A stretch of DNA of 35,236 nucleotides from Deltaproteobacteria bacterium (GTDB lineage: Bacteria; Myxococcota_A; Polyangia; Nannocystales; Nannocystaceae), in contig CANLQR010000016.1 in assembly GCA_947492135.1 (NCBI GenBank), positions 1 to 35,236 of the forward strand. The letters run 5' to 3'. Under the pieces are notes generated by a model, which ran no database searches, had not been told where the DNA came from, and saw nothing but the letters and a program-made list of their open reading frames with translations. This document shows, one piece after another, positions 1 through 35,236 of this stretch. Position 1 is the stretch's first letter; every line of letters starts with the position of its first letter. A program made the position numbers and the translations under genes.

Positions 1-326
1 TCGGGCTCGCCAGGGCGCTCGAGTTGTGTCTGACTGGCGCCGTGATCGACGCCAACGAAGCTCTGCGGCTCGGCCTGGTCAATCGTGTCTTGCCCCGTGG
101 AGAGCTCATCGCCGCGGCGATGACCACGCTCGAGACCGTGGCGCAGCAGGCCCCGTTGGCAATCGCGCGGTGCAAAGCCGTGCTCCACCGCGGTGCAGAG
201 CTGCCGCTCGCCGCGGCCAACCAGCTCGAGCGGGAAGGGTTTGCGGCGCTGTTCGCCACCGCGGATCAAAAAGAGGGCATGAGCGCCTTCTTGGGCAAGC
301 GGCCGGCCGATTTCGCCGGCCGCTGA
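1..326 (+). CDS. Enoyl-CoA hydratase/isomerase family protein, C-terminal part (5' end outside window)
   Basis: The reading frame is open from base 3 to the TGA at 324-326, so only about the last 107 residues are present. The visible part has the crotonase-fold signature after the active site: LCLTGAVIDANEA followed by LRLGLVNRVLP, then the helical C-terminus with AIARCKAVLHRG and a FATADQKEGMSAFLGKR ending. Crotonases hydrate 2-enoyl-CoA in beta-oxidation or related acyl-CoA pathways. The active-site glutamates lie upstream of the window, so exact activity cannot be judged. An acyl-CoA dehydrogenase follows 100 bp downstream on the same strand, which fits a beta-oxidation-like set. Confidence 0.9.
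   Translation, partial: GLARALELCLTGAVIDANEALRLGLVNRVLPRGELIAAAMTTLETVAQQAPLAIARCKAVLHRGAELPLAAANQLEREGFAALFATADQKEGMSAFLGKRPADFAGR
299..323 (+). other. Perfect 9-bp inverted repeat over the hydratase stop region
   Basis: GCGGCCGGC (299-307) is complementary to GCCGGCCGC (315-323) around a 7-nt loop. It sits in the last codons of the enoyl-CoA hydratase gene and ends just before its stop codon. There is no T-run after it, so it is a poor intrinsic terminator. It could be a processing or attenuation hairpin, or simply a consequence of GC-rich codons. Confidence 0.3.
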
Positions 327-426
327 CGGCCGCACCTCCGGCGCCGGCGGGGCGCCCGCTGGGTGGGGCGCTGGCAAGCCCCACGGTGGCCGTGGCCGGG
401 CGGACGCGGTACGCTCCGCCGCGGCG

Positions 427-1569
<1,143 letters not shown>

Positions 1570-1591
1570 GAACGCCCGAAGGAGACACACC

Positions 1592-2119
1592 ATGACCCAG
1601 ATTCATCCTCTGTCGCTCGCGCTGCTGCTCGCGCTGCCGACGTTCGGTTTCGTCGGTTGCAAAAAGGTCGACACCGATCACCCTGACGTCGCCTCCGGCC
1701 ATCGGAAGAACAAGTACCACTCAGACATCGTCACGGGGACGTACCGAGACGACCACGACGATCAGGGTAAGGGCATCATGCCCAACACATTGCGTTCGAT
1801 CGAGGACACGATCAACAACGTCTACGAGAAAGACTTCGAGCGCTGCCTCGAGGACGAGATGTCGATCGCGGATACGCGCTTCATGCGGAGCGCGTTCAGT
1901 GTCGAGTTCAAGATCGACACAAGCGGCAAGTCCAGCAACGCAACCGTGATCAACATCTGGCTCAAGACTCAGAACGCCAAGGGTTCCAATATCGCCGAGG
2001 TCCCTGCGGACAACCTCAAAGCCTGCATCGCCGCGGCGATCTCGGAGTGGGTGTTCGACCCGCCGCCTGAGGTCGACCACGTGCACACCTACAAGGGCCA
2101 AGTCGGCGAAGCGTTCTAG
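1592..2119 (+). CDS. Small lipoprotein resembling the AgmX/PglI C-terminal domain
   Basis: The 175-residue protein begins with a lipoprotein signal: hydrophobic LALLLALPTFGFVGC with the acceptor cysteine at the end of the hydrophobic stretch. The ATG at 1592 follows a good ribosome site (GAAGGAG, about 7 nt upstream). The body has FERCLEDEM, an alternating strand segment (FSVEFKIDTSGKSSNATV), then CIAAAISEWVFDPPP. That order of 'C...V.F.I...G.......C....W.F' resembles the AgmX/PglI or TonB-like C-terminal domain common in myxobacterial envelope and motility proteins. The match is by eye only. It lies between two acyl-CoA dehydrogenase genes on the same strand, 22 bp after one and 4 bp before the next, so it is probably co-transcribed. 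No link to acyl-CoA metabolism is visible in the protein. Confidence 0.75.
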   Translation: MTQIHPLSLALLLALPTFGFVGCKKVDTDHPDVASGHRKNKYHSDIVTGTYRDDHDDQGKGIMPNTLRSIEDTINNVYEKDFERCLEDEMSIADTRFMRSAFSVEFKIDTSGKSSNATVINIWLKTQNAKGSNIAEVPADNLKACIAAAISEWVFDPPPEVDHVHTYKGQVGEAF

Positions 2120-2123
2120 AACG

Positions 2124-3299
2124 ATGTACGATCTCGTTCCCGAGCCTGGTGAACTCGCCGTCCAAACCCTGGCCCAGCGCATCGCTGGCGAGGTCCTGCG
2201 TCCGGCTGCTGTCGACCTCGACCGCCGCGGGGGCTTCCCGACGGAAAGTCTGCTCGCGTTGTCGCGTTCCGGGTTGATGGGCATCAACGTTCCCCGCGAC
2301 CTCGGCGGACTTGCTGCCGGGCCGGTCGCCTACAGCCTGGCCGTCACCGCGCTGGCCCACGCCTGTGCATCGACCACCGTGGCGCTGTGCGTGAACAATA
2401 TGGTCGCCGAGGTCGTGACGCATTTCGGTTCGCCCGACCAGCGCGCGGCGCATGTCCCGAAACTGTGCGACGGCGGGCACGTGGTCGGTGCGTTCGCCCT
2501 GTCGGAGGCCAGTGCGGGGAGTGATCCCGCTGGCATGCGCACACGAGCCCGACGCACCGAGCGAGGGTGGGTGATCGACGGTAGCAAGTTGTGGATCACC
2601 AGCGGCAGCGACGCGGGGTTGTTCGTGGTCTGGGCCAAGACCAGCGACGATCCGGGCACGCGCGGCATCTCGTGCTTCCTGGTGCCTGGCGACACCCCAG
2701 GCCTGTCGCGAGGAAAGCCGGAGCACAAGCTCGGGCTGTGCGGGAGCACGACGTGCGCCATCGAGTTTTCTGGCTGTGAGGTCGGACCGCAAGCGCTGCT
2801 CGACGATGTTGGGCGAGGGTTTCGCGTGGCCATGATGGCGCTCGACGGCGGACGGATCGGAATCGCTTCGCAGGCCATTGGCATCGGTCGTGCGGCGACT
2901 CAAGCGGCAGCCTCGTGGGCGTGCGAGCGGTACGGCGCAAACGGGGTCCCCCAAGGCGTCGCGTTCGCTTTGGCCGACAGCGCCACTGAACTCGATGCTG
3001 CGGCGCTGCTCACGTTGCGCGCCGCTTGGCTCAAGCGTGAGGGCCGTCCGTTCTCGCATCAGGCGAGCATGGCGAAGCTGCTCGCCAGCGAGAAAGCCTT
3101 CGCGGCCTGCAACCGCGCGCTGGGGATGATGGGGGCCCAAGGGCAGGACTGTGATCACCCGGTCGAACGGTTCTTCCGCGACGTCCGCGTTACCATGATC
3201 TACGAGGGCACCAGCGAGGTGCAGCGTGTGGTCGTGTCACGGGACATCGCGAGACGCTACGACGCCGATCCCCGAAGCCCGTCGGAGCTCAGGCTTTGA
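2124..3299 (+). CDS. Acyl-CoA dehydrogenase paralogue with catalytic glutamate but altered cross-dimer FAD motifs
   Basis: The protein has 391 residues. The N-terminal and middle domains are intact: ALSEASAGSD (about residues 125-134) and LWITSG are both present. The catalytic motif MIYEGTSEVQ is kept (E361). In contrast, the flavin-contacting R-x-x-F-G motif is replaced by CERYGANG near residue 267, with a short deletion compared with the neighbour at 427-1569. The Q-x-HGG segment is replaced by MMGAQGQD near residue 335. In known homotetrameric family members these two motifs reach across the dimer to hold the partner's FAD. The next gene overlaps its stop codon and keeps exactly these motifs, so a mixed enzyme is likely. 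The start ATG lies only 4 bp after the upstream lipoprotein stop. Substrate unknown. Confidence 0.9.
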   Translation: MYDLVPEPGELAVQTLAQRIAGEVLRPAAVDLDRRGGFPTESLLALSRSGLMGINVPRDLGGLAAGPVAYSLAVTALAHACASTTVALCVNNMVAEVVTHFGSPDQRAAHVPKLCDGGHVVGAFALSEASAGSDPAGMRTRARRTERGWVIDGSKLWITSGSDAGLFVVWAKTSDDPGTRGISCFLVPGDTPGLSRGKPEHKLGLCGSTTCAIEFSGCEVGPQALLDDVGRGFRVAMMALDGGRIGIASQAIGIGRAATQAAASWACERYGANGVPQGVAFALADSATELDAAALLTLRAAWLKREGRPFSHQASMAKLLASEKAFAACNRALGMMGAQGQDCDHPVERFFRDVRVTMIYEGTSEVQRVVVSRDIARRYDADPRSPSELRL

Positions 3300-4348
3300 A
3301 GTGGCCGGCGCACGTCGAGGCGTTGCAGGGCGCGGTTGTGGCTTTGGGAGCCCGCGAGTTGGGCCCAAACGCAGCGCGCTGGGATAGCAGCGCCGGCTTC
3401 GAGCCGACGTTCGCCGCGAAAGTGGCGGACTGGGGGTTGTTTGGTGTCAGCGTGCCCGAGGTTCAAGGTGGCGCCGGGGCGGGCTTGCTTGGCGCAGCCG
3501 TGGTCATCGAAGAGATCGCGGCGCACAGCGGCTCGCTCGCGATGCGGCTCGCGCTGCACGAGGGCGTGGCGGTCGGCTTCGCACTTGGCCTCGCAGACAC
3601 GTCCTTGCTCGCGCGACTCATCGGCAACGGCGGCTTCGCGGGCTGGGTTGGTCTGGGCCGCGGCGTGACCGCCGAGCAGTCCAGCGATCGACTGCGACTG
3701 CAGGGCTCGGTTTGCATGGCGCCCGGTGACGGCGACCTCGTGGTCGCCGGTCACGGCACCGGCGGGCCGCGAGTCGGTTTCGTCGCGGCGGATCAGCTCA
3801 GCTCGGGTCGTGCTCGCGCGGCGTGTGGCCTTCGTGCCGTGGGTTGGACGGACGTCGTGATCGATGCCGATGTCGAGCACTCAGGCAACGCGGCCGTGGC
3901 CGCACGACTGGGCGCGCGCCTGTCGGTACTCATCGGCGCGGTCGCGTGCGGACTTGCCCGCGCTGCAATCAGTCAGGCGACCGCGTACGCCCAGGTTCGC
4001 GAGCAGTTCGGGCAGAGCATCGCGCAGTTCCAGGCGATCCAATGGAAACTCGCCAATGGCGCGACGGAGCGCGACGCGGCGTGGCTGCTCGTCACCGATG
4101 CAGCGGGTCGGCTCGATGCCCAGCGGCCCGCTGCCAATGAGGCGGCCGCCCGCGCTCAGCTCGCGGCGGTGCGTATGTCGGTCTCGGCGTGCTCCGAGGC
4201 CCTCCAAGTCCACGGCGGCTATGGCTACACCCGCGAGTTTCCGATCGAGCGGCTGCTCCGCGACGCGCGGGCGTGCACTGCGATCGATCGTGGCGATGAT
4301 GACCTTCGCGCGGCCCTCGCTGCTGCCATCACCGCGAGATTCGAGTAG
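3296..4348 (+). CDS. Degenerate acyl-CoA dehydrogenase paralogue, probable partner subunit of the preceding gene
   Basis: The protein has 350 residues, starting at a TTG that overlaps the previous stop codon (TTGA), a sign of translational coupling. It has the family fold but lacks the middle-domain LSE-x-x-AGSD and W-I-T-N motifs. The catalytic YEGTSE motif is also gone: the aligned segment reads AIDRGDDD, with D331 where the glutamate should be. It keeps the motifs missing upstream: VREQFGQSIAQFQ (R235) and QVHGGYGYTREFPIERLLRDARA (from residue 304). It should therefore be inactive alone but able to complete the FAD site of the preceding protein. Mycobacterial steroid-degradation enzymes of the FadE26-FadE27 (ChsE4-ChsE5) type form such alpha2beta2 complexes. 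Pairing here is inference. Confidence 0.88.
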   Translation: MKWPAHVEALQGAVVALGARELGPNAARWDSSAGFEPTFAAKVADWGLFGVSVPEVQGGAGAGLLGAAVVIEEIAAHSGSLAMRLALHEGVAVGFALGLADTSLLARLIGNGGFAGWVGLGRGVTAEQSSDRLRLQGSVCMAPGDGDLVVAGHGTGGPRVGFVAADQLSSGRARAACGLRAVGWTDVVIDADVEHSGNAAVAARLGARLSVLIGAVACGLARAAISQATAYAQVREQFGQSIAQFQAIQWKLANGATERDAAWLLVTDAAGRLDAQRPAANEAAARAQLAAVRMSVSACSEALQVHGGYGYTREFPIERLLRDARACTAIDRGDDDLRAALAAAITARFE

Positions 4349-4428
4349 CGGCGAGGTCAAATCACCGCCGAGAGGGAACCCCGGCACCAGCCGCGGAGCC
4401 CTGCGCAAGAGCAGGCGAACCACGAGCG

Positions 4429-4461
4429 AAGGGCACGTCGGCGCTGACCGAACGTGCCCTT
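4429..4461. terminator. Hairpin between convergent genes, probable bidirectional terminator
   Basis: A perfect 10-bp inverted repeat: AAGGGCACGT (4429-4438) and ACGTGCCCTT (4452-4461) around a 13-nt loop. It lies in the 147-bp gap between the dehydrogenase gene ending at 4348 (plus) and the lipoprotein gene ending at 4496 (minus). The stem has A/T ends but no long T-run, so termination strength is uncertain. Nothing else is visible in the gap. Confidence 0.6.
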
Positions 4462-4495
4462 GGAGGCGGGAGGCGAGAACGAGGTCAGCGGCGTG

Positions 4496-4951
4496 CTAGC
4501 GCGAGGTGACTGCGCAGTTGGAGAAGTAGAGCACCGAAGCCGAGACCAGTTGGGCGTCTTGGTCGACGTCGCGGTCGGCCAACGGCTGCCAGCGGCCGGC
4601 CTTGTCGGAGATGAGCAGCAGGTCGTTCAGGTCGAGCCCGGCAAGCTCAAACGAGCGATCGTCGGCATCCGCTGCGAGGTCGTAGGTGAGGCTGGCGGGA
4701 GCCAGCAGGCTTACGCCGGCAGGCTCGATGGCGTAGGCGGTGCCGATGGCCCCATGGGGTGCATCGTCGAGGACCTCGATCGTGATCGCGACCTCGTCGG
4801 TCAACGCGCCGGCGGGGATGTCCAGGGTGACGCGCCCGTCAGCCGAGGTCACCACACCTCCCCGAGGCCCAACCGTGTCGCCGGCATCGCATCCCGCGAA
4901 GATGGAGAGCGCCAGGGCTGCCGCGAGGGTCGTGGTCGTCATCGTCGCCAT
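4496..4951 (-). CDS. Putative lipoprotein with ZU5-like beta domain
   Basis: The preferred start is the ATG at 4951 (151 residues), with another at 4942. Both place a short signal first, with hydrophobic LAAALALSIFAGC ending in a lipobox cysteine. A further in-frame ATG at 5035 would put unlikely sequence before the signal. After the signal comes GPRGGVVTSADGRVTLDIPA then GALTDEVAITIEVLDD. This 'GG.v...dG.v.l.iP.gAL...t.i.i' pattern is typical of ZU5-like domains in bacterial surface lipoproteins. The rest is strand-rich and ends in VLYFSNCAVTSR. It probably sits at the outer membrane; ligand or role is not visible. A TATAGA box at 4971-4976 supports the shorter start. It is separated from the divergent-facing 3' neighbour by a hairpin. 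Confidence 0.75.
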   Translation of the reverse strand: MATMTTTTLAAALALSIFAGCDAGDTVGPRGGVVTSADGRVTLDIPAGALTDEVAITIEVLDDAPHGAIGTAYAIEPAGVSLLAPASLTYDLAADADDRSFELAGLDLNDLLLISDKAGRWQPLADRDVDQDAQLVSASVLYFSNCAVTSR

Positions 4952-4970
4952 GTCTGCGTAGGCTGCAGGG

Positions 4971-4976
4971 TCTATA
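4971..4976 (-). promoter_or_regulatory. Candidate -10 box for the ZU5-like lipoprotein gene
   Basis: On the minus strand the sequence reads TATAGA, five of six matches to the sigma-70 -10 consensus and rare in this GC-rich DNA. It lies 19 bp upstream of the ATG at 4951. No good -35 is seen at 16-18 bp, so the call is weak. If real, transcription starts downstream of the ATG at 5035 and rules that start out. Confidence 0.35.
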
Positions 4977-5103
4977 CCGTGCGACGTCAGAGCCAAGTTG
5001 GTGCAATTACGGGGCATGGCAACCCGAGTGGCCACGGCTGGGCAACTAGCCCGCTGGCGACCGTCGTAGCCGCCTCGGTAGTCAACCTCACAAAACCGGC
5101 ACC

Positions 5104-5841
5104 CTATTCAAGGCCCAGATCGGCGACGTCGTCCTCGTCGAGACCAAAAAAGTGGCCAAGCTCGTGCAGAACCGTGACTTCGACCTGTTCGGCCAGTGTT
5201 CCGTCGTCCGTCGCGATCGCCAGCAGGTTTGCGTAGAACAGGACGATCCGTGTCGGTCGGGTGTCGGCGTGGCCAGCTTTGCGCGCGAAGTCGGTCGCGC
5301 CTTCGAACAGGCCCAAGGCCCGAGGATCGAAGCACTCCCGCACCAGATCGACGCTGGGGCGGGCCTCGAGCACGACGGGGACCTCCTCGATGCGCTCGGC
5401 GAGGTGGGCGGGCAGGCTCTCTAGAGCCCGCCGCGCGTGATCCTCGATGAAGGCCAGGTCGGCCGGCGTGCCCACGCCCGCACGACGGTCGGCACGCGTG
5501 TCGAGGGCGAGCACCAGGAGGTTGTGTTCGATCATGCCGGCCATGTCGCCGCGGTCCTCGAGCAGGCTGGCGAGCAGATGCTGGGCATCGGCGTGTTCCG
5601 GGTCGTCGGCCACGGCCGCACGCAAGCTGGCCTCCGCCGAGCGCCAGTCGTCGACGAGCAGTGCGAGTTCTGCCTGAAGCAGCAGGACCTCTGCCGCCTG
5701 CGGCGCGAGGGCGACGGCCTCGCCAATCGTCGTGCGCGCGCGCGCCGGGTCATCGCTGGCGAGCAGATCGAGCGCCTCCTCGACCAGGTGGGCGAGGACG
5801 TCGGCCTGGGCCGCGGAGAGTCGTGTACGGGCGGGCGCCAT
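5104..5841 (-). CDS. TPR-like protein fused to a C-terminal zincin (PF06262-type) metallopeptidase domain
   Basis: The protein has 245 residues and starts at ATG 5841. Residues 10-110 are helical and TPR-like: ARTTIGEAVALAPQAAEVLL, LALLVDDWRSAEASLRAAV and DPEHADAQHLLASLLEDRGD repeat the roughly 34-residue pattern. The C-terminal part has FDPRALGLFEG, then RIVLFYANLLAIA, then VTVLHELGHFFGLDEDD. HELGH at residues 226-230 is a zinc-binding HExxH motif, and the 'lfy.n......v..tv.HE.gH.fGl.e.dl' context matches the small bacterial zincin family PF06262. No signal peptide is seen, so it is probably cytoplasmic. That family is usually about 120-130 residues without TPRs; the fusion suggests a protein-binding role. 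Substrate unknown. Confidence 0.8.
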   Translation of the reverse strand: MAPARTRLSAAQADVLAHLVEEALDLLASDDPARARTTIGEAVALAPQAAEVLLLQAELALLVDDWRSAEASLRAAVADDPEHADAQHLLASLLEDRGDMAGMIEHNLLVLALDTRADRRAGVGTPADLAFIEDHARRALESLPAHLAERIEEVPVVLEARPSVDLVRECFDPRALGLFEGATDFARKAGHADTRPTRIVLFYANLLAIATDDGTLAEQVEVTVLHELGHFFGLDEDDVADLGLE

Positions 5842-5920
5842 GGGCCCCAGAGCATCGCGCGTCCGCGTCGCCGAACCCAGACCGAATCACCGGCCAGGAT
5901 GGGGTATACCCTGCGCCCGC

Positions 5921-7240
5921 ATGCCCGTACCTGTCGAGATCCGCATCAGAACGCTCGCCACGGGCGGTGATGCCGTGGGTCACCCCACCACAACCCACGC
6001 TGGCGCGCCGGCGACATGGTTCGTCGCCGAAGCACTGCCGGGCGAACTCGTCCTGGCCCGCACCCTGCGAACCGCCCGCAAGCACGTGGTCGCGGCGGTC
6101 GAGCAGGTGCTCGAGCCGAGCGCGGACCGGGTCAAGCCCCCGTGCGCGCTTGCAGGCACGTGCGGCGGCTGCGGGTGGCAGCATGTCGCGCCCGCGGCCC
6201 AACTTGGTCTCAAACTCGGGATGGTCAAGGACGCGCTACGTCAGCTCGGGGTCGAACCGGTGCTCGGCGACGCTCCAGCGGTCGGCGACGGCCTGGGCTA
6301 TCGGCGTCGCGCGCGGCTGCACTACCGCAAGGACGGCGAGAGCTTCGTGCTCGGGTTCATGCGCAAGCGCAGTGACGAGGTGATCGACGTCCCGGCATGT
6401 CCGGTGCTTGTGGCGCCGCTGCGGCACGCGCTCACGCGTCTGCGTCGAGTGGCCGCGCTGTTGCCCGCCCATGGTGAGGTTCATGCGCTCACCGATGGCA
6501 AACAGGTGGCGCTGGGCCTCGCTGGCGTGCGGCCCACCGACGAGCTGCGGGCGGCGCTGGAAGAGTGCCTCGACCGCGTGCTGGTCGGTGTCGAGATTCG
6601 GGGTGGGCGCGCGCGTATTCGCGTTGGCACCCCGGTACTCGAGATCGACGGTGGAGGCGGGCTGCCGCCGATGTTGGCTTCGCCGTTCGTGTTCACGCAA
6701 GCGCGCGCTGACGTGAATCGGGCACTTTTGCGGCACGTGCTCGGCCGGGCCAAGCCCCATGGAAAGCGGGTGCTCGAACTCTACGCAGGCGCGGGCAATT
6801 TCACCCGAGCACTCGCGCGCGTCGCGAGTCGGGTATGGACGTGCGACGACGACCGCGAATCGGTGGGCCTGCTGCGCAAGCTCGCCGAGGCACAAGGTCT
6901 GCCGATCAATGCCAAGCATGGGGACGTCGCCGCACTGATTCCGCGTATCGCCAGTGGTGCGACGCGGTACGAGGTGGTCGTCGCCGACCCGCCCCGCGGC
7001 GGTCTCGGCAAGGAAGCGACCGAGGCCTTGGCGGTGGTGGCCACCGAGCGGATCGTGCTGGTCGCTTGCGACCCGGCGACGCTCGCCCGCGATCTCGAGG
7101 TGCTGGTGCGTCACGGCTGGGCCATCGACGATGTCACCGTGTTCGACCTCATGCCGATGACTCCCGAGGTCGAGTGCGTGGCGACCCTGCGGCCAGCCAC
7201 TGGCATCACGGCTGCGAACCCAGCGAAGCCGCAAGCGTGA
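5921..7240 (+). CDS. TrmA/RumA-family RNA (uracil-5-)-methyltransferase with iron-sulfur cluster motif
   Basis: The protein has 439 residues from ATG 5921. An N-terminal basic, TRAM-like region is followed by cysteines C75-x5-C81-x2-C84 (CALAGTCGGCGWQH) and C160 (VPACPV), matching the [4Fe-4S] ligands of RlmD-type enzymes. The SAM-binding domain has VLELYAGAGNFTRALA and VVADPPRGGLGKEA. The catalytic cysteine is C383 in VACDPATLARDL, where most relatives have SCNP. The general base is E418 in TPEVECVATL. The family methylates U at C5 in 23S rRNA or tRNA; which RNA is targeted is not decidable here. Its stop overlaps the holA start (GTGA). A TATACC box at 5905-5910 leaves almost no leader. The gene is divergent from the TPR-zincin gene, with 79 bp between them. 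Confidence 0.9.
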   Translation: MPVPVEIRIRTLATGGDAVGHPTTTHAGAPATWFVAEALPGELVLARTLRTARKHVVAAVEQVLEPSADRVKPPCALAGTCGGCGWQHVAPAAQLGLKLGMVKDALRQLGVEPVLGDAPAVGDGLGYRRRARLHYRKDGESFVLGFMRKRSDEVIDVPACPVLVAPLRHALTRLRRVAALLPAHGEVHALTDGKQVALGLAGVRPTDELRAALEECLDRVLVGVEIRGGRARIRVGTPVLEIDGGGGLPPMLASPFVFTQARADVNRALLRHVLGRAKPHGKRVLELYAGAGNFTRALARVASRVWTCDDDRESVGLLRKLAEAQGLPINAKHGDVAALIPRIASGATRYEVVVADPPRGGLGKEATEALAVVATERIVLVACDPATLARDLEVLVRHGWAIDDVTVFDLMPMTPEVECVATLRPATGITAANPAKPQA

Positions 7241-8304
7241 CCCGGTCAGGTTCGGCGTCGAGCCCGTTGGCCAAGATCAAGGCGGGCGAACTCGCCCCCG
7301 TCTATGTGCTCTACGGAGCCGAGCACGCCCTGATACGGGTGTGGATCGACGCAATTCGGGTGGCGGCCGTGGACGAGAACTTTGCGGCGTTCAACCACGA
7401 GCGGTTCGCGGGTCGCGACCTCGAGGGACCGGGCAAGGTCCTCGAGGCCTGCATGCAGGTGCCGCTGATGGCCAAGCGTCGCCTCGTCGAGCTCGACGAG
7501 CCCGAGGCGATCGGCAAGGGCAGGGGCCCCGCCAATCCAAAACTGCTCGACACGCTCGTCGCGTATCTCGCGGCGCCCAATCCCAGCACGGTGCTGGTGG
7601 TGACGTCGGCCGGCATCGATGCACGATCGCGATTGGTCACGGCGGCCAAGAAAACTGGAGTCGTCGAGAAGTTCGAAGGCTTGCGTCGCAATGACGACGC
7701 ACTGCTATTCGTGCAGACGCAGGCGCACGAAGTCGGCATCGCCATCGACTCGGATGCTGCTGGGTTGATCGTCGAACGCGTGGGCACCTCGCCCTCAGCT
7801 CTCGCGGCTGCGCTCGAGCAGGCCTCGCTCTACGCCGGGGTCGGCGTGCGCGTGACGTGCGAGCACGTCGCAGCGGTGGTGACCGACTCGCGCGACGCCG
7901 TCGTGTTCGACCTGACGGATGCGGTGGGCATGGGTCGTCACGAGCGAGCGATCGCCGTCTTGCGGCGCATGTTCTCCCAGGGCGATCGCGGGATGGGCGA
8001 GGCCGTGCCCCTGGTGGGTCTCCTGGCCCGTCAGCTGCGGATGCTGATGCTCGCGCACGGCGTCGGGCTACGCGCGGGTGAGGTGGCATCGGCGGCCGGC
8101 GTGCCGCCTTTCATCGCGAGCAAGCTGGTGGAGCAGGCGCGACAGTTCGGTCCAGACCGACTGCGTCGGGCCTTCGCGGCACTCGTGCGGCTTGACGGCG
8201 ACCTCAAGGGCGGATCCTACGTGGTGAACCACGCGCCCGAGCTCGCGCTCGAGCGCTGGATCCTGGAGTCGTGTGACGCCCTGGGCGCTGTTGCTCGACG
8301 CTGA
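7237..8304 (+). CDS. holA: DNA polymerase III delta subunit
   Basis: The protein has 355 residues. The GTG at 7237 overlaps the previous stop and matches the family's N-terminus a few residues before LAPVYVLYGAE, the Walker-like start 'p.yll.G.e..l'. Further family features are the FAAFNHERFAG segment, LEACMQVPLMAKRRLVELDEPEA, VLVVTSAGIDARSRL, and the C-terminal collar domain with VPLVGLLARQLRMLMLA and ASKLVEQARQFGPDRLRRAF. Delta opens the sliding clamp within the clamp-loader complex in replication. It is the last plus-strand gene before a palindrome and the convergent rpsT. holA next to rpsT is a common bacterial arrangement, which supports both calls. Confidence 0.93.
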   Translation: MTRSGSASSPLAKIKAGELAPVYVLYGAEHALIRVWIDAIRVAAVDENFAAFNHERFAGRDLEGPGKVLEACMQVPLMAKRRLVELDEPEAIGKGRGPANPKLLDTLVAYLAAPNPSTVLVVTSAGIDARSRLVTAAKKTGVVEKFEGLRRNDDALLFVQTQAHEVGIAIDSDAAGLIVERVGTSPSALAAALEQASLYAGVGVRVTCEHVAAVVTDSRDAVVFDLTDAVGMGRHERAIAVLRRMFSQGDRGMGEAVPLVGLLARQLRMLMLAHGVGLRAGEVASAAGVPPFIASKLVEQARQFGPDRLRRAFAALVRLDGDLKGGSYVVNHAPELALERWILESCDALGAVARR

Positions 8305-8400
8305 AGCCCGCTCGATCGAGCCAAGGCCGCGCGATGCTGGCGGCAAGCGAACCAAAAAACAACGCGACGCTCGGTCACCCGAACGCCGCGGAGGCACGAA

Positions 8401-8422
8401 ATACGTCGTTGAAACGACGTAT
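8401..8422. terminator. Perfect palindromic hairpin between holA and rpsT
   Basis: ATACGTCGTT (8401-8410) and AACGACGTAT (8413-8422) form a perfect 10-bp stem around GA. It lies in the 136-bp gap between convergent holA and rpsT, so it can act in both directions. There is no T-run next to it. The gap also holds an A-rich run (ACCAAAAAACAAC near 8350-8362) that would read as a T-run in minus-strand transcripts about 40 nt past the hairpin. Confidence 0.6.
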
Positions 8423-8440
8423 GAGATCCAGGTGCGCGCT

Positions 8441-8707
8441 CTAGGCCGGTTTGACGGCGACCGCTTTGGTCAATCGGGAGACGTAGCGCGATGCGGTGTT
8501 GCGGTGGATGACACCCTTGCTTGCGGCCTTTGTGATCGCGGTGACGGCTGCGGGCAACGAGGCCTTCGCAGCATCGCCATCTCCGCCATCGAGCGCGCGA
8601 CGGACCCTCTTCATGAAGGTGCGCATGGACGACAGGTGGGTCAGGTTCCGCGCTCGACGCTTGAGCCGCTGACGGTTTCGCTTCTCTGCTTGCTTGTGAT
8701 TGGCCAC
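8441..8707 (-). CDS. rpsT: 30S ribosomal protein S20
   Basis: The 88-residue protein starts at a GTG (VANHKQAEKRNRQRLKRRAR), the standard S20 beginning, so the longer upstream reading is rejected. It is basic and helical throughout: HLSSMRTFMKRVRRAL, then AKASLPAAVTAITKAASKGV, ending IHRNTASRYVSRLTKAV. IHRNTA-x-R--SRL is the conserved S20 C-terminal signature. It binds 16S rRNA early in small-subunit assembly. It is convergent with holA and divergent from the cyclophilin gene. A TTGACA-containing promoter candidate lies upstream. Confidence 0.97.
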   Translation of the reverse strand: MANHKQAEKRNRQRLKRRARNLTHLSSMRTFMKRVRRALDGGDGDAAKASLPAAVTAITKAASKGVIHRNTASRYVSRLTKAVAVKPA

Positions 8708-8730
8708 GGCGACTCTCGGTTCGGAGGCGC

Positions 8731-8761
8731 ACTCTAGCGCTTTGGGGGCGCTGCTTGTCAA
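8731..8761 (-). promoter_or_regulatory. Candidate sigma-70 promoter for rpsT
   Basis: On the minus strand a perfect TTGACA (8761-8756) is followed after 19 bp by TAGAGT (8736-8731), which starts 24 bp before the GTG at 8707. The spacer is longer than the optimal 17 bp, so this is a moderate call. It lies in the divergent gap shared with the cyclophilin gene. Confidence 0.4.
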
Positions 8762-8793
8762 GCCGGGCCGGCGGGTGCAGCCTATTGCCAGCA

Positions 8794-9666
8794 GTGAGCA
8801 TACTGGCAGCAGTTGGCATTCCGGGGACTCCATGGCGGCGCGGACGCCAGGCGGTCGCGATAGGTCTCATCGGCGCGGCCGGGATCGGCTGCGTTTTCAC
8901 GGCGCCACGGCTCCTCCCTGAGGAACTCGCGGCGCAAGAGGCGGAGCAGGCCCAGCGGACCGCGTTGGCGCAGGCCAGCAAGGCCCCAGGTGCCCCAGGG
9001 GGCAACGGCGAGCCCAGTGGTCCGAGGTTCGTCGCAGGCGACGAGCCGGAGCTTGGGATGACCGAAGAGGAGATCCGCGAGTACGCGACCGCCCAGGGCG
9101 ATCCCGAAGGCGGTGATTTCATCCTCGACGAGGCCCTCGAAGGGCTGCCCGCTGGAGCGCACCTGTGGGCCCGACTCGAGATGCAAGACGGCGCACTCGA
9201 ATGCGAGCTGTTTCCTAGCCTCGCGCCACGGACGGTGGCCAACTTCGTCGGGCTCGCGCGTGGCAAGCGAGCCTCTCGCGACGCCGAAGGTGTCTGGTCC
9301 GCACGGCCGTACTTCGACGGCACGGTGTTTCACCGGGTGATCGAGGGTTTCATGATCCAAGGTGGGGATCCCACCGGGACTGGTACGGGGAACAGTGGCT
9401 ACGTGATCCCCGACGAGTTCGGGGAGGGCCTGTTCCATGATCATCCCGGCATGCTGAGCATGGCGAACCGCGGGCCGACGACTGGCTCCGCGCAGTTCTT
9501 CATCACCCTCGCCCCGACGCCGCACCTCGACGGTAAGCACGCGATTTTCGGCCGCTGCACCGACGCCTCGGTGACCCTCGCGGAGCGCATCGCGGCGACC
9601 GGCGGAACTGGTGATCGCCCACGGACGCCGCAAACGATCCTTCGCGTCGAGATCACCTACCGCTGA
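8794..9666 (+). CDS. Membrane-anchored or exported cyclophilin-type peptidyl-prolyl cis-trans isomerase
   Basis: The chosen start is GTG 8794 (290 residues); an in-frame TTG at 8755 would overlap the rpsT promoter region. The N-terminus has a basic patch and then a hydrophobic stretch, AVAIGLIGAAGIGCVFTAP, so it is either an anchor or a lipoprotein signal. A low-complexity acidic linker of about 100 residues follows. The cyclophilin domain has FHRVIEGFMIQGGDPTGTGT, MANRGPTTGSAQFFITLAP and HLDGKHAIFGR, which keep the catalytic Arg, the Gln and Phe of Q-F-F-I, and the His pocket. It should isomerise X-Pro bonds in the periplasm. Its last 10 bp overlap the end of the convergent giant repeat gene, which encodes an exported, proline-periodic protein and is a possible client. 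Confidence 0.92.
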   Translation: MSILAAVGIPGTPWRRGRQAVAIGLIGAAGIGCVFTAPRLLPEELAAQEAEQAQRTALAQASKAPGAPGGNGEPSGPRFVAGDEPELGMTEEEIREYATAQGDPEGGDFILDEALEGLPAGAHLWARLEMQDGALECELFPSLAPRTVANFVGLARGKRASRDAEGVWSARPYFDGTVFHRVIEGFMIQGGDPTGTGTGNSGYVIPDEFGEGLFHDHPGMLSMANRGPTTGSAQFFITLAPTPHLDGKHAIFGRCTDASVTLAERIAATGGTGDRPRTPQTILRVEITYR

Positions 9667-12600
9667 GCCGCGGAGCGCTTGAGTCCGCGGGCCGCCGTTT
9701 CAGGCGTGGTGCCACGCCTGGTCCGGTGGGAGGCGCCTGGCTTGGCGCGCTTGGCTCGAGGCTTGCGCACGCGCTCGGGTGGGGCCTGACCCGGACCTCG
9801 ATCGATTCGGCCGCCGAAGATCGACACATAACGTCGCCCGGCCTCGACACCCGCTCCCACCAGGCCCAGCACGGCGCGCCAGTGAAAATCGCCCTGGGTT
9901 GCCCCGCGCCCGCGCGTCCACCAACCCAAACCTGGCCCGATCACCTTCGTATCGACGCGGGGACCGGCGAGGCGCAGGTACGCGCCGGGTACGAGCTGCA
10001 CGGTCTTGCCCTTGCGGCGGATGTCCCACCAGGCGAACGCGCCGAACGTACCGCGGTTGTCCCCGCGTTCGATGTGCCAGACGAGTGGGAACTGGACGAA
10101 GTCGAGATTCTTGCCCTTGCGATGCTGCACGTAGAGCGGACCGAGGGCGGTCCAGGTCTCGTCCTTGCCCCAATTGTCGTCACGCAGAAACAGTGGTGCG
10201 ATCCAGGTGAGTCGCCGCTGCGCGAAGGCGTGGCTGTGGAAGAACAGCGGTGGCAACACGGCGGTCGCAACTTTGTGTTGCTGACGGACCTGCCACACGA
10301 CGAGCCCAGCCTGGAAAAAGCGCCGATCTTCGCGGTGTCGGCCGATGAACAGCGGTGGCAAGACCAAGGTGAGGTTGCGATCCTCGAGTCGATGGGCGCG
10401 ACGAAAATACAGCGGGAAGATCATCAACCGCCGATGGGTGTTGGTCGTGCGCATCGCGACCGGCCCGCCGTACCAGCTGAGCAGTTTGCCGGGTCGGTTG
10501 TTCAGCCCGAACAACGGCGTGTACAGCTTGGAGCCCTGGGCGTCACGGTCGTACACGTACAGTAGAGATCCGTGGGTCAACCGACCCTTGCCGTCCTTGC
10601 CGTACAAGAAGAGCGGCACGCTGCCCCACAGCGTGTAAGTGCACTTGGGGTCGTCCTCGGTCAAGAATCCGCACTTGCGGTGGCGGAACAACAGCGGCGC
10701 GAAGCCGGTGAAGCGCGAATTCTTCTGGACCCGGAAGACGTCGACGAAACCCGGAGGCGCGATCGAAAATCGCGTGAAGTTGTGCAGGCGCTTGCCGCCG
10801 AACACAAACGGGAACACGCCCCAGGTCCGCTTGCCGTTGGCCCGTTGTCGATCGAACCAAAACGGGGCGGCGACGGTGGTGTGCTCGCCGGACTGCTTCT
10901 TCGCGATGTGGACGATCGTCGGTAGCGAGATCAGCCGGCGATCGGTGTCGCTGTCCATCCACCATGCCAGTGGGAGGACTCCGGTGTTCAGCGACTTGCG
11001 ACTGAGACGATGGAAAAAGGGCCCAGCGATCAACGTGTGGGTCTGACGCACTCGGTCGCGGGACCAAAAGAACCCAGTGCCGGCGTCGACGTCGACGCCG
11101 TTTGGCTGCCGCTGTCGAAAGTAGAACGGCACCACTGCGAGATTCTTGCGCGCGCGCTCCCCACGAAGCTCGCGACGCCAGATCAGCGGCGAGAACATGT
11201 CGAGGTCGTCGTTCTTGGACCGATGACGGATCAAGAACGGGACCACGCTGACGTTGCGTAGCAAGCCGTCCGCAGTACGCTCGGTCGTGGTCCAGACGAA
11301 CGGGGCCACGCCAGTGACAGTACGGGTAGGGGTCTGTCGACGGACGAACGGGCCCCACACCAGCGTGCGGGTCGTCGCCGTCTTGTAGATGCCGCCGAGG
11401 AGCGAGACCGTGAGACGGTCGTCGCCCCGCTGTCGCCGATAGTAGAACGGCACAACCGCTGTGTGACGCTCGGCGCCGCCGTCGCGGACTGCATCCCAGA
11501 CCAATCCCAAGGCCCCGAACGTGCGCTGGTCGGGCGCGCTGTGGCGAACGAACAGCGGCGAAAGTGTCAGACGACTGCGCGAGGCCACGTCGGTGACGTC
11601 AGCGAACAGCAACAAGGGCGCGACGCCGTAGCGGTGCTTGCTGCCGGTGCCCCAGAACAACAGCGGCGCAAGTCCACCATCGATGTCCTTGTCGCGGCGG
11701 TGGAGGTAAAACGGCGCGACGACCACTGTGCGACGCTTCGCTTCGCGGTCGTGGGCATGCCACACCAGCGGCGTGATGACCTGCCAGCGCGTGGTCCCAC
11801 GTCGCCCCGCAAAGACCCCGAGCAGCGGAGCTCCACCGCGGACGTTGCCCTTGTGCTTGTCGAAGAAGCCCAGCGGGCCGAGCACCACGGTGCGCCGCGG
11901 ATCAGCGCCGCCGGGGCGGTTCACGTGCCAGAACACGCCCAGCACGCCTTGGGTCGCCGTGCCGTCATCGCGACGGCCGACCCACGTCAGCAGCGGAGGT
12001 ACAAACGCTCCATAGCCTTTGGGCGTGCGCATCCCACCGCCGAGCAGCGTCCAGACCGAGGTGCGATCGGGGGTCTTTCGCGAGAAGCCCAGCGGCAGCA
12101 GCACGCGCACCGTGGTGGCGTTGACGCGGTCACGGAACTGAAACCACAGAGGCGCTGCGAAGATGTTGCGTTGCCGCGGATCGTCATAGATGCCCACCGG
12201 CCCGGCGAGCGTGAACTGACTGCCGCGCAGCGTGTTGCGAGTCCGCCAGACCAGGGGCGTTGCCGCGAAGATCCGGCGGTCGCGATCGCGATGCTCGAAG
12301 CTCAGGGCGAGCGGCACCGCCCAGGCGCTGCGGCCACGCGCTCGGTCGCTGCGCTGGATCCACGGCAACGTCCAGACCTCGCGCCGGTTGCCGAACTCGC
12401 TTTGGTGCCAGAGCGCGAACGGGGTGACCGCGACCCACCGTCGGCCTTTGACCCGGTTCTCCGCGCCCATGTACGCGAAGGCGAAATCGAAGCGCTTCAT
12501 GCCTCGGCGAAAGCGCCAGAACACCGGTCCGGCGACGAACCATCCGCGGTCGTTCTCGGCGTTGGTGTCCTCGCGGAGCTTGTGTCCGTACCAAAAAAGC

Positions 12601-13436
12601 AGGGCCGACACGCCGCGAAATCCGTCGGGCCGCTTCTGCTGGTAGTGGAACGGCGCGACGAGGAGGTTTTTGACGTACTTGGTGCCCCACGCCCACACGA
12701 GGGGGAACTGACCAAAGTTGTATTGCTCGCCAATGCGGCGATAACCCATCAACAGCGGCACCGTGCCCCACACGGTCTTGCGCTCGGAGTAGCTGCCGAA
12801 GAACAGCGCGGGCAGGCTGAGCCAGCGGCGCTTGCCGCCATCGGTACCCCAGCCAAACGTCAGCGTGGCGTCGACATGAAGCAGCTTGGTCGTGTTGCCG
12901 GCGGTCGGCTCGCGATGCACGAACAGTGGCGGGAAGCCGATCGCGCGGGTCCGATGGGTGTCGTACGTGCGATCGATCCACAGCGGCGGTACCGATCGCG
13001 ACCTGAGTAGCTTCGAACGCACGTCAGGCTTGGCCGGGACCACCGCGGCCGGTTCGTCGGTGCGTGGCGCAGCGGGGTCGGCGGCCCCAGCGGGCGGAGG
13101 CGGAGGCGGCGCAAACCGCCATGGACTCGGTAGCGCGGCGAGAGGCGGCGCGGGTGGTGCGAGACTGAACATCGTCGCCCCGGGGTGCCAGGTGACGCTG
13201 CTGGCCAACACCGGTGCGATTCGTGGCTGGACCGCGCGAGTCTTCGGCGGCGCGGCGAGTCGCGAACGCTCGCCCGCGAGCGCGTGCGTGCGCGAACCTG
13301 CGCGCGCCGGTGGTGCCACAAGCCATGCGCACCCGAGGCCGACCACCACGAGCAGGCGCACCAGGAGGGCTCGAAGGAGCGTCCGCTTCAGGGCGCGACG
13401 CGTTGCAGCCGCGCGCTCGTTTGCGGGGGACTCCAC
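9657..13436 (-). CDS. Giant exported protein built of about 50 short beta-strand repeats (function unknown)
   Basis: The predicted 1259-residue protein starts at GTG 13436, a few bases after a good promoter; an upstream extension would run through the divergent yceD gene. A basic start and hydrophobic LLVRLLVVVGLGCAWLVA followed by APPARAG form a signal peptide. Residues 50-148 are Pro/Ala-rich with a PPPPPP run. From about 149 to 1213 a unit of roughly 21 residues recurs about 50 times. Its core is 'hydrophobic-x-P-L/F-hydrophobic-aromatic-x-x-R' followed by a polar, basic turn. Examples are VAPFYLHRRDKD, LSPLFVRHSAPD, VVPFYFRQRQPNG, FAPLLFRHRKC, IAPLFLRDDNWGKD and LGPLYVQHRKGKN. This predicts stacked strands, perhaps a very large outer-membrane barrel or a beta-rod. 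A 46-residue Arg/Lys-rich tail ends it. I recognise no known family. Its 3' end overlaps the cyclophilin gene by 10 bp. Confidence 0.85.
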   Translation of the reverse strand: MESPANERAAATRRALKRTLLRALLVRLLVVVGLGCAWLVAPPARAGSRTHALAGERSRLAAPPKTRAVQPRIAPVLASSVTWHPGATMFSLAPPAPPLAALPSPWRFAPPPPPPAGAADPAAPRTDEPAAVVPAKPDVRSKLLRSRSVPPLWIDRTYDTHRTRAIGFPPLFVHREPTAGNTTKLLHVDATLTFGWGTDGGKRRWLSLPALFFGSYSERKTVWGTVPLLMGYRRIGEQYNFGQFPLVWAWGTKYVKNLLVAPFHYQQKRPDGFRGVSALLFWYGHKLREDTNAENDRGWFVAGPVFWRFRRGMKRFDFAFAYMGAENRVKGRRWVAVTPFALWHQSEFGNRREVWTLPWIQRSDRARGRSAWAVPLALSFEHRDRDRRIFAATPLVWRTRNTLRGSQFTLAGPVGIYDDPRQRNIFAAPLWFQFRDRVNATTVRVLLPLGFSRKTPDRTSVWTLLGGGMRTPKGYGAFVPPLLTWVGRRDDGTATQGVLGVFWHVNRPGGADPRRTVVLGPLGFFDKHKGNVRGGAPLLGVFAGRRGTTRWQVITPLVWHAHDREAKRRTVVVAPFYLHRRDKDIDGGLAPLLFWGTGSKHRYGVAPLLLFADVTDVASRSRLTLSPLFVRHSAPDQRTFGALGLVWDAVRDGGAERHTAVVPFYYRRQRGDDRLTVSLLGGIYKTATTRTLVWGPFVRRQTPTRTVTGVAPFVWTTTERTADGLLRNVSVVPFLIRHRSKNDDLDMFSPLIWRRELRGERARKNLAVVPFYFRQRQPNGVDVDAGTGFFWSRDRVRQTHTLIAGPFFHRLSRKSLNTGVLPLAWWMDSDTDRRLISLPTIVHIAKKQSGEHTTVAAPFWFDRQRANGKRTWGVFPFVFGGKRLHNFTRFSIAPPGFVDVFRVQKNSRFTGFAPLLFRHRKCGFLTEDDPKCTYTLWGSVPLFLYGKDGKGRLTHGSLLYVYDRDAQGSKLYTPLFGLNNRPGKLLSWYGGPVAMRTTNTHRRLMIFPLYFRRAHRLEDRNLTLVLPPLFIGRHREDRRFFQAGLVVWQVRQQHKVATAVLPPLFFHSHAFAQRRLTWIAPLFLRDDNWGKDETWTALGPLYVQHRKGKNLDFVQFPLVWHIERGDNRGTFGAFAWWDIRRKGKTVQLVPGAYLRLAGPRVDTKVIGPGLGWWTRGRGATQGDFHWRAVLGLVGAGVEAGRRYVSIFGGRIDRGPGQAPPERVRKPRAKRAKPGASHRTRRGTTPETAARGLKRSAAQR
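9801..12992 (-). repeat. Protein-level tandem repeat region, about 50 units of roughly 21 residues
   Basis: This is the part of the giant gene that encodes the 'P-L/F-F-x-x-R' units. Individual units differ so much that the DNA is not a tandem repeat at base level; the periodicity is in the protein. Repeated PLV/W forms (FPLVWAWGTK, ATPLVWRTRN, ITPLVWHAHD, FPLVWHIERG) alternate with PFY/PLF forms (VVPFYYRRQR, VAPFYLHRRD, LPPLFFHSH). Alternation suggests paired strands. The divergence implies an old expansion rather than a recent slippage array. Confidence 0.8.
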
Positions 13437-13446
13437 GGGACGGCCG

Positions 13447-13475
13447 GGAATAACGAATCTGGGCCGGGGGGTCAA
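13447..13475 (-). promoter_or_regulatory. Candidate sigma-70 promoter for the giant repeat gene
   Basis: On the minus strand TTGACC (13475-13470) is followed by a 17-bp spacer and TATTCC (13452-13447). The predicted start of transcription falls near 13440, only a few bases before the GTG at 13436. This supports that GTG as the true start and implies a nearly leaderless mRNA. Confidence 0.5.
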
Positions 13476-13562
13476 CGGCCGCGGGTCGGCCTTTGCGGGG
13501 CACCTGAGCCGGCAGCGCGCTCGCGCGGTGCGGAGGATCACTGGCCGCCGGCGCGGGACGCT

Positions 13563-13591
13563 TTGACACGGTGCCCAGGTTCGACCAGTCT
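13563..13591 (+). promoter_or_regulatory. Weak candidate promoter for the yceD-rpmF-fab run
   Basis: A perfect TTGACA at 13563-13568 is followed after 17 bp by CAGTCT, a poor -10. Transcription would start just before the GTG at 13600. The -35 is convincing and the -10 is not. The gap 13437-13599 is otherwise empty apart from the opposite promoter of the giant gene. Confidence 0.3.
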
Positions 13592-13599
13592 CCTGCGCC

Positions 13600-14256
13600 G
13601 TGCGACCCGCGGCGGTTCCCGATGCCCTGGTTGTCGACGTCTCCGCGATGCGTCGACGTAGCGAGTCCCATGTGGCGCTCGAGCGCGAGCTTGCGATCGG
13701 CTGGCTCCGTGAGGCGTTGCGCGACACCGACGCCGAGGTCGAGGCACCCGCCCACGTGAAGCTCGACGTGGTCATTCAAGGGGACGGCAGCGCCATCGTG
13801 ACCGGGTCCCTGCGGGGTGGGTTTCAGGTCCCGTGTGCCCGCTGTCTCGACCTCGCCGAGGTGAGTGCGGATGGCGCCATCGCAGCGATGTTTGTCCGCG
13901 AGGGTGGTGCGCATCGTCTCCCCGACGAGACGGACGATCTCGCGGAGGACGACGATGAGGGTGGCGCAGATCTCTGGCCCTTCGACGGGATGAGCCTCGA
14001 TCTCGCGCCGCTCCTGGTCGAGACCGTCAAGCTCGCGTACCCGATGCGCGTGCTGTGCACCCGCGGTGCGGCCTGCAGAGGTCTGTGCAGCCAGTGCGGG
14101 GCGCCACTGAACGAACAGCCCCCAGACACCCCGCGCTGTGCCGTTTGCGGCCGAAACGACCCGCGGGTACCTGAAGTCGACCTCATCCCTTCGGCAGAAC
14201 CACCCCGTACGGACGCCCTGGCGGAGGCTCTGCGCAAGATTCGAGTCCCTGAGTGA
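13600..14256 (+). CDS. yceD: DUF177/YceD family protein, zinc-ribbon form
   Basis: The protein has 218 residues from GTG 13600. It shows the DUF177 pattern: FQVPCARCLDLAEV in the middle, then acidic residues, and the C-terminal CRGLCSQCGAPLNEQ with a further C-x-x-C (CAVCGRND). The paired cysteines suggest a bound metal. Genes of this family almost always precede rpmF, as here, and are linked to 23S rRNA processing or ribosome assembly. The molecular role is not firmly established. An N-terminal part with ALERELAIGWLREALRDTD is less conserved. It is divergent from the giant repeat gene and heads the fatty-acid gene run. Confidence 0.9.
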   Translation: MRPAAVPDALVVDVSAMRRRSESHVALERELAIGWLREALRDTDAEVEAPAHVKLDVVIQGDGSAIVTGSLRGGFQVPCARCLDLAEVSADGAIAAMFVREGGAHRLPDETDDLAEDDDEGGADLWPFDGMSLDLAPLLVETVKLAYPMRVLCTRGAACRGLCSQCGAPLNEQPPDTPRCAVCGRNDPRVPEVDLIPSAEPPRTDALAEALRKIRVPE

Positions 14257-14276
14257 GCTAACACGCGAACGGGCGC

Positions 14277-14306
14277 TTGCGATTCGTGGCGACCCGCCCC
14301 TATTCT
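14277..14306 (+). promoter_or_regulatory. Candidate internal promoter before rpmF
   Basis: TTGCGA (14277-14282) and TATTCT (14301-14306) are separated by 18 bp, in the 66-bp gap between yceD and rpmF. The -10 is good for such GC-rich DNA. It starts 22 bp before the rpmF ATG, so it would give the ribosomal gene and the downstream fab genes an additional start. Confidence 0.4.
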
Positions 14307-14322
14307 CCGCCCCCGAAGCGCC

Positions 14323-14508
14323 ATGGCCGTCCCTAAGAAACGCAAGAGCCCAAGCAAGCGTGACATGCGTCGCGCCCACCACGACAAGGTCACAGCGCCG
14401 AATCTGTCGCCGTGCCCAAACTGTCAAGAGCTCATGCTGAGCCACCGCGTGTGCCCGGCCTGCGGGTTCTACCGCGGGCGTCAGGTCATCGAGGTCGCGC
14501 AAGAATAG
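14323..14508 (+). CDS. rpmF: 50S ribosomal protein L32
   Basis: The 61-residue protein begins [20 protein letters not shown], the characteristic L32 start. It has a four-cysteine zinc ribbon: CPNC near residue 31 and [10 protein letters not shown] further on, so it is the zinc-containing form. The ATG at 14323 is fixed by the family's MAVP-K start. It is a large-subunit protein at the base of the peptidyl-transferase region. The order yceD-rpmF-plsX is strongly conserved in bacteria. Confidence 0.97.
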
Positions 14509-14517
14509 GAGTCGACC

Positions 14518-15594
14518 TTGTCGTCCGCAGTGATCGCGCTCGATGCATTCGGCGGCGATCAGTGTCCCCACGCCGAGGTCGAAGGCGCCGTCCGAGCGGC
14601 CCGCGTGGGAGTTTCCGTGATCCTCGTCGGTGACCGCGAGCCAATCGGCGCGGCGCTGGCCAAGCATCGCGATCACGCGAGCCTTCCGATCACGATTCGG
14701 CACGCGCCCGAGCGGATCACGATGGAGGATCACCCGGGTAAGGCGGTTCGGGCAAAGCCCGACGCGTCGATGCCCACGTGCTTCGACCTGGTTCGCAAAG
14801 GTGAGGCGGGAGCGGCGATGAGTGCGGGCAACTCTGGCGCCATGTTGGCGTGCGGGTTGTTCAAGTACCGCCGGTTGCGTGGCGTCGATCGGCCCGCGAT
14901 CGTCACATCACTGCCCAACCGTGACGGTTTCACCACCGTGCTCGACATCGGCGCCAACGTCGAGTGCAAGCCGCTCAACTTCGTGCAGTTCGCGGTGATG
15001 GGGGCCGCCTACGCGCGGTTCAAGCACGGTCGTCCCCGACCTCGAGTCGGCGTGCTGTCCAACGGTAGTGAGGATGGCAAAGGCACCGAGCTCACCCGGG
15101 CAGTCCACGAGCTGCTGTCGGCGGCCCAGAGTCCGGACTTCGTCTATGCCGGGTATGCCGAGGGTGAGGGCTTCTTCGACGGGCACTTCGACGTGATCGT
15201 GACGGACGGGTTTACCGGCAACGTCGCGTTGAAGGTCGCCGAGGCCACCGGTCGGCTGATCGGGCACTGGCTTCGCACTGCGGTGACCGCCGATCTGCGC
15301 AGCAAGGTAGGCGCGCTGGTCCTGCGCCCCGCGTTCGCGGCGCTCAAAGAAAACATGAATCCCGACACCTACGGCGCGGCGCCGTTGCTCGGCGTCGACG
15401 GTACCGCCTGGATCTGCCACGGTGGCGCCAGCCCGTTCGCGATCGCGAACGCGTTGCGGCTCGCGGCGCGCTCGGTCGACGAAGGCTTGGTCGCCGCGCT
15501 CGCCGAATCGCTCGCGCGCAACGCCGACTTCGTCGCGGCAGCCAAGGCCCACGGTGGGGCAGCCGCCGCCAAGTCCGACAAAACAGAGGGTTGA
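14518..15594 (+). CDS. plsX: Phosphate acyltransferase PlsX
   Basis: The protein has 358 residues. The TTG at 14518 is chosen because AGGAG lies 6 nt before it and the N-terminus VIALDAFGGDQCPHAEVEGA follows at once. PlsX makes acyl-phosphate from acyl-ACP for phospholipid synthesis by PlsY. Family motifs are DAFGGD (usually DAMGGD), AGNSGAMLACGLFKYRRL, VLDIGANVECKP, GVLSNGSEDGKGTELTR, IVTDGFTGNVALKVAEA and the AAPLLGVDGTAWICHG C-terminal region. A Met-to-Phe change in the first motif is the only oddity. In many genomes fabH comes next; here fabD follows after 4 bp. Confidence 0.95.
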   Translation: MSSAVIALDAFGGDQCPHAEVEGAVRAARVGVSVILVGDREPIGAALAKHRDHASLPITIRHAPERITMEDHPGKAVRAKPDASMPTCFDLVRKGEAGAAMSAGNSGAMLACGLFKYRRLRGVDRPAIVTSLPNRDGFTTVLDIGANVECKPLNFVQFAVMGAAYARFKHGRPRPRVGVLSNGSEDGKGTELTRAVHELLSAAQSPDFVYAGYAEGEGFFDGHFDVIVTDGFTGNVALKVAEATGRLIGHWLRTAVTADLRSKVGALVLRPAFAALKENMNPDTYGAAPLLGVDGTAWICHGGASPFAIANALRLAARSVDEGLVAALAESLARNADFVAAAKAHGGAAAAKSDKTEG

Positions 15595-15598
15595 AGCC

Positions 15599-16531
15599 AT
15601 GTCGCTCGCATACTTGTTTCCGGGTCAAGGTAGCCAACAGGTCGGCATGGGGCGCGCGCTCTACGATGCGAGCGCAGCAGCCCGTGCGGTGTTCGACGAG
15701 GCCGACAGTGCGCTGGGCGAGCCGCTGTCGCGGCTGTGCTTCGAAGGACCCGACGACCAGCTGGTGCTGACGGCGAACACCCAGCCGGCGATCCTCACGT
15801 GCAGCCTCGCGGCGCTCGCCGCCCTGCGTGAACAGGGTGCTGCGCCGCCGGCCTACGTGCTCGGGCACAGTCTGGGCGAGTTCTCTGCGCTGGTGTGCGC
15901 CGGGGCCCTGGACTTCGCCGACGCGGTGCGGCTGGTCCGGCTCCGCGGTCAGGCGATGCAAGACGCGGTCGCGCCCGGTACCGGTGCGATGGCCGCCGTG
16001 ATCGGCGTCCCGATCGCCGACCTCGAGGCGATGTGTGTCGAGGCCTCCGGCGATGAGATCGTGTCCCCGGCCAACGAAAACGGCGGTGGCCAGATCGTCG
16101 TCGCGGGACACGCGGCGGCCGTGGATCGCCTCATGGCGTTGGCGAAGTCACGCAAGGGCAGGGTGGTGCCGCTCAAGGTGTCCGCACCTTTCCATTGCGC
16201 CCTCATGGCGCCGGCCGCCGACCGTCTGGCCGAAGCACTCGATGCCGTGAGGATCGGCCCGCTCACGGTTGCGGTCATCACCAACGTGGAGGCCGAGCCG
16301 AACGACGATGCGACGAGGGTCAAGGAACTCCTGGTCCGCCAGGTGACCCATCGCGTGCGTTGGGAGGCATCGGTGCAGCGCGCGGTCGCCCTTGGTGTGA
16401 CTCATGCGACTGAGTTTGGCCATGGGCGGGTGTTGGCGGGCCTCTGCAAGCGAATCGCGGCCGACCTCGCGGTGACGCCCTGTGGTTCCCCGGCGGATCT
16501 CGATGTGCTAAAGGGTGCGCATGCCTCCTGA
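15599..16531 (+). CDS. fabD: Malonyl-CoA:ACP transacylase
   Basis: The protein has 310 residues from ATG 15599, 4 bp after plsX. It moves malonyl from CoA to the acyl carrier protein. The signatures are [13 protein letters not shown] at the start, [16 protein letters not shown] with nucleophile S91, the arginine in RLRGQAMQ, and the APFHCALM histidine segment. The C-terminal [11 protein letters not shown] and the GHGRVLAGL ending are also typical. It overlaps fabG by 11 bp, so the two are probably translated in a coupled way. Confidence 0.95.
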
Positions 16532-17309
16532 GGCAGCCTTGCGCCCTTGGCCCGCGTCGCTCGACCTGTCTGGTCGCGTCGCTGTGGTCACCGGCGCGTC
16601 CCGAGGCATTGGTCGAGCGATCGCAGTGGTGCTCGCGGAACGCGGTGCGACCCTGGTCGTCAACTACGCCAAGGGCGAGGCGGCAGCCCGCGAGGTGTGT
16701 GCCGCGATCGAACAGGCCGGCGGCAAGGCTGTCGCGCTGGGCTTCGACGTCGGCGATGACTCAGCCGTCGACGCCGCGATCAAACACGTGGTCGAAACCC
16801 TCGGTGGGCTCGACATCCTGGTGAACAACGCCGGGGTCTCCATCGATGCCTTGATGATGAGGGCCCGCGCAGAGGACTTCGACACTCTGATCCGCACCAA
16901 CTTGCGCGGCACGTTCCTGTGCAGCAAGGCCGCGACGCGCCACCTGCTGCGCGCCAAGAACCGCGGACGCATCATCAACCTGACCAGCGTCGTGGGTGAG
17001 CAGGGCAACGCCGGCCAATCGATGTATGCGGCGACCAAAGCCGGCGTGATCGGTCTGACCAAGTCGCTCGCGCGTGAGCTCGCGAGCCGGGGGGTCACGG
17101 TCAACGCCGTCGCGCCCGGGTTCATCGACACCGACATGACCCAGGCTGCGCTCACCGGCGACGCTCGCAGTGCGCTGCTCACCCAGATCCCCCTGGGCCG
17201 GGTCGGCGACGCCAGTGAAGTCGCCGAGGCCGTCGCGTTTCTCGCCTCCCCGGCGGCGTCGTACATCACGGGCCACGTGCTGCGTGTGAACGGCGGCTTG
17301 CTGATCTAG
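16521..17309 (+). CDS. fabG: 3-oxoacyl-ACP reductase
   Basis: ATG 16521 is preferred over GTG 16515 because an AAAGGG ribosome site sits 5 nt before it (262 residues). FabG is the NADPH-dependent ketoreductase of fatty-acid elongation. Visible are the cofactor loop [13 protein letters not shown], the LVNNAG motif, the catalytic Ser-Tyr-Lys (LTSVVGEQG, then Y169 and K173 in SMYAATKAG), and the PGFIDTDMT substrate loop. The ending [15 protein letters not shown] is typical. It overlaps the end of fabD. A 66-bp gap with a small CGGCGATTCGCCG hairpin separates it from acpP. Confidence 0.96.
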
Positions 17310-17375
17310 AGTCCCTCGACTGAACCCGCCCCAACGGCGATTCGCCGCCTAAGCCATCATAGGAGCCGCAAAAAC

Positions 17376-17618
17376 ATGAGTGGAGACATCGAAGCCCGCA
17401 TCAAGGAAATCATCTGCGAACAGCTGGACGTCAAGCCGGAGGACGTCAGCGAGGCCAAGAGCTTCACCGAAGACCTCGGGGCGGACTCGCTGGCGATCGT
17501 CGAGCTGGTCCTTGCACTCGAGGAGCAGTTCGACGTGAAGATCCCCGACGACGAGGTCGACAAGATCAAGACCGTCGGCGACGCCGTTAGCTACATCAAG
17601 GCTCGCAAAGGCAACTGA
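17376..17618 (+). CDS. acpP: Acyl carrier protein
   Basis: The 80-residue acidic protein carries the phosphopantetheine site [10 protein letters not shown] with S38. The helices flanking it are typical: [20 protein letters not shown] and [18 protein letters not shown]. In most relatives the site reads DSLDxVEL; here alanine follows the leucine. AGGAG lies about 10 nt before the ATG. The product is abundant, and the gap on each side of the gene carries a hairpin that may set its mRNA level apart from its neighbours. Confidence 0.97.
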
Positions 17619-17623
17619 CCAGC

Positions 17624-17660
17624 GCCACCGGCATCGCGTTGCGCTCGCGATGCGGGTGGC
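17624..17660 (+). terminator. Strong hairpin directly after acpP, likely partial terminator or mRNA stabiliser
   Basis: GCCACCGGCATCGCG (17624-17638) pairs with CGCGATGCGGGTGGC (17646-17660) over 15 positions with a single mismatch around a 7-nt loop. It starts 5 bp after the acpP stop and precedes fabF, which is on the same strand. No T-run follows. The likely role is to raise acpP mRNA over fabF, by protecting the 3' end or by partial termination. Confidence 0.5.
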
Positions 17661-17715
17661 CTAACAACCGCCCGCCGCGACCCGCTCGCGGCGCCCCGCG
17701 CCGACCGGAGTACAT

Positions 17716-18960
17716 GTGGCACGCAGGAGAATCGCGATAACCGGCATCGGCCTGGTCACTCCGCTCGGAATCGGAACTGACGTGACGTGGGCGAAGGTTC
17801 GCGCGGGCGAGTCCGGGATCGGTCCGATCACGCGCTTCGACGCGTCCGAGTTCACCACGACCATTGCCGGCGAGGTCCGCGACTTCGACCCGACACTGTG
17901 GATACCCAAGCGCAACCTGCGTCAGATGGATCGCTTCATCCACTACGCGGTCGCCGCGGCGGATATGGCGGTCAAGCACGCCGGTCTCGACACCGACAAG
18001 CCTGACCCCGAGCGCTGGGGCTGCTACGTCGGTGCAGGCATGGGTGGACTGGGCAGCATCGAGTCGACCTACCGTACTCTGGTCGCCAAGGGCCCGCGCC
18101 ATGGCATCAGCCCCTACTTTACGCCTTCGGTCATCATCAATCTTGCGCCTGGGCAGATCTCGATCGCGCACGACTGTCGCGGACCGAACATGAGCATGGT
18201 GTCGGCATGTTCGACCGCAGCGCACTCGATCGGCGAGGCTGCGCGGGTGATCGAGCGCGGCGACGCCGACGTGATGATCGCCGGCGGCAGCGAGTCGACG
18301 GTGACCCCACTGGGGATCGGCGGGTTCTGTTCGGCGCGCGCGCTGAGCCAGCGCAACGCCGAGCCGACCCGCGCGTGTCGGCCGTTCACCGCGAGCCGTG
18401 ATGGCTTCGTGCTGAGCGAGGGCGCGGCGATTCTCATCCTCGAAGGCTTCGATCGCGCCGAGGCGCGCGGTGCCACCATCCTGGCCGAATTGGTCGGCTA
18501 CGCCGCGAACGCCGATGCCCATCACATCACCTCGCCGGCACCGGGTGGTACCGGCGCGGCGCGTTGCATGACCCTGGCGTTGCGCGACGCTGGTCTCGCG
18601 CCCGAGCAGATCGGCTACATCAACGCGCATGCGACCTCCACGGACGCGGACAGCAGCGAAACCGCGGCGATCCGGTCGGTGTTTGGTGCGTACGCGTACG
18701 CCGGTCTAGCGGTCAGTTCGACCAAGTCGATGCATGGGCATCTGCTGGGTGCCGCGGGCGGACTCGAGGCGGCGATCTGTGCGCTGGCCCTGCGCGACGG
18801 GGTCCTGCCGCCCACGATCAACCTCGACGATCCCGATCCCGACTGCGACCTCGACTACATCCCGCACGAGGCCCGCCGGGCATCGATCGAATACGCGATG
18901 AGCAACAGTTTTGGCTTCGGTGGCACCAACGCCGCACTCGTGCTCCGTAAGGCGCAGTAG
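17716..18960 (+). CDS. fabF: 3-oxoacyl-ACP synthase II
   Basis: The protein has 414 residues from GTG 17716, with CGGAG 5 nt upstream. The condensing-enzyme triad is complete: C165 in [12 protein letters not shown], the first His in [12 protein letters not shown], and the second in [28 protein letters not shown] at the start and [15 protein letters not shown] at the end are classic. It elongates acyl-ACP with malonyl-ACP. acpP-fabF order is conserved. No separate fabH is present in the run, so initiation depends on a gene elsewhere. Confidence 0.96.
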
Positions 18961-18965
18961 CCGCG

Positions 18966-19412
18966 ATGCGTTTGGTCTTCGGCAGCGATCATGGTGGGGT
19001 GGTGCTGCGTCGCCATCTCGTCGAGATCGCCCGCGAACTCGGCCACGAGGTGGTCGCCGAGTTCGGGGCGCAAGACGAGGACAACTCGGTGGACTACTCG
19101 GATGTCGCCGTCGCAGTGTGTCGAGAGGTGACGGCTGTGGCTGACACCCTCGGCGTGTTGGTCTGCGGGACGGGGCAAGGCGTGGCCATGGCCGCGAACC
19201 GGATTCCTGGCATCCGCGCAGCCGTGCTGTCCGACCCGTTCAGCGCTGCGATGTCACGAGCACACAACGACGCCAACGTGCTGTGCCTCGGTGGCCGCGT
19301 TGTCGGCCAGGGCCTGGCGCGGGTGCTGCTGGTGACGTTCCTCGATGGTGGGTTCGAGGGCGGGCGCCACGCCCGTCGAGTCGCGAAACTCCAGGCTCTC
19401 GAGCGCGGCTAA
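18966..19412 (+). CDS. rpiB: Ribose-5-phosphate isomerase B
   Basis: The 148-residue protein starts at ATG 18966, 5 bp after fabF. RpiB/LacAB-family features are FGSDHGGVVLRRHL at the start, DYSDVA, the active-site LVCGTGQGVAMAANRIPGIR with its cysteine, and SRAHNDANVLCLGGR. It interconverts ribose-5-phosphate and ribulose-5-phosphate. The latter is the substrate of the RibB half of RibBA encoded 2.4 kb downstream, so the gene fits functionally before the riboflavin genes. Confidence 0.94.
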   Translation: MRLVFGSDHGGVVLRRHLVEIARELGHEVVAEFGAQDEDNSVDYSDVAVAVCREVTAVADTLGVLVCGTGQGVAMAANRIPGIRAAVLSDPFSAAMSRAHNDANVLCLGGRVVGQGLARVLLVTFLDGGFEGGRHARRVAKLQALERG

Positions 19413-19428
19413 AAAGGAGTGCTGGGGC

Positions 19429-19980
19429 ATGCGCTGTCCAGTTTGCCGCAACCCCAATACCAAGGTGCTCGACTCGCGCGACGGTCGTGACGCGACATCA
19501 ATTCGTCGTCGCCGCCAGTGCGAGGGTTGTGGCCACCGGTTCACGACCTTCGAGCGCATCGAGGAGAATCTGCCGATCGTGCTCAAGCGCGGCGGCGGCC
19601 GGCAGCCCTTCGATCGCAACAAGCTGCTCGGCGGCCTAAAGCTCGCGTGCCGCAAGCGCCCGGTGAAGCCCGAACAGCTCGAAAATCTGGTGGCGCAGCT
19701 CGAGCAGTGGGCCTTCACCCGTGGAGATCGCGAGGTCCACGCCACCGAGATCGGCGAACGGGCGATGCACTACCTGCACGACATCGATCCCGTGGCGTAC
19801 GTCCGATTCGTTTCCGTCTATCGCAGCTTCGAGTCGGTCGAAGAATTCGAGACGTTGTTGCGCGAGATGGAGAAGGCCGAACGAGTCGATCCCGAAGGGC
19901 AGCGGACGTTGTTCGAGGCCGCGGCTGCTCGCGCAGACGCGGCCCGGGCCGAAGGGCGCGACCGTGGCGAAGGTAGCTGA
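19429..19980 (+). CDS. nrdR: Transcriptional repressor NrdR
   Basis: The protein has 183 residues from ATG 19429 (AAGGAG upstream). The N-terminal zinc ribbon has MRCPVCRNPNTKVLDSRD and RRRRQCEGCGHRFTTFERIE. The ATP-cone domain follows: VLKRGGGRQPFDRNKLLGGL and AYVRFVSVYRSFESVEEF. NrdR represses ribonucleotide reductase genes when bound to ATP/dATP. The C-terminal tail is Ala/Arg-rich and about 30 residues longer than the usual 150-residue form. Its end overlaps ribD by 17 bp. nrdR-ribD is a well-known pairing. No paired NrdR boxes were noticed in this window. Confidence 0.96.
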   Translation: MRCPVCRNPNTKVLDSRDGRDATSIRRRRQCEGCGHRFTTFERIEENLPIVLKRGGGRQPFDRNKLLGGLKLACRKRPVKPEQLENLVAQLEQWAFTRGDREVHATEIGERAMHYLHDIDPVAYVRFVSVYRSFESVEEFETLLREMEKAERVDPEGQRTLFEAAAARADAARAEGRDRGEGS

Positions 19981-21088
19981 CGACGACGGCGGGCTGGCTG
20001 TCGCGGCTCGGTGGGCACTGCGGGGGCTGGGATCGACGTACCCCAACCCGAGTGTGGGCGCGGTCATTGTGAAGCGCGGACGCATCGTTGGCGCAGCCCG
20101 CAGCGCTGCGACCGGTGGACCACACGCCGAGGTCAGGGCGATCGCAGCTGCGGGTCGCGACTGTCGGGGCGCGACCCTGTACGTCACGCTCGAGCCGTGT
20201 TGCCACCATGGCCGCACGGGGCCATGCACGGAGGCGATCGTGACCGCAGGCCTCACGCGAGTCGTGGTCGGGCTGCGAGACCCTGCCGCGCACGCGTCGG
20301 GCAAGGGTCTGGCACAGCTGCGCCGTGCGGGGATCGAGGTCGTGCTCGCGCCGCTCGGTGCCGCGCACAGCGTCCACGAACACTACCTGCACCACGTGCG
20401 AACGGCGGTACCGTTCGTCACGCTCAAGGCTGCGGTGGGCATCGATGGCCGTATCGCCGTGCACACCGGCGACAGCAAGTGGATCACCGGAGAGCCGGCG
20501 CGCCGTGATGGGCATCGATTGCGCGCCCAGCACCACGCCATCGCGGTCGGCGTGGGCACGGTGATCAGCGATGATCCCGGACTCGATGTTCGGCTCGTGC
20601 GTGGTGTGTCACCGATCGCGGTAGTGTTCGACACCCGGCTGCGCAGCGTGGGCCCGAAGCTGCGACGCGCGATCCTGCGACCAGGCACGCTCGTGCTTCA
20701 CGGCGCCGACGCGCCGGCACGCGCGGTTGCCCGAGTACGGGCGACGGGCGCCGAGCCGATCGTGATCGCGACCGATCGTCACGGACGAGTTGACGTCGCG
20801 GACGCCCTCGCCGAGCTCGGCCGCCGCGAGATCCGTTCGTTGCTCGTCGAGGGCGGCGGCACGCTGCACGGCGCCTTTGTCCGGGCCGGTGCCTGGCAGC
20901 GCTGGGTCGTCTATGTGGCGCCCCGCATTCTGGGGCAGGGTCCTGCGCTGTGCGATGGCGTGGAGTGGCCGCGAGTTGCGGACGCCCCGCGCCTGCTGCG
21001 CGAGAGCGTTGGCCGCCTCGGCGACGACTTGCGCTGCGACTACGTGCCGCGGCCGCAAGCGCGTGGCACCCGCGCGCGCCGGTCTTAG
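19964..21088 (+). CDS. ribD: Bifunctional diaminohydroxyphosphoribosylaminopyrimidine deaminase / 5-amino-6-(5-phosphoribosylamino)uracil reductase
   Basis: The protein has 374 residues; the start is taken as GTG 19964. The deaminase half has YPNPSVGAVIVKRGRIVG, the zinc His-Glu in GGPHAEVRA, and the two zinc cysteines in LEPCCHHGRTGPC. The reductase half has VTLKAAVGIDGRIA, SKWITGEPARRDGHRLRA, VGVGTVISDDPGLDVR and the LLVEGGGTLHGAFV segment. Both steps follow GTP cyclohydrolase II in riboflavin synthesis. It overlaps nrdR and is followed by ribE after 57 bp, a gap too short for an FMN riboswitch. Confidence 0.94.
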   Translation: MAKVADDDGGLAVAARWALRGLGSTYPNPSVGAVIVKRGRIVGAARSAATGGPHAEVRAIAAAGRDCRGATLYVTLEPCCHHGRTGPCTEAIVTAGLTRVVVGLRDPAAHASGKGLAQLRRAGIEVVLAPLGAAHSVHEHYLHHVRTAVPFVTLKAAVGIDGRIAVHTGDSKWITGEPARRDGHRLRAQHHAIAVGVGTVISDDPGLDVRLVRGVSPIAVVFDTRLRSVGPKLRRAILRPGTLVLHGADAPARAVARVRATGAEPIVIATDRHGRVDVADALAELGRREIRSLLVEGGGTLHGAFVRAGAWQRWVVYVAPRILGQGPALCDGVEWPRVADAPRLLRESVGRLGDDLRCDYVPRPQARGTRARRS

Positions 21089-21145
21089 GACGCAGGCCGC
21101 TGCGGCCGGCTGTGAACCGTCGGCGGCTGCGGTAGAACCCTGACG

Positions 21146-21832
21146 ATGTTCACCGGGTTGGTCCGAACCGTCGGTCGCATCGCCGCGTCGCACGCCGGCG
21201 TGGAGTCGCGGCGGCTCGTGATCGACAGCGAGCTTCGGCCGGCGGACCTCGAGCTCGGCGCGAGCGTATGTTGCTCGGGCGTGTGTCTGACGGTCGTCGG
21301 CGCTGGCGCCGGCGCCTTCGAGGTCGACGTCGGGTTCGAGACCCTGGCGTGCACAACGCTGGGTAGCAAGGGAATCGGCGACCGCCTCAACCTCGAGCCA
21401 TCACTTCGGGTCGGAGACGCGCTCGGGGGGCACTTCGTCAGTGGCCACGTCGACGGCACCGGTCGGCTGCGATCCATCGACAGCCGGGGGACCGCAGCCG
21501 AGATGTGGTTCGACGTCCCGGCCGAGTTGTTGGGTCTGATCGCCGTCAAAGGGTCGATCTGCATCGATGGTACGAGCCTGACGGTCAACGCCCTCGACCC
21601 GCGGGGGCTGATGGTCGGCCTCATCCCGCACACACTGGTCGCCACGACGTTGTGCGACCTGACACCCGGGCACAGTGTGAACCTCGAGATCGATGTGATC
21701 GCGCGCTACGTCGCCCGGCTGTTGGGAGTCGGCCATGCCGTGCCCACCGTGGCGCCCGAGGCAAGCGGCGTCACGATGGCAATGCTCGAGTCTGCTGGCT
21801 TCGGCGGCATGACTCCCAAGGAGAACAAGTGA
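21146..21832 (+). CDS. ribE: Riboflavin synthase alpha chain
   Basis: The protein has 228 residues and begins MFTGLVRTVGRI, the invariant start. It has two lumazine-binding repeats. The first contains GASVCCSGVCLTVVG and FETLACTTLG. Next comes GDALGGHFVSGHVDGTG. The second contains GSICIDGTSLTVNALDPRG and VGLIPHTLVATTL. It dismutates two 6,7-dimethyl-8-ribityllumazine molecules. Its stop overlaps the ribBA start (GTGA). A short C-terminal extension beyond the second repeat has no known role. ribH, which makes its substrate, is not in the window. Confidence 0.95.
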   Translation: MFTGLVRTVGRIAASHAGVESRRLVIDSELRPADLELGASVCCSGVCLTVVGAGAGAFEVDVGFETLACTTLGSKGIGDRLNLEPSLRVGDALGGHFVSGHVDGTGRLRSIDSRGTAAEMWFDVPAELLGLIAVKGSICIDGTSLTVNALDPRGLMVGLIPHTLVATTLCDLTPGHSVNLEIDVIARYVARLLGVGHAVPTVAPEASGVTMAMLESAGFGGMTPKENK

Positions 21833-22971
21833 GTCCATTCGAGACAGTCGAGTCCGTTCTGCGCGAGTTCCGATCGGGCGGCATGGTCGTGCTGGTCGAC
21901 GACCAAGATCGCGAGAACGAGGGCGATCTGGTCGTCGCCGCGGAGCATTGCAGCGCCGAGCACGTGAACTTCATGTGCAAACATGGCCGCGGCCTGGTCT
22001 GCCTCGCGCTTGCACCCGAAAGGGTCGACGCGCTGCGGCTGCCGATGATGGTGCGAACCGACCCCGGCGATATGGGGACTGCCTTCACCGTGTCGATCGA
22101 GGCCCGGGATGGCGTGACCACGGGAATCAGCGCGGCCGATCGCGCGCAGACGATCCGCGTCGCGGCGGACCCGTCGTTCGGGGCCGACGATCTGGTCAGT
22201 CCGGGTCACATATTTCCGCTTCGGGCCCAACCGGGCGGGGTGCTGGTCCGCTCTGGGCACACCGAGGGCGCCGTGGATCTGGCTCGCATGGCGGGCCTAC
22301 GCCCCGCGGGTGTGATCTGCGAGATCATGCGCGACGACGGAGAGATGGCGCGCATGGACGACCTCGAGGTCTTCGCGGCCGCCCATCGGCTTCCGGTGCT
22401 GTCGATCGCCGACCTGATCGAGTACCGCCTTCAGCGCGAGACCCTCGTCGAAGAACTCGCGCACGCACCGCTTGCCTCTGCGGCTCTTGGGCTCTCGGAG
22501 GCCCAAGGGTGGACGGTGCGTACCTTCCGTTCGTGCGTACAGCCGGTCGTCTACTACCTTGCGCTGTGCAAGGGTGATCTGCGGGCCACCATCACGCCCA
22601 CGCTGGTTCGCGCGCAGCGGGCCTCGGTGCTCGGTGACGTGTTCGGGTTTGGTGCAGACTCCGGCCGGCGCATGCGTGCGGCGATCCGACAGATCGATCG
22701 GGCAGGCGCGGGCGTGTTCCTGTACGTGGTGACCCCCGGCACGGATGACCTGACGCTCGTTCTCGATCCCGGCCGCGAACCGGGACTCGGTGCCCGGGGG
22801 CTCAAGCCCGCCGAGCGCGGGTTCCGTCAGTTCGGCTTGGGCGCCCAGGTGCTCGCTCGTCTTGGCCTCGAGCGCATCTGCGTGATCACGGACAACCCGC
22901 GCAAGATCATCGGCCTGAGCGGCTTCGGCATCGAGGTCGAAGGCTCGGTGCCGATGGGCGAGGACGAATGA
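21829..22971 (+). CDS. ribBA: 3,4-dihydroxy-2-butanone-4-phosphate synthase with degenerate GTP cyclohydrolase II-like domain (RibBA/RibBX-like)
   Basis: The protein has 380 residues from GTG 21829. The RibB half (about 1-205) is complete: VDDQDRENEGDLVVAAEHC, FMCKHGRGLVCLAL, GTAFTVSIEARDGVTTGISA, RSGHTEGAVDLARMAGL and CEIMRDDGEMARM. In the RibA-like half the three zinc cysteines are gone: RASVLGDVFGFGADSGR has S266, A276 and S278 in their place. The GTP-binding R-Q-E-G-R-G-I-G-L segment is replaced by VTPGTDDLTL. The distal ITDNPRKIIGLSGFGIEV is kept. It should therefore supply only the butanone phosphate. RibBX-type proteins with an inactive second domain are known. A working GTP cyclohydrolase must be encoded elsewhere. 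Translation is coupled to ribE and coaBC. Confidence 0.92.
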   Translation: MSPFETVESVLREFRSGGMVVLVDDQDRENEGDLVVAAEHCSAEHVNFMCKHGRGLVCLALAPERVDALRLPMMVRTDPGDMGTAFTVSIEARDGVTTGISAADRAQTIRVAADPSFGADDLVSPGHIFPLRAQPGGVLVRSGHTEGAVDLARMAGLRPAGVICEIMRDDGEMARMDDLEVFAAAHRLPVLSIADLIEYRLQRETLVEELAHAPLASAALGLSEAQGWTVRTFRSCVQPVVYYLALCKGDLRATITPTLVRAQRASVLGDVFGFGADSGRRMRAAIRQIDRAGAGVFLYVVTPGTDDLTLVLDPGREPGLGARGLKPAERGFRQFGLGAQVLARLGLERICVITDNPRKIIGLSGFGIEVEGSVPMGEDE

Positions 22972-24233
22972 CCAAGCAGATTCCACGCCGGGTATTGCTG
23001 TGTGTGAGCGGCGGGATAGCGGCCTACAAAGCGCCCGAGTTGGTTCGGGCGCTGATCGCCGCCGGCTGCGAGGTCCGCGTGGTGCTCACGCGCGCAGCCA
23101 AGGCGTTCGTGGCTGAACTCGCGCTTTCGACGGTCAGCCAGCACCCCGTGCGCAGTGAGATCCTCGATGTCGCCGAGGAAGGCCGGGTCGGTCACATCGA
23201 GCTCGCGGACTGGCCCGAGGTCGTCATCGTGGCGCCGGCAACCGCTGATCTGCTCGCGAAGGCGGCTGCCGGGATCGCCGACGATCTGGTGTCCGTGATC
23301 CTGCTCGCGACTCGGGCACCGGTCCTGTTTGCGCCGGCGATGAACACCAACATGTGGGAGCACCCCGCGACGGTGGCGAATCTGGCGACGCTGCACGCCC
23401 GCGGCGCAGCCTTCGTTGGACCCGACGCCGGCGCGCTCGCCTGCGGCTGGATCGGGCAGGGACGAATGATCGATGCGCCGGCGATCGTCGCGGCCGCACT
23501 GGCGCGGGTGGCCGCGCCGTGGCGTGGTCGACAGGTCGTGGTCTCGGCGGGCCCCACACGCACGTGGATCGACGCGGTCCGATTCATCAGCAACGCGTCG
23601 ACGGGCGCGATGGGTTTCGCAGTGGCGGCCGAGGCTGCGCGGCGCGGAGCCGACGTGACGCTCGTCGCCGGACCGGTCGATCGTCCGACGCCGCCCGGGG
23701 TCCGCCGCGTCGATGTCGACACCGCTGACGAAATGCTCGCGGCCATGGACGCGCAAGTGACCGGCGATCGAGTGGCGTTGGTCGCGATGGTGGCGGCGGT
23801 TGCCGACCTCGCGCCGGTCGCGACGCGGACCGCGAAGCTGGGCAAGAACGATTTGATCGCGACGCTCGGGGCGCTGCCGTGGCGTGAGGGGGTGGATGTG
23901 TTGCGGACGCTGACCGAGCGTCACGCCGGCCGAGCCTATTTTCTGGGTTTCGCCGCGCAGACGGCCACCGGCGACGCCGAAGCGGTGAAACGCGAACTCC
24001 GCGAGCAAGGCCTCGCCAAGCTCCACAGCAAGCGTGTCCAGGCGTTGTTCGTCAATCGCGTGGGCGTGGCCGAGACCGGGTTTGCTACCGATACCAACGC
24101 TGGTCTGCTGCTGCTCGGTGAGCATGACGTGCGTGATTCCGGCCCACCGCGGCCCAAGTCCGAGCTCGCTGGATGGTTGCTCGATCATCTGTGCGCGCCG
24201 TGGCAAGCCGCGTCGGGGTGCGAGCGAGGTTGA
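22968..24233 (+). CDS. coaBC: Bifunctional phosphopantothenoylcysteine decarboxylase / phosphopantothenate-cysteine ligase
   Basis: The protein has 421 residues, and its ATGA overlaps the ribBA stop. The FMN-dependent CoaC half has VLLCVSGGIAAYKAPELVRAL, the active H76 in GHIELADWPEV, PAMNTNMWEHPA, and the catalytic C159 in GALACGWIGQGRM. The CoaB half begins with VVVSAGPTRTWIDAVRFISN and NASTGAMGFAVAAEAARRGA, followed by the CTP/lysine region KLGKNDLIATLG. It converts 4'-phosphopantothenate to 4'-phosphopantetheine for coenzyme A, and so ultimately the prosthetic group of AcpP encoded upstream. It uses FMN made from the rib genes. Confidence 0.95.
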   Translation: MTKQIPRRVLLCVSGGIAAYKAPELVRALIAAGCEVRVVLTRAAKAFVAELALSTVSQHPVRSEILDVAEEGRVGHIELADWPEVVIVAPATADLLAKAAAGIADDLVSVILLATRAPVLFAPAMNTNMWEHPATVANLATLHARGAAFVGPDAGALACGWIGQGRMIDAPAIVAAALARVAAPWRGRQVVVSAGPTRTWIDAVRFISNASTGAMGFAVAAEAARRGADVTLVAGPVDRPTPPGVRRVDVDTADEMLAAMDAQVTGDRVALVAMVAAVADLAPVATRTAKLGKNDLIATLGALPWREGVDVLRTLTERHAGRAYFLGFAAQTATGDAEAVKRELREQGLAKLHSKRVQALFVNRVGVAETGFATDTNAGLLLLGEHDVRDSGPPRPKSELAGWLLDHLCAPWQAASGCERG

Positions 24234-24235
24234 CC

Positions 24236-25096
24236 ATGCATCCGCGAAACCTCGCTCGCCAGTTCGCTGCGACACTCGCGGAGCTCCGCGAGACGTGGGA
24301 CGTCGAGTACTGGCCCGCGGGTTCGATTCCAGCACGGACTGCGGTCGCGCCGGGCCGGTCGCCGAGCGAGGGGGAGTCCCCCTCGGTGTCGATGGAGTCC
24401 GGGGCGGAGCCACGTGCGGCCGCGGTCACCTCTGCGCCCGTGCACCTCCCGGTCGCCGGCGAGATGCGCACGCAGGCCAAGCAGTGGACCCCGGCGACCA
24501 AGCTCGACTACCTGCGCAAGCGCAACGTGGGCGACTGCCAGCGGTGTGGACTCGCTCGCTCGCGCACAAAGATCGTGTTCGGTGTCGGAAATCCCGAGGC
24601 CAAGATCATGTTCGTCGGTGAGGCCCCCGGAGCGGACGAGGATCGACAGGGCGAGCCCTTCGTCGGTCGGGCGGGCGCAAGACTGAACGTGTGGCTAGCT
24701 GAGCTCGGCCTGTCGCGCGATGAGGTTTACATCGCTAACGTGCTCAAGTGCCGCCCGCCAGCGAACCGGGATCCAAAGCCCGACGAGGTCGAGAAGTGCT
24801 CGCCCTTTCTCCAGGCTCAAATCCGTGCCATCGCACCGCGTGTGATCGTGGCCCTCGGAAGGCACGCGGGGATGCTGCTGTCGCGACGGGACGACCTCCG
24901 GCTCAACGCGATGCGCAGCGCAACTCTCTACTACGAAGTCGACGTGGACGCCGTGGAGACGCGACGGATTCCCATCGTCGTGACCTACCACCCGTCCTAC
25001 GTACTTCGTCAAGAGGGGACATCTGATGGCGTCGAACCTGCGGAACGGCTCGTGATGCAGGACCTCGCGCGCGCGGTCGCACTCACGAACCTCTGA
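24236..25096 (+). CDS. Family 4 uracil-DNA glycosylase
   Basis: ATG 24236 is chosen (286 residues), with GAGGT before it; a TTG at 24230 is also in frame. After a low-complexity Pro/Ser/Ala linker (about residues 28-78) comes the [4Fe-4S] family 4 domain. GDCQRCGL carries C101 and C104, and further cysteines sit in [12 protein letters not shown] and [27 protein letters not shown] is the active-site and uracil-pocket segment, and [12 protein letters not shown] the C-terminal DNA-intercalating motif. It removes uracil from DNA. It is the last gene in the long plus-strand run and starts 2 bp after coaBC. Confidence 0.93.
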
Positions 25097-25110
25097 GTCG
25101 ATGATCTTCG

Positions 25111-25139
25111 TTGACGTCGAGCGCGGCCGCACCTAATGT
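25111..25139 (+). promoter_or_regulatory. Sigma-70-type promoter before the HU-like gene
   Basis: TTGACG (25111-25116), a spacer of exactly 17 bp, then TAATGT (25134-25139). Both hexamers are close to consensus in DNA where A/T-rich hexamers are scarce. Transcription would start near 25146, giving a leader of about 20 nt before the ATG at 25166. It marks the end of the preceding operon. Confidence 0.6.
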
Positions 25140-25165
25140 AAGCCGCCGTTGGCGAAGGCGCGTCC

Positions 25166-25663
25166 ATGACGAAGGCAGAACTCATCGAACGCATCGCGCG
25201 CGCGCGCTCACTGCCTCCGGACATCACGAAGAAGGACATCGAGAAGATCGTCACCTTGGCGTTCGACGAGATCGCGAGCTACTTTGCCAAGGCCAAGGTG
25301 ACTCGCGCGCAGAGTCCCAAGTTCTCCTTTCCGCATTTTGGCACCTTCGTGAAGAAGCGCCGGAGTGCGCGACGTGGCGTCAATCCGCGCACGCTCGAGC
25401 CCATGCAGATCGACGCATGTTACACGCTCGATTTTCGCAACAGCGGTGAGCTGAGGGACGCAATGAATCACGCGCGGCCCGAGCCGGAGTCATCGACCCG
25501 TCGTGCCCGACGAACCGTTGCGTCGGTCGATGCCGCGGGTGTCGCCGCCGAGTCACCGACGTTCGCGTTGACGGAGCAGGTCGACAGCGAGGAACAACTG
25601 CGCGCCGCGCCGCTGCAGCGCGTTCGCGGCAGCGTGGGCTCGAACCGGGTTCGTTCCGCCTGA
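25166..25663 (+). CDS. HU/IHF-family DNA-binding protein with long C-terminal tail
   Basis: The 165-residue protein begins MTKAELIERIARA, the HU start. It has the dimerising helices (KKDIEKIVTLAFDEIASYFA), the arm base FPHFGTFVKKRR, the DNA-binding arm RRGVNPRTLEPMQIDACYT, and the closing helix NSGELRDAMN. About 65 residues follow (from 101), rich in Arg, Ala and Ser, with no recognisable fold; ordinary HU has about 90 residues. It should bend and compact DNA, and the tail may add contacts or be modified. It has its own promoter. The transporter gene starts 12 bp after it and is probably read from the same promoter. Confidence 0.9.
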   Translation: MTKAELIERIARARSLPPDITKKDIEKIVTLAFDEIASYFAKAKVTRAQSPKFSFPHFGTFVKKRRSARRGVNPRTLEPMQIDACYTLDFRNSGELRDAMNHARPEPESSTRRARRTVASVDAAGVAAESPTFALTEQVDSEEQLRAAPLQRVRGSVGSNRVRSA

Positions 25664-25675
25664 GGGCCAGCGGCG

Positions 25676-28405
25676 ATGTCCGCAGATCTTGGCGAGCGTT
25701 TTTTCGGCCGACTGTCGGACTTTTGCGTGCGGCACTCGAAGGCCGTGCTGGGTCTGTTTCTCCTGCTGTGCATCGTGGGCGGCTGGTTCGCCGCCACTCT
25801 CGAAGTCAGCACGTCGCGGACCGGGATGGTTTCGGCTGAGCAGCCAGAGCAGGCCAAGCTCGAGCGATTCTTCAAGCGGTTTGGTCGCCCTGATTCGCCG
25901 CTGTGCTTGGTGTCGGGTGGCACCGTGGAAGGCCGTCGCGCAGTGGTCGACGCCCTGCAGCTGGCCTATTCGGCCGAGCCCGATCTTCGCGGGCGAGTCC
26001 TCGGGCGCCTTGGCCCCACCGACCTTGCCGAGGTGCTGTTGCTGCAGCGCCCCGATGCGCTCATGCAGCTGCGTGCGGCGCTTCCTCCGGGCGCCGACCC
26101 GAGCGCGCTGCTCGAGGCCGGGTCGGTCGGGTGGATCGCAGCGATTGCCGATCGCCTCGAGGGTTCCCTCGACGAGGCCGACCAAGGCGAGTCGGCCGCG
26201 GCACCTGGAGGCGACGCCATGGCGCAGGCGGCGACCGGCCTCGCAGGACTTGCCGCGCTGGCCACGGCGTTTGATGACCAGCTCGCCGGTCACAGTCCGA
26301 TGGACCGCTTTGGCGACGCTGGGACGACGTTCGCCCAGCGCGGGATAGACGACCGTGGGTATCTGACGACCAGCGACGGCAGCGGGTACCTGGTTGCGCT
26401 GTATCCCACGATCGAGAGCGACGAAGGCAGCGCCCTCGAGCCGCTGGTTGGGCGCATACGCGCGATCCGTGACGAGGTCATGGTCGACGCCCCGGCGGGC
26501 GTCATCGCCGAAGTCAGCGGCATGCCGGCGTTCATCGTGGACGAGATGCACGTCGTGCAGGACGGGCTCCAGAGTTCGACCGTCGTCGCGACCCTGGCAA
26601 TCGTGGTGTTGTGCTGGCTGCTGTTTCGCTCGGTGTTTCAGACGATCGCCGCAAATCTTCCCCTGCTGCCGGGCGTGTTGATCACGCTCACGGTCGTGTC
26701 GTTCACGTACGGCCGCCTCAACTTCATCACCTCGAGCTTCGTTGCGGTGCTGCTGGGTCTTGGCATCGACTTCTCGGTGCACGTCGTGTCGCGGTACAAC
26801 GAGTTCGTGCGGCTCGGATCGAGTCGCGACGCTGCGATCCGACAGTCGATGGTGAACACCGGCCCCGGCATCCTTGCCGGCGCGCTGATCACTGCGGTCG
26901 GGTTCCTCGCCGGCGTCGCCACCGAGTTCACGGCCTACGGTGAACTTGGCGTGGTCACGGCGGTTGGTTTGGTGGTGGTCGTGATCGCGACCTTCACCAT
27001 GTTGCCCGCGTTGCTATCGCGAGGTCGTGTGATCGTCGGTGCGGTCTCTCCCGAACCGCCAGGGCTCGCGTTGCTGCCCAACTTTGTGCGTCGATCGCGT
27101 TGGCCCCTCGCCGTCGGCGGGATCGCGGCCGGTCTGCTGGGGGTGGCGATGCTGTCGGGCGTGCGGTTCAACCCCCGATACTTCGACTTTCTCCCGCAGC
27201 GCGTCGAGAGCTCCGCGCCCCTGAACCGACTCGAGTACGACGCGGTCGCGAGCCCGGTCTTTGCGAACTTGAGCGCGCCTTCGATCGAGGCGGCTCGCGC
27301 GATGACAACGCGGCTGCGAGGGATGGACACCGTCGCCGGCGTGCAGTCACCCAGTGATCTGGTGCCGGCGCTCGATGCTGCCGGCCTCGCGGCCCTGCGT
27401 GCTGGATTCGCCGGAGTCACTCGCGATCCAGATTTCGCTGCCTTGGCGCGCAGCATTCCCGACCCCCAAGCACTGAGCCGCGAGCTCGGTCGCGTCATCG
27501 ACGGGCTCGACGAGGTTCGGTTTGCGATGAGTCAGGCGGGAATGCCAGTGGAGGGGGCGGTTGCGGCGAAGACCGCATTCCAGGGCCTCCGCACCCGGGT
27601 TGCGTCCCTCGACGTCGCCGCGGCGGCACGCCTGGCGGAGATCGACTCGAAGGTCGCGCAGGTGCTGGCGCCAGCCTGGCGGACGGCGCGGGGCGTGGCT
27701 GATCGTGGTCACGTTGCGCCGACCGATCTGCCGCCGCTGTTCGCCAAGCGCTTCGTCTCGAAAGATGGCACAGAGCTCGCGCTCTACGCCGTGCCGTCTG
27801 GGCTCTTCTGGGAGGAGGCGGTTGCGGAGGCGTTCGCGCGGGACATTCGGGACGTGGATCCCGAGGCCTCGGGGCTCGCGCTCAGCCACGTCGCGCACGG
27901 GCTGATGATCGTCGCCGGGTTCCGCCGCGCGGCGTTGATCGCCCTTGCGGGCATCTTTGTCATCCTGCTCATCGATTTTCGCAGCCTTCGCGATGCGTCG
28001 CTCGCCCTGCTACCCACCGCGCTGGGCTGGGGGTGGATGATTGTTGCGATGCGTGCGCTCGGTCTGCAGTTCGACGTGGCAAACATCGTGACCTTGCCGT
28101 TGGTGCTGGGTGTTGGCATCGCCTACGGTGTGCACCTGATGCACCGCATTCGCGAGGGTGATCCCAAACCCGGTAGTTCGGCACCGTCGTCCATCCCCGA
28201 CATCGACGACGCCATCCGCGGGACTGGCGGGGCGATCATGATCGCCGCGCTCACCACGGTTGCGGGCTTTGCTGCGCTGATGGTGCCCGACTACGGCGGG
28301 ATGCGATCCCTGGGCGCGGTCATGGTCCTCGGCATCCTGACGTGCTTGCTTGCGACCGTTGCCGTACTTCCCGCGGTGCTGCTGCTGGTTCGTCGCGCGA
28401 AGTAG
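25676..28405 (+). CDS. MMPL/RND-family inner-membrane transporter
   Basis: The protein has 909 residues with the RND/MMPL layout in two halves. A first membrane helix (VLGLFLLLCIVGGWFAATL) is followed by a periplasmic domain of about 270 residues. Then comes a helix bundle with VVATLAIVVLCWLLF, LGLGIDFSVHVVSRYNE and AGALITAVGFLAGVATEF. A second half starts near AVGGIAAGLLGVAMLSG and has its own large loop and bundle. There LGVGIAYGVHLMHRI and AALTTVAGFAALMVPDYGG mirror the first half. The paired D-F/Y-x-V-H-x-x-x-R motifs resemble the lipid and hopanoid exporters (HpnN-like). Substrate is not decidable. It uses the proton gradient in known relatives. It probably shares the HU promoter. Confidence 0.88.
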   Translation: MSADLGERFFGRLSDFCVRHSKAVLGLFLLLCIVGGWFAATLEVSTSRTGMVSAEQPEQAKLERFFKRFGRPDSPLCLVSGGTVEGRRAVVDALQLAYSAEPDLRGRVLGRLGPTDLAEVLLLQRPDALMQLRAALPPGADPSALLEAGSVGWIAAIADRLEGSLDEADQGESAAAPGGDAMAQAATGLAGLAALATAFDDQLAGHSPMDRFGDAGTTFAQRGIDDRGYLTTSDGSGYLVALYPTIESDEGSALEPLVGRIRAIRDEVMVDAPAGVIAEVSGMPAFIVDEMHVVQDGLQSSTVVATLAIVVLCWLLFRSVFQTIAANLPLLPGVLITLTVVSFTYGRLNFITSSFVAVLLGLGIDFSVHVVSRYNEFVRLGSSRDAAIRQSMVNTGPGILAGALITAVGFLAGVATEFTAYGELGVVTAVGLVVVVIATFTMLPALLSRGRVIVGAVSPEPPGLALLPNFVRRSRWPLAVGGIAAGLLGVAMLSGVRFNPRYFDFLPQRVESSAPLNRLEYDAVASPVFANLSAPSIEAARAMTTRLRGMDTVAGVQSPSDLVPALDAAGLAALRAGFAGVTRDPDFAALARSIPDPQALSRELGRVIDGLDEVRFAMSQAGMPVEGAVAAKTAFQGLRTRVASLDVAAAARLAEIDSKVAQVLAPAWRTARGVADRGHVAPTDLPPLFAKRFVSKDGTELALYAVPSGLFWEEAVAEAFARDIRDVDPEASGLALSHVAHGLMIVAGFRRAALIALAGIFVILLIDFRSLRDASLALLPTALGWGWMIVAMRALGLQFDVANIVTLPLVLGVGIAYGVHLMHRIREGDPKPGSSAPSSIPDIDDAIRGTGGAIMIAALTTVAGFAALMVPDYGGMRSLGAVMVLGILTCLLATVAVLPAVLLLVRRAK

Positions 28406-28450
28406 GCGGTGCACTTGGGCCGTGGCAGGTCTGCCACAACCACCAACCAC

Positions 28451-28490
28451 GAAAAAGCGCGCCGACACCCATTACGGGTCCCGACGCGCT
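28451..28490 (-). terminator. Intrinsic terminator for the minus-strand lipoprotein gene
   Basis: AGCGCG (28456-28461) pairs with CGCGCT (28485-28490). Inside it are two further G-C pairs and an ACCC/GGGT stem around ATTAC, separated by short mismatches. On the minus strand the hairpin runs into TTTTT (28456-28452), the classic U-run. It lies between the convergent transporter and lipoprotein genes and could also slow plus-strand transcription. Nothing else was seen in 28406-28509. Confidence 0.65.
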
Positions 28491-28509
28491 GCTTCACGCC
28501 TTCGCGGCT

Positions 28510-28992
28510 TTACTGCGGGGCCACGATCGTCTTGGAGCCAGACGGCGGGCTCGCCGGCTTGGTCTTCGCCTTGATGGTGGTGTTCGAGGCCGGCGTGTCG
28601 GTGTCCGAGACCTCAGCCGTGTCGTCTGCGACCGGCGTTCGCTTCGGAGCGCCGGTGGTTCGCTTGGGGGCGGACTTGGTTCGCTGTGGCGCCACGACCT
28701 CGGGCTCGGGCGCCGGGGTGGGGTCGGTTGCCTTGGGGAGGTCACGCTCGGGGGCCGGGTCGGTAGCCTTGCTGATCGGCTTCTCTCCCGAGGAACTCGG
28801 CAGCGCCTTTTCGCGATTGTCGACCTTTTTGCCGCCTGAGCTCTTGTGAACCGGCTTGCCGTGGTTGGAGTGGGCGTGGTTCGACGGAGGGGCAGAGCCT
28901 GACGAGTAGGAGAACGAGCACCCGCCAAGGGCGAGCGCTACGATCGACGATGCCAGCAGGCTACGGAAGGAATTTCGGTGAAGCATGGACAT
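28510..28992 (-). CDS. Small Pro/Lys/Ala-rich lipoprotein of unknown function
   Basis: The start is uncertain: ATGs at 29022, 28992 and 28986 all lead into the signal RSLLASSIVALALGGC, a clear lipobox. 28992 is chosen (160 residues) as a compromise with a GAGG upstream. The mature part has no fold signal. It begins SFSYSSGSAPPSNHAHSNHG and then is made of Pro, Ser, Thr, Lys and Ala with repeated KATDP and PKRT units (KSAPKRTTGAPKRTPVAD). Such linkers usually span between membrane and cell wall. A terminator with T-run follows. The neighbour upstream on the same strand is the MEMO-like gene, 90 bp away. Confidence 0.7.
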   Translation of the reverse strand: MSMLHRNSFRSLLASSIVALALGGCSFSYSSGSAPPSNHAHSNHGKPVHKSSGGKKVDNREKALPSSSGEKPISKATDPAPERDLPKATDPTPAPEPEVVAPQRTKSAPKRTTGAPKRTPVADDTAEVSDTDTPASNTTIKAKTKPASPPSGSKTIVAPQ

Positions 28993-29082
28993 GGGGAACG
29001 GGAGCCTCGTTCTGGGGGACATCGACGGCCGCTGTGGGAGGGCTATTCACGGCGCATGGGAAGGCTCGCATGGTTGCCGGCT

Positions 29083-30264
29083 CTAACGGATGCGAAAGCC
29101 TGCTCCGGCGAGACCGGCCCAGCCAGGGGTCGGGCCAGGGACGCGTGCCAACGAATACGCGCACACCTGGCCGCGTAGCCCAGTGACCAGCTCCGCGAGC
29201 ACGAGGAGGGCGGGTAGACCACTTGGGCGGCCCTGGCCGCGGCGGTCGTCGGCTCGGGCCAGCAGCTCCCGCGGGCGCCCGTGGACAAGGGCATCGAGGA
29301 CGCCGCGATCCCGGGCCTCGATCTCGGCATACCCCGCGTCGTCGAGCTCCTTTCGACCGTAGGCCTCGCCGGCATGCGCCAGCTCTGCCGCGACCACCAC
29401 CAGCACTCGCGCGTCTTCCGTGAGTGCGTCGAGCACGGCCACGAACTCTGCGACTCCGTCGTGCACCCTGGACTCGCCCTCGATCGCCGCAGCGCCACAG
29501 ATCAGCGGAAGGCACGGCGGCACCCGGTCGCCCCACGCATGTTGCAGGTACAACGCTGCCCACTCGAGGCTGTGCGCGGTGCGATGGCGAATCGCTTCGC
29601 GGTCGATCCACGAGATCCGCCGGCGCAGCGCGTCCGCGAGGGGCTGTGCACACTGCAGCACGCCCAGCGGGGTCTCATACGGCTTGTCGAGCAACGCGAA
29701 CGGTAGCAAGCCTGGATGATGATCCGCGCCCAACAGCACGACTGCGTCGATGCTGTCGGGTGGCGGGAGTGCGGGTAGCGTTGTCGCCACCACCGGCCCG
29801 ACCAGATCGATCGGACTGTGCGGCAGCAGCACCGCGCGGCATCCGGGGTCGCCTGCAGGCGTGGGGCCGAAGGCTTGGTGCATCGCCGCGCGCAGCAGCG
29901 CAGCATCGGCGGGATACAGCGTGCCGGCGAGTGTCGGCGCCCGCGTCGGTGCAGCCATGAAGGCGTCGTGACAGTCGATCCACCGCTGACGGAAGCCGTC
30001 GCCATCGAGCAGGCCGGCAGCCTCGAGGTCGCCGACAAACGCCTGCAGATCGAGGACTGTCACGTCGAGTCCGCGGCCCATCATCAACGACTGGCGGATC
30101 TGCGGTAGCGTTCGGCTGCCGTCGAACGCGTCGAGGACCGGGGCGAAATCCTCATCGATCGCGATCGTCTCGCCGATGCCCATCGGGTCGCGAAGCACAA
30201 GGAGGGCCTCGCCGTCCCGACTGAGCGGAATTCGTTCGACGTTGCGCAGCTTGGGCCGGTCCAT
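29083..30264 (-). CDS. MEMO-family protein (AmmeMemoRadiSam system protein B) with extra N-terminal domain
   Basis: ATG 30264 is chosen (393 residues). The MEMO domain begins near residue 108 with PTLAGTLYPADAALLRAAM, the family's 'AG.fYp.d...L'. The metal-site regions follow: VLLPHSPIDLVGPV (H149), LLGADHHPGL (H182), RTAHSLEWAALYLQ, and AAELAHAGEAYG, where animals have Cys. MEMO proteins belong to the dioxygenase-like LigB fold; one proposed bacterial partner set is an AMMECR1 protein and a radical-SAM enzyme, neither seen here. Residues 1-95 are extra: a strand pair (RNVERIPLSRDGEALLVL) and helices (SRTLPQIRQSLMM, LDVTVLDLQAFVGDLEAAGL) that resemble a PqqD/winged-helix peptide-binding domain. 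That resemblance is by eye. The gene is divergent from a PEGA-like gene only 15 bp away. Confidence 0.85.
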   Translation of the reverse strand: MDRPKLRNVERIPLSRDGEALLVLRDPMGIGETIAIDEDFAPVLDAFDGSRTLPQIRQSLMMGRGLDVTVLDLQAFVGDLEAAGLLDGDGFRQRWIDCHDAFMAAPTRAPTLAGTLYPADAALLRAAMHQAFGPTPAGDPGCRAVLLPHSPIDLVGPVVATTLPALPPPDSIDAVVLLGADHHPGLLPFALLDKPYETPLGVLQCAQPLADALRRRISWIDREAIRHRTAHSLEWAALYLQHAWGDRVPPCLPLICGAAAIEGESRVHDGVAEFVAVLDALTEDARVLVVVAAELAHAGEAYGRKELDDAGYAEIEARDRGVLDALVHGRPRELLARADDRRGQGRPSGLPALLVLAELVTGLRGQVCAYSLARVPGPTPGWAGLAGAGFRIR

Positions 30265-30270
30265 GACAAT
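30242..30270 (+). promoter_or_regulatory. Weak candidate promoter for the PEGA-like gene, inside the MEMO gene 5' end
   Basis: TTGCGC (30242-30247), 17 bp, GACAAT (30265-30270). Transcription would begin around 30277, practically at the GTG at 30280. Each hexamer has only three or four matches, so confidence is low. The two divergent start codons are 15 bp apart, so any promoter must overlap the other gene. Confidence 0.25.
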
Positions 30271-30279
30271 CTTCGTGCC

Positions 30280-31449
30280 GTGCCGTTGGCGTTCGCTCTG
30301 GTCGCTGTGCTGGCGCCCGCTGGGGTCGACAGCGTCGGCGTGGTGTGGTCGGAGGCTACGGTCGATCCGCGGGCCAGGCAACGTGTCTTGGCCGCGGTCG
30401 TTGCGGCTGCGGGCTCGGGTACGCAGATCGTCGACAACGCGGACCTGGCGGCGCGCTTGGTGATCGCGTACGAGGTGGAGCTTGCGGTGGTCGAGCGCCA
30501 GCGCGGGCGGCTGGAGCTGCTCGAGCTCGCCGAGGCCGCGTATCGCCGAGGCGACCCCGAGGGGGCCCGGGCGGGGACCGAGGCGGTGCTGGCCGGGCTA
30601 CGCGAGGAACCCCATGCCCCCGGCGTCGTGGCGTTGCTGGTGCGCGCCCACTTGTTGCGCGCGCAGATCTTGTGGACCGAGGGCGACGCCGCACAGACCG
30701 ATGCCGAGCTCCTCGCGGCTCTGGCTCTGGATCCGGACGCTCGGATCACGACAAGGCGCATGCCCCCGGATCTCGTCGCGCGGCATGGCGCGTTGGCCGA
30801 CGCCATGCTCGCAGCGCGGGGAAGCTGGGTGGCGCCCAACGTGACAGTGGGGGACGATGCAGTCCTCGAACTCGACGGTCGACCAGGCTCGCGGCCGGTG
30901 CCACCAGGCCACCACGTGATCGTGCTGCGACGTCCGGGCGCGGTGCCCGTCGCTGCATTCGTGGACAGCGAGTGGGCGCCGCCAGCACGCGACGAGCGAG
31001 TGTCACAGGGACTGCCGATGGATGCCGTCCATGCCGAACGGATCTGCGGTGCGCTCGCGTTGCGGGTGGTCGTGCTGGTGCGGATGCGTCGGGGACGCGC
31101 GGGTGTGCAGCAGTATGAGTGTGGCGCAGGCTTCGCGAACGCGTGGTACGGCTCCGCGTCGGATCTCGACGCGGGGGTGCGACTCGCCACCGCCGCGAAA
31201 TCGGTCGCCGGCGGCGGCATACAGGTGCTCGGGGACGACGGTGCGTGGCCGGTCGTGCGCCCCAGCGTCGGAGTCATCCGGGATCCGCGGGTCGACGAGC
31301 CGGTCGCGCGTCCGTGGTGGCGCAAGGGCTGGGTCTGGGGCCTCGTCGGTACGGTGGTAGTGGGTGGCATCGTGACCGGCGCGGTGCTCGGCACACGCGG
31401 TTCACCCGGCGGATACGTCGTGGACGCCGATTCGTTTTTGGGCGACTGA
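30280..31449 (+). CDS. Exported TPR-like protein with PEGA-like domain and C-terminal membrane helix
   Basis: The protein has 389 residues from GTG 30280; no other in-frame start lies before it, though a TTG at 30286 is possible. A short hydrophobic start (PLAFALVAVLAPAG) may be a signal peptide. Residues 50-185 are helical and TPR-like: ELLELAEAAYRRGDPEGARA, LVRAHLLRAQILWTEGD, AELLAALALDPDARI. Residues about 195-220 have a PEGA-like pattern, LELDGRPGSRPVPPGHHVIV then LRRPG. A membrane helix (WVWGLVGTVVVGGIVTGAV) lies near 350-371. Most of the protein should sit in the periplasm. No catalytic motif is seen. It is convergent with the PEGA kinase gene (43 bp between the ends) and shares the PEGA theme. 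Confidence 0.7.
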   Translation: MPLAFALVAVLAPAGVDSVGVVWSEATVDPRARQRVLAAVVAAAGSGTQIVDNADLAARLVIAYEVELAVVERQRGRLELLELAEAAYRRGDPEGARAGTEAVLAGLREEPHAPGVVALLVRAHLLRAQILWTEGDAAQTDAELLAALALDPDARITTRRMPPDLVARHGALADAMLAARGSWVAPNVTVGDDAVLELDGRPGSRPVPPGHHVIVLRRPGAVPVAAFVDSEWAPPARDERVSQGLPMDAVHAERICGALALRVVVLVRMRRGRAGVQQYECGAGFANAWYGSASDLDAGVRLATAAKSVAGGGIQVLGDDGAWPVVRPSVGVIRDPRVDEPVARPWWRKGWVWGLVGTVVVGGIVTGAVLGTRGSPGGYVVDADSFLGD

Positions 31450-31492
31450 CCCGTGACGCCTGCAGCGGCGCGCTGACCTCGTCGACGTGCCC

Positions 31493-33175
31493 TCACTCGA
31501 CCGTGATCACGCTGGTCTCGCCCGCCCGAATGGTGACGGTTCGTTGCAGCAACACCTGACGCGTCGGACAGGCGTCGGTGCACGTGACCACGACGCGGTG
31601 CGTCCCCTCGGACAGCGCGAGCTTGCGCGTCGGTGTGGCGCCGGCCTTGCGACCGTCCACGGTGACCTCGGCCCAATCGACCCCGCCTGCGACGATCTTC
31701 AGGAACCCATCGGCGGCCGGTTTCACAGGCGCGAGGTCGACTCGCGGCGGCAAGGGGCGGGTCGCAGAGAACTCCAGCGTGCGGGTGCTGTAGCCCGCAC
31801 GACGCACGACGATGGTCGCCGGACCGCGCGGGAGCGCGAGCTTCGACGGGTCCTCGACGCGGGTGCCATTGACCGTGACCGTCGCGTCGGTGGGCGTCAC
31901 GACGAGCGCCACGGTCGACGCCGGCGGATCGACTACCGTTGGCTTCGGGGGCACGTTCGGCGTGGGCACCGGTGTTGGCCGCGGGGCGAGCGGCGGGGCG
32001 TCGGCCGAGTCCGCGTTCAACCGCACCTCGGCCAGCGGTCCGGCCGTGGACGCGGTGGGCTCAGGCTCAGTGGGCGGCGGGGGGTCGGGCCGCGTCAGCA
32101 CCCACGCGGTGATGCCCAGCCCGAGCACCACGACGGCAGCGAGCGCGAGTGGTCCGCGCGGACTCGTGGACCTCGCTGCCTGACCCATGGGCCCCGCGCG
32201 CGTCACCATCGTGAGACGCGTGGCAAACGTCTGCGTCTGGGGGCGCCCGTCGGCGCGGAGCCTGGCCGATCCCGCCACCGCGGGCTCGGTGAGGGACTCC
32301 CAGCCGTCCGGGAACAAGGACCGCAGCAGAGCCGCGAGCTGGGGGTCGCCCCAGGTCGCGCTATAGCGCGCAAAGGCGGGTGCAAGCCGGGTGATGAACT
32401 CCCCCGCGTCGGCCGGGCGTTGGGCCGGATCTAGCGCGAGCGCATCAGCGATGGGCTCGCGCAGCTCGGCGGGCAGACTCGCGACATCGGGCGGGCTCCA
32501 CACGCCCTCACGCGGGAACGCGCGCTCGAGCGTCAGCATCTCGAAGAGCACGCAGCCCGCGCTGAAGACGTCAGCGCGGCGATCGACGGTGTCGCCGCGG
32601 ATCTGCTCGGGGGCGGCGTAACCCGTCGATCCACCGCGCACCTCGACCTCGGCATCGGCGGGTGCCGCGATGCCGAAGTCGACGATGCGAACCTGCCCGG
32701 ACCGATCGATCATGATGTTGCGTGGGGTGATATCGCGGTGCACCACCGCCGGACGCCCCGGCTCTGCCGTGTGCGCATAGGCGAGTCCGTTGAGCACGGC
32801 GCGGCCGATGTGCAGCGCCGCGCCGACATCCGGCGCAAGCTCGCGACGGCGACACTCAGCGAGCATCGTCGAGAGGCTGGGCCCGTCGACGTGGCCCATG
32901 ACGATGTAGAAGGTATCTCCGGCGCGCCCGAGTTCGTAGATCGGCACGATGTTGCCGTGCGAGAGCGCGACGGCCGTCTTGGCCTCGGCAGCGAACAGCT
33001 CGACAAAGCGCGGCTTGGCGGCCAGGTGCGGCAAGATGGTCTTGATCACCAGCCGCTTCTCGAAGCCCATCTCGCCGACCAGCCGGGCGAGATAGACCTC
33101 GCCCATCCCACCCCGGGCGAGCAGTCGCGTGAGGCGGTACTTGCCGAACGACAGCGAACTCTCGCTGCTGGTCAT
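31493..33175 (-). CDS. Transmembrane Ser/Thr protein kinase with two periplasmic PEGA domains
   Basis: ATG 33175 is preferred (560 residues); an ATG at 33250 would overlap the divergent gene's start. The Hanks-type kinase domain (about 10-270) is complete: LLARGGMGEVYLA, ATP-binding K45 in LVIKTIL, VVHRDITPRNIMID (D148 and N153), VDFGIAA, and GGSTGYAAPEQI followed by DRRADVFSAGCVLFEML. After a linker, GPLALAAVVVLGLGITAWVL (341-360) crosses the membrane. A Pro-rich stalk leads to two PEGA units, TPTDATVTVNGTRVEDPSKL and WAEVTVDGRKAGATPTRKL. It should sense something outside and phosphorylate targets inside. Such kinases are abundant in myxobacteria. It is divergent from the Kelch-like lipoprotein gene. 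Confidence 0.93.
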   Translation of the reverse strand: MTSSESSLSFGKYRLTRLLARGGMGEVYLARLVGEMGFEKRLVIKTILPHLAAKPRFVELFAAEAKTAVALSHGNIVPIYELGRAGDTFYIVMGHVDGPSLSTMLAECRRRELAPDVGAALHIGRAVLNGLAYAHTAEPGRPAVVHRDITPRNIMIDRSGQVRIVDFGIAAPADAEVEVRGGSTGYAAPEQIRGDTVDRRADVFSAGCVLFEMLTLERAFPREGVWSPPDVASLPAELREPIADALALDPAQRPADAGEFITRLAPAFARYSATWGDPQLAALLRSLFPDGWESLTEPAVAGSARLRADGRPQTQTFATRLTMVTRAGPMGQAARSTSPRGPLALAAVVVLGLGITAWVLTRPDPPPPTEPEPTASTAGPLAEVRLNADSADAPPLAPRPTPVPTPNVPPKPTVVDPPASTVALVVTPTDATVTVNGTRVEDPSKLALPRGPATIVVRRAGYSTRTLEFSATRPLPPRVDLAPVKPAADGFLKIVAGGVDWAEVTVDGRKAGATPTRKLALSEGTHRVVVTCTDACPTRQVLLQRTVTIRAGETSVITVE

Positions 33176-33231
33176 CAGGTCGGTGCGTGAGTCGGCGCTC
33201 GACAGGGCGTCGATGGTAGCATGGCCGTGGG

Positions 33232-35236
33232 ATGAGGCGGACGGTGACACTTCGCGCGCTTGTGGCTGCGGGGACTCTCGCAGTGGCAGGGGCGGCTGCA
33301 GGCTGTGCGGAGGATTCGCGTCCGATGCTGGTTGCCCTGCGCGGCTGCGGCTTCGAGGGCGTCGAACTCAGCGTCTTGGTGCTGGTGCCACGCGGGGATT
33401 TTCCCGCGGCGGAAGCGAGCGCGGTCCAGGTCGACGGCGGTCGCTCGGGGATCGACGAACTCCCCGAGGATGCGACAGCGATCACCATCGAGGGCAGGTT
33501 CGCCGATGCGACGTTTGCAGTCGGTCGGACCGCAAGACTCGAAGAACAAGACGACCGCCTCGTGGTGTACTTTGCCCCTGAAGACGAGTTGTGTGCCGTG
33601 CAATCCGGCGCGGGAGTCGAGTTTCGCGATGTCGGCGCGAGCGCGGTGGGCCCGCTGGGGGACGTGCTCCTCGTCGGGGGCCGGGACCGTCAGGGGCGGC
33701 TCGTCGACGACATCGTTCACGTACGCGACGTCGGGGAGTTCGGCACGCCGCTCGCGGGCTCGATGCCGTCGCCGCTGACTGGCCTGGCGGTGGTGCCGAT
33801 CGGTGAACGTCGCTTCGCGGCCATCGGCGGTGCGACCGCGGATGGGCGCGTGCTCGACGAGATGGTGCCGATCGACCTCGCGGCCAGCGATCCCATCGGC
33901 CCGAGAGTTCGCATGGACGTGCCGGGCATCGACACCAAGCGCAGCTATCACGCTGCGGGCATCCTCCCCGATGGGCGGGTGCTGGTCACGGGTGGCTGTA
34001 CCGCGCTCGATCTGCAGTCCCGCTGTGTTTCGTCGGTCGGCGCTGTGGTCAACACCGCCTTCTTGATCGACGCGCGGGGGCCCGAGCCACAGTTTAGTCG
34101 GGCGCCTTCGATGCTGGTCGGTCGCTACGATCACGAGATCCTCGTCGGCCGTGACGGCGCAGTGTTTGCGGTGGGCGGACGCAACGAGGTTGGGCGCGGG
34201 GTGGTGACCTTCGAACAATGGGCGCCCGATGAGATGGCGTGGACGCCGTACGGCCGCACCGAACTGCTGGGGCTCGCAGGCGAGCGGACGATCCTCGGCG
34301 CTGCGCTGCTCGAGGGCGGGTTGATCGTGGTTGCGATCGACGATGGGTCGATCGCGTGGGTCACCGACGGTGGTGCTGGGCGCTGGGCATCGTGGTGCGA
34401 TGGCGACGCGGCGACGCCCGGATGTTTTCATGACGAGAACGCAGACCCCGTGGCCCCCGAGCGGCGACGCTTGGTCGTGCTACCCGGCGAGCGTATCGTC
34501 GCTGATGCGTGGCTCTTGCCATTTCCCATGCTGGGGGCCACCGCCGCCGATGCGCTCGATCTTTCACTACGCAAGGTCGGGCAGGCCACGCCTCCACCGC
34601 CGCGCCGGACCTCGACGTCGATGACGATGTTCGCGGATGGCACCGTCCTGGTTGCTGGCGGCCGCGATCCCGATACGCTGGTCCCGGCGCAGCCGTTTCT
34701 CTCGCGGCTACGACCGCGGCTCGACGGCGGAGACGAACGCATTCCCGGTGTGGGGACCTTCGAGACCGCGAGCTTCGTGCTGCACGACCCCGACCACACC
34801 GGGTTCGACGGTGATGGTCTGACGCTGACCAGCGAGGGTGACGAGCTCGAGTTTCCGCAGGTGTGGGCCCACACCCGGGCGTTTCGCAGCGCGACGTTCC
34901 GCTTCGACATCGTGATCGGTGTCGAGGGCAGTGCGGATGGCGTGGACCCACCACGTCCGCACGTGGTGCTGTCGCAAGGGGCGATGGCGGGCACGAGCAT
35001 CCGTTTCGACTCCGGGATCACCGGCTATCGTCGAGACGCGGCGGGTCGCGTGGCTTCGTTTTCATGCGCCGCGACGCCGATCGATTTCGCGACACAGTCG
35101 GTGCGCCTGCGGGTCGACGTTCGCCCCGAGTCGATCGTGATCCGCGTCAACTCCGACGTGGTGGCGAACTGTCCGGGGGCCGGCGACGTCGTGTCGGCGA
35201 TCGGCATCGGCGTCTCGGGCACGGGCTCGCTGCTCG
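33232..35236 (+). CDS. Kelch-like beta-propeller lipoprotein with C-terminal jelly-roll-like region (3' end outside window)
   Basis: The frame from ATG 33232 stays open to the window end (668 codons). The N-terminus is a lipoprotein signal: LRALVAAGTLAVAGAAAGC with the lipobox cysteine. From about residue 140 Kelch-like blades recur, each with 'G-x-hydrophobic-hydrophobic-x-G-G'. Examples are DVLLVGGRDRQGRLVDDI, RFAAIGGATADGRVLDEM, GRVLVTGGCTALDLQ, AVFAVGGRNEVGRG and GTVLVAGGRDPDTL. After about residue 500 a strand-rich part with FRSATFRFDIVIGVEG and SVRLRVDVRPESIVIRVN suggests a concanavalin/LamG-like fold. The protein is probably on the outer membrane surface. It is divergent from the PEGA kinase with 56 bp between the starts. 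Ligand unknown. Confidence 0.85.
   Translation, partial: MRRTVTLRALVAAGTLAVAGAAAGCAEDSRPMLVALRGCGFEGVELSVLVLVPRGDFPAAEASAVQVDGGRSGIDELPEDATAITIEGRFADATFAVGRTARLEEQDDRLVVYFAPEDELCAVQSGAGVEFRDVGASAVGPLGDVLLVGGRDRQGRLVDDIVHVRDVGEFGTPLAGSMPSPLTGLAVVPIGERRFAAIGGATADGRVLDEMVPIDLAASDPIGPRVRMDVPGIDTKRSYHAAGILPDGRVLVTGGCTALDLQSRCVSSVGAVVNTAFLIDARGPEPQFSRAPSMLVGRYDHEILVGRDGAVFAVGGRNEVGRGVVTFEQWAPDEMAWTPYGRTELLGLAGERTILGAALLEGGLIVVAIDDGSIAWVTDGGAGRWASWCDGDAATPGCFHDENADPVAPERRRLVVLPGERIVADAWLLPFPMLGATAADALDLSLRKVGQATPPPPRRTSTSMTMFADGTVLVAGGRDPDTLVPAQPFLSRLRPRLDGGDERIPGVGTFETASFVLHDPDHTGFDGDGLTLTSEGDELEFPQVWAHTRAFRSATFRFDIVIGVEGSADGVDPPRPHVVLSQGAMAGTSIRFDSGITGYRRDAAGRVASFSCAATPIDFATQSVRLRVDVRPESIVIRVNSDVVANCPGAGDVVSAIGIGVSGTGSLL

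What the first reader, a model, noticed from the sequence alone, without database searches (positions are those of the whole stretch)
9657..13436. Giant exported protein made of about 50 divergent 21-residue strand repeats
Seen: a signal peptide, a Pro-rich linker and about 1065 residues in which a 'P-L/F-hydrophobic-aromatic-x-x-R' strand plus a basic turn recurs about 50 times, then an Arg/Lys-rich tail. The units are too divergent for DNA-level repeats. I know of no named family with this unit. Inference: a very large closed barrel or long beta-rod at the cell surface. One alternating aromatic/arginine strand per 21 residues would suit an outer-membrane wall or a polysaccharide-facing surface.
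Basis: partly seen in the sequence, partly recalled or inferred. Interest (0 to 1): 0.82.

Follow-up and report, generated by a model that had tools for sequence, protein, structure and literature searches.

The report
Giant exported single-layer beta-ribbon protein
The gene encodes a very long exported protein, predicted to fold into a ribbon of over a hundred tiny strands lying side by side, kept as a single full-length copy by every sampled relative in its bacterial order; it belongs to an undescribed family whose number of repeats is fixed within each lineage, as in a ruler, but its function is unknown.

Summary
The gene (minus strand, 9657-13436, 1259 aa) has a signal-peptide-like start, a Pro-rich linker, about 58 divergent units of ~18 residues (not 21), a conserved C-terminal motif and a basic tail. 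It is under purifying selection and found in 29/29 genomes of its order, nearly always single-copy and co-linear. Related proteins occur in 193/290 genomes of the class and few outside it. Unit number is quantised: about 24-25, 29, 53-55, 59-62 or ~75-80. Pfam has no match. NCBIfam's LA_1737_Cterm model matches many members, always below its cut-off. AlphaFold2 of a 24-unit relative is confident (pLDDT 90.5). Each unit is two 6-residue strands joined by a Pro turn. The closest solved folds are single-layer beta-meanders (CPAP TCP/G-box, MORN, OspA); the weaker model of the window protein shows the same unit anatomy. An outer-membrane barrel wall is unlikely: strands are too short, and hydrophobic residues gather at the Pro-turn edge instead of alternating. 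Best reading: an exported ribbon with one greasy edge, acting as a fixed-length envelope scaffold or spacer. The fold is well supported for the family; the function is inferred and unproven.

The parts
9657..13436 (-). Giant beta-ribbon gene, 1259 aa, GTG start at 13436, stop at 9657-9659
   Evidence: dN/dS 0.23 against the orthologue; present in 29/29 genomes of the order, nearly always as one copy
13299..13436 (-). Signal-peptide-like N terminus, residues 1-46 (likely cleavage after APPARA)
   Evidence: sequence inspection; Sec-type signal-like N termini also read by eye in several distant members; no signal-peptide predictor was available
13002..13298 (-). Pro/Ala-rich linker, residues 47-145
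   Evidence: low conservation between orthologues, 35-65% in this part against 73-93% in the repeats
9798..13001 (-). About 58 tandem ~18-residue units, residues 146-1213: strand - (A/V)P(L/F) turn - strand - polar loop
   Evidence: model 1 strands and the confident model of a relative
10779..11501 (-). Best-modelled block of repeats (residues 646-886), where the two-strands-per-unit pattern is read directly
   Evidence: blocks mostly at pLDDT 60-77 in model 1; strand/turn map
9804..9890 (-). C-terminal motif region DFHWRAVLGLVGAGVEAGRRYVSIFGGRI, counterpart of the family motif W-x-VL-x-GL-x-GY-x-R-x-G...LRLLWIPI
9660..9797 (-). Arg/Lys-rich C-terminal tail, residues 1214-1259
   Evidence: poorly conserved
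13600..14256 (+). yceD-like gene, divergently transcribed, start of the yceD-plsX-fabD-fabG-acpP-fabF cluster; context, not part of the system
   Evidence: Pfam; a yceD-like gene beside the giant gene in most loci of the order with enough flank
8755..9666 (+). Cyclophilin-type peptidyl-prolyl isomerase, convergent, 3' end overlaps the giant gene by 10 bp; context
   Evidence: Pfam; kept beside the gene in part of the order

Best explanation
Shown by sequence: a conserved, single-copy gene for a 1259-aa protein with a signal-peptide-like start and about 58 units of ~18 residues; the units are positionally conserved between species and unit number is fixed within lineages. Predicted with good support: each unit is a small hairpin of two ~6-residue strands joined by an (A/V)-P-(L/F) turn, and successive hairpins lie side by side as one continuous single-layer antiparallel beta-meander. 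In the window protein that would be roughly 115 strands. At the spacing measured in MORN1 crystals (9 hairpins in about 8 nm, PMC7725318) the ribbon would be some 50-57 nm long if straight, against about 21-23 nm for the 24-unit relatives. One edge (the Pro turns) is greasy in the whole family; the other edge is polar, and Arg-rich in this order. Inferred: it works outside the cytoplasm as a fixed-length envelope scaffold or spacer. The greasy edge would dock along a membrane, a partner or a second copy, and the polar edge would face water or polyanions. Where it sits in the envelope and what it binds is not shown.
For: Coding and export. Repeat and period. Universal, nearly always single-copy, co-linear in the order. 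Class-wide family: profiles built from its two ends (A3, A4) each match 193 of 290 genomes, with the same families listed, and align with each other at hhalign E 1e-30, probability 99.9. Fold: relative L101 at mean pLDDT 90.5 with 52 strands of about 6 residues. Nearest solved structures: CPAP TCP/G-box (4bxp, Z 13.2, rmsd 9.8, 160 of 170 residues), MORN1 (6t4r, Z 10.3, rmsd 5.6), junctophilin-2 MORN domain (Z 10.0, rmsd 6.0), OspA variants. The lower-confidence model of the window protein matches the same folds (CPAP, Z 9.9, rmsd 4.8, 121 residues) and shows the same strand-Pro turn-strand unit. Greasy edge: hydrophobic fraction 0.80/0.78/0.85 at positions -2/+1/+2 around the Pro, falling to 0.1-0.2 at -7/+7, without clear alternation (same trend). 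Frozen unit number: 24-25, 29, 53-55, 59-62 or ~75-80 by lineage; in the most divergent orthologue tested, 37 of 51 units still match their positional partner best, while units within the protein share only 17% identity.
Against: The window protein's own model is weak (mean pLDDT 54, pTM 0.36); its fold rests on the relative. Best Z values of 10-13 with rmsd of 5-10 A for an all-beta repeat may reflect a common arrangement only (note). No localisation signal beyond the signal peptide and no informative operon partner: neighbours are housekeeping genes (yceD here, hisS elsewhere) or a small exported protein of unknown function. The scaffold function is inference. Quantised lengths could simply be shared ancestry without selection on length.
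Confidence: 0.5

Rival explanations
1. Lipid-conducting bridge: the continuous greasy edge, or a groove if the ribbon curls as MORN sheets do, is a rail for lipids between membranes, functionally like TamB/AsmA, LptA or VPS13-type bridges.
For: An unbroken hydrophobic stripe along the whole repeat; some fold similarity to lipid-handling sheets (ApoB-100 9coo Z 8.3, rmsd 5.2; LptD Z about 6-8); divergent to the plsX-fab cluster in its order; MORN sheets have a longitudinal groove (PMC7725318).
Against: No Pfam match to TamB; TamB is present in 279 of 290 genomes of the class, the window's genome included, so the protein does not replace it. No N-terminal membrane anchor of the TamB kind was seen, only a signal-like peptide. 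The fab neighbourhood is not kept outside the order. Whether a groove exists was not measured.
Confidence: 0.17
2. Cell-surface or secreted adhesive/matrix fibre: the ribbon is displayed outside the cell, sets a reach of tens of nanometres and binds polysaccharide or other cells.
For: Signal-like N terminus and disordered linker; a Cys-rich motif (C..D.QCP...C..G.C) in most long relatives outside the order, fitting an oxidising compartment, and TIGR04201 Myxo_Cys_RPT weakly at that place; aromatic and Arg-rich composition.
Against: Adhesins usually vary fast in unit number and often exist in several copies; this one is single-copy, length-frozen and positionally conserved. No sorting, autotransporter or secretion domain was found.
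Confidence: 0.18
3. Giant outer-membrane beta-barrel wall.
For: All-beta, exported, aromatic-rich; weak fold similarity to VDAC/TOM40-type sheets (Z 6-8).
Against: Strands are 5-6 residues, shorter than membrane-spanning strands; no in/out alternation; the hydrophobic residues sit at one edge; most of the best fold matches are open sheets.
Confidence: 0.06

Closest known systems
CPAP/SAS-4 TCP (G-box) domain
   Same: Free-standing single-layer antiparallel beta-meander of short strands joined by tight turns; best fold match (4bxp Z 13.2, rmsd 9.8, 160 of 170 residues). About 20 strands, described as without a hydrophobic core (PMC3776556).
   Different: No Pfam hit; bacterial and exported; here 50-160 strands, a Pro-centred hydrophobic turn every 18 residues and a greasy edge. 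No sequence homology shown; function unrelated as far as known.
MORN repeats (MORN1, junctophilin)
   Same: One hairpin of two 6-residue strands per unit, elongated twisted sheet; Z about 10.
   Different: The MORN unit is 23 residues with GxG and YEGEW motifs; here about 18 residues with a Pro turn, and no Pfam MORN match.
NCBIfam NF047486, LA_1737_Cterm (LA_1737 family; Leptospira by the locus-tag prefix)
   Same: Profile matches in 32 of 34 short members (best E 2.6e-11), in five of eight relatives scanned separately at 7.5e-14 to 8.5e-10, and in 8 of 24 order members; likely a distant relative sharing the repeat.
   Different: Every match is below the curated cut-off (52.0 against 60 bits at best; window protein 20.2) and covers part of the model only. 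No paper on LA_1737 was found in the held library.
Borrelia OspA single-layer sheet
   Same: Single-layer beta-sheet in an exported bacterial protein (Z about 8-9, mostly engineered variants).
   Different: OspA is a lipoprotein whose single-layer sheet is short (general knowledge); no repeat-level sequence similarity seen.

Membership tests
LA_1737_Cterm (NCBIfam NF047486) | Score at or above the curated cut-off of 60 bits | tested here: not met
   Window 20.2 bits; best family member 52.0 bits
LA_1737_Cterm (NCBIfam NF047486) | Statistically significant profile similarity | tested here: met
   32/34 short members match, best E 2.6e-11; L061 at 7.5e-14; window only 4e-4 to 9e-4
Free-standing beta-meander of the CPAP TCP / MORN / OspA kind | Single layer of consecutive short antiparallel strands | tested here: met
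   Prediction only: relative L101 at pLDDT 90.5 and its fold matches; window protein same pattern at lower confidence
CPAP TCP10 domain family | Pfam profile match | tested here: not met
   No such hit in any Pfam scan of the family
MORN repeat | 23-residue unit with GxG and YEGEW motifs / Pfam MORN match | tested here: not met
   Unit of about 18 residues with a Pro turn; no Pfam MORN match
Outer-membrane beta-barrel | Membrane-spanning strands with alternating inward/outward residues | tested here: not met
   Prediction: 5-6-residue strands; hydrophobicity graded from one edge, not alternating
Outer-membrane beta-barrel | Closed sheet | tested here: inconclusive
   pTM 0.54 and no coordinates to measure closure
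TamB / AsmA-like bridges | Pfam TamB profile match | tested here: not met
   No hit; a separate TamB gene lies in the same genome
RHS/YD shell, teneurin | YD-repeat profile match | tested here: not met
   No Pfam match; Foldseek and VIA hits to teneurins have TM about 0.1 or, for most rows, rmsd above 9 A

The most novel reading that the evidence does not exclude
A class-wide molecular ruler or bridge in the bacterial envelope: a single-layer beta-ribbon 20-75 nm long with a continuous greasy rail on one edge, whose length is set by a genetically frozen number of hairpins and either fixes a membrane distance or carries lipid along the rail.
Probability: 0.2. Interest if true: 0.85.

Novelty: new variant of a known kind. 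Interest (0 to 1): 0.64.

Why it matters
Free-standing single-layer beta-sheets are rare: the CPAP domain, with about 20 strands, was described as unique among natural proteins in 2013 (PMC3776556). Here is an apparently undescribed bacterial family with 50 to 160 such strands in one exported chain, found in all sampled members of a whole order and most of a class, with unit number frozen by lineage. If the ribbon is real it asks how such a sheet stays soluble, what its greasy edge binds and why its length is fixed. The 24-unit and 59-unit relatives make the length question directly testable.

Tried and rejected
Pfam: only a sub-threshold phosphoribosyl-transferase stretch in the window protein (22 bits against 25; 2 of 24 order members), judged chance. 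PDB by sequence: nothing convincing with one protein, nothing at all with profiles. Plasmids and IMG/VR: no relatives. Foldseek E-values look good but TM-scores are about 0.1, so teneurin, WD40 and LRP hits were not used; viral structure library likewise. TamB replacement rejected: TamB is in 279 of 290 genomes. A functional reading from neighbours was rejected: the fab cluster is beside the gene only in its order, hisS or other genes elsewhere. Charge as the conserved feature was rejected: net +60 to +97 in the order, near zero in most short members, acidic in another class. The sub-cut-off Leptospira-type match could not be followed to a Leptospira genome with the tools at hand. Several early genome-search runs failed for machine reasons and were repeated.

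Full report
OBSERVATION. The window is a whole 35,236-base contig of a 7.97-Mb draft genome. The orthologue in L002/L003 (a record titled Deltaproteobacteria bacterium Ga0077550) is 75-78% identical, with dN/dS 0.23 and the third codon position carrying most changes, so the gene is real. Autocorrelation of hydrophobicity peaks at 17-19, 36 and 54 residues. A de novo 14-column motif finds 56 units with median spacing 18 and scores 686, against 351 +/- 11 for shuffles retrained in the same way. Counting skipped units there are about 58.

DISTRIBUTION. Every one of 29 genomes of the order holds the gene, nearly always as one full-length copy, in a few as pieces of a split frame or draft contig. 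They align end to end at 41-82% identity. In the class, 193 of 290 genomes match. A second profile made from short, distant members (A4) also matches exactly 193 of 290, with the same families listed as present and absent, and the two profiles align at hhalign probability 99.9. In a phylum sample only 6 of 78 matching genomes lie outside the class.

UNIT NUMBER. With one pooled motif, members have 24-25 units (families f11, f22, f25 and others), 29 (f8), 53-55 (f16, f21), 59-62 (the window's order and families f3, f4, f10, f13, f15) or about 75-80 (f67, outside the class), with median spacing 17-19 apart from one irregular outlier, L131. Within the window protein units share only 17% identity, no more between neighbours than between distant units, while positional partners in orthologues share 46-85% and in the most divergent case tested 37 of 51 units still match their own partner best. 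The array is therefore old and has not gained or lost units for a long time. Shared ancestry alone could produce this; selection on length is a possibility, not a demonstration.

STRUCTURE. AlphaFold2 of residues 141-1218 with 24 orthologues is weak (mean pLDDT 54, pTM 0.36) but all-beta, with strands of about 6 residues every 9 residues where it is better defined. A 24-unit relative, L101, with 34 sequences gives mean pLDDT 90.5, pTM 0.54 and 52 strands of about 6 residues. In both, the unit reads strand (-7 to -2), turn (A/V)-P-(L/F), strand (+2 to +7), polar loop. The best structural matches of L101 are the CPAP TCP/G-box (4bxp Z 13.2, rmsd 9.8, 160 of 170 residues of that domain), MORN1 and junctophilin (Z about 10, rmsd 5.6-6.3) and OspA variants. 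The window model's best matches are the same folds (CPAP Z 9.9, rmsd 4.8, 121 residues). These are free-standing or single-layer antiparallel beta-meanders. The alignment to 4bxp is nearly one to one in residue number, so strand spacing agrees. The tool's own caution applies: such Z values can reflect a shared arrangement only.

GREASY EDGE. In A4 the fraction of large hydrophobic residues is 0.80 at -2, 0.78 at +1 and 0.85 at +2 around the Pro, and falls to 0.20 at -7 and 0.14 at +7. A3 shows the same trend. There is no clear alternation along the strand as in membrane barrels. The opposite edge is polar; it is Arg-rich in the window's order (net +60 to +97), near neutral in most short members, and acidic in f67. 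So the greasy edge, not the charge, is what the family keeps. A C-terminal motif (GL-x-GY-x-R-x-G ... LRLLWIPI) is shared by most members.

CONTEXT. In the order the gene is divergent to a yceD-like gene in most loci with enough flank; in the window this starts a plsX-fabD-fabG-acpP-fabF cluster. A cyclophilin gene is convergent in some. In several other families of the class the gene follows hisS; in others an exported protein of about 190 aa lies directly upstream. Nothing here points to one pathway. A separate TamB gene is present in the same genome and in 279 of 290 genomes of the class, so this is not a TamB substitute.

COMPARISON. There is no Pfam family and no PDB relative by sequence profile. 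NCBIfam NF047486 (LA_1737_Cterm) matches 32 of 34 short members and several long ones significantly but always below its cut-off. A distant kinship with that family is likely, membership by its own criterion is not met, and no paper on it was found in the held library. The fold resembles CPAP TCP and MORN sheets; the sequence signatures do not.

MECHANISM. Most likely an exported single-layer ribbon that serves as a fixed-length scaffold or spacer in the envelope, the greasy edge docking along a membrane, a partner or a second copy. Shown: coding, repeat, conservation, distribution, unit number. Predicted: fold. Inferred: location beyond export, docking, spacer role. From MORN1 (9 hairpins in about 8 nm, PMC7725318) 24 units would span about 21-23 nm and 58 about 50-57 nm if straight; that 21-23 nm is close to a typical periplasm is suggestive only (general knowledge). 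Rivals: surface fibre and lipid rail at near equal weight, outer-membrane barrel far behind.

VERDICT. A real, apparently undescribed family with an unusual predicted fold of a known kind. Interest 0.64; new variant of a known kind.

Noticed in passing
L061:5703-6266, L063:6208-6786, L080:1826-2392 (similar open frames in L064 and L066): In several long-form families an exported-looking protein of about 190 aa lies directly upstream of, and overlapping, the ribbon frame; no confident Pfam match (weak DUF4878 in one). Possible operon partner.
   Followed up: partly
L069, L070, L072, L075: In three short-form families (f8, f11, f22) the ribbon gene directly follows hisS (histidyl-tRNA synthetase), a synteny kept across families.
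   Followed up: partly
L061, L062, L063, L064, L065, L066, L067, L079, L080, L117, L121, L122 (N-terminal parts): Long-form members outside the window's order carry a four-Cys motif (C..D.QCP...C..G.C) before the repeats; the order and the short forms lack it.
   Followed up: partly
L025, L027 (G023, G017): The gene is split across reading frames in two genomes although all pieces are present; sequencing errors or recent frameshifts.
   Followed up: no
L131:1945-4143 (minus): A more irregular, likely lipoprotein member from another class (family f54, ...LAIGCAAPQ, spacing about 20), perhaps a link to a wider superfamily.
   Followed up: no
window 427-4348: Three acyl-CoA dehydrogenase genes (427-1569, 2124-3299, 3296-4348) with an unassigned 226-aa frame (1439-2119) between the first two.
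   Followed up: no
window 5104-5841: A TPR plus zincin-like metallopeptidase protein on the minus strand, antiparallel to and overlapping the start of an RNA methyltransferase frame.
   Followed up: no
window 31493-33250: Ser/Thr protein kinase with a C-terminal PEGA domain.
   Followed up: no
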